From: Streptomyces sp. 846.5
GTDB lineage: Bacteria; Actinomycetota; Actinomycetes; Streptomycetales; Streptomycetaceae
NCBI RefSeq assembly: GCF_004365705.1
Contig: NZ_SOBN01000001.1
Coordinates: forward strand, 3,148,001 to 3,212,000
Reading direction: 5' to 3'
Length of the DNA: 64,000 bases
In this document: piece by piece, positions 1 through 64,000 of the stretch
How the letters are laid out: each line of letters begins with the position of its first letter
Numbering within the stretch: position 1 is the stretch's first letter
The notes under the pieces: generated by a model
The model's input: only the letters and a program-made list of their open reading frames with translations
Databases searched by the model: none
What the model was told of the DNA's origin: nothing
Made by a program: the position numbers and the translations under genes

Positions 1-286
<286 letters not shown>

Positions 287-509
287 ACGGGGGTGAATCT
301 CCCGGGTCGTGGGGCGTGGTAACCGCCGTCATTGCGCCGACCCTCCCGAGTCGTTCGCGCCACCTGCCGCCGGACCACCTGCCGGGCACCACATGCCACG
401 GCTTACCTCCATGGTACGGGGCCGCGCGCACTGGCGGCGCCCGCCCGGCCGCTGCCGGCCCGAAAGAATGTTCTTTTCAGGGGTACCCCGCAGCTGGGAG
501 GATCCGGGC

Positions 510-1736
510 GTGAATCAGCCTGTGACCGCCGCCACACCGGGGCCCTCGAACCCGGTACGCCGATACAACCGCTTCCTGGCAGGTCTGCCGTTCGGGATCG
601 CGATCGTCGCCGTGCTCGTCCTGAAGGGGAGCACGGGCAGTACCGACGTCGGTGACTCCGATCTGCTGACCACCTGGTTCTGCGCCGGGTTGGGAGGGTT
701 GATCGGCATGCAGACGCTGATCGCGGTGCAACTGCTGCTGGGCCGGCTCGGCGGCATGGCACCCACGACGGTGTTCGTCGGCGCGGCCGGCCGTCGGCTG
801 GGCTCGACCAGGATCGGCGGTGTCGACGTGGACTTCCGGGCCGTGCCGCTCCTTCCGGTGTCCGGCTGCATGGTCGTCGTGGACACCCCCGCAGCCAGGG
901 TGCGGCTCTGGTTGGGGCAGGCGCTCGGCACCGGGGTCACCCTGGCTCTCGGCCTGGCACTCCTGTTGCGGGACCCCGGCATGGGAGCGGTCAGCTGGAT
1001 CGGTGCCGGAGTGACCATGATCGCCGCCGGTGTGGCCCTGACCGCGCCCTCCGTCCCCGGGACCCGGGCCTGGTTCCTGTGGCGGATGCCCTTCGACCGC
1101 AAGGGCGGGCTGGCCGACCTCAGCCATGACGCAGCCTCGCTCGCGGCCTCGCGGCGGCTGTTGGGCGGACACCTGGGCGACGCCCGGGCCGCACTGGCCG
1201 GCGCCGCGAGGCCGGATTCGGTGCCGGTGGTCTCGCTGCGGGCCTCGATCGCCCTGGGGCTCGGCGAGTACCGTGACGCCGCGCTGCTGGCCCGGCTGGC
1301 CCTGGAGCGGTCCCGGTCCGTCGCCCAGCGTTCGATGCTGGCCGGGATCCACTCCCGCGCGGCCGCTTACGAGCTGGAGGCCGGAACGCTGCCACCGGAG
1401 GTCGCCCGCCCGGCGATGGAATACGCGCTGACGTTGATCAAGGCCGAGTTCCCGCAGTTGTTGAGGATCGGTGACCTGCCGGCGACGGTCGAGCTGCTGA
1501 ACGGCCGTGCCGCCCAGGCGCTGCCGCTGGCCAGGCGGGCGGTTCGACGGCCCACCGACGTCCAGACCACCGCCTACGGCCTGTGCACGCTGGCCGCCGC
1601 CGAGGCGGTCACCGGCGACCGGGCCGCCGCCACGACCGCCCTGGCCCGGGCCCGGCGGCTGATGCCGGAGCTGGCCAGGATCGCCGTGGTCGAGCAGCGG
1701 CTGGCCGAGCTGGGTCCGGCGGCGCCGGTGGGGTGA
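510..1736 (+). CDS. Integral membrane protein with C-terminal helical (TPR-like) half, function unknown
   Basis: I chose the GTG at 510 because a GGGAGG ribosome-binding site ends about 10 bases upstream; reading further upstream gives low-quality sequence. The 408-aa product has about four hydrophobic segments in its first ~190 residues (for example around FGIAIVAVLVL and GVTLALGLALLL). A soluble, alanine- and arginine-rich helical region follows, with repeated A-L-x-L-G-x-Y/D-x-x-A patterns like tetratricopeptide hairpins. No catalytic motif is visible. It stands alone between typA and a convergent peptide-binding protein. A role as a membrane-anchored scaffold would be a guess from architecture only. 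Confidence 0.75.
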   Translation: MNQPVTAATPGPSNPVRRYNRFLAGLPFGIAIVAVLVLKGSTGSTDVGDSDLLTTWFCAGLGGLIGMQTLIAVQLLLGRLGGMAPTTVFVGAAGRRLGSTRIGGVDVDFRAVPLLPVSGCMVVVDTPAARVRLWLGQALGTGVTLALGLALLLRDPGMGAVSWIGAGVTMIAAGVALTAPSVPGTRAWFLWRMPFDRKGGLADLSHDAASLAASRRLLGGHLGDARAALAGAARPDSVPVVSLRASIALGLGEYRDAALLARLALERSRSVAQRSMLAGIHSRAAAYELEAGTLPPEVARPAMEYALTLIKAEFPQLLRIGDLPATVELLNGRAAQALPLARRAVRRPTDVQTTAYGLCTLAAAEAVTGDRAAATTALARARRLMPELARIAVVEQRLAELGPAAPVG

Positions 1737-1766
1737 GCCCGATCCGGGGCAGCCTCGACCCGACGG

Positions 1767-3512
1767 TCAGGCCTTGGTGGTGAAGCCCAGGTCCTGGAAG
1801 TGCGGGGCGGTGAATCCGAAGGCGCCGGCGTTGGCGACACCGGTGCGCACCGCGACCAGCTCGGGCCGCTGGAAGAGCGGCAGCGAGGGGGCCTCCTGCC
1901 AGATCCGGGTGTCCGCCTCGGTGGTCAGCGCGGCGGCCGTGCCGGGGTCCAGGGCGGCGGCGGCCTTCGCCAGCAGCCGGTCCACCTCGTCCGTCCCGGT
2001 GGCGGAGAGGTTCTGACCGTTGTTCAGCGACCCGTCGGCCTGGACCGAGGGCTTCGCGTACAGCGGCAGTTCGTCGGCGACCGGGAAGCGGGCGGCCGGC
2101 CAGGAGAACAGCGCCAGGTCGAAGGAGCCCGCGGCGACATGGTCGGCGAAGAAGGAGTCGCCGGCGACGGTCACGGTCTTCAGGGGGACGCCGACCTTGG
2201 CCAGCTGGTCCGTGAGCAGCCGGGCCACCTGGGCGTCCTCGGCGGAGCCGGTGCGGGTGAGCAGGGTGAGGGCGAGCGGGTGGCCGTCCTTGGTACGAAC
2301 GGGTGCGGCGGCGGGCGCGCCGTGTGCCGCGTCGCCGGCCGGCGACGGGCCGAGGTGCCAGCCGGCGGCGTCCAGATGGCGGGTGGCGTTGTCGGCGCCG
2401 GGGGCCAGCGCGGAGCTGTCGTCCTCGTAGCCGTGCTGGTCGGCCATGACCAGGTGGTTGCCGAGCGGCAGGACGGGCAGGCCGAGCGGCCTGAGGACGG
2501 CGTCGGCGATCGCCGTGCGGTCGACGGCCTGGGCGACCGCCCGGCGCAGGTCGGGGTCGGCCAGCGGGCCGCTGCCGCCGTTCAGGGCGAGCTGCAGGAA
2601 GGCGGGGGCCGACGCGCGGTGCAGGACCGTGCCCGGGACCGCCGCGGCCTGGCCGACCGGGGTGCCGTCCTCGACCGCGCGGCTGAGGTCGGCGATGTCC
2701 AGCTTTCCGGCCCGCAGGGCGGCGAGCCGGGTGTCCGGGGCCGCCGGGGTGAAGGCGATGGCGTCGAGCTTCGCCGGCGTGCCCCACCAGTGCGGATTGC
2801 GGACGGCGGTGACGGCGCCGCCCTGCAGCTGCTTCAGGTCCTTCAGGCCGCTGAGCGTGAAGGGGCCCGCGTCGGCGGCGAGCCGGGTGCGCGAACCGTC
2901 GTTGAAGGCCTCGGCGGTGCCGGTCGCCGCGGCCGGGTAGAGCGGGGTGAACAGGCCCTTCCAGGCCGCGTACGGCTTGGCGAAGACCACCTTGACGTCA
3001 TGCGGTCCGGCGCCCTGGCCGACCGAGGCGATGCTGTCGTAGCCGTCGGTGCGGGCGGTCCAGTAGGCCGAGCTCCCGCCGTTCAGGGCCTGCCACTGGG
3101 CGGCGAAGTCGGCCGCCGAGAGCGGCTTGCCGTCACTCCAGACCGCCTGCGGATTGAGATGGTAGACGACGGTCTGCGGCTGCTGGGAGGTCTGCTCGAC
3201 GCCGGTGAGGTAGTCCGGGTCGGGGGTGGCGTCGGCGTGCTGGTCCAGGGTGAACAGGGTCGGCAGTACGGCCTCGGCCAGCAGGGCGGTGTCCGCGGTG
3301 GCGTCGGCCTGGAAGGTGTTCAGGGTGGTCGGCGCGGCGTCCAGGGCCCAGCGCAGGGTGCCTCCGGCAGTCACCTTGGCGCGGTCGGCGGAGGACAGGT
3401 CCGAGGCCTTGGGCGCGGGGCCGCCGCCGGAGCAGGCTGCAAGGACGACGCCCAGGGCGGCGGCGCCGACGACGGCGAGGGTCCCGTACGGGCGGGGGTG
3501 GGGCTGGGGCAC
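1767..3512 (-). CDS. ABC-transporter peptide/solute-binding lipoprotein, family 5 (DppA/OppA-like)
   Basis: The protein has a lipoprotein signal peptide ending in the lipobox LAAC followed by SGGG. It then shows the family 5 extracellular solute-binding fold: the phrase LRWALDAAPTTLNTF, the conserved YHLNPQAVWSDGKPL strand, and the C-terminal FDLALFSWPA region. Length (~581 aa) is typical of oligopeptide/dipeptide-binding proteins. The GTG at 3512 is preferred over the GTG at 3542 because GGAGG lies five bases before it and the extra N-terminal residues look untranslated. No permease or ATPase genes are adjacent, so this is an orphan binding protein. Peptide specificity is inferred from the family alone. 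Confidence 0.87.
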   Translation of the reverse strand: MPQPHPRPYGTLAVVGAAALGVVLAACSGGGPAPKASDLSSADRAKVTAGGTLRWALDAAPTTLNTFQADATADTALLAEAVLPTLFTLDQHADATPDPDYLTGVEQTSQQPQTVVYHLNPQAVWSDGKPLSAADFAAQWQALNGGSSAYWTARTDGYDSIASVGQGAGPHDVKVVFAKPYAAWKGLFTPLYPAAATGTAEAFNDGSRTRLAADAGPFTLSGLKDLKQLQGGAVTAVRNPHWWGTPAKLDAIAFTPAAPDTRLAALRAGKLDIADLSRAVEDGTPVGQAAAVPGTVLHRASAPAFLQLALNGGSGPLADPDLRRAVAQAVDRTAIADAVLRPLGLPVLPLGNHLVMADQHGYEDDSSALAPGADNATRHLDAAGWHLGPSPAGDAAHGAPAAAPVRTKDGHPLALTLLTRTGSAEDAQVARLLTDQLAKVGVPLKTVTVAGDSFFADHVAAGSFDLALFSWPAARFPVADELPLYAKPSVQADGSLNNGQNLSATGTDEVDRLLAKAAAALDPGTAAALTTEADTRIWQEAPSLPLFQRPELVAVRTGVANAGAFGFTAPHFQDLGFTTKA

Positions 3513-3796
3513 TGGGACCTCCGCGCGTGTGCATATTGGCACATCTCATGGCTTTTCTGACGTTCCGCCCCCTACTGAAGAGCAAACGCCGCAGTCAGCC
3601 CCTCCGACACGGCTACGGGGAGACGAACGGTCACCCGTTCGGGGCAGCGGCCGCAGTGCGCGCCCGGCGTGCAGCGGAGGGCCGCGACCAGGAATTCCCG
3701 CCAATCCCGGGTCAATCCCGTTCAAGGTCTTCCCAGCGGCCCGTGATCGGAGCCACACTCGCTTGCGCACAACTGACTGACGAAACATCAGAAACC

Positions 3797-3820
3797 TTGA
3801 TCAGCCCAAGGCTTGATCAA
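3797..3820. promoter_or_regulatory. Inverted repeat upstream of the sdh operon (candidate operator)
   Basis: TTGATCA-GCC, a CAA centre and GGC-T-TGATCAA form a near-perfect inverted repeat with one bulged base. Its right end lies 28 bases before the first gene of the operon. This is the most symmetric element in a ~300-base divergent region and is well placed to bind a dimeric repressor or to form a leader hairpin. No regulator can be assigned from sequence. Confidence 0.5.
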
Positions 3821-3847
3821 ACAGGGAAGTGCGGAGGTGGCTCTGCC

Positions 3848-4165
3848 ATGCCCCCAGCCATGCCGTCGACGACCGTCGGAGCGCTGGCCGAGGCCAGCCG
3901 CTGCCTGGAGGAACTCGACCGGGCTCTCAGCGACTCCCGGCTGCGACTCGGCGGCGGACTCGACGTCCGCCGGGTCCGCACCGACCTGGTGCACCTGCGC
4001 GAGAGCCTCGCCCTGCTGACCGCCGTGGTCGCCGACGGCGCCGCAGCCGCACCGGGGTCGCCGCGCATTCCGCGGCCCGGCGTCGTGGAGGTACCGGACA
4101 CGCCGTACGACCCGGCGATGTGGCGCGACGCCGACGACGAGGGCATCGGCTGCCGCCACCGCTGA
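3848..4165 (+). CDS. Small protein leading the sdh operon, function unknown
   Basis: A 105-aa, mostly helical, soluble protein. The ATG at 3848 has GGAGG ten bases upstream. The first ~60 residues read as two amphipathic helices (ALAEASRCLEELDRALSD and VRTDLVHLRESLALLTAVV). A proline-rich linker and an acidic tail ending near MWRDADDEGIG follow. It sits 42 bases before the membrane subunit gene, so it is probably cotranscribed with it. Small extra genes near sdh1 operons occur in other actinobacteria, so an accessory or assembly role is possible, but I recognise no named family. Confidence 0.68.
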   Translation: MPPAMPSTTVGALAEASRCLEELDRALSDSRLRLGGGLDVRRVRTDLVHLRESLALLTAVVADGAAAAPGSPRIPRPGVVEVPDTPYDPAMWRDADDEGIGCRHR

Positions 4166-4207
4166 ACCGGGCTCCCGCCGCCCGACATACTGGAGGAAGA
4201 AACCCGC

Positions 4208-5083
4208 GTGACCACCGAGATCCGGCCCCCGCAGCAGCCGGGAGAACCGCAGAGCGCAGCAGCACCGTCAGGCCCGGTACCGGCAGCGGGACGGGGAGTG
4301 CACACCCCCGGGCGGGCCGCCATCGCCGCCCGCCATCTGCGCACCGACCGGTGGTGGGCCTCCCCGGCCCTCACCGGTTTCGGCCTGCTGGTCTTCATCG
4401 GCTACTCCACCTGGCGGGCCTTCTTCGGGCTGCACACCGCCTATGCGGCCCCCTATGTGTCGCCCTTCTACTCGCCCTGCCTGGCCGCCAACTGCCCGGC
4501 CATGAAGTCCGGCGCCGACTGGGCGCTGTTCGGCAGCTGGTGGCAGCTCTCCCCCGCGCTGATCGTGCTGATCTTCCCGCTGGGCTTCCGGCTGACCTGC
4601 TACTACTACCGCAAGGCCTACTACCGCGCGTTCTGGTCCTCACCGCCCGCCTGCGCGGTAGCCGAACCGCACGCCTCGTACAGCGGCGAGACCCGCTTCC
4701 CGCTGATCCTGCAGAACATCCACCGCTACTTCTTCTACTTCGCCATCGTGGTCGCCGGCATCCTGAGCTACGACGCGGTGCTGGCCTGGCGCGACCCGGC
4801 CGGGCAGTGGGGGCACGCCGGGATCGGCACTCTGGTGCTGCTCGCCAACATCGTGCTGATCTGGGCCTACACCCTCTCCTGCCACTCCTGCCGGCACATC
4901 GTCGGCGGACGGCTGCGGCACTTCTCCAAGCACCCGGTCCGCTACCGGATGTGGAACCTGGTGGGGAAGCTGAACGCCCGTCACATGCAGCTCGCCTGGG
5001 CCTCGCTGATCAGCGTCGGGGTCGCCGACCTGTACGTCTACCTGCTCGCCAGCGGTGCCTTCACCGACCCGCGCCTCTTCTAA
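4208..5083 (+). CDS. sdhC: Succinate dehydrogenase (Sdh1-type) membrane anchor subunit
   Basis: A 291-aa membrane protein with about five hydrophobic segments and conserved histidines and cysteines: HRYFFYF near residue 172, CHSCRH at 225-230 and NARHMQLAW near 255. Its length and motifs match the large single-chain anchor of actinobacterial Sdh1 (the Rv0249c type) rather than the short SdhC/SdhD pair of canonical complex II. The mycobacterial Sdh1 structure has been reported to hold a membrane-embedded Rieske-type 2Fe-2S cluster; the CHSCRH motif is a plausible ligand source here, which is inference. The gene lies 15 bases before sdhA. The N-terminal ~40 residues are a flexible proline/alanine-rich stretch. 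Confidence 0.85.
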   Translation: MTTEIRPPQQPGEPQSAAAPSGPVPAAGRGVHTPGRAAIAARHLRTDRWWASPALTGFGLLVFIGYSTWRAFFGLHTAYAAPYVSPFYSPCLAANCPAMKSGADWALFGSWWQLSPALIVLIFPLGFRLTCYYYRKAYYRAFWSSPPACAVAEPHASYSGETRFPLILQNIHRYFFYFAIVVAGILSYDAVLAWRDPAGQWGHAGIGTLVLLANIVLIWAYTLSCHSCRHIVGGRLRHFSKHPVRYRMWNLVGKLNARHMQLAWASLISVGVADLYVYLLASGAFTDPRLF

Positions 5084-5098
5084 GGGATAACGACACAC

Positions 5099-7080
5099 AT
5101 GACCGAGGTGGAGCGCCACACGTACGACGTGGTCGTGGTCGGAGCCGGGGGCGCCGGGCTCCGTGCCGCGATCGAGGCCCGCGAGCAGGGGATGCGGACG
5201 GCGATCATCTGCAAGTCGCTGTTCGGCAAGGCCCATACCGTGATGGCCGAGGGCGGCATCGCCGCCAGCATGGGCAACGTCAACTCCGACGACAACTGGC
5301 AGACGCACTTCCGCGACACCATGCGCGGCGGAAAGTTCCTGAACCACTGGCGGATGGCCGAGCTGCACGCCCAGGAGGCCCCGGACCGGGTCTGGGAGCT
5401 GGAGACCTGGGGCGCGCTGTTCGACCGCACCAAGGACGGCCGGATCTCCCAGCGCAACTTCGGCGGCCACGAGTACCCCGGCTGGCGCACGTCGGCGACC
5501 GGACCGGGCTCGAACTGATCCGCACCCTGCAGCAGAAGGTGGTCTCGCTGCAGCAGGAGGATTTCAAGGAGTACGGCGACTACGAGGCCCGGATCCGGGT
5601 CTTCCAGGAGTACACCGTCACCAGGGTGCTCAAGGGCCGCAGTGCCCGCGGCGAGGACCGGGTCAGTGGGATCTTCGGCTACCAGCGCGAGTCCGGCCGC
5701 TTCTTCACCGTCGAGGCGCCGGCGGTGGTGCTGGCCACCGGCGGCATCGGCAAGTCCTTCAAGGTGACCTCCAACTCCTGGGAGTACACCGGGGACGGCC
5801 ACGCCCTGGCGCTGCTGGCCGGGGCGACCCTGGTGAACATGGAGTTCGTCCAGTTCCATCCCACCGGGATGGTCTGGCCGCCGTCGGTGAAGGGCATCCT
5901 GGTCACCGAGTCGGTCCGGGGCGACGGCGGGGTGCTGCGCAACAGCGAGGGCAAGCGCTTCATGTTCGACTACATCCCCGACGTCTTCCGGGAGAAGTAC
6001 GCGGAGACCGAGGCCGAGGGCGACCGCTGGTACGCCGACCAGACCAACAACCGCCGCCCCCCGGAGCTGCTGCCCAGGGACGAGGTGGCCCGCGCCATCA
6101 ACTCCGAGGTCAAGGCCGGTCGCGGCACCCCGCACGGCGGGGTCTACCTGGACGTCTCCACCCGGCTCCCGGCCGAGGAGATCCGGCGCCGGCTGCCGTC
6201 GATGCACCACCAGTTCAAGGAACTGGCGGACGTCGACATCACCGCCGAGCCGATGGAGGTCGGGCCGACCTGCCACTACGTCATGGGCGGGGTCGAGGTC
6301 GACCCGGACACGGCGGCCGCGTCGGTGCCCGGGCTCTACGCGGCCGGCGAGGTGGCCGGCGGGATGCACGGCTCCAACCGGCTGGGCGGCAACTCGCTGT
6401 CCGACCTGCTGGTCTTCGGCCGCCGGGCCGGTCTGCACGCCTCGCTGTACGCGGCGGCGCTGGCGGAACGGCCCGAGCTGGACGAGGAGCAGATCACCGC
6501 GGCGGCCGCCGAGGCGCTCAACCCCTTCGAGGGAGCGGTGACCGACGGCCCGTCGGAGAACCCGTACACCGTGCACCAGGAGCTCCAGCAGACCATGAAC
6601 GACCTGGTCGGCATCATCCGCCGGGAGGCGGAGGTGGCGGAGGCCCTGCAGCGGCTGGTCGGGCTGCGGGAGCGGGCCGAGCGGGCGGTCGTCGAGGGCC
6701 ACCGGCAGTTCAACCCCGGCTGGCACCTCGCCCTGGACCTGCGCAACATGCTGCTGGTCTCCGAGTGCGTCGCCCGGGCGGCCCTGGAGCGCACCGAGAG
6801 CAGGGGCGGGCACACCCGCGAGGACCACCCGGAGATGGACAGCGCCTGGCGCAAGGTCAACCTGATCTGCTCGCTGGCGGAGAAGGGCGGCTCGGACGGG
6901 CAGATCGCCCTGGTGCACAAGGACAATCCGCCGATCAGGCCGGACCTGCTGGCGCTGTTCGAGACCTCGGAGCTGAAGAAGTACCTGACCGAGGGCGAGC
7001 TGCCCTCGGTTCAGATCCCGGAGCAGCGCAGTGCTGGACAGGACGCGGACGCCGACGTGACGGACGGAGCCGAGCAGTGA
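5099..7080 (+). pseudogene. sdhA: Succinate dehydrogenase flavoprotein subunit with an apparent one-base frameshift
   Basis: The reading frame opens at ATG 5099 with the FAD dinucleotide-binding motif VVVGAGGAGLRAAIEA and the KAHTVMAEGGIAAS motif, whose His46 is the expected covalent FAD attachment residue. It then hits a stop at 5516-5518. The normal protein continues in another frame from about 5480: residues RLAHVGDRTGLELIRTLQQK, then FVQFHPTGM, and HGSNRLGGNSLSDLLVFGRR near the active site, to the stop at 7080. Adding one C to the run CCCC at 5476-5479 restores a ~660-aa protein with all SdhA/FrdA landmarks. Either the gene is broken or, more likely, the homopolymer was miscalled. It lies between sdhC and sdhB. 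Confidence 0.88.
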
Positions 7081-7841
7081 GCTACCAGGCCAACTTCCGT
7101 GTGTGGCGCGGCGATTCCTCGGGCGGCGGCCTGGAGCCGTACCAGGTGGAGGTCAACGAGGGCGAGGTGGTGCTGGACATCGTGCACCGGCTCCAGGCCA
7201 CCCAGGCCCCCGACCTCGCGGTCCGCTGGAACTGCAAGGCGGGCAAGTGCGGGTCCTGCAGCGCCGAGGTCAACGGGCGGCCCCGGCTGCTGTGCATGAC
7301 CCGGATGTCCACGCTGCCGGCGGACGAGCCGGTCACCATCACCCCGATGCGGACCTTCCCGGTGCTGCGGGACCTGGTGACGGACGTGTCCTTCAACTAC
7401 ACCAAGGCGCGGGAGGTGCCGTCCTTTGTCCCGCCGGCGGAGCTGAAGCCGGGTGAGTACCGGATGCAGCAGGAGGATGTGAACCGGTCGCAGGAGTTCC
7501 GCAAGTGCATCGAGTGCTTCCTCTGCCAGAACACCTGCCATGTGGTCCGCGACCACGAGGAGAACAAGACGGCCTTCTCCGGTCCGCGGTTTCTCATGCG
7601 CGTGGCAGAGCTGGACATGCATCCGCTGGACGCTGCCGCGGAGGGTGGGCTGGACCGGAAGCGGTCGGCGCAGGAGGAGCACGGGCTGGGGATGTGCAAC
7701 ATCACCAAGTGCTGTACGGAGGTGTGCCCTGAGCACATCAAGATTACGGACAATGCGCTCATTCCGTTGAAGGAGCGAGCCGTGGACCGGAAGTACGATC
7801 CGTTGGTCTGGTTGGGGTCAAAGATCTCGCGACGTCGGTAA
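7077..7841 (+). CDS. sdhB: Succinate dehydrogenase iron-sulfur subunit
   Basis: The GTG at 7077 overlaps the sdhA stop as GTGA, with GGAG seven bases upstream, which indicates translational coupling. The 254-aa product has the 2Fe-2S ligand set CKAGKCGSC plus LLC near residues 52-75, the 4Fe-4S set CIECFLCQNTC near 143-153 and the 3Fe-4S region CNITKCCTEVCP near 205-216. All cluster ligands appear intact. This subunit passes electrons from the flavoprotein to the membrane anchor and its quinone site. Spacing and order (sdhC-sdhA-sdhB) match the Sdh1 operon type. Confidence 0.93.
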   Translation: MSYQANFRVWRGDSSGGGLEPYQVEVNEGEVVLDIVHRLQATQAPDLAVRWNCKAGKCGSCSAEVNGRPRLLCMTRMSTLPADEPVTITPMRTFPVLRDLVTDVSFNYTKAREVPSFVPPAELKPGEYRMQQEDVNRSQEFRKCIECFLCQNTCHVVRDHEENKTAFSGPRFLMRVAELDMHPLDAAAEGGLDRKRSAQEEHGLGMCNITKCCTEVCPEHIKITDNALIPLKERAVDRKYDPLVWLGSKISRRR

Positions 7842-7847
7842 GGGGTT

Positions 7848-7919
7848 GGGGAACTGCAGCGAGTACGCGTTGAGCGTGGTTGGTGTTCGCGCAGTTCCCC
7901 GCGCCCCTATCGGGGCGCG
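7848..7919. terminator. Convergent bidirectional terminator with a recurrent intergenic repeat
   Basis: Two nested hairpins lie between the convergent sdhB and phosphatase genes. GGGGAACTGC (7848-7857) pairs with GCAGTTCCCC (7891-7900). CGCGCCCC (7900-7907) pairs with GGGGCGCG (7912-7919) around a four-base loop. The second hairpin overlaps the stop codon of the phosphatase gene. The stretch GCGCAGTTCCCCGCGCCCCT occurs again at 25242. Confidence 0.75.
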
Positions 7920-10663
7920 TTGGGGAGGTTGAGTTCGAACCAGACGGTTTTGCCCATGGGGGTGCGGCGTGAGCCCCAGCGGTCGGCGAGGAGGCTGACC
8001 AGCTGGAGGCCGCGGCCGCCCTCGTCGGTGTCGCGGGCGCGGCGCTGGCGGGGCTGGGCGTAGCCGTTGTCCCAGACCTCGCAGACCAGGGTGCGGTCGC
8101 GGAGCAGCCGGAGCCGGATGTCCCCGCGGCCGTGCCGCAACGCGTTCGTGGCGAGTTCGCTGACCAGGAGTTCCACGGTGTCGATCAGGTCGTCCAGGCC
8201 GCGGGCGAGCAGCCAGGCGCAGGCGAGCTCGCGGGCCCGGGCGACCGAGGTGGGCTCGGAGGGCAGGGTCCAGTCGCCGACCGCGTCGTCCGGCATGGCG
8301 TGCACCCGGGCCATCAGCAGGGCGATGTCGTCCTCGCCGTGGTGCGGGTCCAGTGCGGTGAGCAGGTGGTCGCAGAGGTTCTCCAGCTCGCGGGGCGGCC
8401 CGGAGAGGGTGTCCCGCAGCGCGGACAGGCCCTCTTCCAGCTGGTGCTTGCGGGATTCGACCAGGCCGTCGGTGTAGAGCCCGAGCAGCGCGCCGTCCGG
8501 GAGCTCGACGGTGACCTCCTCGAACGGTTCGCCGCCGACGCCCAGCGGCAGTCCCGGCGGCACGTCCAGCATCAGCGCCTCCTCGCCGGGGACCCGCAGC
8601 ACCGGCGGGAGGTGCCCGGCGTTGGCGAACGTACATCGGCGGGTGACCGCGTCGTAGACGGCGTAGACGCAGGTGGCGAGGTAGAGCTCGACCCGGTCGG
8701 AGTCGTCGGGCTCCGGCTCGTTGCCGTCGCCGAGGCCGCGGGCGATCTCGTCCAGGGCGGTGAGCACCTCGGCCGGGTCCAGGTCCAGCATGGCCAGCGT
8801 GCGTACCGCGGTGCGGAGTTGGCCCATGGCGACGGCGGCGCGCAGGCCGCGGCCCATGACGTCGCCGATGACCAGGGCGGTGCGGTTGCCGGGCAGCTGG
8901 ATGACGTCGAACCAGTCGCCGCCGACCTCGGTGCCGCTGCTGCCGGGGCGGTAGCGGCAGGCGATCTCCAGGCCCGAGGCGGCCGGGCTGCCCGGGGGCA
9001 GCAGGCTGCGCTGCAGGATCAGGGCGCGCTCGTGCTCGCGGCGGTAGAGCCTGGCGTTGTCGATGCAGACGGCGGCGCGGGCGACCAGCTCGTTGGCGAT
9101 GGCGACGTCGCGGGGGTCGAAGGGCTCGCTGCCCTTGGCCCGGGACAGCTGGACCAGGCCGAGCACGATGTCGCGGGCGACCATGGGGACGATCACGGTG
9201 CTGGCGATCATCGGGTCGGGGTCGGGGTTGCCGGGACCGGTGAGGGTGACGCTGCGTCCGGTGCGCAGTGCCTTGGCGTAGGCGGAGCCGGGCGGGTAGC
9301 AGAAGGTGCCGCCGATCTCGGCCCGCGGCCCACGGTGCTCCGGCTCGGGGTGCAGCACCGAGAAGTGCGAGACGGTGCTGGCGGAGGCGACCCGGCGCAG
9401 CTCGCCGGCGCCGTCGGGCCGGCCCAGGTGGCCGAGGCCCAGGTCGGTGTCGGCGGCCAGGACGCCCTGGTAGAGGTCGACGGCGGCGACGTCGCAGAAG
9501 CCGGGGACGGTGACGTCCAACAGCTCGCGGGCGGTGGTCTCCAGGTCCAGCGTGGAGCCGATGTGCGCCCCGGCCTCGTTCAGCAGGGCCAGGCTGCGGC
9601 GGACACTGGCGGCCTCGCGCTCGGCCCGCTGACGGCCCGTGACATCGACGACCTGTCCGGCCACGCCCATCGGCCGGTTGCCGGCGCTGAGCAGCCGGTA
9701 GAGCGAGATGGACCAGCGGCGGCGGCCGGGACGGGTCGGCACGGCGCCGTTGAAGCGCAGGTCGACGACGGGCTCGCCGGACTCCATCACCGTACGCAGC
9801 GCCTGCTCCAGCCGCTCCGCCTCGGGCCGCGGCAGCAGGTCCTTGACGGAGAGTCCGTGCAGGTCGGCGGGGGCCGTCCCGAGCCCTTCGGCGAAGCTGT
9901 CGTTGACCCGCTGGACGGTGAAGTCGCGGTCGAACAGCACGAAGCCGGTGGGCGCCTGCCCGAAGACCGCCTCGGAGGCGGCCAGGTCGGTCTCGATCCG
10001 GCGGAGTCTGCGCAGGTCGACGGCCATGCACACGGCGCCGTTGCGGCCGTCCTCGCCCTGCGCGGGCATCAGGTACAGCTCGGCGATGCTCTCGTTGCCC
10101 TCACTGTCCCGGTACGGGGCGGTGCCGACCCACTCCTGGCCGGCCAGGATCTCGGTCATCCGCTCCCGGCCGCGCCGCCACAGCTCGCGCGGGGCGAAGC
10201 TGGTGATCGGGTCGCGGCCGACGGCCTCCTCGGCCGGGATGCCGAAGAACTCGGCGGCGCGGTCGCTCCACTGGCTGATCAGGCCGTCGGGGCCGATCGC
10301 GAAGGCGGCGACCCGTATGTAGTCGTAGATCGAGCCCGGCTCGCCGTGGCCCCAGTTCTCGATCGCCTCGGCGTCGAAGCCGGCGGAGGAACCGGCGGGG
10401 GCGGCGGGGGGCGTGAAGGGTGCGGGGTCCATGGCTCCAGAGCCGATGCCGTCGGGGTCCGGGTGGTACGGGTGCTGCAGGTCCTGGGGGTGGTCGGACG
10501 GACCGTCACCGGCGGCCGGGCGCGGGATGCCGCCCCTCCGGTCGTGTTCGGCGGACCCTGGGCCCGTTCCGCTGCCCAGAGGTGCATTGCGTGTCGGCAA
10601 ATCGCTCAACTGCCCGACTCCTCCAGCCTTCGGCACCTGGATGTCGCTGGTCCGAGTATTCAT
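7907..10663 (-). CDS. PAS-PAS-GAF SpoIIE-type serine phosphatase with C-terminal anti-sigma kinase domain
   Basis: Domain order from the chosen ATG (residues approximate): proline/glycine-rich lead, PAS 1 (85-190), PAS 2 (200-315), GAF (345-500), PP2C/SpoIIE phosphatase (550-760) with metal motifs GGDWFD, IGDVMG and LYTDGLVESR, then an RsbW-like HATPase (790-918) with ELATNALRHG and DEGGRGLQLV. Such proteins dephosphorylate anti-anti-sigma factors and, through the kinase domain, may act back on the same partners. Start choice is uncertain: ATG 10663 follows a weak GGG, while the GTG at 10699 has no ribosome-binding site and adds cysteine-rich sequence. A paralogue lies immediately upstream on the same strand. 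No sigma or STAS gene is adjacent. Confidence 0.88.
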   Translation of the reverse strand: MNTRTSDIQVPKAGGVGQLSDLPTRNAPLGSGTGPGSAEHDRRGGIPRPAAGDGPSDHPQDLQHPYHPDPDGIGSGAMDPAPFTPPAAPAGSSAGFDAEAIENWGHGEPGSIYDYIRVAAFAIGPDGLISQWSDRAAEFFGIPAEEAVGRDPITSFAPRELWRRGRERMTEILAGQEWVGTAPYRDSEGNESIAELYLMPAQGEDGRNGAVCMAVDLRRLRRIETDLAASEAVFGQAPTGFVLFDRDFTVQRVNDSFAEGLGTAPADLHGLSVKDLLPRPEAERLEQALRTVMESGEPVVDLRFNGAVPTRPGRRRWSISLYRLLSAGNRPMGVAGQVVDVTGRQRAEREAASVRRSLALLNEAGAHIGSTLDLETTARELLDVTVPGFCDVAAVDLYQGVLAADTDLGLGHLGRPDGAGELRRVASASTVSHFSVLHPEPEHRGPRAEIGGTFCYPPGSAYAKALRTGRSVTLTGPGNPDPDPMIASTVIVPMVARDIVLGLVQLSRAKGSEPFDPRDVAIANELVARAAVCIDNARLYRREHERALILQRSLLPPGSPAASGLEIACRYRPGSSGTEVGGDWFDVIQLPGNRTALVIGDVMGRGLRAAVAMGQLRTAVRTLAMLDLDPAEVLTALDEIARGLGDGNEPEPDDSDRVELYLATCVYAVYDAVTRRCTFANAGHLPPVLRVPGEEALMLDVPPGLPLGVGGEPFEEVTVELPDGALLGLYTDGLVESRKHQLEEGLSALRDTLSGPPRELENLCDHLLTALDPHHGEDDIALLMARVHAMPDDAVGDWTLPSEPTSVARARELACAWLLARGLDDLIDTVELLVSELATNALRHGRGDIRLRLLRDRTLVCEVWDNGYAQPRQRRARDTDEGGRGLQLVSLLADRWGSRRTPMGKTVWFELNLPNAPR

Positions 10664-10808
10664 CATCCCGGGGCAGCGGCACACGTCCCAGGAGTACACA
10701 ACATCAAATCGAGGTAAGGAATTGCCAAATCTGTCCCAGTCGGCCCAGCTCCGACTACAGGACCCATCACCGACGGACGAGACCCGCAGAGGAACGGAAC
10801 CCTACGCC

Positions 10809-13454
10809 TCAGCCAGCATGAACGGGAGGGTCGGGGGGCAGTGCCTGCTCGAACCAGACGACCTTGCCGCTCCCCTCCGACCGGGTGCCCCAGCGGTCCG
10901 CGAGCCGGTGCACCAGCTGCAGCCCGCGCCCGCCCTCGTCGGTGCCGGCCGAGTCCCGCTCCAGCGGCGGGTCGGGCGACGGGTCGGAGACCTCCACCAG
11001 CAGCGTCCGGCCGCGGCTGAGCCGCAGCCCGATCGGCGCCTCCGTGTAGCGGACGGAATTGGTGACCAGCTCGCTGACCAGCAGCTGCGCGGTGTCCAGC
11101 AGCGGCAGCAGGCCCCAGTCGATCAGGGTGGCCCGGACCAGCCGGCGGGCCCGGGAGGCCGCGGTGGGCTCGGCGGCGAGGGTCCAGGCGAGGGTCAGCA
11201 CCGACGGGTCGGAGCCGCCGACCAGCGGGCCGCTGCTGCCGAGCCGGGCCAGCAGCAGCGCCACGTCGTCCGGCTCCTGCTCGCGCTGCAGGGTGCCGAT
11301 GACCCGGTCGCACAGCTCTTCGACCGAGGCGTCGCTGCCCTCCAGGACCGCGCTCAACCGCGAGGTCCCCACGTCGATGTCCTCGGTGCGCGACTCGACC
11401 AGCCCGTCGGTGTAGAGCACCAGCAGCGTCCCCTCGGCGACGGTCAGCTCCACCGAGGCGAAGGGCACCCCGCCGACGCCCAGCGGGGTGCCCGACGGCA
11501 GGTCCAGGACCTGCGCCGGCTCGCCGGCCGGGATCAGCAGCGGCGGGGTGTGCCCGGCCTTGGCCAGCACCAGCCGCCGGCTCGCGGGGTCGTACACGGC
11601 GTAGACGCAGGTCGCGATGAGGGCCTCCTCCGGCCCCTGGGCCAGGTCGTCGGCGAGGTCGTGGACGTGCTGGAGCAGCGTCGCGGGCGGCAGGTCCAGG
11701 CCGGCCAGGGTGCGGACGGCGGTGCGCAGCCGCCCCATCGTCGCCGCGGCGCGCAGGCCGTGGCCCATCACGTCGCCGACGACCAGCGCCACCCTCCCCT
11801 GCGGCAGCAGGATCACGTCGAACCAGTCGCCGCCGACCTCGGTGCCGATGCTGCCGGGGACGTAGCGATGGGCGATCTCCACTCCGGGCAGCTGCGGCAC
11901 GGACTGCGGCAGCAGGCTGCGCTGCAGCATCAGCGCGGCCGCGCGCTCGCGGGCGTAGAGCCGGGCGTTGTCGATGGAGGAACCCGCGCGGTCGGCCAAC
12001 TCCCCGGCGAAGGCCAGCTCGTCGCGGTCGAAGCCCTCGCGCCGGCCCGCCCGGCTGAGCACCAGCAGGCCCAGCACGATGCCGCGGGCCCGCAGCGGCA
12101 CCGTCAGTATCGAGTGCACGCCCAGCTCGTAGCTGGCCCGCAGCCGGGGGTCGTCGGGGGTGGTGGCATCCTCCAGCAGCGCCGGGGCCTCCAGCTGCTC
12201 GGCGATGCCGCTGCGCAGCACCCGGGCGAACAGCGAGCCCTCGGTCATGGTGATGGCGGCCCCGGGCGTCATCATGGTGTCGGCCAGCGGGCTGGGCTCG
12301 GCGGCCGCGGTGCCGCTCATCACCAGCGGGGTGAGCCGGGTGTGCGGGTGGTGCGGCAGGTCGTCACCGTCGGCGACGGCCTGGAGCAGCACCACTCCGG
12401 AGTAGTCGGCCAGCGCCGGGACCAGGGCGGAGGCCAGCTCCTGGGCGATCCGGACCGGATCCAGCAGGTCGCCGATCCTGGTGCCCAGCTCATTGAGCAG
12501 GGCGAGGCGGCGCCGGGCGTGCTCCAGCTTGGCGACCGCGCGGTAGCGGTCGGTGACATCCATGATCATTCCGGTGACGCCCAGCACCCGTCCGGTGCGG
12601 TCGTGCAGCCGGGAGTAGGAGATGGAGCGGAACCCGGGCTTGCGCGGGTCGGGCCCGGCCACGGTCAGGTCGACCACCGGCTCGCCGGTGGCCAGCACCT
12701 GCCGCTGGATCGCGCTGACCTCGTCGGCGGCCCGCTCCGGCAGGGTCTCGCCGGCCGTCCGGCCCAGGTGGTCGGCGATCGGCACACCGTTCATCCTGGC
12801 CAGGGTCTCGTTGACGCGGACATAGCGCAGCTGCCGGTCGAACACGGCGATGCCCAGCGGCGACTGCTCGAACAGGGCGTCCTGCAGGGCGAGGTCGCGC
12901 TCGACCGCGCCGAGCTTGGCCGCGTCGGCGAGCCGAGCCAGGACGAAGGGGACCCCGTCCCCGTCCACCAGCAGCGACAGCCGGGCGTCCAGGGCCACCT
13001 CCTCGTCGTCCCGGTTGCGGAGCACGGCCGGGCCGCGCCAGCCGCCGCCGCGCAGCACCGCCGCGATCACCTCCCGGCCGCGCCGCAGCAGTTCGGGGTC
13101 GTCACCGAGCAGGGCCTCCAGGCCGCGGCCGACCAGGGTCTCGCTGGGCCAGCCGAGCAGCTCCTCGGCGGCGGGGCTCCACAGCACGAACCGGCCGGAG
13201 GTGTCCATCATCACGATGGCCACCCGGACCGCGTCCAGCACGCCGCCGCTGCGCGGGCCGTTCGGGACCGCGGGATCGTCGGCGACGGGGTACGGGGCGG
13301 CCGGACGGGCGCGCTGCTGGGTGGGGGTGGCCGGCTGGTCCGTACGGGTCGACCGAGGGGGCGTGTGCGGGGCCTCCGCCCGTGCGGCGGCTGCGCCGCG
13401 GCGCAGCCGGGCATGGGCGGCTGCGCTGCTGGGCCTGCGGCGTGGCTCCCTCAC
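10809..13454 (-). CDS. Second PAS-GAF SpoIIE-type serine phosphatase with HATPase domain (paralogue of its neighbour)
   Basis: It has the same architecture as the downstream paralogue: an arginine/alanine-rich lead, PAS segments with FVLWSPAAEELLGW and LRYVRVNETLARMNG, a GAF domain, a SpoIIE/PP2C domain (GGDWFD, VGDVMGHG, LYTDGLVESR) and a C-terminal anti-sigma-type ATPase (ELVTNSVRYT, DEGGRGLQLV). The GTG at 13454 is preferred: GGGGA lies just upstream, and the longer reading from a GTG at 13571 would cross an AT-richer, promoter-like stretch and give low-complexity sequence. The product is ~881 aa. Tandem duplication followed by divergence of the sensor parts is the simplest explanation for the pair. 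Confidence 0.87.
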   Translation of the reverse strand: MREPRRRPSSAAAHARLRRGAAAARAEAPHTPPRSTRTDQPATPTQQRARPAAPYPVADDPAVPNGPRSGGVLDAVRVAIVMMDTSGRFVLWSPAAEELLGWPSETLVGRGLEALLGDDPELLRRGREVIAAVLRGGGWRGPAVLRNRDDEEVALDARLSLLVDGDGVPFVLARLADAAKLGAVERDLALQDALFEQSPLGIAVFDRQLRYVRVNETLARMNGVPIADHLGRTAGETLPERAADEVSAIQRQVLATGEPVVDLTVAGPDPRKPGFRSISYSRLHDRTGRVLGVTGMIMDVTDRYRAVAKLEHARRRLALLNELGTRIGDLLDPVRIAQELASALVPALADYSGVVLLQAVADGDDLPHHPHTRLTPLVMSGTAAAEPSPLADTMMTPGAAITMTEGSLFARVLRSGIAEQLEAPALLEDATTPDDPRLRASYELGVHSILTVPLRARGIVLGLLVLSRAGRREGFDRDELAFAGELADRAGSSIDNARLYARERAAALMLQRSLLPQSVPQLPGVEIAHRYVPGSIGTEVGGDWFDVILLPQGRVALVVGDVMGHGLRAAATMGRLRTAVRTLAGLDLPPATLLQHVHDLADDLAQGPEEALIATCVYAVYDPASRRLVLAKAGHTPPLLIPAGEPAQVLDLPSGTPLGVGGVPFASVELTVAEGTLLVLYTDGLVESRTEDIDVGTSRLSAVLEGSDASVEELCDRVIGTLQREQEPDDVALLLARLGSSGPLVGGSDPSVLTLAWTLAAEPTAASRARRLVRATLIDWGLLPLLDTAQLLVSELVTNSVRYTEAPIGLRLSRGRTLLVEVSDPSPDPPLERDSAGTDEGGRGLQLVHRLADRWGTRSEGSGKVVWFEQALPPDPPVHAG

Positions 13455-13567
13455 GTAGTCCCCGTCCGGGTAGGCTCGTGGGCCACTCGTCGGCGGTGGC
13501 CAAATACGGGCATACCCTTTCAAACCTTTACGTACCCCGCCGTTCGGGTCACATGGCGCCAACCAGG

Positions 13568-13969
13568 TCACAGATCCGCTGTCAGCCTCCGGGCCACCTC
13601 GGGCAGGGCGAAGCGGTCCTGGTCCAGCCAGTCGACCTGGTGCAGCTCGGCGGCGGAGAGCCAGCGGACCTCGGAGTGGTCCTGCAGCGGGGCGGCGGTG
13701 CCGGACAGCAGCTCGGCCGTCCAGATGTGCAGCTCCAGGCCGGCCCGGACCGGCCAGGCGCCGGGAATCCGCTCCAGCGCCCTGGCCTCGATCCCGAGCT
13801 CCTCGCGCAGCTCACGCACCAGCGCCTGCGGCGGAGTCTCCCCCGGCTCGGCCTTGCCGCCGGGGAACTCCCAGCGCCCGACGGTCTCGGCCGGCGCGCT
13901 GCGCCGGGCGGCGAGCACCCGGCCCCGGTGCAGCAGCGCCCCGCCGACGACGATCCGCATCTCGCTCAT
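13568..13969 (-). CDS. Nudix hydrolase (MutT/CTP-pyrophosphohydrolase type)
   Basis: A 133-aa protein with a complete Nudix box, GKAEPGETPPQALVRELREE followed by LGI, that is G-x5-E-x7-R-E-x2-E-E-x-G. N-terminal RIVVGGALLHRGRVLAARRS and the WEFPGGK segment are typical of MutT/NudG enzymes that hydrolyse oxidised or modified nucleoside triphosphates. Length is standard for the family. It lies directly upstream of the second phosphatase gene on the same strand and may be cotranscribed, but no functional link is obvious. Substrate cannot be read from sequence. Confidence 0.92.
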   Translation of the reverse strand: MSEMRIVVGGALLHRGRVLAARRSAPAETVGRWEFPGGKAEPGETPPQALVRELREELGIEARALERIPGAWPVRAGLELHIWTAELLSGTAAPLQDHSEVRWLSAAELHQVDWLDQDRFALPEVARRLTADL

Positions 13970-14019
13970 GGGGCAGAACTCTATGACTCCATGACTGACC
14001 CGCCATGACTGACGCCGGC

Positions 14020-14367
14020 TCAGTCCCTCGGGGCGAAGCAGCAGAACTCGTTGCCCTCGGGGTCGGCCAGGACGTCCCAGTCGATGTCGCCGCCGATCGG
14101 GCGGACCAGGGTGGCGCCGAGGGCGAGCAGCTCCTCGGTGCTGCCGACGACGTCCAGATGCATCCGGTTCTTCAGCGACTTGGCCTCGGGCACCGGATTG
14201 ACCCAGATCAGCGGCCCGGCGCCGGACGGGTCCTCGATCGGGATGGAGCCCCCGTCGTCCGGACCGTCGTCACGGCGCCGGTACCCCATCGCCGTGCACC
14301 ACCAGTCGGCCAGCGCAGGAGCGTCGTTGGCGTCCAGGCACAGGTCCTTGAAACGCGCTGTGGGCAT
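14020..14367 (-). CDS. VOC (glyoxalase/bleomycin-resistance fold) family protein
   Basis: A 115-aa single-domain protein with paired beta-alpha-beta-beta-beta motifs: FKDLCLDANDAPALADWW at the start and WDVLADPEGNEFCCF at the end, the usual VOC closing strand. The central MHLDVVG segment supplies one of the histidine or aspartate positions used for metal binding in some members. Many streptomycete paralogues have no known substrate. It is preceded by GGAGGT close to the ATG. It reads toward the Nudix gene, 50 bases away. Confidence 0.85.
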   Translation of the reverse strand: MPTARFKDLCLDANDAPALADWWCTAMGYRRRDDGPDDGGSIPIEDPSGAGPLIWVNPVPEAKSLKNRMHLDVVGSTEELLALGATLVRPIGGDIDWDVLADPEGNEFCCFAPRD

Positions 14368-14513
14368 GGCTCACCTCCGGATCGAGGGTAGCGACGGACC
14401 GGCCGGAGGGCACGGCATTATTGCGGGCGCCGCGGTGCCGGAGCCGTTGAAGATGCGGACTGCGCGCGGGGCGCTGATGCTGGTGGGGTCAGTAACCCGT
14501 GAGGAGGACCGTC

Positions 14514-14696
14514 ATGTCCGTGCTCGACAAGATCAAGGGTGCGCTCAAGGGCCACGAGGCCCAGGCCAGTCAGGCCGTCGACAAGGCCGGTGACATGGTC
14601 GACGAGAAGACCGGCAACAAGTTCGCCAGCCAGGTCGACATGGTCCAGGACCAGGCCAAGAAGCAGATCGGCGAGACGCCGACCGACCCCTCCTGA
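14514..14696 (+). CDS. Small MT0933-type antitoxin-family protein
   Basis: A 60-aa, highly charged helical protein: SVLDKIKGALKGHE, then KAGDMVDEKTGNKF and a final helix around QVDMVQDQAKKQIGE. The repeated LDK...VDKAGD-VDEKTG pattern is that of the MT0933/Rv0909 antitoxin-like family. The ATG at 14514 is chosen because GAGGAGG lies about eight bases upstream. No toxin gene adjoins it, so whether it works as an antitoxin is unclear; many streptomycetes carry orphan copies. It ends shortly before a strong terminator. Confidence 0.83.
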   Translation: MSVLDKIKGALKGHEAQASQAVDKAGDMVDEKTGNKFASQVDMVQDQAKKQIGETPTDPS

Positions 14697-14728
14697 TCAC
14701 GCCCGTCGCTGATCACTCCCGTCCGTCC

Positions 14729-14758
14729 CGCCCGCCCGGAGAACCCTCCGGGCGGGCG
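14729..14758. terminator. Strong intrinsic hairpin, convergent genes
   Basis: CGCCCGCCCGGAG and CTCCGGGCGGGCG form a perfect 13-bp stem around the loop AACC. It lies between the small antitoxin-family gene and the convergent SDR gene, so it can serve both directions. There is no U-run, which is usual in streptomycetes. Confidence 0.85.
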
Positions 14759-14782
14759 TAGGCGTGGGTACCGCCATTGCGG

Positions 14783-15586
14783 TCAACTGCCCATCGGGCG
14801 CCGGATCTTGTTGCCCGCCAGCTGACCGCCGTCGATCGGGATCAAGGCGCCGGTGATGAACGAGGCCTGCGCGGAGCAGAGCCAGACCACGGCCGCCGCC
14901 ACCTCGTCGACGTGGCCGACGCGGCCCATCGGCACCGCCATCGCCGCGCCGCGGCGGGCCTCGGGGCCGGCCGCCTCCAGGTGGTGGGTCAGGATCGGGC
15001 CGGGCGCGACCGCGTTGACGCGGACGCCCTGGTCCGCGTAGTCGAGCGCGGCGACCTTGGTCAGCCCGATGATCCCGGCCTTGCCCGCGCTGTACGCGGC
15101 CAGCCCGGAGACGCCGTGCGTACCGGCCGTCGACGCCATGTTGACCACCGCGCCGCCGCCCGACGCGAGCATGGCCGGGATCTGGTACTTCATGCCCAGG
15201 AACGTGCCGCGGATGTTGGTCCTGATGCCGCGGTCGAAGTCGTCCGGGTCGATCTCGGCGAGCGGCGCCGGACGCGGGCCGTCGGTGGCGTTGTTGAAGG
15301 CGGCGTCGAGCCTCCCGTACGCGTCCGTCGCCTGCCGCACCAGGTTCGCGCTCGACCCGGCGTCGCCGACGTCGGTCCGCACGGCGAGCGCCTGGCCGCC
15401 CGCGGCGCGGATCTCCTTGGCCACCGCCTCGACCGCGTCCCCGTCCCGGGCCCCGAGCACGACGGCGGCCCCTGCCCGCGCGAACGCCAGCGCGGTGGCC
15501 GCGCCGATGCCTCTGCTCGCCCCGGCGACCAGCGCGACCGCGCCCGCGAGCGGCTGATAGGTCGAGTCGGTACTGGTACTGGTCAT
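14783..15586 (-). CDS. Short-chain dehydrogenase/reductase (SDR) family oxidoreductase
   Basis: A 267-aa classical SDR. The cofactor-binding motif is AGASRGIGAATA, followed by NNAT in place of the usual NNAG. The catalytic serine is in NMASTAG and the Tyr-Lys pair in AAYSAGKAG, then VRVNAVAPGPI. The motif after strand beta-2 (GARDGDAVE) suggests NADP(H) rather than NAD(H), which is inference. Substrate is unknown. It is transcribed divergently from a MarR-family gene across an 86-base AT-rich spacer, a common arrangement in which the regulator controls the oxidoreductase. Confidence 0.92.
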   Translation of the reverse strand: MTSTSTDSTYQPLAGAVALVAGASRGIGAATALAFARAGAAVVLGARDGDAVEAVAKEIRAAGGQALAVRTDVGDAGSSANLVRQATDAYGRLDAAFNNATDGPRPAPLAEIDPDDFDRGIRTNIRGTFLGMKYQIPAMLASGGGAVVNMASTAGTHGVSGLAAYSAGKAGIIGLTKVAALDYADQGVRVNAVAPGPILTHHLEAAGPEARRGAAMAVPMGRVGHVDEVAAAVVWLCSAQASFITGALIPIDGGQLAGNKIRRPMGS

Positions 15587-15627
15587 CCCGCTACCCCGCC
15601 TCTTCGCTCAATCCCTTCGATGTCTCA

Positions 15628-15665
15628 TCATTAGATATCGAACGCTTAGAAGTCAATGCTAAAAT
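15628..15665. promoter_or_regulatory. Divergent promoter region between SDR and MarR genes
   Basis: On the minus strand TTGACT (15651-15656) and TAATGA (15628-15633) are spaced 17 bases, giving a good sigma-70-type promoter for the SDR gene. On the plus strand TAAAAT (15660-15665) lies only seven bases before the MarR ATG, which would predict a leaderless transcript. The AT-rich stretch is also the likely binding site for the MarR protein. Confidence 0.55.
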
Positions 15666-15672
15666 CGACCCC

Positions 15673-16116
15673 ATGACCGATCCGTCGATCCCCTTCCGTC
15701 CTCCCGTCGGACTGCGACTCGCGGCTGCCGCAAAGGCGATCAGCCGCGCCTTCGACGAGGAGATGGCAGCCGCCGGGGGCTCCATGGCGATCTGGCAGGT
15801 GCTGATCGCGGTCAAGAGCCGTCAGACCGGCAACCAGCGCGAACTCGCCGCCGCCATGGGCATCCAGGGCGCGACGCTCACCCACCACCTCAACGGCATG
15901 GAGAAGTCCGGCCTGGTCACCCGCGCCCGCAATCCCGAGAACCGGCGCGTCCACGCGGTCGAACTCACCCCCGCCGGCGAGGAGCTGTTCCTCCGCCTCC
16001 GCAAGGTCGCGTTCGACTTCAACCACCGCCTCCGGGCCGGCCTCGCCGACGAGGACCTGGACCGGTTCGAGCACACCCTCGACCGCCTCGCGGCGAACGC
16101 CACCGAGGAGAGCTGA
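15673..16116 (+). CDS. MarR-family transcriptional regulator
   Basis: A 147-aa winged helix-turn-helix protein. The recognition region NQRELAAAMGIQGATLTHHL is followed by the wing KSGLVTRARNPENRRVHAVEL, with dimerisation helices at both ends. This order is standard for MarR/SlyA. No ribosome-binding site precedes the ATG, and a -10-like TAAAAT lies seven bases upstream, so the mRNA may be leaderless. It is divergent from an SDR oxidoreductase, whose expression it probably controls. The ligand is unknown. Confidence 0.92.
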   Translation: MTDPSIPFRPPVGLRLAAAAKAISRAFDEEMAAAGGSMAIWQVLIAVKSRQTGNQRELAAAMGIQGATLTHHLNGMEKSGLVTRARNPENRRVHAVELTPAGEELFLRLRKVAFDFNHRLRAGLADEDLDRFEHTLDRLAANATEES

Positions 16117-16128
16117 GAACCCCTGGCG

Positions 16129-17313
16129 TCAGAGGACCGGGCTGGTCGCCCAGAAGGAGGCGTCGGAGCGGAAGGACGAAGAGCCGTCGTCCTGGTCCAG
16201 CCACAGTTCGTCGCCGCGGTGGTGCAGGTAGTAGCCCGGGTAGTTGACCGACTCGAAGGCGAAGGAGCCCGTGGCGGACCCCGCGCGCGGGCAGAAGGTC
16301 GCGTCGTGCTGGAACAGCGGGGAGCCGTCGTCGGGCGCCTGCTTGAGACGGAAGTTCTGGTGCCGCAGGTAGTCACCGTCCGCCGCCTGGAAGGAGAAGC
16401 AGCTCGGATCGGCCAGTCCGGACACCAGCCTGAACGCCGTCTGGTTCCAGGTCCCGGGCCCCGGGCCGGGACCTCGCTGGGCGTGGGCCGACCCCAGGTA
16501 GACCAGATAGTGCGTGACATACCAGTACTGGCCGGGCGCGTCCACCGACTCGATCGAGTAGGTGGTCCCCGCGGTCAGTCCCGTTCCGCCCGTGGCAGCG
16601 GTCGGTGTGGGAGTCGGCGTGGCGGTGCGCGTGCTCGCCGGGGTGGTCGGGGCGTAGGAGGCCCCGCCCCCCGAGCGGTTGAGCGCGGTGGGGTTGCCGG
16701 TCGACGCGGATCGGCTGGTGACGGCGACCGGCTGGGCCGCTGCGGACGAGGGCGCGGCCGACGGAGTCGACTCCGAAGCCGTGGCGGAGGGAGTCATGGC
16801 GTCCGTCGGGGCGGGTGTCGGCAGTGCCCCGGCCGCCGGCCTGGTCCCGGTGTCGCCCCGGGTCGCCTCGTAGATGACGAAGACGGCCGTGGCCAGCGAG
16901 AAGACCGCGGCGGTGCTGAGGACCAGTGTCATCACCCGGCGCGGGTCACGCAGCCGGGGCAGGGCGGACGGCACCACGGCCCGACGTTCGGGGCGGTGAA
17001 CCGGCCTGAGCACCAGCTCGGCACCGGTCGCCGCCGCGCCCGGTCCGTCGGGGCCCGGCGGGGCCGCCTGGGGCGCCGCCTCGGGTACGGCCACCACCGG
17101 AAGCACCGCCGTGGTCTCCGACGCGGACGAGTCCCCGCCCCCGGCGCCCGGCTTCGCGGGCGCGGTCCCGGCGGGCATCGCTCCGGGAACCGCACCGGGA
17201 ATCGCGGCAGGGTCCGACGAACCGTCAACCACCGGCCCCAGATACGGCGGTATTCGCATCGAGGGGCGTGGGTTGGGCACCTGAGAGTCGGTGTTCGGCT
17301 CGTCGGCCGTCAT
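16129..17313 (-). CDS. Membrane-anchored protein with C-terminal AbfB (CBM42-like) sugar-binding domain
   Basis: From the ATG at 17313 (GGGGA seven bases upstream) the 394-aa product has a ~115-residue proline/alanine-rich cytoplasmic part and one transmembrane helix (VMTLVLSTAAVFSLATAVFV). A long serine/threonine/proline linker and a C-terminal ~140-residue beta-trefoil-like domain follow, with FESVNYPGYYLHHR and LWLDQDDGSSSFRSDASFW. That last pattern is typical of the alpha-L-arabinofuranosidase B arabinose-binding domain. No catalytic domain is present, so it likely presents a carbohydrate-binding module on the cell surface. Type II topology is inferred from the internal helix and lack of a cleavable signal. 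Confidence 0.82.
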   Translation of the reverse strand: MTADEPNTDSQVPNPRPSMRIPPYLGPVVDGSSDPAAIPGAVPGAMPAGTAPAKPGAGGGDSSASETTAVLPVVAVPEAAPQAAPPGPDGPGAAATGAELVLRPVHRPERRAVVPSALPRLRDPRRVMTLVLSTAAVFSLATAVFVIYEATRGDTGTRPAAGALPTPAPTDAMTPSATASESTPSAAPSSAAAQPVAVTSRSASTGNPTALNRSGGGASYAPTTPASTRTATPTPTPTAATGGTGLTAGTTYSIESVDAPGQYWYVTHYLVYLGSAHAQRGPGPGPGTWNQTAFRLVSGLADPSCFSFQAADGDYLRHQNFRLKQAPDDGSPLFQHDATFCPRAGSATGSFAFESVNYPGYYLHHRGDELWLDQDDGSSSFRSDASFWATSPVL

Positions 17314-17445
17314 TCGCAGTCCCCTTCGACTGATTCCGCGCATGCGATGGCGGTCGGCCGAGGTGTTGTGAAGACTTCGTGTCGGCCTGCCGGCAGGCGT
17401 CACGGTATCCAACGTTTGCCCGAAAGGTGACTGAATCCTCTGAAA

Positions 17446-18342
17446 TCACAGTGACTGGTGTGCCCCGTGCGGCTCCGGAGCAACTGAGCGACTACGAACG
17501 AGAGTTCGCCGTACGCGAGCCATCGGGCGGATCAGGAGGGCGGCGCTGTAGGCGGCGGTGGCGGCGGCCATGATGGCGAAGCTCGGCGGCAGGCTGGGTA
17601 TCAGCGCACTGGCGGCGAGTCCCGCCCACATCTCGCCCACGGCGAGCCCCGCGGACAGGGCCAGCCCCAGGAAGGGCCGGTCCGTGAGCCGGACCGCGGT
17701 CCCTGCGGGGGCGGCGAGCAGGCCGAGCAGCAGCAGTGAGCCGACCGCCTGGGTGGCCTCCCCGGCGCAGGCGCCGACCAGGGCCAGGAACCCGAACCCC
17801 AGGACCCGGACCGGGACGCCCCGGGCGGCGGCCACGGCCTCGTCCAGGGTGGCGAACAGCAGCGGCCGGGCGATCAGCAGCACCACCGCGCTGATCGCGG
17901 CGGCGACCAGGACCGCGACCAGGGTCTGACTGCTGTTCAGTCCGAAGATCGAGCCGAACAGGACGGTGGTGCCCGCGCCGCCCATCGCACCGCTGCGGGA
18001 GGTGGTGTAGAGGGTGAGGAAGAAGGAGCCCAGGCCCAGGGTCCAGGCGAAGGCGCTGCCGATGACCACGTCGTCGGCGCGTCCGGCCCGGCCGATCCCG
18101 GCCAGCAGCAGTCCGGCGCCGATGCAGCCGACGAACAGGCCGAGGCGCAGGTCGTAGCCGCCGGCCAGGGCGGCCATGGCGCCGGTGAAGGCGACGTGGC
18201 TGAGCGCGTCGCCGGTGAAGACCTGGGCGCGCAGCACCAGGAAGTAGCCCACCAGCCCGGCCGCCAGAGCGATGAAGGTCCCGGCGAGGACGGCATGGTG
18301 GAAGAAGGGCTGGGACCAGGCCGAGACGGCGAGCTGGTTCAT
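17446..18342 (-). CDS. znuB: Zinc ABC transporter permease (second permease)
   Basis: A 298-aa ABC-3 family permease with about eight transmembrane helices. Family landmarks are QVFTGDALSHVAFTGAMAAL near the N-terminus and the coupling segment GVPVRVLGFGFLALVGACAGEATQAVGSLLLLGLLAAPAGTA read in order. Its ATG overlaps the stop of the preceding permease as ATGA. Two non-identical permeases in one operon suggest a heterodimeric channel, as in TroCD/SitCD-type importers. Regulation is likely by Zur from the boxes upstream of the binding-protein gene. Confidence 0.88.
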   Translation of the reverse strand: MNQLAVSAWSQPFFHHAVLAGTFIALAAGLVGYFLVLRAQVFTGDALSHVAFTGAMAALAGGYDLRLGLFVGCIGAGLLLAGIGRAGRADDVVIGSAFAWTLGLGSFFLTLYTTSRSGAMGGAGTTVLFGSIFGLNSSQTLVAVLVAAAISAVVLLIARPLLFATLDEAVAAARGVPVRVLGFGFLALVGACAGEATQAVGSLLLLGLLAAPAGTAVRLTDRPFLGLALSAGLAVGEMWAGLAASALIPSLPPSFAIMAAATAAYSAALLIRPMARVRRTLVRSRSVAPEPHGAHQSL

Positions 18343-19247
18343 ACGGCGCCTCCCAGCAGGACCGGACGGCCGGATCGGGCGCGGACGCCCGCCAGGGCGC
18401 GCACGGCGTGGGCGGCGAGGAAGGCGGCGAAGGCAAAGGTGCTGACGAAGAATCCCAGCGGGTAGGGCCAGTAGAAGGCGGCGAGCAGCCCGAGCCAGGT
18501 CACCGCCAGGCCGATCACCACGCTCAGCAGCAGGCTCGGGCCCGGCCGGGCGGTGAGCTGCTGGGCGGTGGCGGCGGGGAGCACCATCAGCGCGAACACC
18601 AGCAGCGCGCCGGTGATTTGGGCGGCCTCGGCGGTGGCCGCGCCGAGCAGGACCAGGAACAGTGTGGAGAGCAGCCGCACCCGCACGCCGCGTCCGGCGG
18701 CGACCTGCGGGTCGACGGAGGCGAACAGCAGCGGACGCCCGATCACCGCCAGCACCGCGAGGACGGCCACGGCCACGATGCCCAGGGTCAGCACCTGGCC
18801 GGTGGTGATGCCCAGGAAGCTGCCGAACAGCAGCGCCTGCGGGCTCTCCAGCAGGCCCTTGTAGAGGGCCATGAAGAGGTAGCCGCAGGCCAGCAGGAAC
18901 GCCTGGACCACACCGGTGGCCGCCGACTCCCCCGCGCCGCCGGGTTGTCCTTCACGTCGCAGCGCGGCGATGGCCAGGGCGGCGGCCACGCAGAACCCGA
19001 AGTAGCCGAGGCTCAGGCTGATCCCGACCAGGGTCGCGAATGCCGCGCCGGGGAAGGCGACCACCGACAGGGAATGTCCGGCGAAGGTCTGCCGCCGCAG
19101 CACCATGAACCAGCCCGCCACCGCGGCGACCACGGCCACGATCGCGCCGGCGCGGAAGGCGTTGACCATGAACGGGTAGGACCACATCTGCTGGAAGTCG
19201 GTCAGCAGGTTCCACGAGAACGGGGTCGCCGCGTCAGCGAGCAGCAT
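18339..19247 (-). CDS. Zinc ABC transporter permease (first permease)
   Basis: A 302-aa ABC-3 permease. I chose ATG 19247 (GGGGG six bases upstream) over a longer reading whose extra 49 residues are basic, proline-rich and look like antisense sequence of the ATPase gene. The start then overlaps the ATPase 3' end by 14 bases. Conserved features are RQTFAGHSLSVVAFPGAAFATL and the coupling-helix region AAGRGVRVRLLSTLFLVLLG. It pairs with the downstream permease to form the membrane channel. Metal specificity is inferred from the binding protein and the Zur-like boxes. Confidence 0.87.
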   Translation of the reverse strand: MLLADAATPFSWNLLTDFQQMWSYPFMVNAFRAGAIVAVVAAVAGWFMVLRRQTFAGHSLSVVAFPGAAFATLVGISLSLGYFGFCVAAALAIAALRREGQPGGAGESAATGVVQAFLLACGYLFMALYKGLLESPQALLFGSFLGITTGQVLTLGIVAVAVLAVLAVIGRPLLFASVDPQVAAGRGVRVRLLSTLFLVLLGAATAEAAQITGALLVFALMVLPAATAQQLTARPGPSLLLSVVIGLAVTWLGLLAAFYWPYPLGFFVSTFAFAAFLAAHAVRALAGVRARSGRPVLLGGAV

Positions 19248-20118
19248 GGTGACCCCCGTGCGTGGAGGGGGCTTCGGGCTGGCCGACGACGACCAGGCGG
19301 CCGTCGCCGGTGCGCAGTACCTCGACCGGAGTGCGGTAGAGCCGGGTAAGGGTCTCGGAGGTGATGACCTCGGCCGGGGTGCCGGCCACGGCACCGCCCT
19401 CGGCCAGGTACACCACCCGGTCCAGGTGGTGCAGGATCGGGTTCACGTCGTGGGCGACCATGACCACCGCCACGCCCTGCTCATGGCATATCCGTCCGAT
19501 CAGCGCCGCCACCGCGCTCTGGTTGGGCAGGTCCAGGCTGTCCAACGGCTCGTCCAGCAGCAGGACTTCGGGACGGCGCACCAGCGCCTGGGCGATCAGC
19601 AGCCGCTGCTGCTCGCCCCCGGAGCACTGCCCGATCGGACGGTGCGCGTACGCGCTCGCGCCGACCAGCTCGACGACCTCCGCGACGCGCTCCCGGTCGC
19701 GGCGGCGGGCGCTGCCGAACGGCAGCGGCACTCCCCAGCGGTCACCGTCCAGACCGAGCCGGACCACGTCCAGACCGCGGATCCGCAGACTCGGGTCGAA
19801 GCTGCGCCGCTGCGGCAGGTAGCCGATCCGGGCCCCGGCCGTCTGACCCGGCCGGCCGCCCAGCACCCGGACCTCGCCGGCCGCCGCGGGCAGCAGCCCC
19901 AGCAGGACCTTCACCATGGTGGACTTGCCGACCCCGTTGGGGCCCAGCACCGCGACGAACTCCCCCGCACGGACCGTGAGGTCGACGCCCGACCACAGGG
20001 TCCGTCCGCCGACGTGCGCGGCCGCGCCGCGCAGCTCCAGCACCGGCTGCGGTGTCGCTGTCGCCGTGGCCGTGTCCTGGGCGGCGGCTCTGGTGCCGGT
20101 TCCTGTGATCGGGTTCAT
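19234..20118 (-). CDS. znuC: Zinc ABC transporter ATP-binding protein
   Basis: A 294-aa ABC ATPase with Walker A GPNGVGKST, Q-loop YLPQRR, signature CSGGEQQR, Walker B VLLLDEP and H-loop VAHD. All are intact. The ATG at 20118 is used because an AGTAGGAC ribosome-binding sequence precedes it and it lies six bases after the binding-protein stop codon. An N-terminal alanine/threonine-rich extension of ~25 residues is unusual but harmless. It powers import through the two downstream permeases. Confidence 0.92.
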   Translation of the reverse strand: MNPITGTGTRAAAQDTATATATPQPVLELRGAAAHVGGRTLWSGVDLTVRAGEFVAVLGPNGVGKSTMVKVLLGLLPAAAGEVRVLGGRPGQTAGARIGYLPQRRSFDPSLRIRGLDVVRLGLDGDRWGVPLPFGSARRRDRERVAEVVELVGASAYAHRPIGQCSGGEQQRLLIAQALVRRPEVLLLDEPLDSLDLPNQSAVAALIGRICHEQGVAVVMVAHDVNPILHHLDRVVYLAEGGAVAGTPAEVITSETLTRLYRTPVEVLRTGDGRLVVVGQPEAPSTHGGHHAAR

Positions 20119-20123
20119 CGGTC

Positions 20124-21089
20124 CTACTTCCCGGTGGCCTTGGCGAGCGCGGCTTCGATGCCCTGCAGTTCGGCGACCTGCCACTGCTGGAAGGTGTCGC
20201 CGGCCGGGGCGAGCGTCTCGGTGACGGTGGCCACCGGGATGCCCTCGGACTTGGCCAGGTTCACCTGGGCGACCACGTCCGGGGTGGAGTTCTGGCTGTT
20301 GTAGACGTAGACCTTGATCTGCTTGGTCCTGATCTGCTGGTCGATGGTGGCCTTGTCGGCGGCGGTGGGGTCGGTGCCCTCGCTCATCGCGTCCAGGAAG
20401 CTCTCCGGGGTGAGCATCTTCAGTCCCAGGCCCTCGGCCAGCGGGGTGACGATCGACTCGGACGCACCGATCGGGGTGCCCGCGTACTTGCTCTTGATGT
20501 CGGAGATCAACTGGTTGTACTGCGCCAGGGCCTGGGTCTCGAACGTGGTCTTCTGCTGGTCGAAGTAGGCGGCGTCGGCCGGGTCGATCTTCTTGTAGCC
20601 GGCCGTGATCGCCTCGATGACCTGGTGCACGTTGTCCGGTGAGTACCAGCGGTGCGGATTGCCGCCGGGCTTGATCCCGACCAGGTCGCCGACCTTCAGC
20701 TCGGTGCGCCCGCTGCCAGGGTTGGTGGACAGCAGCTTGTCGGCCCAGGCGTCGTAGCCGATGCCGTTGACGATCGTGAACTGCGCGGTGGTCACCGTCC
20801 GCGCGTCGGCCGCGGTGGGCTCGTAGGAGTGCGGGTCGGTGTCCGGGTTCGTGATGATGCTGTGCACCTGGACGCGGCTGCCGCCGAGTTGGCCGGCGAT
20901 GCTGCCCCAGAAGTTCTCCGCCGCCACCACCTGGATCACCTTGCCGCTGCTGCCGGATGCCGTGGCAGTGGACGCGGCAGGCGAGTTGGTGGAGCAGGCG
21001 CTGGTAGCCGCAAGTGCCACGACGCCTGCGGCACCAAGCATCAGCCTGTGAGCCCTGCGGCTGACGGTGCGGGACGGTATGGCAATCAT
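20124..21089 (-). CDS. znuA: Zinc ABC transporter substrate-binding lipoprotein (ZnuA/AdcA type)
   Basis: A 321-aa cluster A-I binding protein. The signal peptide ends in the lipobox ATSAC. Metal-ligand regions are visible: PDTDPHSYEPTAAD, NPHRWYSPDNV and the C-terminal acidic ligand zone near VYVYNSQNSTPDV. It lacks the long His-rich loop found in many ZnuA proteins. It is the first gene of the znuA-znuC-permease-permease set. Two 15-bp boxes resembling Zur sites lie 62-115 bases upstream of the start, so repression by zinc-loaded Zur is expected. Confidence 0.9.
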   Translation of the reverse strand: MIAIPSRTVSRRAHRLMLGAAGVVALAATSACSTNSPAASTATASGSSGKVIQVVAAENFWGSIAGQLGGSRVQVHSIITNPDTDPHSYEPTAADARTVTTAQFTIVNGIGYDAWADKLLSTNPGSGRTELKVGDLVGIKPGGNPHRWYSPDNVHQVIEAITAGYKKIDPADAAYFDQQKTTFETQALAQYNQLISDIKSKYAGTPIGASESIVTPLAEGLGLKMLTPESFLDAMSEGTDPTAADKATIDQQIRTKQIKVYVYNSQNSTPDVVAQVNLAKSEGIPVATVTETLAPAGDTFQQWQVAELQGIEAALAKATGK

Positions 21090-21150
21090 GGCGCGGATCT
21101 CCTAGAGCAGGGCAGGCAGGACAGGCCTGCGGGCTAGGAGCAAGGTTAGA

Positions 21151-21165
21151 TGGAAACGGTTTTCA
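21151..21165. promoter_or_regulatory. Zur-like box 1
   Basis: TGGAAACGGTTTTCA is a near-palindrome matching the actinobacterial Zur consensus shape TGaaAA-NNN-TTttCA (one arm has G for A). It lies about 62 bases upstream of znuA, between that gene and its upstream neighbour. Confidence 0.72.
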
Positions 21166-21189
21166 CCACCACCTCATCCAGCCTAGAGA

Positions 21190-21204
21190 TGAAAACCATT
21201 ACCA
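21190..21204. promoter_or_regulatory. Zur-like box 2
   Basis: TGAAAACCATTACCA has a perfect left half and a weaker right half of the same palindrome. It starts 39 bases from the start of box 1, so the two lie on similar faces of the helix about four turns apart. Paired sites often allow graded zinc repression. Confidence 0.65.
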
Positions 21205-21231
21205 AATCTTGACCTGCTCGCCGAAGGGACC

Positions 21232-21624
21232 TCAGCAGTCGCGGAACTCGGGCGACTGGTTCAACAGCTGGGAGCGCAGCGAGGTGAACTTCCGGTAGGG
21301 CTGACCCTGCTCGCTGCCCGGGCGGAAGACGGCGACGCGGTGGCAGTTCATGAAGGCCAGCCGCACGCCGAAGTGGCGTTCCAGCGAGCCACGGATGGCA
21401 TCGCTGGCCAGCGCGCGCAGCAGCTGGCCCCGCTCTGCCTCCGAGGGCGGCGGAGTGGTGTTGTCGGCGAACGGCGCCGTGGTCGCGGCCAGCCGCGCGG
21501 TCAGCTCCTCGACCATGCGGTAGGCGTAGGGCAGCGAGGTGCGCACGGTCTGGACGAACTCGGCCTCGTCGACCTCGTCGCGCTCGGCCTTGGCCAGGAG
21601 CTGGGGGGAAACATCGAGAGACAT
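21232..21624 (-). CDS. Conserved actinobacterial protein of unknown function upstream of the zinc operon
   Basis: A 130-aa soluble protein: MSLDVSPQLLAKAERDEVDE, helices around FVQTVRTSLPYAYRMVEELT, then DNTTPPPSEAERGQLLRALA and a C-terminal GVRLAFMNCHRVAVFRP region ending SQLLNQSPEFRDC. The two late cysteines and CHR motif stand out. I recognise similar sequences as recurrent in streptomycetes but know no function. Its stop lies just before the znuA promoter region on the same strand, so it may be in the same regulon. ATGAAATTCAT, a short palindrome, lies ~26 bases upstream of its start. Confidence 0.8.
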   Translation of the reverse strand: MSLDVSPQLLAKAERDEVDEAEFVQTVRTSLPYAYRMVEELTARLAATTAPFADNTTPPPSEAERGQLLRALASDAIRGSLERHFGVRLAFMNCHRVAVFRPGSEQGQPYRKFTSLRSQLLNQSPEFRDC

Positions 21625-21784
21625 GGCTCATCCTTCGCCGCTAACGAACATGAAATTCATTACGGTGATCACTCTGTCCGGGCCGTAATCCGCTGTCAAG
21701 TTCAGTCACCCGTACGGCGGTTGGGGCATGCCAAAGGGCCGCGTGGCCGCTTCGAAGCGCGGTCCGCGGCCACCTGGCCCCTGA

Positions 21785-22225
21785 CTAGCCCTGCGTTGTT
21801 CCGCCCTCGACAAGCCCTTTGAACTGCTTGAGGTCTTCCTCGACCGTCCGCTGGATCGCGTTGACGAGCGCGAATCCCTTGGAGCCGTGGAAGTGCTGCC
21901 TCACGAGCTCGGGGTCGTACTCAAGCCGGATCTGCAGCCTCGTGTGCTCCGGGTCCAGCGGGAGGAGCGTGAACTCCCCCTTGAGGTGCGGTCCGTCGAC
22001 CGACTGCAGGACCATGCGCCGGTCCTGGTCGCGATCGTCCATCTCGATGTCGAGGCTCTGCTCGTTCCCGCCGGCCTTGATGTCGAGGCGGGCATGGTGC
22101 GTGTCGTCCGCGTGCGAGTGCAGTACGCCGCCGACGAACCGCGGAAACTCATCGACGCGGTGCAGTTGCAGCCAGGCCGTATGAGCCGGGACCGCAACGT
22201 CAATCTGTTCTTCGAGTGTTGGCAT
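21785..22225 (-). CDS. SRPBCC-fold (polyketide cyclase/START-like) protein
   Basis: A 146-aa protein opening with MPTLEEQIDVAVPAHTAWLQLHRVDEFPRFVGGV, read in order as the first strand and helices of an SRPBCC fold. A long C-terminal helix, NAIQRTVEEDLKQFKGLV, follows. Such proteins bind hydrophobic ligands or act in stress responses. This one resembles the short SRPBCC proteins common in streptomycetes rather than aromatase/cyclases of type II PKS. It is 24 bases downstream of a tiny acidic gene, so the two are probably cotranscribed. Confidence 0.85.
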   Translation of the reverse strand: MPTLEEQIDVAVPAHTAWLQLHRVDEFPRFVGGVLHSHADDTHHARLDIKAGGNEQSLDIEMDDRDQDRRMVLQSVDGPHLKGEFTLLPLDPEHTRLQIRLEYDPELVRQHFHGSKGFALVNAIQRTVEEDLKQFKGLVEGGTTQG

Positions 22226-22249
22226 CTGAAACCAGGCCTCCTCGGCTGG

Positions 22250-22396
22250 TCATTCCTCTGCCTCGTACGGCTCGCCCTCGGCCCGGGACTCGTCCTGCGC
22301 GTGCAGCGTCTGCTCGGACGTCTGGCCCTCCACCGGACCCTCGTCCTCGTCCTCGACCCGCTCATCGGCCCCGTGCGGGACCTCCACCGTCGGCAT
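22250..22396 (-). CDS. Small very acidic protein (48 aa), probably cotranscribed with the SRPBCC gene
   Basis: The ATG at 22396 has a textbook AAGGAGGA ribosome-binding site, with GGAGG five bases upstream. The 48-residue product is about 40 percent acidic (for example DERVEDEDEGPVEGQTSEQ) and has no hydrophobic core, so it is likely disordered. It lies 24 bases before the SRPBCC gene on the same strand. Similar D/E-rich mini-proteins occur in actinobacteria but have no assigned role. Support is the strong translation signal and position; homology was not checked. Confidence 0.6.
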   Translation of the reverse strand: MPTVEVPHGADERVEDEDEGPVEGQTSEQTLHAQDESRAEGEPYEAEE

Positions 22397-22647
22397 GACT
22401 TCCTCCTTCACGGCATGAGAGCGACCGGGCCAGACCGAAACGCTCGCCGCCACTGCGGCTCCCGGCCCGGTCCACCGCCCCTTCCAGGGTCCTCCTCCCC
22501 AGCCCCGACGGCCATCCAGGCGTGGATCCAGCGCGCCCAGGGACAGGATTCTGCAGGGCGCGTTCGGGCCCTGGGCCGCGAGTCCGTACAGCTCGCCCTC
22601 CGCCTCCGCGGCCGGCGCGGAAGAGGTCCCAGTCGCACCCCAGTCGT

Positions 22648-22902
22648 TCAGTAGTGGTATCGGGCCATGAGGATCACGATCTCCTTGTCCGTGACCAGAT
22701 GGACGAGGCGGTGCTCGTCGTCGATCCGCCTCGACCACGCCCCGGGCAGGTGGTACTTCAGCGGCTCGGGCTTGCCGATTCCCGTGAAGGGATCACGCTT
22801 GACGTCGTCGATGAGCTTGTTGATCCGGGCGAGCATCTTGCGGTCGTTCTTGAGCCAGGACGTGTAGTCCTCCCAGCCCTGGTCCTCGAAGACAAGCCTC
22901 AT
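22648..22902 (-). CDS. yoeB: Toxin of YoeB/Txe family (ribosome-dependent mRNA interferase)
   Basis: An 84-aa RelE-superfamily toxin. YoeB landmarks are the opening LVFEDQGWEDYTSWLKNDRK, the central INKLIDDVKRDPFTGIGKPEPLKY, SRRIDDEHRLVH and the C-terminal HY pair, with the catalytic His penultimate and Tyr last. All expected catalytic residues are present, so it looks functional. Its ATG overlaps the antitoxin stop as ATGA, ensuring antitoxin-first translation. Confidence 0.93.
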   Translation of the reverse strand: MRLVFEDQGWEDYTSWLKNDRKMLARINKLIDDVKRDPFTGIGKPEPLKYHLPGAWSRRIDDEHRLVHLVTDKEIVILMARYHY

Positions 22903-23180
22903 GCGCCACCCGCAGCAGCATCCGCCGCATCCGGATAGATCAGTTCGCGCTCAGACACATTGATGCTGCCCAGGGCGTTCTCGTACGCCTTGAGCAGTCG
23001 CCGTGCGTTCGCCGGTGAGCGCAGCAAGTAAGAGCCCTCGCGCAGCGCAGCGTAATCCTCGGCCGAGACGAGCACGGCATTGCCATGCTTGGAGACGATC
23101 TCGATTGCCTCGTGATCGTCGTTGACCTTCTTGATCAGCGGAAAGAGAGCCTTGCGGGCTTCGCTCGCAGTTATGGACAC
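22899..23180 (-). CDS. yefM: Antitoxin of Phd/YefM family
   Basis: From GTG 23180 (AGGAG seven bases upstream) the 93-aa product begins MSITASEARKALFPLIKKVN and continues with the YefM strand GNAVLVSAEDYAALRE. A toxin-binding C-terminal tail follows. The longer reading upstream would cross the operator and is not credible. YefM neutralises YoeB and, with it, represses the operon through the palindromic operator just upstream. Confidence 0.92.
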   Translation of the reverse strand: MSITASEARKALFPLIKKVNDDHEAIEIVSKHGNAVLVSAEDYAALREGSYLLRSPANARRLLKAYENALGSINVSERELIYPDAADAAAGGA

Positions 23181-23202
23181 GCGTCGACTCCTGACCTCAA
23201 GT

Positions 23203-23220
23203 GGTACTAAATAACGTACC
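23203..23220. promoter_or_regulatory. Candidate YefM operator
   Basis: GGTAC (23203-23207) and GTACC (23216-23220) form an inverted pair around TAAATAAC. The two GTAC cores are exactly 12 bases centre to centre, the spacing described for the TGTACA repeats bound by E. coli YefM-YoeB. It ends 23 bases upstream of the antitoxin start. Confidence 0.6.
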
Positions 23221-23269
23221 GCTCCGGGTCGGCCCAACCGGATCCTGAACCGACTTCCGCACAGAGAAA

Positions 23270-23302
23270 CGGCCCGGAGCTCTATGCAGAGCATCCGGAC
23301 CG
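23270..23302. terminator. Imperfect hairpin, probable ychF terminator
   Basis: GCTCT-ATGC-AGAGC (23279-23292) is extended by CCGG pairs on each side, with mismatches. It lies downstream of the ychF stop and upstream of the toxin-antitoxin promoter. Confidence 0.45.
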
Positions 23303-23367
23303 CACACACTCCGACCTGCTGGTTTGACACTACCTACCGGACGTGGCCGAAGGCCCTGATGTTGCCG

Positions 23368-24441
23368 TCAGACGTTGAAGCGGAACTCGACCACGTCGCC
23401 GTCCTGCATGACGTAGTCCTTGCCCTCGATGCGGGACTTGCCCTTGGCGCGGGCCTCGGGGATGGAGCCGCAGGCGACCAGGTCGTCGTAGGAGACGATC
23501 TCGGCCTTGATGAAGCCCTTCTGGAAGTCGGTGTGGATCACGCCTGCGGCCTCCGGGGCGGTGGCGCCCTTCTTGATGGTCCAGGCGCGGACCTCCTTGG
23601 GGCCGGCGGTGAGGTAGGTCTGCAGGCCCAGGGTCTCGAAGCCGACGCGGCCGAGGGTGGCCATGCCGGCCTCCTCCTGGCCCATGGACTGGAGCAGTTC
23701 CAGGGCCTCGTCCTCGTCCATGCCGATCAGCTCGGACTCGATCTTGGCGTTGAGGAAGATGGCCTCGGCGGGGGCCACCAGGGCGCGCTGGGCCTCCTTG
23801 AAGTCCTCGTCCGTCAGCTCGTCCTCGTCCACGTTGAAGACGTAGAGGAAGGGCTTGACGGTCAGCAGGTGCAGCTCGCGGACCGAGTCGCGGTCGAAGC
23901 CGGACTCGAAGAGGGTCTTGCCGGAGTTCAGCACCGCCTGGGCCGCCTCGGCGGCCTTGAGCAGGGTCGCCGACTCCTTCTTGAGGCGGGACTCCTTCTG
24001 CAGGCGCGGCAGCACCTTCTCGATGGACTGGAGGTCCGCCAGGATCAGCTCGGTGTTGATGGTCTCGATGTCGTCCTTGGGCGAGACCTTGCCGTCGACG
24101 TGGACCACGTCCGGGTCCTCGAAGGCGCGGATGACCTGGCAGATCGCGTCGGACTCACGGATGTTCGCCAGGAACTTGTTGCCCAGGCCCTCACCGACGC
24201 TGGCGCCGCGGACGATGCCGGCGATGTCCACGAAGTCCACCGTCGCCGGGAGGATGCGCTGCGAGCCGAAGATCTTCGCCAGTACGGCGAGACGGGCGTC
24301 CGGGACGCCGACGACGCCGACATTGGGCTCGATCGTCGCGAACGGGTAGTTGGCCGCCAGCACGTCGTTCTTGGTCAGGGCGTTGAAGAGCGTGGACTTG
24401 CCGACGTTCGGCAGGCCCACGATTCCGATCGAAAGCGACAT
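23368..24441 (-). CDS. ychF: Redox-regulated/ribosome-associated ATPase YchF (OLA1 family)
   Basis: A 357-aa Obg-superfamily protein. The P-loop is [15 protein letters not shown] at residue 9, G3 is [20 protein letters not shown], and the G4 position shows NVDEDEL rather than NKxD, which is characteristic of YchF and explains its ATP preference. A helical insertion and the C-terminal TGS domain ([19 protein letters not shown]) are present. ATG 24441 gives the standard N-terminus [11 protein letters not shown]. It is a near-universal protein linked to translation and oxidative stress. It is the left end of a conserved housekeeping block. Confidence 0.95.
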
Positions 24442-24610
24442 GTGGCGAGATCCTGGTGGAGGAGGCAGCCCGGAGGCGACGAGAAGGACAAGGGGTCGGT
24501 GCCCCAGTCTACGGAGGTTCGGGGGGACGTTAGGCACAGTGGGTGACGGAGACGCGGCACCGGCGTGTCCGTCACAGGGAGTGGCGTTCATCCGACCGTA
24601 CGTTGGACCC

Positions 24611-25204
24611 GTGGAGTACCGACGCACGTCTGACGCACGCACCACCGACCGCCCCGGGGCCGCCGCAGTGCCCGGGCGGGCCGCAGCCGTGCCCGGACCG
24701 GCACGCTCCCACGACCCCGACGCCGGCCCCGGGCCGCGCACCCCCGAGCAGCGCGGGGGCGGCGCCCGGCGACCGGCCGCGCGGCCGGCCCAGCGGGCGG
24801 GTGCGGGTACGGGTGCGGGGCCGAGGACCCCGCACCGGCTCACCGCGGTGGGCGGCGCCGTGGTCACCCTCGGCGCGACCTTTCTGGGCGGGGCACTGGA
24901 CTTCTGGCTGTTCGGCGGCTCCGGCATCGTCATGGGGCTGGCCTATGTCGCCGCCTGCTTCCAGGTCGCGGTGCGGCTGCGCGCTGCGGACCTGGCGGTC
25001 GCCCCGATCAGCGGGCCGATCGCCTTCGCGATCACCCTGCTGGTGCTGGGGGGAGGGCCTGGCGGCGGCGTTGTCGGACGGATCGTCAGCCTGGCCACGG
25101 GGCTGGCGTTGCAGGCGGGGTGGCTGTTCACCGGCACGGCGCTGTCCGCGGTGATCGTGTTGGCTCGGCACATCGCGCTGACTCGGGCTCGGCGTCGGGG
25201 CTGA
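24611..25204 (+). CDS. Membrane protein with N-terminal disordered region (DUF6542-like)
   Basis: The GTG at 24611 gives a 197-aa protein: ~80 residues of proline/arginine/alanine-rich disorder, then four hydrophobic segments (for example LTAVGGAVVTLGATFLGGAL and PISGPIAFAITLLVLGGG) and a basic tail. It resembles the DUF6542 membrane proteins encoded divergently from ychF in streptomycetes; the family name is from memory and not checked. No Shine-Dalgarno precedes the GTG, so translation may be leaderless. Function unknown. Confidence 0.68.
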   Translation: MEYRRTSDARTTDRPGAAAVPGRAAAVPGPARSHDPDAGPGPRTPEQRGGGARRPAARPAQRAGAGTGAGPRTPHRLTAVGGAVVTLGATFLGGALDFWLFGGSGIVMGLAYVAACFQVAVRLRAADLAVAPISGPIAFAITLLVLGGGPGGGVVGRIVSLATGLALQAGWLFTGTALSAVIVLARHIALTRARRRG

Positions 25205-25220
25205 GGGGTGTTCTTTTGCT

Positions 25221-25344
25221 GCGGACCGTAGCTGGCTGGTCGCGCAGTTCCCCGCGCCCCTGGATAGTGCAACGCACCCGCAGTGGGTCAGTTGCAGCCC
25301 CTCAGGGGCGCCGGGAACTGCGCGACCAGCCCCTCACGGTCCGC
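25221..25344. terminator. Large compound inverted repeat acting as bidirectional terminator
   Basis: An outer stem GCGGACCG/CGGTCCGC (25221-25228, 25337-25344) encloses a 26-bp stem (25236-25261 with 25304-25329, one mismatch) and an inner GCAAC/GTTGC hairpin. It separates the convergent membrane-protein and ppgK genes. Each arm contains the sequence GCGCAGTTCCCCGCGCCCCT or its near complement, also found at 7889. Confidence 0.8.
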
Positions 25345-25365
25345 AGCCGAAAACAGACAGAACCA

Positions 25366-26106
25366 CTAACCCAGCTTCGCCGCAGCCATCGCCGCACCCA
25401 CGATGCCCGCATCGTTCTGCAGCTGCGCCGGCACGATCTCCGCGCGCAGCGGCTTGAGCAGCGGCAGGAACTTGTCGGCCTTGCGGCTCACCCCGCCGCC
25501 GATGATGATCAGCTGCGGTGAGAACAGCTGCTCCACCATGCCGAAGTAGTCGTCGAGCCGCTCGGCCCACTGCGCCCAGGTCCAGTCGTGCTCCTCCTTG
25601 GCCGCCGAGGAGGCGTGCTTCTCCGCGTCCTTGCCGTGCAGCTCCAGATGGCCCAGCTCGGTGTTGGGCACCAGCACGCCATCGATGAACAGCGCGCTGC
25701 CGATCCCGGTGCCCAGGGTGAGCAGCAGCACCACGCCCTTGCGGTCCTTGCCCGCGCCGTAGGCGACCTCGGCCAGACCCGCCGCGTCGGCGTCGTTGAC
25801 CAGAGCCACCGGCAGCCCCAGCGCCTCGGAGAACAGCGCCCTGGCGTCCAGGTCGATCCAGCCCTTGTCGACGTTGGCGGCGGTACGGGTGTGCCCGTCC
25901 ACCACCACGCCGGGGAAGGTCAGGCCGACCGGGCCGCGCCAGTCGAAGTGGCGGACCACTTCCTGGACCGCCCCGACCACCGCCTTCGGCTCGGACGGCT
26001 GCGGGGTGAGCACCTTGTGCCGTTCCTGGGCGAGTGCGCCCCGATCCAGGTCGGCGGGCGCGCCCTTGATGCCCGAGCCGCCGATGTCCACGCCGAAGAC
26101 GTTCAC
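25366..26106 (-). CDS. ppgK: Polyphosphate glucokinase
   Basis: A 246-aa ROK-family kinase. N-terminal FGVDIGGSGIKGAPADL is the phosphate-binding motif, NDADAAGLAEVAYGAG the glucose-binding region with catalytic Asp, and LTLGTGIGSALF the adenosine/phosphate segment; ELGHLELHGKDAE follows. Length and sequence match actinobacterial PpgK, which phosphorylates glucose using inorganic polyphosphate or ATP in the cytoplasm. It is the middle of the ychF-ppgK-ispH neighbourhood conserved in streptomycetes. Confidence 0.94.
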   Translation of the reverse strand: MNVFGVDIGGSGIKGAPADLDRGALAQERHKVLTPQPSEPKAVVGAVQEVVRHFDWRGPVGLTFPGVVVDGHTRTAANVDKGWIDLDARALFSEALGLPVALVNDADAAGLAEVAYGAGKDRKGVVLLLTLGTGIGSALFIDGVLVPNTELGHLELHGKDAEKHASSAAKEEHDWTWAQWAERLDDYFGMVEQLFSPQLIIIGGGVSRKADKFLPLLKPLRAEIVPAQLQNDAGIVGAAMAAAKLG

Positions 26107-26222
26107 GTCGAGAATCCCCTGTTCGTCGTTGAACCGAATAACGCCAACGTAGGACCTACCCCGCCGGACCGCCTCATGTACCGGCAGGACGTACTTCGTA
26201 CAGGTGTACTACTTCCCGTGCA

Positions 26223-27194
26223 CTACTTCCCGGCGGCCTCGGCGCGCAGGTCCCGGCGCAGTTCCTTGGGCAGCGAGAACTGGATGTGCTCGTCCGCGGT
26301 GCGGACCACCTCGACGTCGCCGAAGCCCCGCGCGGCCAGCCACTCCAGCACGCCGTCGACCAGGATCTCCGGGACGGAGGCCCCGCTGGTGACGCCGATC
26401 GTGGTGACGCCCTCCAGCCAGGCCTCCTCGATCTCGTCGGCGAAGTCGACCAGATGGGCGGCCCTGGCGCCGGCCTCCAGGGAGACCTCGACCAGCCGCA
26501 CCGAGTTGGAGGAGTTGCGCGAGCCGACCACGATGACCAGGTCCGAGTCGGCCGCGATCTGCTTGATCACGACCTGCCGGTTCTGCGTGGCGTAGCAGAT
26601 GTCGTCGCTGGGGGGGCTGGTCATCAGCGGGAAGCGGGTCTTCAGCGCGCCGACGGTAGCCATCGCCTCGTCCACCGAGAGGGTGGTCTGCGACAGCCAC
26701 ACCACCTTGGACTCGTCCCGGACCTGCACCTTGTCGACATCGCCCGGGCCGTCCACCAGGTGGGTCCGCTCGGGCGCCTCGCCCATCGTCCCGATGACCT
26801 CCTCGTGGCCCTCGTGGCCGATCAGCAGGATGTCGTAGTCCTCCTCGGCGTAGCGGAGGGCCTCCTTGTGCACCTTGGTGACCAGCGGGCAGGTGGCGTC
26901 GATGGTGGCCAGCTTGCCGCGCTGGGCCTCGTCGTGGACCTCGGGAGCCACGCCGTGGGCCGAGAAGACCACGATGTTGCCCTCGGGGACCTCTTCGGTG
27001 GCGCCGACGAAGATGACGCCCTTCTTCTCCAGCGTCTGCACGACGTACTTGTTGTGGACGATCTCGTTGCGGACGTAGATGGGGGCCCCGTACTGCTCCA
27101 GAGCCTTCTCCACGGCGATGACGGCACGGTCGACACCGGCGCAGTAACCGCGCGGGGCGGCGAGCAGGACACGGCGGGATGCGGTAGCAGGCAT
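26223..27194 (-). CDS. ispH: 4-hydroxy-3-methylbut-2-enyl diphosphate reductase
   Basis: A 323-aa IspH/LytB protein. The three 4Fe-4S ligand cysteines are in [12 protein letters not shown] (~residue 18), [12 protein letters not shown] (~102) and [12 protein letters not shown] (~203). Substrate-binding histidines lie in EIVHN and AHGV. It catalyses the last step of the methylerythritol phosphate pathway to IPP and DMAPP. The ATG at 27194 gives the standard start. It is transcribed divergently from xseA across ~90 bases. Confidence 0.96.
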
Positions 27195-27284
27195 GGTCCC
27201 AGCCTACCGGCAGGGGACGGCGGCTCCCCGGGCTGACCGGTCGTGGCTCTCGGCGCTGTCATACCCTGCCGATAGTCTCGACGC

Positions 27285-28496
27285 ATGGCCTTGGACACTT
27301 CGGCGGACACCCCCATCCCGGTGGCGAAGGTGTCCCAGCTCATCGGCGGCTGGATCAGCCGTCTCGGCGCGGTCTGGGTGGAGGGGCAGATCACCCAGCT
27401 GAGCCGGCGACCCGGCGCCGGCGTGGTCTTTCTGACGCTCCGTGACCCCTCCGAGGACGTCTCGCTCTCGGTGACCTGCTACCGCGCCGTCTTCGAACCG
27501 GTCGCGGAGCTGGTGACCGAGGGGTCGCGGATCGTCGTGCACGCCAAGCCCGAGTGGTACGGGCCGCGCGGCACGCTGTCGCTGCGCGCCGCCGAGATCC
27601 GGCTGGTCGGCCTGGGCGACCTGCTGGCGCGGCTGGAGCTGCTGAAGCGCACCCTGGGCGCGGAGGGGCTGTTCGCCGCTGAGCGCAAGAAGCCGCTGCC
27701 GTTCCTGCCGCAGTGCATCGGCCTGGTGACCGGGCGCGCGTCCGCCGCCGAGCGCGACGTGCTGCAGAACGCGCGCCGCCGCTGGCCAGCCGTCCGCTTC
27801 GAGGTCCGCAACGTCCCGGTGCAGGGGGTGCACGCGGTCCCCGAGGTGATCGCGGCCGTCAAGGAGCTGGACGACCACCCGGACGTGGACGTGATCATCG
27901 TCGCCCGGGGCGGCGGCAGCGTGGAGGACCTGCTGCCGTTCTCCGACGAGCAGCTGGTCCGCGCCGTCGCGGCGGCCCGCACACCGGTGGTCAGCGCCAT
28001 CGGCCACGAGCCGGACCAGCCGCTGCTGGACTACGTCGCCGACCTGCGCGCCTCCACCCCCACCGACGCCGCCAAACGGGTCGTCCCCGACGTCCGGGAG
28101 GAGCTCGCCCGGGTGCACGGGCTGCGCGACCGCGCCAGGTACGGCATCCAGTCCCGGCTGGAGCGGGAGCGCACCGGGCTCGCCTCGGTGCGCAGCAGGC
28201 CGGTGCTGGCCGCGCCGTACCGGATGGTGGACGAGCGGGCCGTCGAGCTCGGCGCCCTGCTGGAGCGCTCCCGGCGGACCCTGGACCACCGGCTGGCCCG
28301 GGCCGCCTCGGAGCTGGAGCACACCCTGGCCCGGGTGGTCGCCCTCTCCCCCGCGGCGACCCTGCAGCGCGGGTACGCGGTGCTGCAGCGGGAGGACGGC
28401 GCGGTGGTGCGCGACCCGGCGCAGGTCACCCCCGGCGAGCGGCTGCGGGCGCGGGTCGCGGAGGGCGGGTTCGCGGTGACGGTGGATCAGGACTGA
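27285..28496 (+). CDS. xseA: Exodeoxyribonuclease VII large subunit
   Basis: A 403-aa XseA. N-terminal OB-fold with [20 protein letters not shown] and [15 protein letters not shown], catalytic region [20 protein letters not shown] and [21 protein letters not shown], followed by [31 protein letters not shown] read in order, and a C-terminal coiled coil. Length is typical of actinobacteria. It forms ExoVII with the adjacent XseB and degrades single-stranded DNA. Confidence 0.95.
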
Positions 28497-28548
28497 GCCT
28501 CCGCGGACGTCGGGCCGAATTGTCAGAGCAGGCCCCTACGCTGGGGTC

Positions 28549-28803
28549 ATGGCAAAGAAGTCGGCGGGTGAGGCAGCGGTGGACGACACCCTGGGCTACG
28601 AGCAGGCGCGGGACGCCCTGCTGGAGGTCGTCCGGACGCTGGAGACCGGAGGGACGTCGCTGGAGGAGTCGCTGGCCCTGTGGGAGCGCGGGGAGCAGCT
28701 GGCGAAGGTGTGCGAGCGCTGGCTGGACGGCGCCAGGGCCCGGCTGGACGCCGCCCTGGCGGAGGGCGAGGCGGAGGGCGAGGCGGAGGCCGAGGAGGCC
28801 TGA
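28549..28803 (+). CDS. xseB: Exodeoxyribonuclease VII small subunit
   Basis: An 84-aa helical protein with the XseB pattern: [20 protein letters not shown], then [19 protein letters not shown] and [15 protein letters not shown]. It lies 52 bases after xseA and ends in an acidic repeat ([14 protein letters not shown]). It binds the XseA coiled coil; several copies per large subunit are known. Confidence 0.93.
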
Positions 28804-28859
28804 CGGCGGCCGGCCCTGGAGTGATCCACATCACCTGCCCAGGGATCGCCTTGGGAAAT

Positions 28860-28875
28860 AGTTGAAACTTCACCT
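28860..28875. promoter_or_regulatory. Near-palindrome upstream of the nitroreductase-family gene
   Basis: AGTTGAA-AC-TTCACCT has 6 of 7 matching arm positions. It lies ~70 bases before the gene in an AT-richer stretch. It is a candidate operator for an unassigned regulator. Confidence 0.4.
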
Positions 28876-28945
28876 ATGTTGTGACCCGTGACAGCGGCGA
28901 CCCTGCCGTCCGTCCACACACAGGTACACATTCAAAAGGTGAATC

Positions 28946-29545
28946 ATGTCTGACGCTCTGGTACTCGACGCCGCCGCCCAGGATCTGCTGTTCCGTGAGG
29001 CCCGCACCGCCAACACCTTCACCGACGAGCCGGTCAGCGACGAGCAGATCCAGGCGATCTACGACCTGGTGAAGTTCGGCCCGACCGCGTTCAACCAGCA
29101 GCCGCTGCGCATCGTCCTGGTCCGCTCGGCCGAGGCCCGCGAGCGCCTGGTCGGCCACATGTCCGACGGCAACAAGGCCAAGACCGGCTCCGCCCCGCTG
29201 GTCGCCATCGTCGCCGCCGACCACGAGTTCCACGAGGAGCTGCCGACCCAGTTCCCGGTCTTCCCGCAGGCCAAGGACCTCTTCTTCGCGGAGCGCCCGG
29301 CCCGTGAGGCCTCCAGCTCCTTCAACGCCGCCCTGCAGGTCGGCTACTTCGTCGTCGGCATCCGCGCCGCCGGCCTGGCCGCGGGCCCGATGACCGGCTT
29401 CGACGCCGCGGGCATCAACAAGGAGTTCTTCCCGGACGGCGACCACTCCGTGCTGGCCGTCATCAACATCGGCAAGCCCGGCGCCGACGCCTGGTACCCG
29501 CGCAACCCGCGGCTGGCCTTCGACGAGGCCGTCACCACCGTCTGA
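28946..29545 (+). CDS. Nitroreductase-family protein (malonic semialdehyde reductase RutE-like)
   Basis: A 199-aa FMN-dependent nitroreductase-fold protein. Conserved segments are EARTANTFTDEPVSDEQIQA, LVKFGPTAFNQQPLRIVLV (FMN binding) and the C-terminal VINIGKPGADAWYPRNPRL. This subgroup is usually annotated RutE/malonic semialdehyde reductase. No other rut genes are nearby, so the physiological substrate is open. AAAGGTGA provides a ribosome-binding site just before ATG 28946. A short near-palindrome upstream suggests it is regulated on its own. Confidence 0.85.
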   Translation: MSDALVLDAAAQDLLFREARTANTFTDEPVSDEQIQAIYDLVKFGPTAFNQQPLRIVLVRSAEARERLVGHMSDGNKAKTGSAPLVAIVAADHEFHEELPTQFPVFPQAKDLFFAERPAREASSSFNAALQVGYFVVGIRAAGLAAGPMTGFDAAGINKEFFPDGDHSVLAVINIGKPGADAWYPRNPRLAFDEAVTTV

Positions 29546-29560
29546 CCCTGACGCGCAGAT

Positions 29561-29598
29561 GCGAATGCCCCGGCCATGGTGATGGCCGGGGCATTCGC
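29561..29598. terminator. Perfect 17-bp hairpin between convergent genes
   Basis: GCGAATGCCCCGGCCAT (29561-29577) and its exact complement (29582-29598) enclose the loop GGTG. It is placed to terminate both the nitroreductase-family gene and the convergent DUF4245 gene. Confidence 0.88.
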
Positions 29599-29607
29599 GT
29601 CTACTGG

Positions 29608-30195
29608 CTACTTGAGCGCCGCCGCGAACTTCTCCAGGTTGGCGAAGGACTCGGTGCCGGTCACCACCGTGGTCACCTTGCCGGTCTCCAGCACCAGGGC
29701 CCGGTAGCGGTCGCCCTGGTAGTGGCTCCAGACCTTGCCGTCGACGGTGCTGGTGGCGGTCTGCTTCACGCCGTTGGTCGTCGCGTCCGCGAGGAACGCG
29801 GCGGCCGGGCCGTTGCTCTGGCGCACCGCGACGTACTGCTTGGCCGGGTCGATGAAGCCGAGGGTCCACTGGGAGTTCTGTGGGTCGGCGCCGTCGTACT
29901 CGACGGCCGTGGCGTTCCATCCGGTCGGCAGGCCGGCCGGTGCCAGCACCTGGTACGGGGCCGCGCGCTGGGCCGAGGTCAGGGCCGCCTGGTACTCGAC
30001 CGGGTGCACCCCGCTGCCGCCGCTGTGCGGGATGAAGTAGTAGATCACGAAGCCCGCCGCCATCACCGCGAGCAGCGACAGGATCATGTCGCGCACGGAC
30101 TTCCCGGCCATGCCCGGCCGCTTCTGGGTCTTGGTCGGTGCTGTCCCGGTCTGCGCCGGCGCGCTCTCTGTTGCCACGCCTCCATGGTGGCCCAT
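29608..30195 (-). CDS. DUF4245-type single-pass membrane protein
   Basis: A ~195-aa protein with a short cytoplasmic lead, one transmembrane helix ([20 protein letters not shown]) and an extracytoplasmic domain with [21 protein letters not shown] and a C-terminal [20 protein letters not shown]. This pattern fits the actinobacterial DUF4245 family, commonly beside glpX as here (the two genes are divergent). Function is unknown. The start is uncertain: ATG 30195 is used, but the GTG at 30177 (nearer GGAGG, spacing only one base) would also keep the domain intact. Confidence 0.8.
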
Positions 30196-30371
30196 GCCCC
30201 GCGGGGCCGGCCGCACCGGGGTGCCGAACCGCCGCAATCCGGGCCCCGATGCGGGCTCCGAGCCGGGCCCCGCAGGCCGGAGGTGCCCCAGGCCACAGAC
30301 ACCTGCGCAGGTCACGGATAGGCTCAAGGCACCCTCATCCGGCCGTCGTCGTACAGAGAGGTACGCAACCG

Positions 30372-31418
30372 ATGACCGAACGCCAGTCCCAGAACCATCA
30401 CCTTCCCTCCTCGCTGGAGGTCTCCCCGGAGGCACCCGACCGCAACCTCGCCCTGGAACTCGTCCGCGTGACCGAAGCCGCCGCGATGGCGGCAGGCCGC
30501 TGGGTCGGCCGCGGCGACAAGAACGGCGCCGACGGCGCGGCCGTACGCGCCATGCGCACCCTCGTCCAGACCGTCTCGATGAACGGCGTCGTCGTCATCG
30601 GCGAGGGCGAGAAGGACGACGCGCCCATGCTCTACAACGGCGAGCGGATCGGCGACGGGACCGGCGCGGAGTGCGACGTCGCCGTCGACCCGGTGGACGG
30701 CACCACCCTCACCGCCAAGGGCATGTCCAATGCGGTCGCGGTGCTCGCCGTCGCCGACCGAGGCACCATGTTCGACCCCAGCGCCGTCTTCTACATGGAC
30801 AAGCTGGTCGCGGGCCCGGACGCGGCCGGACTCGTCGACATCACCGCCCCGGTCGAGCACAACGTACGCGCGGTGGCCAGGGCCAAGGGCTCCGCGCCCG
30901 AGGACGTCACCGTGGTGCTGCTGGACCGTCCGCGCCACGAGCAGCTGGCGGCGGAGATCCGGGCCACCGGCGCCCGGATCAAGTTCATCTCGGACGGCGA
31001 CGTGGCCGGCGCCGTCATGGCCGTGCGCGAAGGCACCGGCGTCGACCTGCTGCTGGGCATCGGCGGGACGCCCGAGGGCATCATCGCGGCCTGCGCCATA
31101 AAGTGCCTCGGCGGTGTCATCCAGGGCCGGCTGTGGCCCAAGGACGAGGCGGAACGCCGCAAGGCGCTGGACGCCGGGCACGACCTGGGCCGGGTGCTGC
31201 ACACCGACGACCTGGTCAGCGGCGAGAACGTGTTCTTTGTCGCCACCGGCATCACCGACGGCGAGCTGCTGCGCGGCGTGCACTACAAGTCGGAGACGGC
31301 GACCACCAGTTCACTGGTGATGCGGTCCAAGAGCGGGACCATCCGGCAGATCGACAGCACCCACAAGCTGTCCAAGCTGCGTGCCTACAGCGCGATCGAC
31401 TTCGATCGTGCCCGCTAG
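30372..31418 (+). CDS. glpX: Fructose-1,6-bisphosphatase class II
   Basis: A 348-aa GlpX protein. Metal- and substrate-binding landmarks are [31 protein letters not shown] and [20 protein letters not shown]. This is the gluconeogenic FBPase of actinobacteria, which generally lack the class I enzyme. ATG 30372 follows AGAGAGG by about ten bases. Gene order DUF4245/glpX/WhiB/DUF1707/fumarase matches the streptomycete chromosomal core. Confidence 0.95.
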
Positions 31419-31450
31419 CCGGTAGCCGGTAGCTCGGAACTGACGGACGC

Positions 31451-31807
31451 TCAGCCCGCGGCCGCGATCTGGCTGCCGACCCGCGCCGCCTCCCGGAGCT
31501 CCTGCTCCCGGCGGCGGCGCCGGGCGAGCACCACCCGGCGCTCGGCGGCGGTCAGACCGCCCCAGACGCCGTACGGCTCGGGCTGCAGCAGCGCGTGCTC
31601 CCGGCACTCCAGCAGCACCGGGCAGCGGGCGCAGACCCGCTTCGCCTGCTCCTCGCGCGCCAACCGGGCCGCCGTCGGCTCCTTCGACGGGGCGAAGAAC
31701 AGGCCCGCCTCGTCACGGCGGCAGGCCGCGTTGGAATGCCATGGACTGTCATCCGCCGGTCCGCGTTGTGCCGGGACGTGTGCGACGTGCGCACGGGAGT
31801 CGTCCAT
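31451..31807 (-). CDS. WhiB-family iron-sulfur regulator (WblI-like by position)
   Basis: From the ATG at 31807 the 118-aa product has four conserved cysteines (Cys29, Cys59, Cys62, Cys68; CARCPVLLEC) that ligate a 4Fe-4S cluster. The turn motif PYGVWGGLTAAERR and a basic C-terminal tail RRRRREQELR for DNA contact follow. The position between glpX and the DUF1707/fumarase genes matches wblI in S. coelicolor; that assignment rests on remembered synteny and is not certain. No clear ribosome-binding site precedes the start. Confidence 0.87.
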   Translation of the reverse strand: MDDSRAHVAHVPAQRGPADDSPWHSNAACRRDEAGLFFAPSKEPTAARLAREEQAKRVCARCPVLLECREHALLQPEPYGVWGGLTAAERRVVLARRRRREQELREAARVGSQIAAAG

Positions 31808-31994
31808 ACGGGCCTGTATCGGATGAAGCACGACGCACTCCTGACGACAGTGGCGAATGCTCGGTCGCCCTGCCTGCTGTGCGAGCTGCTCTGCGCGTCT
31901 CGGCTCGGCCAGGCTGGGCATTGCGGTGTGAGGCCAGAACTACCCCGCCACCGACCGATTCATGCATTGCGCACACAATCCGACCAAGGGTTCG

Positions 31995-32726
31995 TCAGCC
32001 CTCGCCGGCGTCCAGGAACTTGCGCGCCTTCTCCCGTGCTTTCGCTGCGAGCTTGCTCGGCTTGCGACGCTTCGCCTCGACCCCGCCGAACACCGCAGCG
32101 CCCTTGATGGTGACCACCGGACCGTCCGGATCGGGGCTCTCCTGCTGCTTCACGTCGAATCCGCCGAAGATCCCGGCACCGCCACCGCGCAGGGTGACGT
32201 GATCCGGGACCTTGATCTCCACCCCGCCGAAGACCGCGGTGCAGTGGATCACCAGCTCCGGGGCGTCGAACACGGCCTCAGTCAGGTCGATCTCCACCCC
32301 GCCGAAGACGGCGACGGCCTTGAGCATCCGCCCGGCCCGGAAGCGGCCCTTGCGCTCGGCCCCGCCGAAGATCGCCACCATGGACTCGGGCTCGGAACGG
32401 GACGGCAGCGCGGACTGCCGCAGCCCCGGCTGCGCGACGGCGCCCGGAGCGGCGGCGGCCGTGGGCATCGACTGCTGCGTGGCATGGTGCGAGGGCAGGT
32501 CCCGGGTCAGCGGCACCAGCTCACCCAGGGTCTTCGCGGCGTACACCGCGTCCACCCGCTCGCCGTGCTCCTCCGCGGTCAGCCGCCCCTCGGCGTACGC
32601 CTCACGCAGGGCCTCGGCGACGCGCTCACGGTCGGCGTCGGAAGCACGCAGATCGGCTTCCGCCGGGTCGGCGTAGGGCTTCTTCAACGGATCCGGAACG
32701 GGCTTCGGCACGGGTGAGTTGTCCAC
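31995..32726 (-). CDS. DUF1707 protein with LiaF-like repeated C-terminal domain
   Basis: From GTG 32726 the 243-aa product has an N-terminal DUF1707 SHOCT-like motif (LRASDADRERVAEALREAYA, then GRLTAEEHGERVDAVYAAKT). A C-terminal beta-repeat domain follows with five copies of AVFGGVE-like turns (AIFGGAE, AVFGGVEI, AVFGGVEIK, GIFGGFDV, AVFGGVEA). This resembles the cell-wall-stress LiaF/DUF2154 fold. It has no transmembrane segment. TATCCT six bases before the GTG, and no Shine-Dalgarno, suggest a leaderless transcript. Role in envelope stress is inferred from the domain only. Confidence 0.85.
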   Translation of the reverse strand: MDNSPVPKPVPDPLKKPYADPAEADLRASDADRERVAEALREAYAEGRLTAEEHGERVDAVYAAKTLGELVPLTRDLPSHHATQQSMPTAAAAPGAVAQPGLRQSALPSRSEPESMVAIFGGAERKGRFRAGRMLKAVAVFGGVEIDLTEAVFDAPELVIHCTAVFGGVEIKVPDHVTLRGGGAGIFGGFDVKQQESPDPDGPVVTIKGAAVFGGVEAKRRKPSKLAAKAREKARKFLDAGEG

Positions 32727-32856
32727 AGGGTGAGGATAGTCACCCGGCCACCCTCCATGACAGCCCCGATCAGTACCCTGGGGAGGGCTCCGCCACGGCT
32801 GCCGGAGCTCGGAGCCCGCCGCCGAGCTCCGATCGCCGAAGAATGAGGACCACACC

Positions 32857-34512
<1,656 letters not shown>

Positions 34513-34796
34513 TTCAGCCAGCACATAGCCCAGGGCCCTTACTTCGGTCGGGGCCTTTGGCGTCTCCCCAACTACCGCTGCCAGGGCGATTGCGCGTTGT
34601 CGCAACGCGTCCCCCTTGCACCTCTCGTGGCGCTCCCGGGAGCATCGAACGAGACGACCAAACAGGACGGGGAGCAGCAGTGAAGCTTGTCGGCCAACAG
34701 ATCAGACCTGACCCCCACCACAAACGACTGCAACCTCATGCGATCACTTTCGGTCCCTGGCTGACGTGGAGCAATCGTCAAGACTTGTGGATTGGG
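34513..34796. other. Intergenic stretch, no supported gene
   Basis: This 284-base region follows the class I fumarase. GGCCC/GGGCC around 34532-34554 could form a weak terminator. A GTG at 34681 with GGGGAG upstream opens a frame that runs antisense through the next gene, but its composition is not gene-like. GC is visibly lower than in flanking genes. Confidence 0.4.
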
Positions 34797-35423
34797 TCAG
34801 CCAGGGTGGTGCCGCGTCAGGACCGCTCCCGGCCATGTGGGGCAGTGCCAGGAACTGCCGGTCCACTCGATGAGGAACGGTTGCGCATGGGGCAGGGGTG
34901 TTCCCCAGACGGCGGCGCCGAGCTCGCAGAGGCGGCCGAGTCCGGCCGTGAGGCTGGCCACGTGGCCGACAACGGTGACGGTCTCTCCCGGGTGCTGCTC
35001 GGCGATGTGATGGAAGGCCGTGGTCACGCGGGTGACGACGTCGTGCCCGGTCTCGCCGTCCGCGACCCGTTGCTCCAGGTCCTTGTCGACGACCCAGGCG
35101 CGCAGCACGTCCGCCGTCTGCCGTCGGACGGTCGGATCGCCGCTTCCTTCGTGCCTGCCGATGCCGACCTCCATCAGCTCAGGCATCGCCTGGACCGACA
35201 TGCCGGCCGCGGCAGCGAGCGGCTGCGCGGTCTGTCGTGCGCGCAGGGCCGTGCTGGCATAGATCCCGCTGATCGGCTCGTCCGCCAGGGTTCGGGCCGC
35301 GAGCACCGCCTGGCGCTGTCCCAGTTCGGTCAAGGGTGCGCTGGGAACCGCCCCGGCGATCGCGAAGGTGACGTTCTCCGACTCGCCGTGCCGAAGGCAC
35401 CACACCCGGACGCGGTTGCTCAT
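34797..35423 (-). CDS. Histidine phosphatase (phosphoglycerate-mutase-like) family protein
   Basis: A 208-aa protein with the catalytic LRHGESE motif at residue 10, the SAPLTELGQRQAVLAARTLA helix, the second arginine in STALRARQTAQPL and the late VVGHVASL histidine. All are in order, so catalytic residues are intact. Such enzymes dephosphorylate varied metabolites. Specificity cannot be assigned. It is the first gene of the accessory segment after the fumarase and is transcribed toward it. Confidence 0.87.
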   Translation of the reverse strand: MSNRVRVWCLRHGESENVTFAIAGAVPSAPLTELGQRQAVLAARTLADEPISGIYASTALRARQTAQPLAAAAGMSVQAMPELMEVGIGRHEGSGDPTVRRQTADVLRAWVVDKDLEQRVADGETGHDVVTRVTTAFHHIAEQHPGETVTVVGHVASLTAGLGRLCELGAAVWGTPLPHAQPFLIEWTGSSWHCPTWPGAVLTRHHPG

Positions 35424-35684
35424 GCTGCCTGTTCCTCACGCTCGACCCAACACCTCCTACAGCGAAGCCATCGCCTTCCCCGCCCCTTGGGCCGAACCAG
35501 TCCTCGAGGCAATCGCACCGGCATCCACCTGCAGCGAAGCCGCAACCATGATGCCGATGCTGAACACCGCATAACGGCCACGCCGACGTTGACACCACTC
35601 CGACATACCCCGTGGCTCACGTCGCCGCCAAATCGTGGGCCAACCTTCCCACCGTGTTATCCCTCTGCCCCCAGATCTTCCGTG
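35424..35684. other. Intergenic stretch, no supported gene
   Basis: 261 bases between the histidine phosphatase start and the MurJ-like stop, both on the minus strand. Short frames exist but none has both a start signal and plausible composition. The upstream part may hold the histidine phosphatase promoter. Confidence 0.4.
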
Positions 35685-37364
35685 TCACGCCTGGCCGGGA
35701 AGTCCGTGTAGTTCGCTGATTCGAAGCAGGCGGCCCAGGAGCAGGAACAGGGCGAGCATCGCGCCGCCGCCCGCCCCCAGAGCCAGCAGGGATTCAGCTG
35801 CCGGAGCCGCGACCAGGCCGGTGCAGGCGTGGGCCGCGGCCCAGCCGACGATGCCGGCGGTCGTGGCGGCAGTGCCGAGCTTGGCGTACGTGCGCAGGAG
35901 GCGCTTGCCGTCCAGGCGCCCTTCGAGTCGGCGGCGCAGGCGTGCCCCTGTGATCAGCAGGCCGATCGTGTAGGAGAGAGCGTAGGCGGCGGCCATGCCG
36001 GTGACCGCCCAGCGCGCGGGGAGGAGGAGATGGCAGCCGGTGGCCAGGGCGATGTCGATGGCGGAGATCCATACCGCCATCCGGAACGGGGTGCGGGTGT
36101 CCTCGAAGGCGTAGAAGCCGCGTAGGAGCAGGTACTGGGCGGAGAACGGGATCAGGCCCAGGGCGAACGCCTGGAGCATGTGGCCCAGCGGCTGTTCGGA
36201 GGCCGGGCCGCTGCTGCTGTAGGAGAACATCAGGGTCGCGATCTGCGGGCCGAAGGCCAGGAAGAAGATCGAGGCAGGAACGATAACCGCGCCGGTGACG
36301 CGCAGGCCCCGGGACAGGTCCTCACGCATGTCGTGCAGCCGGTGCTCGGCCGCAGCCCGGCTCATCCGCGGCAGCAGCGCTGTCACCAGGGAGACCGTGA
36401 CGATGGCCTGCGGCAGGATCCAGATGTTCTGCGCGAAGAAGTAGGCGCTGTTGCCCGCCCCGGCCGTGGGCAGCAGCGCGTCGACAGCGTTGGCGTAGCG
36501 CGTCACCACGGCCAGGGCGACCTGGTTGACCAGGACGAACAGCAAAGTCCAGCGAGCCGCGCCCACGCTCTTGCGCAACCCCGTGCCGCGCCAGTCGAAC
36601 CGCGGCCTCCACCGGAAGCCCGAACCCGCGAGGAAGGGGATCAGGCACAGCGCCTGCAGGACGATGCCGATCGTGGTGCCGATCCCCAGCAGCCGCACCT
36701 GCGCCGGCGTCACCGCCGCGGCGTCGGCCGGCGCGGGCACCAGCCACATGTACAGCCCGAACAGGGCGATCAGGACGACGTTGTTCAGTACCGGAGTCCA
36801 CATCATCGCGCCGAACCTGCCCCGGGCGTTGAGGGCCTGTCCCAGCATGAAGTACAGGCCGTAGAAGAAGACCTGCGGCAGCAGGAAGCGGGCGAAGGCC
36901 ACCGTCAGCTCGAAGAGCTGGTGGTTGCCGGCCGAGTCGGGCATGTACAGCCCGACGATCTGCGGCGCCAACACCACCATCAGCACCGTGCCCACCGCGA
37001 GTACGCTCAGCACCAGCGTGAACAACCGCTGCTCGTGCGCCACCCCGCCGTCGGGATGCTCGACCCGGGCACGAATCAACTGCGGCACCAGCACCGAGTT
37101 CAACGCCCCACCGATCAGCAGGACATACAGGCTGGTCGGCAGGGTGTTCGCGGTGTTGTAGGAACCACCCACCGCCAACGTGCCCAGCGCGGCCGCCTGC
37201 AGCATCAACCGGACCATCCCGGTAGCCCGCGATGCCACCGTGCCCACCGCCATCAACGCCGACGACCTCATCAACCCACCCGACGCCGCCCCCGCGCCCC
37301 GCCTGGCATGACGCCCCCGCCCGCGCCGCCCCGACTCGGTACCCACCCCTGCCTGCTCAACCAT
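35685..37364 (-). CDS. MurJ/MviN-like lipid flippase
   Basis: A 559-aa MOP-superfamily protein with ~14 transmembrane helices after a basic N-terminal segment. MurJ landmarks are SSALMAVGTVASRATGMVR, GSYNTANTLPTSLYVLLIGGALNSVLVPQLIRA (N-terminal lateral gate, read in order) and MLGQALNARGRFGAMMWTP. The family flips lipid II for peptidoglycan synthesis. Streptomycetes usually keep an essential murJ near the rpmH/origin region, so this copy in an accessory stretch is probably a second flippase; that is inference. A small frame overlaps its start by eight bases. Confidence 0.87.
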   Translation of the reverse strand: MVEQAGVGTESGRRGRGRHARRGAGAASGGLMRSSALMAVGTVASRATGMVRLMLQAAALGTLAVGGSYNTANTLPTSLYVLLIGGALNSVLVPQLIRARVEHPDGGVAHEQRLFTLVLSVLAVGTVLMVVLAPQIVGLYMPDSAGNHQLFELTVAFARFLLPQVFFYGLYFMLGQALNARGRFGAMMWTPVLNNVVLIALFGLYMWLVPAPADAAAVTPAQVRLLGIGTTIGIVLQALCLIPFLAGSGFRWRPRFDWRGTGLRKSVGAARWTLLFVLVNQVALAVVTRYANAVDALLPTAGAGNSAYFFAQNIWILPQAIVTVSLVTALLPRMSRAAAEHRLHDMREDLSRGLRVTGAVIVPASIFFLAFGPQIATLMFSYSSSGPASEQPLGHMLQAFALGLIPFSAQYLLLRGFYAFEDTRTPFRMAVWISAIDIALATGCHLLLPARWAVTGMAAAYALSYTIGLLITGARLRRRLEGRLDGKRLLRTYAKLGTAATTAGIVGWAAAHACTGLVAAPAAESLLALGAGGGAMLALFLLLGRLLRISELHGLPGQA

Positions 37365-37629
37365 GCACCCAATCTAGGCCCAAAAGATCACCAGACCCGC
37401 CCGCGCAATGGAGCGGGTGCGGTCCCACCCGGCCGGACATCTGGGCCTGGTCCTCGGCTTCGTCGCCGTCCAGCACTTCGTCTTCACCGCTGTCCTGCTG
37501 TTCCCGGTCTTCCATGGCCACCAGCATCTCGCGCCCCCGCCGACACCAGCCCGGGATTTTCGGGCCCCCTGAGCCCAGTGCGGGCCGGGTCTCGCCATCT
37601 CGGGGGCCGCCGTGCAGCTGCACGGTCAT
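37357..37629 (-). CDS. Small protein starting with an H-GGP-DGE motif, function unknown
   Basis: A 90-aa frame from ATG 37629. It begins MTVQLHGGPRDGETRPALGS, closely echoing the decayed frame at 38488-38611 (MQLHVGPLDGETIPVDV). The rest is acidic (EDREQQDSGEDEVLDGDEAED). Short proteins opening with this GGP-DGE pattern are common in actinophages and mobile DNA, which fits the accessory context. It overlaps the start of the MurJ-like gene. The repeat of the motif is the main argument that the frame is real. Confidence 0.45.
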   Translation of the reverse strand: MTVQLHGGPRDGETRPALGSGGPKIPGWCRRGREMLVAMEDREQQDSGEDEVLDGDEAEDQAQMSGRVGPHPLHCAGGSGDLLGLDWVHG

Positions 37630-37868
37630 CCAGCGTCAGGACCGTGGATACAAGGCGCGCTCCCGAGGGTCGCGATGCGGGCAGTAATGCCTTCGCGGGG
37701 GCAGGGTCAGTCGGTTGCATAGTCCAGCGGGTGTTCGCCCGGTTCGGCCGGCTAGTGGCGGCTGCAGAAGCGCGGTGCGGGGCTACGACCTGCGCGCCTT
37801 GAGGTGCGGATCTACGGTGGATAGGGCATGTCGTTCGGCTCGGGGGGAACCTCGGAGGGCGATTATCC

Positions 37869-38504
37869 ATGCGCAGAATCGTGCTCGGCGCCATGCTGCT
37901 CATGCCGCTGGCGGTGACGGCTTGCAGCTCCTCTCCTTCAAGCAACTCGGTCACGGCGCCGACGACGTCCTCGACCGTGACTTCCACGCCGACCACCACG
38001 ACGCCGATAGCGGCTGCACCGTCGAGCAGCGCCCCTACTTCGTCTTCGTCCGCTGTCCTGAGTGTCGGGCAGAGCGTCACCGTCCTGGCCGACCAGACCA
38101 AGTACGGGGCCCCACTGACGCAGGTCCAGGTCACTCTGCTTGGCTCCCGGTCGGCAATGTCAGTGATTACGAGTTACGGCACTGTCGACCGACCCCACCC
38201 TGGCATGAAGTTCGTGTGTGAGAGCTTCCGGGTCCGGAACACTGGGACCGGCACGCCAGACCTTCCCAGCATCCGGGGTCAGTGGGTCGGGGCCAACGGC
38301 CAGACCCAGGCGCCGCAGGTCGCTCTGGAGGATTGCAGCGACCTGGGCGTCGGCAAGCAGGGCCAGGCCCTCGTGTCGCAGCCGAACCCGGCAGCAGGGC
38401 AGTACATCGAGGGATGGATCGCGAGCGAGGTACCAGCCGGGCCAGGGGTGCTTGTGTGGTCGCGGAATCTGGACAACACGGAGCTGTTCAGGACACCCGG
38501 CTGA
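37869..38504 (+). CDS. Secreted lipoprotein, DUF4352-like, function unknown
   Basis: A 211-aa protein with a lipoprotein signal (MRRIVLGAMLLMPLAVTAC, lipobox AVTAC). A ~45-residue serine/threonine/proline linker and a C-terminal beta-rich domain follow (SVGQSVTVLADQTKYGAPLTQVQV then FVCESFRVRNTGTGTPDLP). The arrangement resembles extracellular immunoglobulin-like DUF4352 proteins tethered by a flexible linker. A cysteine pair (FVCES, LEDCSD) could form a disulfide. It lies between two decayed small genes in the accessory segment. Confidence 0.8.
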   Translation: MRRIVLGAMLLMPLAVTACSSSPSSNSVTAPTTSSTVTSTPTTTTPIAAAPSSSAPTSSSSAVLSVGQSVTVLADQTKYGAPLTQVQVTLLGSRSAMSVITSYGTVDRPHPGMKFVCESFRVRNTGTGTPDLPSIRGQWVGANGQTQAPQVALEDCSDLGVGKQGQALVSQPNPAAGQYIEGWIASEVPAGPGVLVWSRNLDNTELFRTPG

Positions 38505-38611
38505 CCAGGACCGCACCGAGGTAGACGCAGCCGTCGGCCACCAGGGCAACACCGGGGTTCGACGTCGACGGGGATGGTCTCGCCGTCCAGCGGGCCGACG
38601 TGCAACTGCAC
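38488..38611 (-). pseudogene. Frameshifted small gene of the GGP-DGE type
   Basis: From ATG 38611 the frame reads MQLHVGPLDGETIPVDV, then loses sense. The adjacent frame continues NPGVALVADGCVYLGAVLV and stops at 38488. Removing one base near the run CCCC at ~38562 joins them into a ~41-aa protein. It partly overlaps the 3' end of the lipoprotein gene on the other strand. The resemblance to the small protein at 37629 supports a common origin. Confidence 0.45.
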
Positions 38612-38624
38612 CGGCAGGGTGGGG

Positions 38625-39326
38625 TCAGCTCCAGTCGAAGGCCAGCAGGGCCAGTCGTTCGACGGGCTCGAAGAAGAGCAGGATCCAGTCGGCGCCCCTG
38701 CGGCGGTAGTGGTAGCCCGGTACTGCCGCCACGAAGCGGAACCGGTGTCCGGCCGGGCTGATCGGCCGCGCCTCGTCGTCGGCGTACTCCAGCGGGAAGA
38801 ACCCGGTCTCGGACCAGTTGCCGCCCTCGTCGGTGCCTCCGAGCTGTTCCAGCAGCGCCACCGCCTCGTCGGACCCGTAGAGCGGGGCGCCGTCGGCGTC
38901 GGGCATGAGCAGCCTGCCCTCGCGGCGGAATGAGTCCCGGTGCAGGCGATAGCTGTGTTCCTCGCTGCGGCAGTGCTCCTCCAGCTGGGCGCGGAAGCCC
39001 TCGCGCGGATCCGGCAGCTCGTCGTGGGTGGTCGCCCGGGCGAAGAAGCGCGTGTCGCCGAGCAGGCGGTAGCGATCGCCCTCCAGCGCGAAACCGATCC
39101 AGTTGGTTGTCTGCAGCGGCGAGTGGAAGGCCCCGGTGTGGTCGCCGAGGTAGCCCTCCGCCGGCTCCAGCGGGCTGAGCAGGTGGATCCACCCGTGCCA
39201 GGCCGGGTCGACCCGGGCGAGCTCGATCGAGATCAACGGGTGCAGGTGCTCAACCAGTTCGACCTGGTCGGCGACGAACATATCCACAGGCTCGGGGTAG
39301 ACCCGCAGGCCCGGCCCGGCCGTCAT
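38625..39326 (-). CDS. Uncharacterised protein (233 aa)
   Basis: A soluble, acidic protein without a recognised family. It contains VDPAWHGWIHLLSPLEPAEGY, a DGAPLYGSDEAVALLEQLGG helix and a C-terminal beta-rich stretch HRFRFVAAVPGYHYRRRG. Aromatic residues are frequent. The ATG at 39326 overlaps the stop of the transposase remnant as TGATG, so its own promoter may have been displaced by the insertion; an internal ATG at 39281 is an alternative start. No catalytic motif is evident. Confidence 0.65.
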   Translation of the reverse strand: MTAGPGLRVYPEPVDMFVADQVELVEHLHPLISIELARVDPAWHGWIHLLSPLEPAEGYLGDHTGAFHSPLQTTNWIGFALEGDRYRLLGDTRFFARATTHDELPDPREGFRAQLEEHCRSEEHSYRLHRDSFRREGRLLMPDADGAPLYGSDEAVALLEQLGGTDEGGNWSETGFFPLEYADDEARPISPAGHRFRFVAAVPGYHYRRRGADWILLFFEPVERLALLAFDWS

Positions 39327-40437
39327 CACATCTTGTGGATAGTGGGTGGCCCGGAGTGGCGGGTGCCGGTGTCCTGGGGGCGTTTGACGCGGTAGCTGCT
39401 GCGGCGCAGGCGTTTGAGAGCCCGGGGGTAACTGCGGTGGCGGCGTGGCGGGTTGAGGTTCCCCGGGCGGGTGATGTCGCGCATGGTCTCGCGGATCAGG
39501 GCATCCAGGCGGTCAGGGGAAAAGGCCGCGGGATCGTCGATCCGGCGGCGCACGATGCGGACGGCGCGGGTGGCCTTGACCCGGTCGGGGTCGATGTCGG
39601 TCTCGGTGGCGCCCCGGCAGATCAGCGCGGCCAGTGCGCAGTGGGTGAGCAGGTAGCCGTAGATCTCCTGGCGGACCAGGTCGGGGCTCTTGGAGCGCAG
39701 GATCCGGCCCGCGCAGTACGGTCTTGAGCTGGCCGTTGGCCAGTTCGTGTTCCCAGCGCCGGTGGTAGGCCCGGGCCAGGTCCTCGGCGGGGGCCCGGGT
39801 GAAGTCGGTGAGCATGCGGGCCAGGCAGATCAGTTCCCGTTCGGCCTGTGTGCCGCGGTCGGGGACCTCGTATTCGACCACCCGGATTCTGCGGGCCAGG
39901 ACCGGGTCAAGCGGTTCACCGTCTGCCGCAGCCCGCAGCAGGCGTGCGCGGGCGCCCCCCTGACCTTGCCGTCGAGCACGACCGACAGGTAGGAGCCGTC
40001 CGGCAGTGCCTGCAGGAGGGCAGGCGCAGGTCCGAGTCCATGCGCCACAGCAGCTCGGCCCCGGTGCCTGTGGCCGCGCACCAGTCGCCGAAGGAGTAGA
40101 AGTTGCGGTCTGCCAGCAGCAGCATGTCCGGCTCCAGCAGCGGGTACAGCTCACGGGCCAGGGACTGCTCGCCGCTGCCGGCCCCGCGCACCGCCCCGAT
40201 CCGGGCAGCCCAGAACGCCCGGGACCCGCACTCCACCAGGCCCACAAGGCGGGCCTGGGGGAACGCGCCGCCCGCACCGCCGCCGGGATAGCCGAACTCG
40301 GCCGCGTTGGCCTGGTTGTCGGGGACAGCCCACTCGCAGCCGTCGACGCTCACCAGCCGCAGCCCGCCCAGCCAGGCACCGCGGGTCAGCGGATCGGCGA
40401 CCGGGCGCGCCACCCGCTCGAAGGCCTCAAAAGGCCG
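39326..40437 (-). pseudogene. IS4-like transposase remnant: 5' truncated and frameshifted at least three times
   Basis: Successive frames give one DDE transposase: LRLVSVDGCEWAVPDNQANAA (first Asp region), LLLADRNFYSFGDWCAATGTGAELLWRM (second Asp), LPDGSYLSVVLDGKVRG, RIRVVEYEVPDRG, LARAYHRRWEHELANGQLKTVLRG (catalytic Glu region) and a C-terminus with RRRIDDPAAFSPDRLDALIR. Frameshifts lie near 40018-40020, at the six-C run 39955-39960 and at CCC 39708-39710, all in G/C runs. The N-terminal third is missing: sense begins at RPFEAFERVARPVADP, immediately after the recombinase stop codon. No terminal inverted repeats or target duplications were found. Confidence 0.82.
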
Positions 40438-40448
40438 TCAGACGGCCT
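40432..40448. repeat. 17-bp perfect palindrome at the recombinase/transposase junction
   Basis: AGGCCGTC-A-GACGGCCT is perfectly symmetric around one base and contains the recombinase stop codon. It marks the exact point where transposase sense sequence ends and recombinase sequence begins. It could be a terminator hairpin or part of a recombination site. Confidence 0.5.
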
Positions 40449-42033
40449 CCAGGGGCGTTCCCTTGCCTCGTTCGCGCTGAGGGAGGACGTCTACCTTGAA
40501 CGTCTGGCTCAGGATTCCAGCGGTCGGCATTCCTCCCAAGCCCTCTGCCTTTCCGATCCCCGGGATGTTCGGCATGCTGAGCCAAACCGTTGCTCCCTTC
40601 TGGGTACCGGTCAGAAGGCTCACCTTCACTTCGATGTCGTGGCGCTGAAGGAAGACGCGCTTCTGTTCCGCGTCCTTCCCCACCCACTCCTGTCGGTACG
40701 TCTTCCCTGTGGCTACCCACTCAGCTCCGCCCGGCTGCTCAGCAATGGTCTTCGTCAGTCCGGTCACCTTGGCGGACAGGTGCTTGTTCATGCGCCAGTA
40801 CGAGTCTTCCTGTCCTTCCCCGTCATAGCGTCCAGCCAGGTAGTCAGCCTCCAGGCGTGCCAATCGGGTCTTGGCTGCTTCAAGGCCAGTACGGAGTCCG
40901 GCCGTTGTGTCCTGGACCTTCTCCATAACCGGCTTGTTGCCCAAGACCTCATCGATGAACGCCTCTACTGCGCCGTCCAGGTCTTCCGCCCGGCATCGTG
41001 CAGGAGCCGAACACGTCCCACTCTGAAGGGAGTTGCAGGCGTAGTACGAGTATTTGGCTGTGCCTGCCTTGCGGTGCTTCGTCTTCTTCGAAGAGGACAT
41101 GCGGGCACCACAGGAGTCACAGACGGCAACGCCACCCAGCATGGAACGGGAAGGCGTGGCACGGGTCGTAGGACGGTCGGACATGAGTTCGGCTACCAGC
41201 TCCGACCACTCCGCACAGGGAAGGATCGGGTCATCTGTGATCGGGACAGGGTTGCCTTCGTCGTCCTCGACCACTTGGCCCTTGTAGGTGTAGACGCCTC
41301 CGACCGTCGGATTCCTCAGGACTGCCAGGATCGTTCCCGTCACCCACTTGGTTCCCCTGGACTCATTGCCCTGAAGGGTGCGCTGGTAGTCCTTCCAGGT
41401 CAGCACCCCCCGCTCATTCAGGTCTAGTGCGATCTTGTAAGGACTCCAATCCCCCTTGACCTTCTCCGCGATGTCACGGAGCAGCGCGGCATACGTGGGC
41501 TCCTGGACAAGCCTCTTCCCGCCGTCCGGCTGCTTGTCGAAGAGGTAGCCGAATGGGAGCACTCCCCCGACCCATACGCCCTTCGACAGACGCGTCTGTG
41601 CGCCTCCAAGAGCACGTGCCCGGATGGTGTCCAGCTCCCCTTCGGCGAAGGCAGCGATGATCTGAGCGAACATCTTCCCCATCGGGGTGCTCATGTCGAT
41701 GCCCTCAGTCACGGAGACGATCGTCTTCCCGTGCTCCTGGCACCACTCGAAGACCTCAGCGAAGTGACCGGCCTTCCGGCTCAGCCGGTCCAGCTTCCAA
41801 ACGGCAAGCACATCCCACTCGTCGGCACGCTCGTTGAACCAGGGTCCGAGCCCAGGGCGCTTGAACGGGTGCATTGCGCCGGACACGTCCACGTCCTCAG
41901 CCCAACCGACGATCGTCCGGCTCTCCCCAGGGCTGAACACCCAGTGCTCTACAGCAGCCTTCTGCTTCTCCGGACTGGTCGTTTCTTCCCTGAGCACGGA
42001 CAGTCGGACGTTCCCCAGGACCCGTGTAGTCAT
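40438..42033 (-). CDS. Large serine recombinase/integrase
   Basis: A 531-aa large serine recombinase. The resolvase domain opens MTTRVLGNVRLSVLREETTS with Ser12 as the predicted nucleophile, followed by WKLDRLSRKAGHFAEVFEW and GKMFAQIIAAFAEGELDTIRARA. The Recombinase domain (LNERGVLTWKDYQRTL) comes next, then a zinc ribbon (VAVCDSCGARM then NSLQSGTCSAP), a coiled coil and the C-terminal end. All catalytic parts look intact. GC content is below that of neighbours. No excisionase, replication or transfer genes adjoin it, so it is a lone integrase, probably left from a larger element. ATG 42033 is preferred over an upstream TTG. Confidence 0.9.
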   Translation of the reverse strand: MTTRVLGNVRLSVLREETTSPEKQKAAVEHWVFSPGESRTIVGWAEDVDVSGAMHPFKRPGLGPWFNERADEWDVLAVWKLDRLSRKAGHFAEVFEWCQEHGKTIVSVTEGIDMSTPMGKMFAQIIAAFAEGELDTIRARALGGAQTRLSKGVWVGGVLPFGYLFDKQPDGGKRLVQEPTYAALLRDIAEKVKGDWSPYKIALDLNERGVLTWKDYQRTLQGNESRGTKWVTGTILAVLRNPTVGGVYTYKGQVVEDDEGNPVPITDDPILPCAEWSELVAELMSDRPTTRATPSRSMLGGVAVCDSCGARMSSSKKTKHRKAGTAKYSYYACNSLQSGTCSAPARCRAEDLDGAVEAFIDEVLGNKPVMEKVQDTTAGLRTGLEAAKTRLARLEADYLAGRYDGEGQEDSYWRMNKHLSAKVTGLTKTIAEQPGGAEWVATGKTYRQEWVGKDAEQKRVFLQRHDIEVKVSLLTGTQKGATVWLSMPNIPGIGKAEGLGGMPTAGILSQTFKVDVLPQRERGKGTPLEAV

Positions 42034-42190
42034 GGGCTCATCATAGTTGCTGTGAACCAAAGAAGATGAATGACTTCTTCACCGGCCCGGGGCAGTGGCG
42101 CAGCCGCTGATCACGAGCATTCCGGTGCGGTAGCCCTTCGGGGTGGGGTGCGGGTTCGGGATTCGGGGAGGCGGGGCGTCTCCGCAGGTC

Positions 42191-42244
42191 GCGGCAGCTG
42201 TAGGTGGCTTACATGGCGCCACCGTTGCCGCCCACAGCTGCCGC
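42191..42244. repeat. Long hairpin in the fumC upstream region
   Basis: GCGGCAGCTGT (42191-42201) pairs exactly with ACAGCTGCCGC (42234-42244), and an inner GGTGGC/GCCACC pair extends the structure. It lies ~100 bases upstream of the fumC start, so it may act as a terminator isolating fumC from upstream reads or as a leader structure. Confidence 0.55.
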
Positions 42245-42347
42245 AAACAGCTGGCTACGCCGTCCCGGCTCCCCCGCCGCACCCCACCCCCATCCAGGGG
42301 AACACCCGCTCGCCTCCCGTCGCTGTGGGTAGACGGAGGTCATGGAC

Positions 42348-43766
42348 ATGGGTGCGAGTGAGCAGCAGCAACACGAACAGCAGCGCGGCTACCGGATCGA
42401 GCACGACTCGATGGGTGAGGTGCGCGTCCCCAGGGACGCCAAGTGGGGGGCGCAGACGCAGCGGGCGGTGGAGAACTTTCCCGTGTCGGGGCTGCGGCTG
42501 GAGCGGGCGCACATCGGGGCGCTGGCGCGGATCAAGGCGGCGGCGGCTCGGGTGAATGCCGAGCTCGGGGTGCTGGACGGGGACGTGGCCAAGGCCGTCG
42601 CCGAGGCGGCCGACGAGGTGGCGGAGGGGCGCTGGGACGGGGAGTTCCCCATCGACGTGTTCCAGACCGGTTCCGGGACCTCGTCCAACATGAACGCCAA
42701 CGAGGTGATCGCCACGCTGGCCGCCGAGCGGCTGGGGGCGCCGGTCCACCCGAACGACCACGTCAACGCCAGCCAGTCGTCCAATGACGTCTTCCCCAGC
42801 TCGATCCATATCGCGGCCACCGCCGCCGTCACCCACGACCTGGTCCCCGCGCTGGAGCACCTCGCCGAGGCGCTGGAGCGCAAGGCGGCGGAGTTCGCCG
42901 GTGCGGTGAAGTCGGGCCGGACGCACCTGATGGATGCGACGCCGGTGACTCTGGGGCAGGAGTTCGGCGGGTACGCCGCGCAGGTCAGGTACGGCGTCGA
43001 GCGGCTGCGGGCGACGCTGCCCCGGGTGGCCGAGCTGCCGCTGGGCGGGACGGCCGTCGGCACCGGCATCAACACCCCGCCCGGGTTCTCGGCCGCCGTG
43101 ATCGCCGAGGTGGCCCGGGCGACCGGGCTGCCGCTGACCGAGGCGCGGAACCACTTCGAGGCGCAGGGCGCGCGGGACGGCCTGGTGGAGCTCAGCGGTC
43201 AGCTCCGCACCGTCGCCGTCGGGTTCACGAAGATCGCGAACGATCTGCGCTGGATGGGGTCCGGGCCGCGTACCGGGCTGGGCGAGATCAATCTCCCCGA
43301 CCTCCAGCCGGGGTCGTCGATCATGCCGGGCAAGGTCAACCCGGTGATCCCCGAGGCCGTGGTGATGGTCGCCGCGCAGGTGATCGGCAATGACGCGACC
43401 GTGGCGACGGCCGGCGCCGCAGGCAACTTCGAGCTCAATGTGATGCTGCCGGTGATCGCCAGGAACCTGCTGGAGTCGGTCCGGCTGCTCGCCAATGTCG
43501 CCCGGCTGCTGGCCGACCGCACGGTGGACGGCATCACCGCGAACGTGGCACGGATGCGGGAGCTGGCCGAGTCCTCGCCGTCCGTCGTCACCCCGCTGAA
43601 CCGGTACATCGGCTACGAGGAGGCGGCGAAGGTCGCCAAGCAGTCGCTGGCGGAGCGGAAGACGATCCGTCAGGTGGTGCTGGAGCGCGGCTACGTCGAG
43701 CGCGGCGAGCTGACGGAGCAGCAGCTGGACGCCGCGCTGGACGTGCTGGGCATGACCCGGCCCTGA
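42348..43766 (+). CDS. fumC: Fumarate hydratase class II
   Basis: A 472-aa aspartase/fumarase-superfamily enzyme. Landmarks are [20 protein letters not shown], the catalytic signature [15 protein letters not shown] and [20 protein letters not shown]. It is the oxygen-stable fumarase. GGAGG at 42335-42339 is only two bases from the ATG at 42342 but eight from the ATG at 42348, so the latter is the likelier start. It follows the accessory segment and is the right-hand member of the fumarase pair. Confidence 0.94.
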
Positions 43767-43802
43767 TCGCTCGTGGGGGAAGCGGTCAGGACCGGGCGGT
43801 CA

Positions 43803-43842
43803 GGTGTCGGCTGACAGCATCTGGTATCTGTCAGCCGACACC
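43803..43842. terminator. Perfect 15-bp hairpin between convergent fumC and chitinase genes
   Basis: GGTGTCGGCTGACAG and CTGTCAGCCGACACC are exact complements around a ten-base loop. Placed between convergent stops, it probably terminates both genes. Confidence 0.87.
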
Positions 43843-43854
43843 CGACGGCTCAAC

Positions 43855-45870
43855 TCAGGCGACGCTGATGTCGTCGGCCGAGTAGGCGCTCTGGCCGTAC
43901 CACCCGTGGATGTAGAGGGTCACCGAGGTGGACGAGCCGGTGGTGAAGGTGACCGTCAGCTTCTGCCAGGTGGAGCCCGGGCTGGCCCAGGTGCTGGCCG
44001 TGGCTCCGCCGCTGACGCCCAGGTAGACGTAGTTGCCCTGGATCCACCCGGTGAGGGTGTAGGCCGTGTTGGCCTTCAGCGTCAGCGTCTGCTGGCACTG
44101 GGCGGTGTCTGCGGACGTCGGCGTCGCCGTGAGGGCGTGGCTGCCGCTGTGGACGGTGCTGCTCTCGATGGTCGCGGCGCCGGCTGCGGAGCAGGTCCAG
44201 GGAGAGAGCGAGCCCGTCTCGAAGCCGCCGTTGACGACCGCGCCGCCGCCGGGCGGTGCAGTGGTCGGCGGTGCCGTGGTGGGCGGTGCGGTGGTGGGCG
44301 GGGCCGTCGTCGGCGGGGCGGTGGTCGGCGGGGCGGTGGTGGGCGGGGCCGTCGTCGGCGGTGCTGTCGTCGGGGCCGGGCAGCTGGTCGCTGAGCCGTT
44401 GGTGTCGGCCACCGTGGTGTTGAACAGCGTCGCCGCCGGGTCCAGGTCGTACATCGAGAACATCATCGTTCCCGCCAGGCCGTTGCAGTGCAGGTAGTTG
44501 GCGGTGGCCTGGATCGACTGGGCGTCCTCACCGCTCCAGAAGTTGGTGCCGTCGTAGAAGTACGCGGCCTGGGCCGCCGGGTCCCAGAAGGTGTCGGCCG
44601 CGTTGTCGACGACCCCGGTCAGCTCCTTGTACATCCGTACGCCCGCGACGTTGCCGGAGTCGGTCGCGCCGGCCGCCGGACCGGTCGCGGGCTGGAACAG
44701 GCCGTGGTTGCTGCCCGCGGTGACTCCGGTCCAGCCGCGGTAGTAGAAGGGGATGCCCAGGGTGAGCTTGCCCGGTGGGAAGCCGCCGGTGATGCCGTAC
44801 TGGGAGTCGCCGACGGTGTACGCCTTCACCGCCTCGTCCACCGAGTACTTGGCGGTGCCGGGGGCGATCGCGGTCATCGGGTCGTTCGGCCCGGAGTACA
44901 GCGGCGCCTGGTGGTTGGTCGGCCCGGTGGGCTCCCAACCGCCGTGCATGTCGTAGGTCATGGCGTCGCCGAAGGTCAGGTACTGGCCGATCTTGCTGGT
45001 CTCGATGCTCTGGATCTTGTCCTGACCGGACGGCAGCGCGGCGCTGAGGGCGTAGGTCTTGCCGTCGGCCGTGCCCTGGGTGTTGAGCTCGCTGCGGAAC
45101 TCCGCCAGCAGCGCGGTGAAGTTGGCCTTGTCGGCGGTGCTGGAGTGGTTGCCGGTGTGACCGCCGCCGCCCGGGTACTCCCAGTCGAGGTCGAAGCCGT
45201 CGAAGATGCCCTTGCCGGTGCCGGTCCCGCCGTAGCCGTTCTGGGAGGGCAGGTTGCCCTTGATGAACATGCCGATGCAGGACGACACCAGGGCCTTGCG
45301 GGAGGCGTCGGTCGCCGCCGCGTCGGAGAAGTACTTGGAGTAGGTCCAGCCGCCGATCGACAGCAGGATCTTGAGGTTGGGGTTCTTCGCCTTGAGTTCC
45401 TGGAGCTGGTGGAAGTTGCCCACGATCGGCATGTTGAAGGCGTCCGAGGTGCCGTCGACGCTGATGCTGGAGTCGTAGGACTTGCCGTAGTCGGCGAAGG
45501 AGTCGCCCGCGCCGTCGCCGGCGTTGGGGTTGGTCTCGTCCTGCGAGGCGGCCGAGTTGGCCTCGAAGCAGGTGTGCGAGGTCGGGTCGATGTTCTCGAA
45601 GTCGTAGATCAGGTAGTCGAGCTTGGGCGCGATGCCCTCGGTCTGCAGGTTCTTGGGATAGAAGGCGTTCTGGTAGATCGACCACTGGTCGAAGTACCCG
45701 ATCTTCAGCCCGCCGCTGGTGGCGGCCGCGCCGGTGGTGTTGGCCGCCGGGGTCACCGTGGCGGCCCCGGCCGAGGTGCCCAGCAGCGACGCGGACAGCC
45801 CGACGAGGGCCGCCGCGACGGTGGCGACGGTCATACCGAGCCGTCGCGAACGGCGCATGGATGGGTGCAT
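43855..45870 (-). CDS. Secreted GH18 chitinase with C-terminal carbohydrate-binding module
   Basis: From ATG 45870 (GGGAGGA upstream) the 671-aa product has a signal peptide, a GH18 TIM-barrel with LKILLSIGGWTYSKYF and the catalytic DGFDLDWEYP at 224-233 (Glu231 the acid), a threonine/proline linker of eight TTAPP-like repeats, and a ~135-residue C-terminal beta-sandwich (NGGFETGSLSPWTCSAAG) resembling family 4/9 carbohydrate-binding modules. The catalytic residues are intact. It is exported and degrades chitin. Two DasR-like boxes lie upstream, predicting induction by chitin breakdown products. Confidence 0.93.
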   Translation of the reverse strand: MHPSMRRSRRLGMTVATVAAALVGLSASLLGTSAGAATVTPAANTTGAAATSGGLKIGYFDQWSIYQNAFYPKNLQTEGIAPKLDYLIYDFENIDPTSHTCFEANSAASQDETNPNAGDGAGDSFADYGKSYDSSISVDGTSDAFNMPIVGNFHQLQELKAKNPNLKILLSIGGWTYSKYFSDAAATDASRKALVSSCIGMFIKGNLPSQNGYGGTGTGKGIFDGFDLDWEYPGGGGHTGNHSSTADKANFTALLAEFRSELNTQGTADGKTYALSAALPSGQDKIQSIETSKIGQYLTFGDAMTYDMHGGWEPTGPTNHQAPLYSGPNDPMTAIAPGTAKYSVDEAVKAYTVGDSQYGITGGFPPGKLTLGIPFYYRGWTGVTAGSNHGLFQPATGPAAGATDSGNVAGVRMYKELTGVVDNAADTFWDPAAQAAYFYDGTNFWSGEDAQSIQATANYLHCNGLAGTMMFSMYDLDPAATLFNTTVADTNGSATSCPAPTTAPPTTAPPTTAPPTTAPPTTAPPTTAPPTTAPPTTAPPGGGAVVNGGFETGSLSPWTCSAAGAATIESSTVHSGSHALTATPTSADTAQCQQTLTLKANTAYTLTGWIQGNYVYLGVSGGATASTWASPGSTWQKLTVTFTTGSSTSVTLYIHGWYGQSAYSADDISVA
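44252..44371 (-). repeat. Eight 15-bp tandem repeats encoding the chitinase linker
   Basis: Eight imperfect 15-base units of the type GGCGGTGCCGTGGTG encode the TTAPP linker. Such tracts vary in copy number by slippage. Confidence 0.85.
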
Positions 45871-45948
45871 GGTGCGTCCTCCCGAAGTGGGGGATGAGGG
45901 GGACGTGAGCGCATGCGCATGCGTTGGGCAGGTACCTGCCACTCAATG

Positions 45949-45960
45949 TGGTACAGACCA
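45949..45960 (-). promoter_or_regulatory. DasR-like box 2 of the chitinase promoter
   Basis: On the minus strand TGGTCTGTACCA, within ATTGGTCTGTACCACA, matches most of the DasR consensus ACTGGTCTAGACCACT. It lies 79 bases upstream of the start codon. Confidence 0.62.
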
Positions 45961-45973
45961 ATCACTTCGTCAA

Positions 45974-45985
45974 GGGTCTGGACCA
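45974..45985 (-). promoter_or_regulatory. DasR-like box 1 of the chitinase promoter
   Basis: On the minus strand TGGTCCAGACCC matches the 12-bp direct repeat classically described in Streptomyces chitinase promoters. It is 13 bases from box 2, with a -35-like TTGACG (45968-45973) between them. Confidence 0.68.
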
Positions 45986-46076
45986 ATAAGGGAAATGAGG
46001 GTACCGACTGCCAGATATGATCGGAGCGACTGCGAAGCGGCCGAAGGCGGTCACGGACGGACAAGGGTGGTCGGCA

Positions 46077-46949
46077 ATGACCGATAGCACGTCGGGCTGG
46101 ATGAGCACAGCCGTACGTCTCGAACCGATCCGCCCGGTGGACCTGCGGACGGACCGTCCACAGTCCGCACGGATGTACGACTACCTGCTCGGCGGAAAGA
46201 CCAACTTCCCGGTGGACCGCGAGGTCGCCGAGCAGGCGCTGGCGGCCTACCCCGGGCTGCGCACGGTGACCCGGATGAACCGGGCCTTCATGCGGATCGC
46301 GGTGGAGTTCCTGGCCAAGCAGGGGGTCAACCAGTTCCTCGACATCGGCACCGGCATCCCGACCACGCCCAATGTGCACGAGATCGCCCAGGGCATCCGG
46401 CCGGACGCCCGGATCGTCTACACCGACAACGACCCGATCGTGCTCGCCCACGCCCGGGCGCTGCTCACCGGGACCACCGCCGAGGGCCGGGTGGACTACA
46501 TCGAGGCGGACCTGCGACAGCCGAAGCAGATCCTCAGCCATACCTGCCTGACCGGCGAGCGGCCGGCGCTCGACCTGGAACGCCCGGTGGCGCTGCAGCT
46601 GATCTCGGTCCTGCACTTCGTCCCCAACGACGACGAACCGTACGCCCTGGTCCGGGAGTTGCTGAAGCCACTGGCCTCCGGCAGCTACCTGGTGCTGTCG
46701 CACGCCACCGCGGACAGCAGCCCGGAGGCGGTCAACCGCGGCGCGGACACCTACCGCGGGGCGGGCGTCCGGATCCAGCCGCGCAACCGGGCCGAGGTCG
46801 AGGCCTTCGCGGACGGGCTGGAGCTGCTGGCCCCCGGCGTCGCCACGCCCACCGCCTGGTGGCCCGCCTTCGCCGGGGACGCCGAACTCCCCTACGCCGA
46901 CGACCCGGCCGTCAACGACGCCTACCTACTGATCGCCCGCAAGCCCTGA
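46077..46949 (+). CDS. S-adenosyl methyltransferase-like protein (PF04672/DUF574 family)
   Basis: A 290-aa protein typical of the large streptomycete family: QSARMYDYLLGGKTNFPVDRE, then FLDIGTGIPTTPNVHEIAQ (SAM-binding glycine-rich loop), VYTDNDPIVLAHARALL and a PVALQLISVLHFVPNDDEPY strand. Family members are numerous in each genome and mostly unassigned. ATG 46077 follows AGGGTGG. It stands divergent to the chitinase, and no substrate is indicated. Confidence 0.9.
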   Translation: MTDSTSGWMSTAVRLEPIRPVDLRTDRPQSARMYDYLLGGKTNFPVDREVAEQALAAYPGLRTVTRMNRAFMRIAVEFLAKQGVNQFLDIGTGIPTTPNVHEIAQGIRPDARIVYTDNDPIVLAHARALLTGTTAEGRVDYIEADLRQPKQILSHTCLTGERPALDLERPVALQLISVLHFVPNDDEPYALVRELLKPLASGSYLVLSHATADSSPEAVNRGADTYRGAGVRIQPRNRAEVEAFADGLELLAPGVATPTAWWPAFAGDAELPYADDPAVNDAYLLIARKP

Positions 46950-47054
46950 CACCGACCATGGCACCAACCCTGACGCCGAAAAGGCATGGCCGGGACAGCG
47001 CTCGGGCTGGTAGCTTTCCGGTCGACCGTGACATCGCCCGAGGAGGTGAGACCC

Positions 47055-47108
47055 ATGAACGCTGTAGCTGTGTGGGTGCTCCCCCTCTCCGTACCGGTCG
47101 GCGACTGA
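47055..47108 (+). CDS. 17-codon leader mini-ORF
   Basis: ATG at 47055 is preceded by GAGGAGGTGA, a very strong ribosome-binding site, and encodes MNAVAVWVLPLSVPVGD before TGA at 47106. Five of 17 residues are valine and there is one tryptophan. It ends 56 bases before the hydrolase start, and a hairpin lies between. This is the layout of a regulatory leader peptide, although a stand-alone micro-peptide is possible. Confidence 0.5.
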   Translation: MNAVAVWVLPLSVPVGD

Positions 47109-47120
47109 CGTAGGTGTCGC

Positions 47121-47150
47121 CGGGAGCGCCGTATCGACAAGGCACTCCCG
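47121..47150 (+). promoter_or_regulatory. Leader hairpin between mini-ORF and hydrolase gene
   Basis: CGGGAGCGCC (47121-47130) pairs with GGCACTCCCG (47141-47150), with one C/A mismatch and a ten-base loop. It starts 13 bases after the mini-ORF stop and ends 14 bases before the hydrolase ATG, so ribosomes finishing the mini-ORF could affect its folding. Confidence 0.5.
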
Positions 47151-47164
47151 AAAGGCAACACCCT

Positions 47165-47932
47165 ATGCACTCAATGCAGTTCACCTCCGAGTCGTCGTCG
47201 AACGGCATGGTCGAGCGCGACTTCACCGTCGGCGGGGTTCCCGGCGTGCTCTGGTCGCCGGCCTCCGGCGCGGCCGGTCGCGCACCCCTGGTCCTGCTGG
47301 GGCACGGCGGCGGCAACCACAAGAAGCATCCGGCGATGGCGGGCCGGGCCCAGCGCCTGGTGACCGGCTGCGGCTTCCATGTCGCCGTCATCGACGCGCC
47401 CGGCCACGGCGACCGGCCGCGCACCGCGCACGACGAGGAAGAGATCGCCGAGCTCTACCGGGCGAGGGCGGCGGGCGAACCGGAAGGCCCGATCGTCGTC
47501 CGCTACAACGCGTACCTGGCGGAGCTCGCCGTGCCCGAGTGGCGGGCCACCCTGGACGCCCTGCAGCGACTCCCCGAGATCGGGACCGACGGGCCGGTCG
47601 GCTACTTCGGCATCAACATGGGGACCGCGATCGGCGTACCGCTGGTGGCGGTGGAACCCAGGATCACCGCCGCGGTCTTCGGTCAGCACTGGCCCGACGT
47701 CCTGGCCGAGCAGGCGAAGCAGATCACCGTCCCGATCGAGTTCGACCTGCAGTGGGACGACGAGCACATCCCGCGCGAGGCCGGTCTCGCGCTGTTCGAC
47801 GCCTTCGCCTCGAAGGAGAAGACCTTGCACGCCAACGCGGGCCGGCACAAGGACCTGCCCAGGTTCGAGGCCGACAGCGCGGTCCGGTTCTTCGCCCGGC
47901 ACTTCGGCCGGACGGTCGCCCCGACGGCCTGA
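47165..47932 (+). CDS. Alpha/beta-hydrolase-fold protein with an altered nucleophile elbow
   Basis: A 255-aa protein with the dienelactone-hydrolase-like layout: APLVLLGHGGGNHKKHP (oxyanion region), VAVIDAPGHGDRPRT, GYFGINMGTAIGVPLVA, TVPIEFDLQWDDEHIPRE (acid) and LHANAGRHKDLP (histidine). At the nucleophile elbow the expected GxSxG reads GINMG, placing Asn151 where Ser would be. Acid and His positions are kept. Either the family uses another residue here or the protein is a non-hydrolytic homologue. ATG 47165 has AAAGG nine bases upstream. Confidence 0.85.
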   Translation: MHSMQFTSESSSNGMVERDFTVGGVPGVLWSPASGAAGRAPLVLLGHGGGNHKKHPAMAGRAQRLVTGCGFHVAVIDAPGHGDRPRTAHDEEEIAELYRARAAGEPEGPIVVRYNAYLAELAVPEWRATLDALQRLPEIGTDGPVGYFGINMGTAIGVPLVAVEPRITAAVFGQHWPDVLAEQAKQITVPIEFDLQWDDEHIPREAGLALFDAFASKEKTLHANAGRHKDLPRFEADSAVRFFARHFGRTVAPTA

Positions 47933-47942
47933 CCCGCGCGAA

Positions 47943-47976
47943 GGAGGGGCCGAGCCGCTTCAGGCTCGGCCCCTCC
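47943..47976. terminator. Perfect 14-bp hairpin between convergent genes
   Basis: GGAGGGGCCGAGCC and GGCTCGGCCCCTCC flank the loop GCTTCA. It lies between the hydrolase and the convergent permease. Confidence 0.88.
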
Positions 47977-47988
47977 CCGCACGCGCGT

Positions 47989-49728
47989 TCAGCTCTCCGT
48001 GGCCGACAGGACGGTGGGCATGGCGAGCGGGACCGGCCCGCCGCCGCCCGTGGTCTTGCAGGAGTCGTGGCAGTCCTTCTCCAGGCTGCAGCACAGGGAG
48101 CAGATGGCGCCCTGGTGGAAGGGGCAGCCGGCGATGTCGGGGCGCTCGAAGTCCTCGGCGCAGACCTTGCAGGTGAGGGTGGCGGCGGAGAGCAGGCCGT
48201 CGTCGGTGAACAGGGGCTCGGGAAGGTCGTCGGTGCGGGCGATGTAGTACTTGCCCTTGGTGAGCCACGCCAGCAGCGGGGACAGCGCCATGGCGATGAC
48301 CAGGGCGATGAAGGGCGAGAACGCCTTGCCGTAGGAGCCGAAGGCGTTGAAGTAGGCGATGATGCTGACCGCGGAGGCGATGAGCATCGAGCCGAAGCCG
48401 ACCGGGTTGAAGTTGTACAGGTGGGCCCGCTTGAACTCGATGTAGGACGGGCTGAGCTTGAGCGGCTTGTTGATCACCAGGTCGGCGACGACCGCACCGA
48501 TCCACGCGATGGCGACATTGGAGTAGAAGCCCAGGATGGTGTTGAGGACGCCGAAGACACCGCCCTCCATCAGCGCGAGCGCGATGCCGACGTTGAGGAA
48601 GATGTAGACGACGCGGCCGGGGTGACGGTGGGTCAGCCGGGAGAAGAAGTTGGACCAGGACAGCGAACCGGAGTAGGCGTTCGTCGTGTTGATCTTTATC
48701 TGGGAGAGGATGACGAAGAAGGTGGCCAGCCCGAGCGCGACGGGCGCGGCGAAGGTGTGGAACCCGGCGAGGTACTGCTGGATGGGCTGGTCGGCCTTGG
48801 ACAGGCCGATGCTGCCGGCGATGTAGAAGGCGAGGAAGGCCCCGCCGATCTGCTTGAGCGCGCCGAGCACCACCCAGCCGGGTCCGGCGCTGAGGACCGC
48901 ACCCCACCACTTCCTGGCGTTCTCGGGCGTCTTGTCCGGCATGAAGCGCAGGTAGTCGACCTGCTCGCCGATCTGGGCGATGAGCGACAGCGCCACGCCG
49001 GCGCCCGCGCCGACACCGATCAGGCTGATCGAGGAACCGGTGGGCGAGTTGCCGGCGAAGTGGGTGAACTGCGAGAACTTGTGCGGGTCCTGGACGGCGA
49101 TGGAGACGAAGGGGGCGACCATCAGGACCAGCCAGACCGGCTGCGTCCACACCTGCATCTTCGACAGCGCGGTCATCCCGTAGACCACCAGCGGGAGGAT
49201 GATCAGCGAGGCGATCAGATAGCCGACGGCCAGCGGGACGTGCAGGCCCAGTTGCAGGGCCTGCGCCATGATCGAGCCTTCGAGGGCGAAGAAGATGAAG
49301 GTGAAGCTGGCGTAGATGACCGAGGTCAGGGTCGAGCCGAGATAGCCGAATCCTGCGCCGCGGGTCAGTAGGTCCATGTCGATGGAGTACTTCGCCGAGT
49401 AGTACGAGATCGGAATGCCGGTCAGGAAGATGGTCACGGCCGCGGCCAGGATCGCCACCATGGCGCTGGCGAAGCCGTTGGTGATCGCGATGGAGCCGCC
49501 GATGGCGAAGTCCGCGAGGTAGGCGATGCCGCCCAGGGCCGTGGTCGCCACCACGTAGGGGGTCCAGCGGCGGAAGGACTTCGGCGCGTAGCGCAGCGAA
49601 TAGTCCTCCAGGGTGCTGTTCTTCGTCCAGCCGTTGTACTGCCTGGCGGTGTCGCCGGACGGCCCTCCGCTCGATTCAGCGGATCCGGGAGGGGGTGTCG
49701 GCGCCTGGTTGTCGAGCGTGTCCGTCAC
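47989..49728 (-). CDS. NCS1 (purine/cytosine/allantoin-type) permease with cysteine-rich cytoplasmic tail
   Basis: From GTG 49728 (GAGGGA upstream) the 579-aa product has ~12 transmembrane helices and the NCS1 start WTPYVVATTALGGIAYLADFAIGGS, read in order. The C-terminal ~70 residues are soluble and hold nine cysteines and two histidines: CKVCAEDFERPDIAGCPFH, then ICSLCCSLEKDCHDSC, suggesting zinc or iron-sulfur binding. Such a domain is outside the standard transporter fold and could sense or regulate. Upstream lie a ~270-base leader and, on the same strand, an AmiC-like ligand-binding gene. Confidence 0.87.
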   Translation of the reverse strand: MTDTLDNQAPTPPPGSAESSGGPSGDTARQYNGWTKNSTLEDYSLRYAPKSFRRWTPYVVATTALGGIAYLADFAIGGSIAITNGFASAMVAILAAAVTIFLTGIPISYYSAKYSIDMDLLTRGAGFGYLGSTLTSVIYASFTFIFFALEGSIMAQALQLGLHVPLAVGYLIASLIILPLVVYGMTALSKMQVWTQPVWLVLMVAPFVSIAVQDPHKFSQFTHFAGNSPTGSSISLIGVGAGAGVALSLIAQIGEQVDYLRFMPDKTPENARKWWGAVLSAGPGWVVLGALKQIGGAFLAFYIAGSIGLSKADQPIQQYLAGFHTFAAPVALGLATFFVILSQIKINTTNAYSGSLSWSNFFSRLTHRHPGRVVYIFLNVGIALALMEGGVFGVLNTILGFYSNVAIAWIGAVVADLVINKPLKLSPSYIEFKRAHLYNFNPVGFGSMLIASAVSIIAYFNAFGSYGKAFSPFIALVIAMALSPLLAWLTKGKYYIARTDDLPEPLFTDDGLLSAATLTCKVCAEDFERPDIAGCPFHQGAICSLCCSLEKDCHDSCKTTGGGGPVPLAMPTVLSATES

Positions 49729-50001
49729 GGGTCTTCCCTCATTCTGCACGCGGGGTCACACCCCCGGAGGCTCCGGGGCGGTGAGGGAAGATTCCCGCCC
49801 TGTTGTTTCTCGTTCGTTTCGCGTCGTTTAAATGGGAGGGCAATAGGAATTTGCATTTCGACGCGCGTAGAATTCCGGGAACAATAAACGCTTCATTCCG
49901 ACAATTAATTGCGCGGCGCTGCGCGTGGCGCGAGCCGGGCCCGGCTGGGCCGACGGCGCTGTCGGGTCCAGGACAACCATCCCATGAAACCATTCCCCTG
50001 G
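49729..50001 (-). other. Long 5' leader of the permease gene
   Basis: About 270 bases separate the predicted promoter from the permease start. The stretch is AT-richer than its surroundings and holds the palindrome CCCCGGAG-G-CTCCGGGG (49762-49778) 34 bases before the start codon, followed on the mRNA by GGGGGTGTGACCCC. I recognise no named riboswitch. Confidence 0.4.
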
Positions 50002-50030
50002 AAAGTATTTCTGTAACCAGGTAACGTCAA
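50002..50030 (-). promoter_or_regulatory. Predicted promoter for the permease gene
   Basis: On the minus strand TTGACG (50025-50030) and TACTTT (50002-50007) are separated by 17 bases, a good vegetative promoter. A GTTAC direct repeat lies in the spacer. Confidence 0.55.
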
Positions 50031-50053
50031 CGCCTGGGCCACAGGGCCGGATC

Positions 50054-50077
50054 GGTCAGGTCAGGTCAGGTCAGGTC
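50054..50077. repeat. GGTCA tandem repeat
   Basis: Four and a half units of GGTCA lie just past the stop codon of the AmiC-like gene. A short simple repeat; no function proposed. Confidence 0.7.
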
Positions 50078-50095
50078 GGCGGCAGGGACGGGGGG

Positions 50096-51172
50096 TCAGA
50101 GTTGGGCGACGATGTCAAAGTCGAAGACGTCCGCCCGGGCCAGGTAGACCCGCTGGTGCAGGTGGTTCCCCTGCAGCCGCAGCGTGCCGCGCGGCCCCTC
50201 GTAGGCGACGGTCTCGCTCACCGTGCGCATGGCGCCGACATCCAGCGACCGGGCCCGCTCGGCCAGCGCCGCGAGCAGCCGCAGGCCCTCGAAGCAGGAC
50301 TCCCCCAGGCTGCCCATCGGCGGCGCCTCCACCCCGAAGCGCAGGGCGTAGCGGCGGCTGAAGTCCAGGCTCTCCTCGGTCGCCAGGGTCTCGAAGAACC
50401 CGGACGTGGCCCACAGTCCGCTGGTGGCGTCCGCCCCGGTGGCCAGCAGCATGTTCTCGTCCATGTGCGTGCTCAGCCGCAGGCACCGCTGGTGCAGGCC
50501 GCAGTGGGCGAAGGCCCGGTTGAAGCGCACCGCGTCGTCCCCGATCAGCAGCATCAGCACCGCGTCCGCCTCGCAGCGCTCCACCCGGCGCAGGGCCGGG
50601 CCGAAGTCGTGCGCGCCCAGGGGGACGAAGACCTCGTCGCGGACCCGGCCCCCGCAGGCCCGCGCGTAGCGCCGGGCGGCGCGGGCCGTCACGCGCGGCC
50701 AGACGTAGTCGTTGCCCACCGTGCACCAGCGCCGCACCCCGGTCGCCTCGGCCAGCAGCCGCATCGCGGGCAGGAGTTGCCGGGCCGGGGTCTCGCCGGT
50801 GAGGAACACGCCGGGGGTCCGCTCGCCGCCCTCGTACTGGGCGGTGTAGATGTAGGGGACCCGGTGGGCGACGCGCGGCGCCAGTGCCTTGCGCACTGCC
50901 GAGATGTGCCAGCCGGCCACCGCGTCCACCGCGCCGAGCGACACCAGCGCCTCGACCTCGGCCGCCACCCGCTCCGGTGCGGCCCCGCCGTCCACCACGA
51001 CCAGCCGTACCTCGCGGTCCAGCACACCGCCCGCAGCGTTGATCTCCTCCGCGGCGAGCCGCGCGGACAGCTCGCAGGACGGGCCGAAGATCCCCGCCGG
51101 TCCCTGCAGCGGCACCACCAGGGCCACGACCACCGCATCGCCGCCGTGCCGTCGCAGCGGCCCCAGCTGCAT
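50096..51172 (-). CDS. AmiC/UrtA-like periplasmic-binding-fold protein without signal peptide
   Basis: A 358-aa type I periplasmic-binding-fold protein: VVALVVPLQGPAGIFGPSCE, LAAEEINAAGGVLDREVRLV, VDAVAGWHISAVRKALAP, IYTAQYEGGERTPGVFLTGE and VGNDYVWPRVTARAARRYAR. This matches the AmiC/urea-binding (UrtA) branch. The ATG at 51172 has GGAGGT seven bases upstream, and the start lacks a signal peptide, so it is probably cytoplasmic, like the amide sensor AmiC, rather than a transport lipoprotein. Neighbouring NCS1 permease and divergent MarR gene suggest an inducible amide/urea/hydantoin-type uptake system; that is inference. Confidence 0.83.
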   Translation of the reverse strand: MQLGPLRRHGGDAVVVALVVPLQGPAGIFGPSCELSARLAAEEINAAGGVLDREVRLVVVDGGAAPERVAAEVEALVSLGAVDAVAGWHISAVRKALAPRVAHRVPYIYTAQYEGGERTPGVFLTGETPARQLLPAMRLLAEATGVRRWCTVGNDYVWPRVTARAARRYARACGGRVRDEVFVPLGAHDFGPALRRVERCEADAVLMLLIGDDAVRFNRAFAHCGLHQRCLRLSTHMDENMLLATGADATSGLWATSGFFETLATEESLDFSRRYALRFGVEAPPMGSLGESCFEGLRLLAALAERARSLDVGAMRTVSETVAYEGPRGTLRLQGNHLHQRVYLARADVFDFDIVAQL

Positions 51173-51249
51173 GTGACTACCTCCGTGCGGGTCGCGCGGG
51201 GGCGGGGATCTTGATCCGGGCCCCGATCCCGCCACAGAAGCCCTACTTT

Positions 51250-51279
51250 GGTTGAACCGTAGACGGTTGAACAGTAGAC
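51250..51279. promoter_or_regulatory. Tandem 15-bp repeat with internal dyad (MarR operator candidate)
   Basis: GGTTGAACCGTAGAC is followed directly by GGTTGAACAGTAGAC. Their junction forms the imperfect palindrome TTGAACCG-TAGA-CGGTTGAA (51252-51271). It lies between the divergent AmiC-like and MarR genes. Confidence 0.65.
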
Positions 51280-51302
51280 CTACCGGAAGGACGCCGGCGC
51301 TC

Positions 51303-51758
51303 ATGACCACCGAGCCGCCACCCGATCTCGCCCACCTCCTCAGCCATGCCGAGCGCCGTCTGGTGAACCGGCTCGCCGCCGTGCTGGCCGACGAGGGCTG
51401 CTCGGTGGAGCAGTGGCGGGTGCTGTCGGTCATCGCCGACGACCAGGGCCATCCGATGGCCGAGATCGCCGAGTACGCGCTGCTGCCGGCGCCCAGTCTG
51501 ACCAAGCTCGTCGACCGCATGGTCGCCGACAACCTGGTCTACCGCCGGGCCGACCCCCACGACCGCCGCCGGGTACTGCTCCACCTCTCCGCCCGCGGCC
51601 GGATCCTGCACCAGCGCGCCGCCCACAAGGTCCAGGCGGACCAGACCCGCCTCCTCACCGCGATCGGCGACGACGGCGAGCTCGCCCACGCCCTCGACCT
51701 GCTCACCGGAACCCTGGCCGGACGGCAGACCGACCGCGCCCGGCCGACGACTACCTGA
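51303..51758 (+). CDS. MarR-family transcriptional regulator
   Basis: A 151-aa winged helix-turn-helix protein: VEQWRVLSVIADDQGHPMAE, recognition helix PAPSLTKLVDRMVADNLVYR and wing ADPHDRRRVLLHLSARGR. ATG 51303 is preceded by GGAAGGA. It is divergent from the AmiC-like gene, and a tandem-repeat operator lies between them, so autoregulation and control of the amide-sensor/permease genes are likely. Its 3' end overlaps the pirin remnant on the other strand. Confidence 0.9.
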   Translation: MTTEPPPDLAHLLSHAERRLVNRLAAVLADEGCSVEQWRVLSVIADDQGHPMAEIAEYALLPAPSLTKLVDRMVADNLVYRRADPHDRRRVLLHLSARGRILHQRAAHKVQADQTRLLTAIGDDGELAHALDLLTGTLAGRQTDRARPTTT

Positions 51759-51918
51759 CGCGCCCCCGCGGCTTCAGCGGTACCGGGGGCAGCTCGGGGG
51801 CCGGGATCGCGGGGCCGTCATAGCCGTGGACCTGACCGAAGCGGTCGCCGGTCATCCAGTCCTTGCGGGCCTCGGCGATCTCCTCCCCGGTCCGGGCCAC
51901 GAAGTTCCACCACATCTT
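51751..51918 (-). pseudogene. Pirin-family protein, C-terminal fragment only
   Basis: The minus strand encodes the terminal ~55 residues of a pirin: KMWWNFVARTGEEIAEARKD, then DRFGQVHGYDGPAIPAPELP, stop at 51751-51753. Sense homology ends abruptly at ~51919 at the palindrome CGTTGATCAACG; the other four fifths of the gene are absent. This looks like the scar where the adjoining biosynthetic island joined the chromosome. Confidence 0.75.
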
Positions 51919-52385
51919 CGTTGATCAACGTTTCCGCAGGTGAGAGCGTTGTGATCTGGCTCAGGTCAGCATAAGTCAGCATTCAAGCCTCCATGAGACG
52001 TCTGATCCCTTGGCGAACCATGCCACGATCAGTGCCGCCGCAGCGGGCGAGGATGTCCGGCAGGGGCCGTTTGACCTCCCCCAGCCCGCCGAAGCCAACC
52101 AGTGGTCTGTTGCACCCGGGCCGGGTGGCCGCGCGCCCCGCGAGCAGGGCCCTCACACCCCCGTTCGGAGCGGGATGCGCAAGGGCCGACATCGGACGCC
52201 CACGCCCCCAGGGGGGAGGCGGTGAGCTTCCACGCCCAAGCTAGCAGCTAGCAGTCACACCATGACGCTTTGTCATCATCTTCCGCAGGGCATCGCCCCC
52301 CGTTTGGCCCGGCGGGAGTCGGTACGATCCAAATGCAGCCTCACCCCGTGGGTAGGGCCCCGTCGGGATCCGATCTGTCAGCAGG
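51919..52385. other. Island-edge region without recognisable gene
   Basis: It starts with the 12-bp palindrome CGTTGATCAACG (51919-51930). A tandem GTCAGCAT repeat (51965-51972 and 51975-51982) follows. A 69-aa minus frame (51983-52192, ending VKRPLPDILARCGGTDRGMV then RQGIRRLMEA) has a gene-like feel but no family I know. Composition changes here from the flanking core. Confidence 0.5.
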
Positions 52386-53678
52386 TCAGCCGTTGGGACT
52401 GCTGCCCGACATGCCTCCGACTGCTGCGCGCCGTCCGGTCCTGCGCTGCTCAAGGGCCGCGATTTCCCGGTCCGTAAAGCCAGCGCGCTCGCACACCTCA
52501 CGGTTGAACGCCAACCGTGGACTTCCGTTCACGGTTTCACCGAACTCAAGCCTGCGCTGGAGTGCGGCCTCCTGAATCTCCAGTACCCGGGCCTCACTTC
52601 CTGCGATCCGGTGCACCCACTTGTTGCCGACGGCCACATGAGTGATCTCGTCGGCGGTGATGAAGTCGTAGAGCTGGGCAGTGGCGTGGTCTCCGTAATC
52701 GCGGAGCCGGGCGGCGTTGGCAATGGCGCCGTCCACACCGAGCCACTCACCGGTCCGCTGGTGCACAGCGAGTCGCAGCTCCAGGGGCAGGTCATCCGTC
52801 ATCTCCCAGATCTGCAAATCGACGGGATCCATTCCGGGACGGCCGCCGAGTTGTATCATGCGCTCGTACAGCATCTGCGCGTGCCGGGATTCGTCCCATG
52901 CCTGGCGTGCCATGTCGAGAATGAATTCCCAAGGCATGGCCGGAAAATCCGCGATGGCTCGGCCGCACGCCTCGATGGTCGGGATCTCGGTGGCCATCAG
53001 CACGCCGTGGACACAGGCCGCTGTGGCGTCGGCATCGTGGACGGCGGTTGGCGGCGGTGCGTCAGGGAGCACACGGAACCTATGGTCGCGCCGAGGCACC
53101 TTGGGATAGTGGTGGCGGTAACCCGGCTCGCCGACCGACCTAGTGCGCTCCCAGGCGGCGGCAGCGTCGTCCATCGGCGTCAGCTCGGGGAAGAGCACTT
53201 GTAGCTGATCCATCACCTCGACCACCGCCGTGATCTGCGCATCCAGATCACTGGCTGAATCGAGCAGAAGGCGCACGGTCGGCTCGTCCGCCACAGGGAG
53301 CGCCTTGACCGCGTGCAGTCTCATGCGACGGGCCAGGTCGCTCTTGAACGCGAAGTACATGCCGTGCAGTCGCGGCATCGTGGCGTCGACACGGGAGAGC
53401 GCGTCGATGTCCGCCGATGAGGAGGTCGACTGCTCCGGATTTATCTGGGGCGACGGGTCCTTGGCGAGCTCCCCGATCCGGCCCCGCAGCGCGGACACCA
53501 TACGGGCATCCCGGTACAGGTGGTCCGCCAGGACCGTCTTCACCTCGATCTCGGGGATGTCACAGGTCCACGATGCCAGAAGGAGCACAGAGAAGTTCAG
53601 TGCGATCGCGAACTCGTCAAGGCTCTGCGCCGTCTCATCGACGGACATGCCGAGCCGGGGGTTGATGTTTGTCAGCAT
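52386..53678 (-). CDS. DUF455-type ferritin-like (diiron) protein of the biosynthetic island
   Basis: A 430-aa protein. The C-terminal half carries a four-helix metal site pattern: MATEIPTIEACGRAIAD, AWDESRHAQMLYERMIQLGG (E-x2-R-H) and FITADEITHVAVGNKWVH (E-x2-H). This fits the DUF455 ferritin-like family. The N-terminal ~190 residues are helical and unassigned. Ligand spacing suggests a diiron oxygenase or a metal-dependent hydroxylase-like role in the pathway; no family member with a known reaction is recalled. It is last on the minus strand of the set, 179 bases after the FMN reductase. Confidence 0.8.
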   Translation of the reverse strand: MLTNINPRLGMSVDETAQSLDEFAIALNFSVLLLASWTCDIPEIEVKTVLADHLYRDARMVSALRGRIGELAKDPSPQINPEQSTSSSADIDALSRVDATMPRLHGMYFAFKSDLARRMRLHAVKALPVADEPTVRLLLDSASDLDAQITAVVEVMDQLQVLFPELTPMDDAAAAWERTRSVGEPGYRHHYPKVPRRDHRFRVLPDAPPPTAVHDADATAACVHGVLMATEIPTIEACGRAIADFPAMPWEFILDMARQAWDESRHAQMLYERMIQLGGRPGMDPVDLQIWEMTDDLPLELRLAVHQRTGEWLGVDGAIANAARLRDYGDHATAQLYDFITADEITHVAVGNKWVHRIAGSEARVLEIQEAALQRRLEFGETVNGSPRLAFNREVCERAGFTDREIAALEQRRTGRRAAVGGMSGSSPNG

Positions 53679-53857
53679 GGGGCTCCGCTCGTGGATTGTG
53701 GTGGTTCCGCCATAGGTGCACGGTCGGTTCCTCCACGTACTTGATGACTGGCCGTGTCAAAGGTGCCGAACGGTCCGGGCGCAGAGAACACCTGCGTTGA
53801 TGATCCCGGTCGTTCGGGAGCGCGTCGAGAGCCGACTCGGTGTCAGGAAGGTGCCTG

Positions 53858-54451
53858 TCAGTAGATGGCGTGCTGTCGCTGCCCATTGGGTGACGGCCCG
53901 CCGGGGGCGGTGTCGCGGCTGGACCGGCTGAGGGCATCGGAGAACTGGGTGACGACGCGGATGAGTTTCTCTTCGGTGGCCGGTTCGACCGTGACACCGC
54001 CGCCCCGGTCGACAGAGACATGCTGGTCAAGGACGAACCTGCCTGGCACGATGTGCCCGGCTCCCATCGAGGACAGTACGGGGCGAAGCGCGTAGTCGAT
54101 AGCCAGCGTGTGTGCGGTGGAACCGCCAACGGCCAGCGGTAGGACGGTCTTTCCGGCCAAGGCGTGCTGCGGGAGCAGGTCGAGGAGGGACTTGAGCACA
54201 CCGGTGTAGGCAGCCTTGTAGACGGGCGTGCCGATAACCACTCCGTCGGCGCGGGCAAAGAGCTCGGCTACCCGGACCATCGCTGGGTGTGCGTAGTCGG
54301 CATGCATCAGAGCGTCCGCTGGGAGTGTACATACGTCCAGCGGGACGACGGTGTGGCCGTGCCCGACGAGCTGTCCGTCCAGGTGGCGCAGTAGCCGAGT
54401 GGTCCGTGCAACCGCAAAGGGACTTCCGGAGACGGACAAAATGGTGCTCAT
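53858..54451 (-). CDS. NADPH-dependent FMN reductase (SsuE type)
   Basis: A 197-aa flavodoxin-fold reductase: ILSVSGSPFAVARTTRLLRH (FMN phosphate loop), ADGVVIGTPVYKAAYTGVLKSLLDLL (flavin-contacting region, read in order) and LPLAVGGSTAHTLAIDYALRPVL. SsuE enzymes make free reduced FMN for partner monooxygenases. The acyl-CoA-dehydrogenase-like enzyme encoded just upstream is the natural partner candidate. GAGGGAG lies immediately before the ATG. Confidence 0.9.
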   Translation of the reverse strand: MSTILSVSGSPFAVARTTRLLRHLDGQLVGHGHTVVPLDVCTLPADALMHADYAHPAMVRVAELFARADGVVIGTPVYKAAYTGVLKSLLDLLPQHALAGKTVLPLAVGGSTAHTLAIDYALRPVLSSMGAGHIVPGRFVLDQHVSVDRGGGVTVEPATEEKLIRVVTQFSDALSRSSRDTAPGGPSPNGQRQHAIY

Positions 54452-54562
54452 GCTCCCTCACGATGCGAAGGCTCCGCCGCGCAGTCGTCAGCACTGCGGT
54501 GCCGCCGGCTACACCGTGGACAGCACCTGGCGGGGCCGGTCACCGGCAGGACGACGGGGGCC

Positions 54563-55759
54563 TCAGGCAAAGCTGACCTCTGGGTCCAGCAGGGCCAGCG
54601 TTCCGTCTACCAAGTTGAGCCGGTCATTGTGGTAATTGAGCGCGGCCGACCGAAGATCCCGCAGCGCCTGCTCCAGTCGGGTGGGAGACTCCTTGAGGTA
54701 GCCGTGCCGCAGGCCCACCGCCTCAACCAGGCCGTCCACCGCCCGGTAGCACTCCTCTGCAGCAGTGATCTTGAGTGCGTTGAGGAGGAGTTGGACCCGC
54801 GGGGTACTCAAATCGTCCGCCGTTTCGACGATGTGGAGGCTGCGCGTGAGCAGTGCGTGCACAGTGTCCAGTCGTCGGCGTGCGACCGACAGCCTGGTGA
54901 GCAGCAGCTCGGAGTTGAGAGCTCTTGCTCCCAAGCCCGTTCCCCTGGTGGTGCGCAGCAGTCCGAGAGTTCGCGACAGCGCTCCGGCAGCGGTGCCCAG
55001 CCAGCACGCGGACCAACCGATATGTGCCGTCGGTCCGAAGACACTGGTTACCACGGCACGGAAGTCACCGTGCCTGCCGACCACTTGATCGCCGGGGATG
55101 CTGCCTCTGAGCCGCAGTGCGACGCTGTGACTGGCACGCATTCCCAGCGATTGCCATTCGCCCGACGCCTCGACCTCCACCTGCGTGCGGGCCGCGTACA
55201 CCAGGGAAGTTTGCTGGGGCGAGACTGCCCCTGGGCTTCGCATGGTCACCAGGAATGCGTCAGCCCGGTCACCACCGGTGACGATCGGCGCCGTGCGGTC
55301 CAGCAGCAGGCGTCCGTTCCTGGCCTTGAGCTCCGCTGTGGTGCTGAGCAACGCTCCTCCGGTGCTCTCCTCGGTAGTGATCGAGGCCAGGTACAGGTGA
55401 CCTGCGGCAACTGCCGGGAGTACTTCCTCGCGCAGCCGCCCGTTGCTGTAGCCCACCAGCGCGGCCACCTGCTGGCAGTGCATGACGAAGATCATCGCAG
55501 TCGAGAGGTCGACCCTGCCGAGTCGAATACCGGCCTCGGCGATATCACCGAGACTGCCGCCAAGGCCACCGTACTCGGTGGGCACGATCAGCCCGAGCAA
55601 CCCGGTGCGACGCATCGCCTCGAGTGCCGCGTCCGGAAAAGCGGCCTCCGTGTCGCAGGACCTGAGGTGCTCGGCGGTCACGGAGGCGACCTCGTCGAGA
55701 GCCGCCGTAACCGCCTGACGCCGGAGCCCGGCATCAACCTCGGAATGGGAGGCGCTCAT
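54563..55759 (-). CDS. Acyl-CoA dehydrogenase-fold flavoenzyme, possible carrier-bound substrate oxidase/monooxygenase
   Basis: A 398-aa ACAD-fold protein: LLGLIVPTEYGGLGGSLGDI, MIFVMHCQQVAALVGYSNG, LASITTEESTGGALLSTTAE and VFGPTAHIGWSACWLGTAAG. Near the C-terminus ordinary ACADs have RD...YEGT, with a catalytic Glu. Here it reads ALRDLRSAALNYHNDRL, lacking that Glu. Loss of the base occurs in flavin-dependent N/C-monooxygenases of this fold, which use external reductases, consistent with the neighbouring SsuE gene. Its ATG overlaps the carrier-protein stop as ATGA, so the two are translationally coupled, and the substrate may ride on that carrier. Confidence 0.83.
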   Translation of the reverse strand: MSASHSEVDAGLRRQAVTAALDEVASVTAEHLRSCDTEAAFPDAALEAMRRTGLLGLIVPTEYGGLGGSLGDIAEAGIRLGRVDLSTAMIFVMHCQQVAALVGYSNGRLREEVLPAVAAGHLYLASITTEESTGGALLSTTAELKARNGRLLLDRTAPIVTGGDRADAFLVTMRSPGAVSPQQTSLVYAARTQVEVEASGEWQSLGMRASHSVALRLRGSIPGDQVVGRHGDFRAVVTSVFGPTAHIGWSACWLGTAAGALSRTLGLLRTTRGTGLGARALNSELLLTRLSVARRRLDTVHALLTRSLHIVETADDLSTPRVQLLLNALKITAAEECYRAVDGLVEAVGLRHGYLKESPTRLEQALRDLRSAALNYHNDRLNLVDGTLALLDPEVSFA

Positions 55760-56016
55760 AGGGAGACCTGGGTTCCGCGCGCGACCGTCACTGCTTCCTG
55801 GACGACGGCCCAGAGACTGCCTGCAGTCGCGAAGGTCCTATCCGTCATTGCCTCGTCGGGTAGCGACACATCGAAGGCGTCCTCAACGGCAAAGAGGAGC
55901 TCAACCGCCTGCATGGAGTCGAGCCCGAGCTCGCGCAACGGGGAATCGCGCGTGATTTCGCCCCCTCCGAGAAACTTCAGAAGCGGTGCGAGGAGTTCAG
56001 TGAATCTCGGGTCCAT
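55756..56016 (-). CDS. Acyl/peptidyl carrier protein
   Basis: An 86-aa carrier: FTELLAPLLKFLGGGEITRD, then LGLDSMQAVELLFAVEDAFD with Ser34 as the phosphopantetheine site. The DSM motif is of the ACP type. It overlaps the decarboxylase 3' end by 20 bases, and AAGGAG precedes its ATG. Its position between decarboxylase and flavoenzyme genes suggests that it carries the substrate of both. Confidence 0.92.
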   Translation of the reverse strand: MDPRFTELLAPLLKFLGGGEITRDSPLRELGLDSMQAVELLFAVEDAFDVSLPDEAMTDRTFATAGSLWAVVQEAVTVARGTQVSL

Positions 56017-57319
56017 GTGCGGTCTCCTTGGGTGCTGGCAGGACGGGGAAAGGGGCAGGGATGCGGACCAGCTCGATACGGGTGACCGCGGCCGGCACGT
56101 CGGGGCGCTCGCTGTCCGTGATCACTTCAGCGGGCAGCGGATGCCCCAGGAAGGCGACAAGACTGGCCGTCAATCCGTAGGCGCCGACGTTGGGAACAGC
56201 CAGGACGTCGCCTGGCCGGAGTCGGGGAAGCACGACATTGCGGGCCCAGGTGTCGAGCGGGGTACACAAAGGACCCGCCACCAGCGTCTCGACTGCGTCA
56301 CCGGCCGCTTGCCGTGTGACTAGGCATGGGCGCAGCTGGGGCAGTCGACGCAGGCCGGACATGCCTCCGAGGTGATTGATGCCTGACTCCAGCAGGACTA
56401 TCGCGCGTCGGTGGGACTCCTTTACATCGACCACGGCGGTGAACAGGGTGCCCGCCGTGGCGACGAGATAGCGTCCGGACTCGAACACCACTTCGGGACT
56501 CCGCGCCCGCCACCCTGGTACATGCTCGTCGAGCAATCCGCCCAGCACCGGTGCCAGCGGGCCCAGCTCAAGGGCGGAGCCCGCCTGGGCGAACGGCGCT
56601 CCGAAACCGCCGCCGAGATCCAAGAGACTGATCTGCACACCGCAGCGGGAAAGCCGCTCGGAAATTCGGTTGGCCGTGCGAAGGGACTGCTGAAACTGCC
56701 CGGCCAGATCCTCGATCCGCGTGATATTGGAACCCATGTAGAGATGCAGCCCGATCACGGTGGCGTGGGGCCGCCCGGAAAATAGTTCGGGCTCATGGAG
56801 GATCCAGCTCGTGTCAGCGCCGAACTGCGACGCCACTCCTGTCATTGTCAGTCCTTGACCAGGGACCGGCTGATCGTCGTTGACGCGGAGAATGCACTTG
56901 GCCACGACACCGTGAGCGGCTGCCAGTCGGTGCAGCTGCTCGATCGCTACCGGCGAGTCCACAGAGAAGAGGCGTACCCCCAGGTTGAGCGCCCGCCGTA
57001 CCTCGTCGTCACTTTTGGCCGGCCCGGTGTAGAGGATCTCGTCCGCAGTCCAGCCCGCGTCCAGCGCCGCAGTCAGCTCCCCTGACGAACATGCCTCCGC
57101 GCGCGTTCCGAGCCCTGCGAGGGTCTGTAGCAGCGCTGGGTGCGGGTTGGCCTTCAGCGAGTAGAAGAGCCCGGAACCGGGCGGAAGCGTACTGACGAGT
57201 CTGCCATGGTTCCGGCGCACTTCCGCGAGGTCGTAAACATAGGCAGGAGTCGACACTCCGGGCGGACAGACGGGCGGGCCCGGCGGGAACGGGTCCTCCG
57301 GCTCTTCAACAGGCGGCAT
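55997..57319 (-). CDS. Type III PLP-dependent decarboxylase (BtrK/VinO-like)
   Basis: A 440-aa fold-type III decarboxylase of the Orn/DAP/Arg family. PLP lysine is Lys56 in LFYSLKANPHP. Others: GTRAEACSSGELTAALDAG, LLDLGGGFGAPF (phosphate loop), VVFESGRYLVATAGTLF and AGPLCTPLDTWARNVVLPRL. The motif CTPLD stands where DAP decarboxylases have CESGD. Homologues working on carrier-bound amino acids are BtrK (glutamyl-S-ACP, butirosin) and VinO (3-methylaspartyl-S-ACP, vicenistatin). Overlap with the carrier gene strongly suggests the same here. Start ATG 57319 overlaps the ligase 3' end by 14 bases. Confidence 0.87.
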   Translation of the reverse strand: MPPVEEPEDPFPPGPPVCPPGVSTPAYVYDLAEVRRNHGRLVSTLPPGSGLFYSLKANPHPALLQTLAGLGTRAEACSSGELTAALDAGWTADEILYTGPAKSDDEVRRALNLGVRLFSVDSPVAIEQLHRLAAAHGVVAKCILRVNDDQPVPGQGLTMTGVASQFGADTSWILHEPELFSGRPHATVIGLHLYMGSNITRIEDLAGQFQQSLRTANRISERLSRCGVQISLLDLGGGFGAPFAQAGSALELGPLAPVLGGLLDEHVPGWRARSPEVVFESGRYLVATAGTLFTAVVDVKESHRRAIVLLESGINHLGGMSGLRRLPQLRPCLVTRQAAGDAVETLVAGPLCTPLDTWARNVVLPRLRPGDVLAVPNVGAYGLTASLVAFLGHPLPAEVITDSERPDVPAAVTRIELVRIPAPFPVLPAPKETAHGPEIH

Positions 57320-58817
57320 GACTGGCCCTTTTCGCGTGCTCGTTCAACGCGGCCCGGTCGACCTTGCCGTGGAAGGTTAGCGGGAGTTCGGGCAGGACAA
57401 CGCAGTACCGCGGGACTTTGAAATCCTCGAGGTCTCGACGCATCAGGGCCAGGACGGCGGAAGCGGTGATGTCGCCGGTCACGAACAGCACGGCGGAGCC
57501 GATTGCGGCCGGTCCCAGCACGGCGGCGCTGCGCACACCGGGGACGGCACGGGCACTTGCCTCGACTTCCAAGGCGCTGATCCGGTATCCGTCCTCCTTG
57601 TACAGGTCGTCCCGCCGGCCCGTGAAGTAGAGGTAGCCCGCGTCGTCGATCCAGCCGTAGTCCCCCGTGCGCAACTCGGGGAAGAGCCCGTCCGCGCGAT
57701 GGAAGCGTGCCGCGGTCAAGACGGGGTCGTTCCAGTAGCCGGTCATCACATGCGGACCGCGAACGACGATCTCGCCGGTTCGTCCCGGCTGCAGGCGCTG
57801 CCCCTCCTCTCCGACGGCGAACACCTCCGTGCCGGGCAGCGGGAGGCCGCAGGACCCTGGTCGCTCGAGGTCCCCGTCCACGGGCATCACTGTCGCCCTC
57901 TTGCACTCGGTAAGGCCGAACATCAGCTGGATCCGCAGCGCAGGAACAGCTTCTCGAAGGGCGTCCAGGATCTCTCCAGGCATCGCCGCGCCAGTATTGG
58001 TGAGCAGGCGGAGCGCCGGCTTGCGGCGACTCCCCCGATTCAGCAACCGGACCAGCATCTCGGCCGTCGAAGGCACGCTTGCGAGCACCGTGGCTCCGGA
58101 GCTGTTCACCGTCTCCAGAAGACGGGGTCCGGTCTCGCCCGGGACGCAGAGCCGGACCTGCGCACCTGCTGCGGCTGCCAGGAACAGCTGGTAGAGGCCG
58201 TAGTCGAACGACAGCGGCAGCGGGTTGAGGACGACGTCCTCGGACCGGTAGCACAGCACCGACTGGATCGCCTGGACGGCGAAGAGCAACTGGGCGTGCG
58301 TGGTGACCACGGCCTTGGGCCGTGCTGTCGTACCAGACGTGTAGATGAGGCAGACCGGGTCGACACTCAAGGGCGGCTCGGAGGACAGCAGGGGCGGAGC
58401 GTCAGCAAGGTCGGCCATGCCCTGGACGAACGCAGAGGAAACCGCCGCGATGCCTCTCGCAGCGGCGGCCTCGCGGGCCTCGGCCGCGTCGCTGATCAGC
58501 AGGATCGGAGTGCAGTCGGACAGGACATAGTCGAGTTGCCCACCGCGGACCTGGTCGTGTAGGACGCAGAAGACCGCCCCGATTCTCGAGGCGGCGTGGA
58601 CCAGCGACGGAATCAGCGCTGCAGCGCCCGAACCCACGACGAACCGGCTGCCTCGGGACATGCCTGCGTCGGCCATCCATCCGGCGAGCCGGAAGCTGGC
58701 CGCTTGCAGCTCGGTGTAGGTACGGACGACGCTGCCGGCAGTCACGGCGACCTGGCCGGGCCACTGCTCGGCCGCACGGTCGAGCAGGTCATGCAACAGG
58801 ACGGCGTCAGCCTTCAT
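57306..58817 (-). CDS. Stand-alone adenylating (AMP-forming) ligase 1
   Basis: A 503-aa ANL-superfamily ligase. Core motifs: LIYTSGTTARPKAVVTTHAQ (A3), LMFGLTECKR (A5), LRTGDYGWIDD (A7), GRRDDLYKEDGYRISALEVE (A8) and catalytic Lys485 in TFHGKVDR (A10). No carrier domain is fused. Gene order ligase-decarboxylase-ACP points to loading of an amino or carboxylic acid onto the adjacent carrier. GAGGAGG five bases before ATG 58817. The substrate pocket is not typical of a fatty acyl-AMP ligase, but specificity cannot be read by eye. Confidence 0.88.
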   Translation of the reverse strand: MKADAVLLHDLLDRAAEQWPGQVAVTAGSVVRTYTELQAASFRLAGWMADAGMSRGSRFVVGSGAAALIPSLVHAASRIGAVFCVLHDQVRGGQLDYVLSDCTPILLISDAAEAREAAAARGIAAVSSAFVQGMADLADAPPLLSSEPPLSVDPVCLIYTSGTTARPKAVVTTHAQLLFAVQAIQSVLCYRSEDVVLNPLPLSFDYGLYQLFLAAAAGAQVRLCVPGETGPRLLETVNSSGATVLASVPSTAEMLVRLLNRGSRRKPALRLLTNTGAAMPGEILDALREAVPALRIQLMFGLTECKRATVMPVDGDLERPGSCGLPLPGTEVFAVGEEGQRLQPGRTGEIVVRGPHVMTGYWNDPVLTAARFHRADGLFPELRTGDYGWIDDAGYLYFTGRRDDLYKEDGYRISALEVEASARAVPGVRSAAVLGPAAIGSAVLFVTGDITASAVLALMRRDLEDFKVPRYCVVLPELPLTFHGKVDRAALNEHAKRASHAAC

Positions 58818-58853
58818 GATGCCTCCTCATTCTCGTGGACGTGTCAGTCAGCG

Positions 58854-59801
58854 TCACAGGCTCGGGTGCCCCTCCAAGTACTCCACTGCCACGAGCGCCC
58901 ACGTATGCGGGCTGGTCGCCAGCAGCAACAGGCGGTCGCCCTCGGCGAGAGCTCCCTCGCGCGCCAGACCGTCGAGGCCGATCATCAGGTCTGCGGAGAA
59001 GCAGTGTCCGATCTCCGCGACGCGGGGAGCATAGGTGTCGGTGAGGTCGAAACCGCAGATTGCCGAGAAGATCTTCCTCGTGCTTTCCGCGTAGTTTCCG
59101 GTGAGCAGGAAACGAAAGCCTCGGCGCGCGTCGGGAAGCTCGTCCTCGAGTCGGGCCCTGGCCAGGTTGATTCCGGCTTTGAGCGCCCGTACACCGAGAA
59201 GCGGTGACGCACTCGGCTCCAGGGCCTGGCTGTGCGTCCCGATTCCCAGAACACGGAAGCTCGGACCGATCGGTGCCGCGGTGACGAGGCAGGAGGCGGC
59301 ACCATCGCTCATGACGATCCCCCCCGCTGTTTCAAAACGCGTTCCTCCGACCACGCAGTCGCTGGTCACCAGGAGCACTGTTGAGAGCCGCTCCGCCCGG
59401 AGCGCGTTGCGGGCCGTCCGGAGCGCGGCGGCGAAGTTCCCGCAGCCGCTGCCGCCGACCAGCACTGGCGAGGTCGTGGGCAGGGATACTGCGCGAAGTA
59501 TCGCCAACGCGTCCCGGCTAGGCGTTGGTTCGGCGCTGGGCGTGTCGGTGGCATGGACGACGAGATCGACGTGCGGATGGCCCGCCGAAGCCAGCGAGTC
59601 GACGGAACTCGCTGCGGCGAGCCGCGAGGCAGGCCCGTCGGCGACTCTGCAGTACCGGAAGCCGCCTTGCTGCAGGGCAGCCAGATTGTCCTGGACCAGC
59701 GGGTCGTCGAGATCCGAGAGTGGCTTCTTCGCGCCCAGACGGTAGGCCGTCGAGGAGAGGTAGACGTCGTCGAGGCATGGGGTCCGGCTGCCGCGGTTCA
59801 C
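58854..59801 (-). CDS. Ketoacyl-ACP synthase III-like (thiolase-fold) enzyme with rearranged active site
   Basis: A 315-aa protein starting at GTG 59801, which overlaps the condensation-domain stop as GTGA with GGAGG six bases upstream. It has a KAS III fold: VDLVVHATDTPS, active-site Cys120 in GGSGCGNFAAALRTARNAL, then FLLTGNYAESTRK and RVAEIGHCFSADLMIGLDGL. FabH uses Cys-His-Asn. Here the His position appears to be Asn236 and the Asn position His266. Non-elongating KAS III-like acyltransferases (CerJ type) also depart from the triad. It may transfer or release an acyl group instead of making a C-C bond. Confidence 0.78.
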   Translation of the reverse strand: MNRGSRTPCLDDVYLSSTAYRLGAKKPLSDLDDPLVQDNLAALQQGGFRYCRVADGPASRLAAASSVDSLASAGHPHVDLVVHATDTPSAEPTPSRDALAILRAVSLPTTSPVLVGGSGCGNFAAALRTARNALRAERLSTVLLVTSDCVVGGTRFETAGGIVMSDGAASCLVTAAPIGPSFRVLGIGTHSQALEPSASPLLGVRALKAGINLARARLEDELPDARRGFRFLLTGNYAESTRKIFSAICGFDLTDTYAPRVAEIGHCFSADLMIGLDGLAREGALAEGDRLLLLATSPHTWALVAVEYLEGHPSL

Positions 59802-61204
59802 CCAGTCCTCCGGAGCCCCGCTCGGCGATCCAGTCCTGCGAGGGCCTCGGCGTCGTGCAGATCCAAGGCTCCGACGGCGGCTTCGACCAGCAGTCTCTCC
59901 ACGCCTCTCAGCAGCAGTTCGATGTCCTGCTGCGGGATGAACGCCGTGTCGGCGAGTAGATGCAGGTGGCAGCGGTCCGGGGCGAAGCTGGTGTGGGCGA
60001 AGAACCTGGTGTCCTGACGTTCCCATGCGCCGACCAGGACCACCTCGGTCTGCTCCATGAGTTTCCGCAGGGCGCCGGCCGACCCGTCGGTCTGCGGCAA
60101 GTCGTCCCAGTGGTCCTGAAGCCGGGCATCGTTGAAGTACACCGTGAGATCCGGGTCCGTGCCGCCGAAGTCGTGGGTCACCTCCGCGATCACGGTGTCC
60201 AGGGCGAGCGGATCGTACTGGGAGAAGCGGTAGGAGTTAAGCGCGCTGTGGAAAGCCGCACGAACTGCTGCGTCGAATGAACCCTCGTGGACGTCCAGTA
60301 CGACGATCGAATTCTGGATCATCGCGCCGACCATCCTTCGGGAGCGGTCATCAGGGCGGTTCCGCGCGATGAGCTGCAAGCCCACCGTTCGCTGGCCGGT
60401 GTAGCGGCCCAGGAGAACCGATGTCGCCGCGAGCAGGACCGCGCCTGTGCTGACCTCGCAGCGCCTGGACAGGACCGTCGCTGCGACGGCCGCGGCGGTG
60501 GATTCGAGCCGCAACCGCACGAAGCGCTGCCCGGCAGGCTCGTGGGCCGGCGCCGCAAACAGTGACAACGGCATCTTCCGCAGGGTCCTCCGCCAGTAGT
60601 CAAGCGCCCTCCTCCCCCGTGCCGCACCCGGCCCGTCGCTCTCATAACGTGCCTGGTCCTGGGGGTGCCATGTCGGCGCGGCCGCCTCAGTACCGGCGAA
60701 CAGGGCCCGCAGATCCTGTTCGACCTCGTTGACCGCCCAGAAGTCGACCGCGAGATGTGAGAACACCAGCGCGAGGTGGGTCGGCCGCTCCCCGTCCAGG
60801 ACCAGCGCGCATCGGACCGGCCATTCCTGATCGTGCTGAAACGGCTCGGACGCCAATGCCAGGGCAAGTCGCTCAGCGACGCCTTGCCCCCCTCCCGGTT
60901 CGGAGCGGTAGTGGGGGACTGCCAGTGAGCCCTCTGCGGCGATGTCCTGCCGCGGGCCTGCGGACGACATCGAGAAATGCGTCCGCAGCGCCTCGTGCCT
61001 GGAAAGCAGCTGACCGATCGCGTCGACCACTGCTGCCGCTGTCAGCCCTGACGGCAGGGAGAGGACCCGGCTGAGGTTGAAGTAGTGGGCCTCTTCGCCG
61101 AGCCATTGGATCGGCTTCCAGATGGCGCGCTGGCCCCAGGTCATGGCCTCGGCCCCAGCTCGGCCACCATGAAAATGAGATCTTCCGGAACGGTACGGGT
61201 TCAC
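59798..61204 (-). CDS. Free-standing NRPS condensation domain
   Basis: A 468-aa condensation-domain protein. The core motif HHxxxDG appears as SHLAVDF at 149-155: His150 and Asp154 are kept, while the first His and the Gly are changed. Other parts: MTWGQRAIWKPIQWLG, RHEALRTHF, YTGQRTVGLQLIARNRPDDR and NSIVVLDVHEGSF. It starts at GTG 61204, two bases after the upstream carrier stop. It probably joins an acyl or aminoacyl unit on one carrier to an amine on another. The changed Gly may reflect an unusual acceptor. Confidence 0.88.
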   Translation of the reverse strand: MNPYRSGRSHFHGGRAGAEAMTWGQRAIWKPIQWLGEEAHYFNLSRVLSLPSGLTAAAVVDAIGQLLSRHEALRTHFSMSSAGPRQDIAAEGSLAVPHYRSEPGGGQGVAERLALALASEPFQHDQEWPVRCALVLDGERPTHLALVFSHLAVDFWAVNEVEQDLRALFAGTEAAAPTWHPQDQARYESDGPGAARGRRALDYWRRTLRKMPLSLFAAPAHEPAGQRFVRLRLESTAAAVAATVLSRRCEVSTGAVLLAATSVLLGRYTGQRTVGLQLIARNRPDDRSRRMVGAMIQNSIVVLDVHEGSFDAAVRAAFHSALNSYRFSQYDPLALDTVIAEVTHDFGGTDPDLTVYFNDARLQDHWDDLPQTDGSAGALRKLMEQTEVVLVGAWERQDTRFFAHTSFAPDRCHLHLLADTAFIPQQDIELLLRGVERLLVEAAVGALDLHDAEALAGLDRRAGLRRTG

Positions 61205-61206
61205 AA

Positions 61207-61479
61207 TCAGATTCCTGTCGGGTGCTCCAGTCGAGGGACCGGCCGCTCGGCCCGCTCAAGGGCGGACAGTGCTTCGGCAAACTCCTGGAAATTCCTTGCA
61301 TCGAGGAGCAGGGGAAGATCGATTTGAAAGCCGAGGTCCTGCTCCAGGCGAAAGACCAGTTCGACCGCGGTCAGCGAGTCCCCTCCCAGGGAGAAGAAGT
61401 CGTCCATAGGGCCGACCCGCCGTTGGAATACTCCTCCGGCCGCTTCCGCGACCGTGGGAAACATTGATTCCGCAGTCAC
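61207..61479 (-). CDS. Peptidyl carrier protein
   Basis: A 90-aa carrier from GTG 61479, with GAGGAG six bases upstream; the start overlaps the preceding stop as GTGA. The phosphopantetheine motif is DDFFSLGGDSLTAVELVFRL, with Ser35. The GGDS form is of the NRPS PCP type, unlike the DSM-type carrier at 55756. It lies directly before the condensation-domain gene, its expected partner. Confidence 0.92.
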   Translation of the reverse strand: MTAESMFPTVAEAAGGVFQRRVGPMDDFFSLGGDSLTAVELVFRLEQDLGFQIDLPLLLDARNFQEFAEALSALERAERPVPRLEHPTGI

Positions 61480-61844
61480 CGCGACTCCTCGGGCGGTAGG
61501 GAGACCAGTAGCTTGCACACGAGGTCGTGCACATCGGCCTTGGATGCGGTCCGAATTTTGACAAATTCACTGTGCTTCACGAGCGTTCCTGTCACGGCAT
61601 GGATCCCGCCTCTATCAATCGCAACCGCCGCACAGGAAATCTGCAGGCCAGGCGAATTTCCGATCCTGATGAGAAAGAGCCGCCCGAACCCATCGGTGGT
61701 CCGTGCCATCCATGCGTGCATTCGATCACTGCCGGCGTCGACAAATGATATCGATGTCCGGCCCTGCAGAAATTCTTCGCGTGACATGGACCGAAGGCCC
61801 GCGCCACCCTTCCCGACTACGCCTAGAAGTACCCTGATTGTCAT
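61476..61844 (-). CDS. Orphan 122-aa protein leading the carrier operon
   Basis: An unrecognised, probably beta-rich protein: MTIRVLLGVVGKGGAGLRSM, RTSISFVDAGSDRMHAWMAR, GFGRLFLIRIGNSPGLQISC and KHSEFVKIRTASKADVHDLV. Its stop overlaps the PCP start as GTGA, so it is translated in the same unit. Start is uncertain: ATG 61844 follows AGGA with short spacing, and ATG 61787 would trim 19 residues. Its coupling to a carrier gene makes a pathway role likely. Confidence 0.62.
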   Translation of the reverse strand: MTIRVLLGVVGKGGAGLRSMSREEFLQGRTSISFVDAGSDRMHAWMARTTDGFGRLFLIRIGNSPGLQISCAAVAIDRGGIHAVTGTLVKHSEFVKIRTASKADVHDLVCKLLVSLPPEESR

Positions 61845-61935
61845 TCCTGTTTTCGCGTCCCGTCCATGCCAGGCGCCATAAATCGCACTCTTCGCCCGAT
61901 GGTTCCGATGCCTGCCCCGGAGGGGCGTTCGAAAT

Positions 61936-62139
61936 TCAGTCCCAGATCCAGCTCGCCGTCTCGGCTACGGCCCCCGCCGCGGACACACGGGCGTGAGCAG
62001 GCTGGTCCGAGTTCTGGAGCCCATTTAGTGCGAGTGCGAGCAAGGCAACTACAGCCAGTGCGCACCCGGCGAGAGCCGCCCTGGATCCAGCCAGGATGTT
62101 CGAGGCAGTCGTGTCGGTTGATGCGGAGATGCCACTCAT
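61936..62139 (-). CDS. Small single-pass membrane peptide (67 aa) at the head of the operon
   Basis: ATG 62139 has AAGGAA six bases upstream. The product has a short polar N-terminus (MSGISASTDTTASN), one hydrophobic helix (AALAGCALAVVALLALALNG) and a polar tail ending AVAETASWIWD. There is no lipobox or obvious peptidase site. It is 91 bases upstream of the orphan 122-aa gene. It could be a membrane anchor, a small immunity/transport helper or a precursor peptide; nothing in the sequence decides this. Confidence 0.55.
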   Translation of the reverse strand: MSGISASTDTTASNILAGSRAALAGCALAVVALLALALNGLQNSDQPAHARVSAAGAVAETASWIWD

Positions 62140-62543
62140 TGAGTTTCCTTAACCATTCCGTGACTATGAATTGTTCGCAGCCGTTGTGCTGCCCTTGCTC
62201 CCCAAGACTGACTGAAGTCGGCAGGCGACGTCGAGCAGGGGACCGGTGTCCACAAGCTGCACGTCCACAGGTGCTGCAGGCCGGGGAGGCAATCCATCGG
62301 AAATCGCCGCGCTATACCGCACATATCAGGCGCATCCATTTCAATCGGCATGACGGGCGCAGCGGGCTCTCATCCCGGCCCCCGACCGAGACCTGTTGAC
62401 GTGCAGGTTGTGGACACCGACTGGATACTGTTGCAGCTTTGGCAGCATGGCGAGGCTTACCAGACCGACGCGGTACGGCCGTGAATCCCCAGCGAAAGCC
62501 GTCGAGCTGTCGATGGATCGGTCAGATGAAGGAGGACATTCTC
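62140..62543. other. Divergent intergenic region of the island
   Basis: About 400 bases between the small membrane peptide gene (minus) and ligase 2 (plus). It is less GC-rich than flanking DNA and must hold the divergent promoters. TTGACG at 62398 is a possible plus-strand -35, but no well-spaced -10 was seen. A 71-aa minus frame here has poor codon usage and was not accepted as a gene. Confidence 0.4.
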
Positions 62544-63950
62544 TTGAACCCCTACGCCTGGTCCCCATGGCGAACAGCCGCCGTCGATCCTCGGCGCCCG
62601 GCCGTAGTGGTGCGTGACCGGTCCTGCAGCTTCGGCGAACTCACCGACAGAGCCGACGAGTTCTCCCGCACACTGCTGGAGTACGGGGTGCGCGACGGTG
62701 AGCTCATCTGCTCGACACTCCCACCCGGACCGGACTTCTTCGCCCTCGCACTGGCCTGCCTGCGCTCCGGCTTCGGGCTACTGCCAGTCGACAGGGAGTT
62801 CCTGGAGGGGCCCGACGGACTTTCAACGGTGCAGGAGGCGGCTCCCTGCCTGCAGGTTCACGAAAACTTCGGAGCCTCTGACTGTCCGATATTCGTGCGC
62901 TCGCAGGGCCTCGGGCCAGCAGCAGCCGATGACCGGCCACACCCACGCCTCGGAGTCCGCAGCGGCTACCTGGCCTTTGTCACATCTGGGACCACAGGTG
63001 CACCGAAGGTGGTCGTACGCAACCGTCCCTGGTACCCCTACAACGGCGTCGCCGTCATGGAGAAGTACGCCGCGGGCCTGGGATTCGGCCCCCATGTCAT
63101 GGCGAATCCCGCCTTCCATCTCGGCACGCTGGGTCCGGCCCTGTACGCCCTGCAGGCCGGCAGCCCCGTCGTCGTCCTCGACCGCTGGAGCGTTCCCCGT
63201 CTGATCGAAGTCGTCGATCGCTACCGGGCAGCGAGCCTCTTCCTCTCGCCGGATCTCCTCCTGGACGTCACCGCATCGGGGCAGTGGCCGAGCCACCGTC
63301 CGAACGTCGTCTTCCACGCGGGGGCGGCATGTCCACCGGGCGTCAAGCGCGAGGCCATCCGGCTGATGGGGCCGGTTCTCCACGAGTACTACGGGACTTC
63401 CGAGGGGATCGTGAGCGAGATCACCACCTCCGAATGGCTAGAGCACCCCGGATCCGTCGGCCGCCCGCTTCCGGGAGTCGAGGTCCGGATCCAGACCGAC
63501 GGACAGGAAGTCCACGTGGGGGAGCCCGGGAGCATCATGGTGCGCCGACGCTCCGTCGACCAGGGGAATGGGGCGGAGCACCTGGCCGACACCGGGGACC
63601 TGGGGTACCTGGACACGGGCGGGTACCTGCACGTCCTCGGCAGGGCCGGGGAACAGGGCAGCATCGAACGCGCCCAACTGGAGCACCAGATACGCGCACT
63701 CCAGGGAGTGGCCGACGCAGTACTGCTCCATTCACACGAGCAGGAGCAACGAGGATTCTCCTGCTACGTGGAAACGGCAGGAGACCGTTCCGCCCTAGCT
63801 CAGGCCATCGAATCGCTGGTCGCCGGGACATCGAAGGCTGTGCGGACGCACATCGGGCCGATCGGCAGCTTCGCCCGCACTCCCAGCGGAAAGCTCCATC
63901 TGTCACAGATCGCAGGCCAGGACAAGGAAAGGGTAGGGACAGGGCAGTGA
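62544..63950 (+). CDS. Stand-alone adenylating (AMP-forming) ligase 2
   Basis: A 468-aa ANL ligase. Motifs: LAFVTSGTTGAPKVVVRNRP (A3), LHEYYGTSEGIVSEIT (A5), LADTGDLGYLDTGGYLHVLG (A7/A8) and the catalytic lysine in RTPSGKLHLSQIAG. The TTG at 62544 is chosen because AAGGAGGA ends seven bases before it; the alternative in-frame ATG at 62526 would absorb that site into the coding region. It is divergent from the minus-strand set and is followed without a gap by another gene. It likely activates the second building block. Confidence 0.84.
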   Translation: MNPYAWSPWRTAAVDPRRPAVVVRDRSCSFGELTDRADEFSRTLLEYGVRDGELICSTLPPGPDFFALALACLRSGFGLLPVDREFLEGPDGLSTVQEAAPCLQVHENFGASDCPIFVRSQGLGPAAADDRPHPRLGVRSGYLAFVTSGTTGAPKVVVRNRPWYPYNGVAVMEKYAAGLGFGPHVMANPAFHLGTLGPALYALQAGSPVVVLDRWSVPRLIEVVDRYRAASLFLSPDLLLDVTASGQWPSHRPNVVFHAGAACPPGVKREAIRLMGPVLHEYYGTSEGIVSEITTSEWLEHPGSVGRPLPGVEVRIQTDGQEVHVGEPGSIMVRRRSVDQGNGAEHLADTGDLGYLDTGGYLHVLGRAGEQGSIERAQLEHQIRALQGVADAVLLHSHEQEQRGFSCYVETAGDRSALAQAIESLVAGTSKAVRTHIGPIGSFARTPSGKLHLSQIAGQDKERVGTGQ

Positions 63951-64000
63951 CGGACCAACTTCACCAGCCTGCCGTGACATATAGGACCGCAGCGGCAGAA
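63947..64000 (+). CDS. Start of a further island gene, cut by the window edge
   Basis: GTG at 63947 overlaps the ligase 2 stop as GTGA, and AGGGACAGGG precedes it. Eighteen codons are visible, reading MTDQLHQPAVTYRTAAAE. Too little remains to assign a family, but the overlap indicates translational coupling to ligase 2. Confidence 0.6.
   Translation, partial: MTDQLHQPAVTYRTAAAE

Follow-up and report, generated by a model that had tools for sequence, protein, structure and literature searches.

N-acyl-beta-alanyl and N-acyl-dehydro-beta-alanyl units are made by a ligase, a decarboxylase, an ACP and a KAS III-like protein in the pathways described for bolagladin (PMC7756342) and AFC-BC11 (PMC12186527), the bolagladin unit also involving an ACAD (PMC7756342). 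According to the bolagladin report, deletion of bolN (decarboxylase) abolished the product and deletion of bolQ (ACAD) led to beta-alanine congeners; ACAD desaturation of a beta-alanyl thioester has been shown for bol only (PMC7756342). In the description of AFC-BC11, which is reported to be antifungal, AfcQ loads L-Asp, AfcP decarboxylates L-Asp on AfcK, AfcA is a fatty acyl-AMP ligase (FAAL) and the KAS III-like AfcL, with Cys/His/Asp, serves as an acyltransferase; which enzyme makes the dehydro-beta-alanine is not shown in that description (PMC12186527). Similar N-acyl-dehydro-beta-alanyl machinery is proposed by the authors of the olenamidonin study, whose text puts forward the KAS-like OleH/AutS as the enzyme linking acyl chains with dehydro-beta-alanyl-ACP and reports the olenamidonins as antibacterial (PMC11204786). 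Few dehydro-beta-alanine lipopeptides were found in the literature searched. Solanimycin was rejected as a precedent because its residues are described as dehydro-alpha-alanine (PMC10204066). No cluster with AspRS and a radical SAM enzyme was among the literature matches listed.

Here, we describe a locus of Streptomyces sp. 846.5 that we read, with somewhat better than even confidence, as an assembly line of freestanding enzymes that would build an N-acylated unit of the beta-alanine type.

Gene content and extent of the locus

The window (the whole stretch of 64,000 nucleotides analysed) carries the locus at positions 52386-64000, where the named enzyme families were recognised with Pfam and NCBIfam. 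The ACP, PCP, decarboxylase, ACAD, FMN reductase, condensation (C) domain, KAS III-like and DUF455 proteins listed by a first-pass annotation all had such matches. The genes from DUF455 through the PCP are all on the minus strand. The features are as follows.

52386..53678, minus strand: DUF455 ferritin-like protein, 430 aa, with an extra N-terminal domain and the DUF455 domain (PF04305, 108 bits)
53858..54451, minus strand: NADPH-dependent FMN reductase, SsuE type (TIGR03567, 202.7 bits, cut-off 164)
54563..55759, minus strand: ACAD-fold flavoenzyme, proposed beta-alanyl-ACP desaturase or hydroxylase (PF02771/PF08028)
55756..56016, minus strand: freestanding ACP, DSM motif (PF00550, 42.1 bits)
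55997..57319, minus strand: type III PLP decarboxylase, proposed isoaspartyl-ACP decarboxylase (PF02784/PF00278)
57306..58817, minus strand: ligase 1, stand-alone and VinN-like, proposed L-Asp (beta-carboxyl):ACP ligase (PDB 3wvn)
58854..59801, minus strand: KAS III-like protein, proposed acyltransferase (PF08545, 24.2 bits, cut-off 24)
59798..61144 (start maybe 61204), minus strand: discrete condensation domain (PF00668, 82.2 bits)
61207..61518, minus strand: freestanding PCP, GGDS motif (PF00550, 47.5 bits)
61476..61844, minus strand: doubtful orphan ORF, 122 aa (no Pfam match)
61936..62139, minus strand: possible small single-pass membrane peptide, 67 aa (one hydrophobic stretch)
62526..63950, plus strand: ligase 2, AMP-binding, acyl/aryl-CoA-ligase-like (PF00501, 130.8 bits)
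63947-65740 (63947..64000 in the window), plus strand: FAAL, the third adenylating enzyme (NCBIfam, PDB)
right flank, up to 73925: PseG-like protein, NAD epimerase, PseB, glycosyltransferase-like protein and two ABC proteins

Profile scans covered 18 genes between 52.4 and 73.9 kb, the 67-aa ORF being left out. As the first-pass annotation had expected, the cluster extends past the right edge of the window, to about 73.9 kb (end 73925), with the FAAL, the sugar-related genes and the ABC proteins; beyond 73925 another conserved block starts. Its label of a two-ligase pathway has to be dropped, since three adenylating enzymes are present once the right flank is read. In contrast, its statement that the window holds no modular NRPS or PKS is borne out. 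None of the genome's 37 Ketoacyl-synt_C matches (31 of them on contig C2) lies in the window or in the 38-kb right flank. No modular NRPS was seen in the same region, where the lone C domain is the sole Condensation match out of 10 genome-wide.

The earlier list also had a small membrane peptide and an orphan protein. The 67-aa ORF, which has a hydrophobic stretch of 19 residues averaging 2.33 and, six bases 5' of its ATG, the sequence AAGGA as a potential ribosome site, is a plausible membrane peptide gene. The orphan ORF overlaps the PCP gene by 43 bases and has a GC3 of 0.64, lower than that of the larger genes and close to that of the PCP (0.65); whether it is a real gene is uncertain. In the DUF455 protein, Glu231, Glu236, Glu263-x-x-His266, Glu311 and Glu344-x-x-His347 are invariant in five aligned sequences, and the predicted structure is poor (mean pLDDT 54.7). 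This protein was found in one of the 100 genomes searched, namely its own, and PF04305 was above its cut-off in 5 of 198 genomes.

Ligase 1 and the proposed beta-alanyl-ACP genes

In the PDB, ligase 1 is matched best by 3wvn/3wv4 (333 bits for 3wvn; entry title "non-ribosomal peptide synthetase"), and we take 3wvn to be VinN. The VinN residue spacing given in the bolagladin paper fits 3wvn with one constant offset, and Asp230 and Arg331 of VinN are its authors' argument for aspartate (PMC7756342). These two residues correspond to Asp205 and Arg307 in ligase 1, and Asp205, Lys306 and Arg307 are found in 64 out of 64 aligned ligases. The position of VinN Ser299 is occupied by Thr275 in ligase 1 and by Thr in all 64 sequences. 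Judged from these alignments, ligase 1 retains the predicted aspartate-recognising Asp and Arg of the VinN type. It is adjoined by the decarboxylase, whose best PDB match is BtrK (177 bits), and by the freestanding ACP, the gene of which overlaps both of its neighbours.

The ACAD has a confidently predicted structure (pLDDT 90.7). Its PDB matches include dehydrogenases and FMN monooxygenases alike, and the fold ranking does not separate the two classes; the monooxygenases TdsC, DszC and KijD3 are among its sequence and fold matches. By our own reading of the alignments, with the residue numbering of MCAD and IVD, Tyr376 and Ala245 stand at the two usual catalytic Glu positions. Since both Glu bases are missing and an SsuE-type FMN reductase is encoded by the next gene, this enzyme could possibly hydroxylate instead of desaturating. 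The ACAD and the reductase would then form a two-component monooxygenase acting on ACP-bound beta-alanine in the manner of BtrO/BtrV, giving an isoserine-like or N-hydroxy unit and not dehydro-beta-alanine. Three observations, the neighbouring reductase, the lost Glu positions and the monooxygenase matches, are in its favour; we regard this alternative as rather unlikely.

Proposed acyl transfer, further ligases and sugar genes

The KAS III-like protein has Cys120, His266 and Asp271, invariant in three aligned sequences, and its GHxxxxD motif lines up with that of ChlB3 in a weak match to 7eqi. Its gene overlaps that of the C domain by 4 bases. In the C domain, alignment to 4znm places SHxxxDF where HHxxxDG is usual. 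The KAS III-like protein was found in one of 396 genomes of the phylum, its own, in a search where misses are likely because only five candidates were scored per genome in the rows listed. Among the nine genomes of chosen loci it was found in one, a Plantactinospora with three copies. The C and KAS III-like genes are also grouped in one Plantactinospora genome, where in one instance they form a row with relatives of ABC1 and ABC2.

In NCBIfam, ligase 2 scored best with PRK12406 (129 bits, vs. 64.5 bits for AA-adenyl-dom). Its gene shares 4 bases with that of the FAAL, for which the FAAL families of NCBIfam are below their curated cut-offs and FAAL structures are among the PDB matches. The four sugar-related genes (PseG-like, NAD epimerase, PseB and glycosyltransferase-like) would belong to the cluster on grounds of proximity.

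From the observed families, gene order and key residues, we infer every substrate and the order of the steps. Ligase 1 would activate the beta-carboxyl of L-aspartate and load aspartate on the ACP, and loss of the alpha-carboxyl, catalysed by the PLP decarboxylase, would leave beta-alanyl-ACP. Oxidation of this intermediate by the ACAD would most likely yield dehydro-beta-alanine. The FAAL may activate a fatty acid, and ligase 2 another acid or an amino acid. The KAS III-like protein, the lone C domain and the PCP would join the acyl chain, the beta-amino unit and the substrate of ligase 2. The four sugar-related genes point to a glycosylated end product, which the paired ABC proteins may export. 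If this proposal is true, the locus would illustrate peptide bond formation by a lone C domain and a KAS III-like enzyme in place of an NRPS module.

A bolder version is offered tentatively, and we doubt that all its parts hold. A wholly freestanding line would lead to a glycosylated N-acyl-dehydro-beta-alanyl (lipo)peptide or amino-sugar conjugate; the C domain and the KAS III-like protein, moving as a pair, would replace a modular NRPS; the DUF455 protein would add an oxidation as a di-iron protein; and the cassette would be a mobile module in many unrelated pathways.

Distribution of the cassette

In 46 of 69 loci, the ligase, decarboxylase, ACP and ACAD genes follow one another directly in this order and share a strand. 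Out of 75 loci fetched, these 69 were gene-called with a home-made script that performs poorly near 60% GC, and 6 low-GC loci were left uncalled. As the order is kept in these 46 loci mostly beside other genes, the four-gene set looks like a mobile cassette. If the assembly-line reading holds, dozens of clusters would be expected to make a unit of the beta-alanine type. Relatives of the DUF455 protein, the FMN reductase, the orphan and PseB were found in none of the 69 loci; the PCP had a best match in one and the KAS III-like protein a relative in three. In a tree of the decarboxylases (12-row set, 100/96), where the cluster labels are author-defined, the cassette falls among clusters of other make-up.

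Decarboxylase relatives (E <= 1e-70) were detected in 65 of 394 genomes of the family, short loci being taken for 30 matches and wide regions for 20 of the 65 genomes. Of 65 genomes from the genus to which the Burkholderia-labelled contig L050 belongs, 10 have such relatives (E <= 1e-45), the genome of L050 included. The other nine genomes gave nine short loci (L095-L103); in seven of these a ligase relative is beside the decarboxylase. Wider stretches covered seven of the nine (L107-L113), and none was identifiable as bol or afc.

Many sister clusters contain families f5 and f8, which we read as BtrH-like although Pfam gives no such name. Together with a decarboxylase nearest to BtrK, this would fit a cassette that loads glutamate to make a GABA-type unit, as in butirosin. 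We consider this improbable: ligase 1 is nearest to an aspartate-type ligase, no f5 or f8 member is among the window proteins, and no Pfam match to a luciferase-like monooxygenase was obtained in the 18 genes (52.4 to 73.9 kb). In 5 of the 20 wide regions, a related ligase-decarboxylase pair is near frames of more than 2,200 aa, maybe polyketide synthases. A vicenistatin-type macrolactam starter cassette feeding a polyketide synthase elsewhere in the genome could thus be imagined, given the VinN-like ligase and the 37 Ketoacyl-synt_C matches; it is very improbable, as none of these matches is in the window or its right flank and the KAS III-like, FAAL, C and PCP genes would be left unexplained. 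Lastly, several families include primary-metabolism members, but scattered paralogues with no joint pathway, which the first-pass annotation had named as a refuting outcome, are hardly credible for overlapping genes in one direction whose order is conserved in 46/69 loci.

In weighing the assembly-line reading, we counted for it 3wvn and BtrK as best solved relatives, the VinN Asp/Arg (64/64), the gene order (46/69), the findings and proposals for bol, afc and ole, the Cys and GHxxxxD of the KAS III-like protein, and the Plantactinospora grouping of the C and KAS III-like genes. Counted against it were the Glu loss of the ACAD with the FMN reductase, the SHxxxDF motif, the Ser299 to Thr change, the lack of a citrate synthase and a modular NRPS, the AFC-BC11 dehydro-beta-alanine step for which no enzyme is shown, the tree position, the absence of DUF455, FMN reductase, orphan and PseB relatives in the 69 loci with the scarcity of PCP and KAS III-like ones, and sugar genes linked by proximity.

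Comparison with known systems

The first-pass annotation had likened the locus to the starter cassettes of butirosin and vicenistatin without matching it to a known product. The VinN-like ligase and BtrK-like decarboxylase agree with this likeness; however, compared by family and description, the beta-alanine machineries of bolagladin and AFC-BC11, and that proposed by its authors for olenamidonin/autucedine, are closer precedents. The butirosin-like and vicenistatin-like readings, tested first, were demoted for the reasons given above. Among the genomes sampled, none was found to carry a cluster of identical gene content, so the lack of an exact match holds there.

Butirosin (BtrI/J/K/O/V/H) has the decarboxylase family in common with the locus. 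Its ligase is of another type (BtrJ), and its BtrO is a luciferase-like monooxygenase that forms a two-component hydroxylating system with BtrV; no luciferase-like enzyme was seen at the locus, nor, judged by families f5 and f8, a BtrH-like protein. Vicenistatin (VinN/VinL/VinO) shares the ligase family and the predicted aspartate recognition, but it primes a polyketide synthase, whereas the locus is without one. In the Streptomyces clusters for autucedine, olenamidonin and enamidonin (aut, ole), a peptide backbone is made on an NRPS, a difference from the locus. This backbone is described as Phe-Dpr-Dpr-Gly; shared with the reading of the locus are a lipid chain joined to dehydro-beta-alanyl-ACP and a KAS-type ligation, as proposed there (PMC11204786).

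In bol (Burkholderia gladioli), BolO, BolC, BolN and BolQ correspond by family to ligase 1, the ACP, the decarboxylase and the ACAD, and a KAS III-like protein is likewise present, for which N-acylation is proposed; as described, bol differs in having BolH, an NRPS of four modules, and a fatty acid derived from citrate (PMC7756342). The citrate-synthase homologue and O-methyltransferase of the bol/afc fatty tail had no Pfam match in the 18 genes (52.4 to 73.9 kb). Like the locus, afc (Burkholderia) is described with a stand-alone Asp ligase, a PLP decarboxylase, a single carrier, a FAAL and a KAS III-like protein, and no modular NRPS; unlike it, afc is free of condensation domains, encodes three proteins of the KAS III-like kind and has a branch with citrate synthase and methyltransferase (PMC12186527). 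Set against that description, the locus adds the C domain, the PCP, a further ligase, DUF455 and sugar genes. The chemistry has known relatives; what is unusual at this locus is the discrete C domain, the PCP, the rare DUF455 protein and the neighbouring sugar genes.

Gene content and extent of the cluster

The genes from 52386 rightwards constitute a biosynthetic cluster whose logic is known but whose combination of parts is new. The window corresponds to G000:C1:3148001-3212000, in a genome of 9.03 Mb assembled in five contigs. This genome most likely belongs to the Streptomycetaceae, as it falls in one family with G1087, which has a decarboxylase sequence identical to that from Streptomyces parvus. 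Several neighbours in the minus-strand run (52386-61518) share 4 to 20 bases. The first-pass annotation had expected the cluster to continue beyond the right edge, and this was borne out: a fatty acyl-AMP ligase (FAAL), sugar genes and two ABC proteins follow, up to 73925.

Features of the cluster and of the neighbouring block (window coordinates)
52386 to 61518, minus strand: DUF455 protein, FMN reductase, ACAD, ACP, PLP decarboxylase, ligase 1, KAS III-like protein, condensation domain, PCP
62526-63950, opposite strand: ligase 2, overlapping the FAAL gene
63947-65740: FAAL, passing the right edge and therefore not visible whole in the first-pass annotation
Beyond the right edge: PseG-like protein (TIGR03590, 112 bits, under the cut-off of 153.6)
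Beyond the right edge, between the PseG-like and PseB genes: NAD epimerase
Beyond the right edge: PseB (465 bits, above the cut-off of 407.8)
Beyond the right edge, after PseB: glycosyltransferase-like protein
Beyond the right edge, to 73925: two ABC proteins (ABC1 and ABC2)
74137-84071 (L084:12137 to L085:2071): separate conserved block with AspRS, Rieske, Gfo/Idh, TauD-type oxygenase, radical SAM, amidohydrolase, TauD-type oxygenase and one ABC protein

The last block is conserved on its own: another genome (G531, locus L126) carries it without Gfo/Idh, with an AspRS 71% identical, and no ligase-decarboxylase cassette was found in the 20 kb examined there. The cluster was therefore ended at about 73.9 kb. 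The AspRS of the block is the second, archaeal-type AspRS of the genome and may serve in self-resistance. We treat this as no more than a lead, since the archaeal type is present in 24 of the 61 genomes searched (own genome included), and in six of those examined among the 24 no other block gene was found in the approximately 4 kb around it. A shorter second copy of the AspRS/radical SAM block lies in the same genome (L125:8489-13260; C1 about 4438489-4443260), with TauD, a partly called amidohydrolase, radical SAM (69%) and an Asp/Asn-tRNA-synthetase-like protein (38%).

From their position, we infer that the sugar genes (65.7-70.2 kb) are part of the cluster. In a genome of the same genus (G481, locus L172), PseB- and epimerase-like genes stand beside a decarboxylase and an ACAD, an arrangement that lends mild support to this membership. 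The L172 cluster also holds carriers, a PIG-L deacetylase, a weak radical SAM match and NTP_transf_5.

The absence of modular NRPS or PKS from the window, noted at first reading, was upheld. None of the 37 Ketoacyl-synt_C matches of the genome falls inside the window or within 38 kb to its right. Of the 10 Condensation matches, contig C2 holds 8, within frames that are 2,860 to 4,763 aa long; the others are the lone domain of the cluster, the only one in the window, and one about 196 kb leftward. C2 also has 31 ketosynthase matches, set in very long frames; together with the eight condensation-domain matches (regions at about 529-706 kb and 356-378 kb), they indicate that the genome encodes a large modular PKS array and a modular NRPS away from this locus.

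Conservation and spread of the cassette

A scan with the decarboxylase as query gave 75 loci; genes were called in 69 of these, and the counts refer to that set. The complete cassette (ligase, decarboxylase, ACP, ACAD) is present in 53 loci. The ligase adjoins the decarboxylase in 61, while 46 have precisely the order ligase-decarboxylase-ACP-ACAD on one strand. The highest identities to the window proteins, over the best segments, are 60% (ligase), 66% (decarboxylase) and 69% (ACAD). Two protein families that we read as BtrH-like, f5 and f8, occur in 48 and 30 loci, respectively, and have no member among the window proteins. In the one locus submitted to a Pfam scan (L018), f5 shows a weak carrier domain and f8 no match; this locus further encodes a PALP-family enzyme, a second ACAD, an aldehyde dehydrogenase that has a carrier to itself, a flavin reductase and a phosphopantetheinyl transferase.

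Relatives of the KAS III-like protein (3 loci), the condensation domain (11), ABC1 (7) and ABC2 (5) are found among the 69 loci, and none of the DUF455 protein, FMN reductase, orphan ORF or PseB. In a tree of 80 decarboxylases, that of the window falls inside a 12-member set (100/96) whose other 11 members are labelled BtrH-like, and four clusters with condensation domain and ABC genes are placed elsewhere. It therefore seems that the cassette moves between pathways.

Several other arrangements were observed. A large cluster family (L009-L049 and others) combines the cassette with f5, f8, a PALP-family enzyme, an aldehyde dehydrogenase and a carrier, and its Micromonospora loci carry extra genes that we read as inositol-type. 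A 34.8-kb contig labelled Burkholderia multivorans WS-FJ9 (L050) holds an actinobacterial-type cluster (decarboxylase 60% identical), either a horizontal transfer or a contaminating contig. A compact cluster in G418 (L111:4611-14915), with ACAD-like proteins, ACP, ligase, decarboxylase and four ORFs read as KAS III-like, is possibly another freestanding line. Finally, a DUF455 protein adjoins a separate small protein in G113, G188 and G016; by our reading of 52386-53678 against L179-L182, the two seem to be fused in the window and in L182.

Predicted functions of the enzymes

The solved structures closest to ligase 1 are 3wvn/3wv4, annotated as a non-ribosomal peptide synthetase, which we take to be VinN. 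A constant offset of 16 puts VinN Asp230, Ser299 and Arg331 on Asp, Ser and Arg of the 3wvn/3wv4 chain; the corresponding residues of ligase 1 are Asp205, Thr275 and Arg307, identical in all 64 aligned ligases. Thus, two of the three predicted VinN contacts are retained, with Thr in place of Ser. The bolagladin study proposes Asp230 and Ser299/Arg331 of VinN as the residues through which the substrate's amino and carboxyl groups are recognised (PMC7756342). The nearest solved relative of the decarboxylase is BtrK.

The main uncertainty concerns the ACAD, a desaturase or a monooxygenase. Its predicted model is confident (pLDDT 90.7) and matches, with close scores, dehydrogenases, carrier-protein enzymes (ColB1, AnaB) and FMN monooxygenases (TdsC, DszC, KijD3). 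Since an SsuE-type reductase gene adjoins it, the ACAD and the FMN reductase may form a two-component monooxygenase. In the alignment of 57 sequences, Tyr376 is found in 56 and Ala245 in 47 (Gly in the others), at the two positions that, by our alignment, hold the catalytic Glu in known ACADs; His94, His246, Trp249 and Trp253 are invariant.

The KAS III-like protein has Cys120 and a GHxxxxD motif, which aligns weakly with ChlB3; by our reading, it lacks the FabH His at the usual place. The condensation domain retains the second His and the Asp of HHxxxDG.

Comparison with known systems

The first-pass annotation could not match the set to a known product. We likewise found no identical cluster in the genomes sampled, but the idea that nothing close is known does not hold in view of the likeness to the bolagladin, AFC-BC11 and olenamidonin systems. 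For bolagladin, the product was lost when the decarboxylase gene was deleted, a deletion of the ACAD gene yielded congeners with beta-alanine instead of dehydro-beta-alanine, and a KAS III homologue was proposed for N-acylation (PMC7756342). For the olenamidonins, OleH/AutS were suggested to join acyl-CoAs with dehydro-beta-alanyl-ACP (PMC11204786). For AFC-BC11, a ligase, decarboxylase, carrier, FAAL and KAS III-like protein were partly reconstituted; that assembly, as described there, proceeds without a condensation domain (PMC12186527), whereas the present cluster has a lone one.
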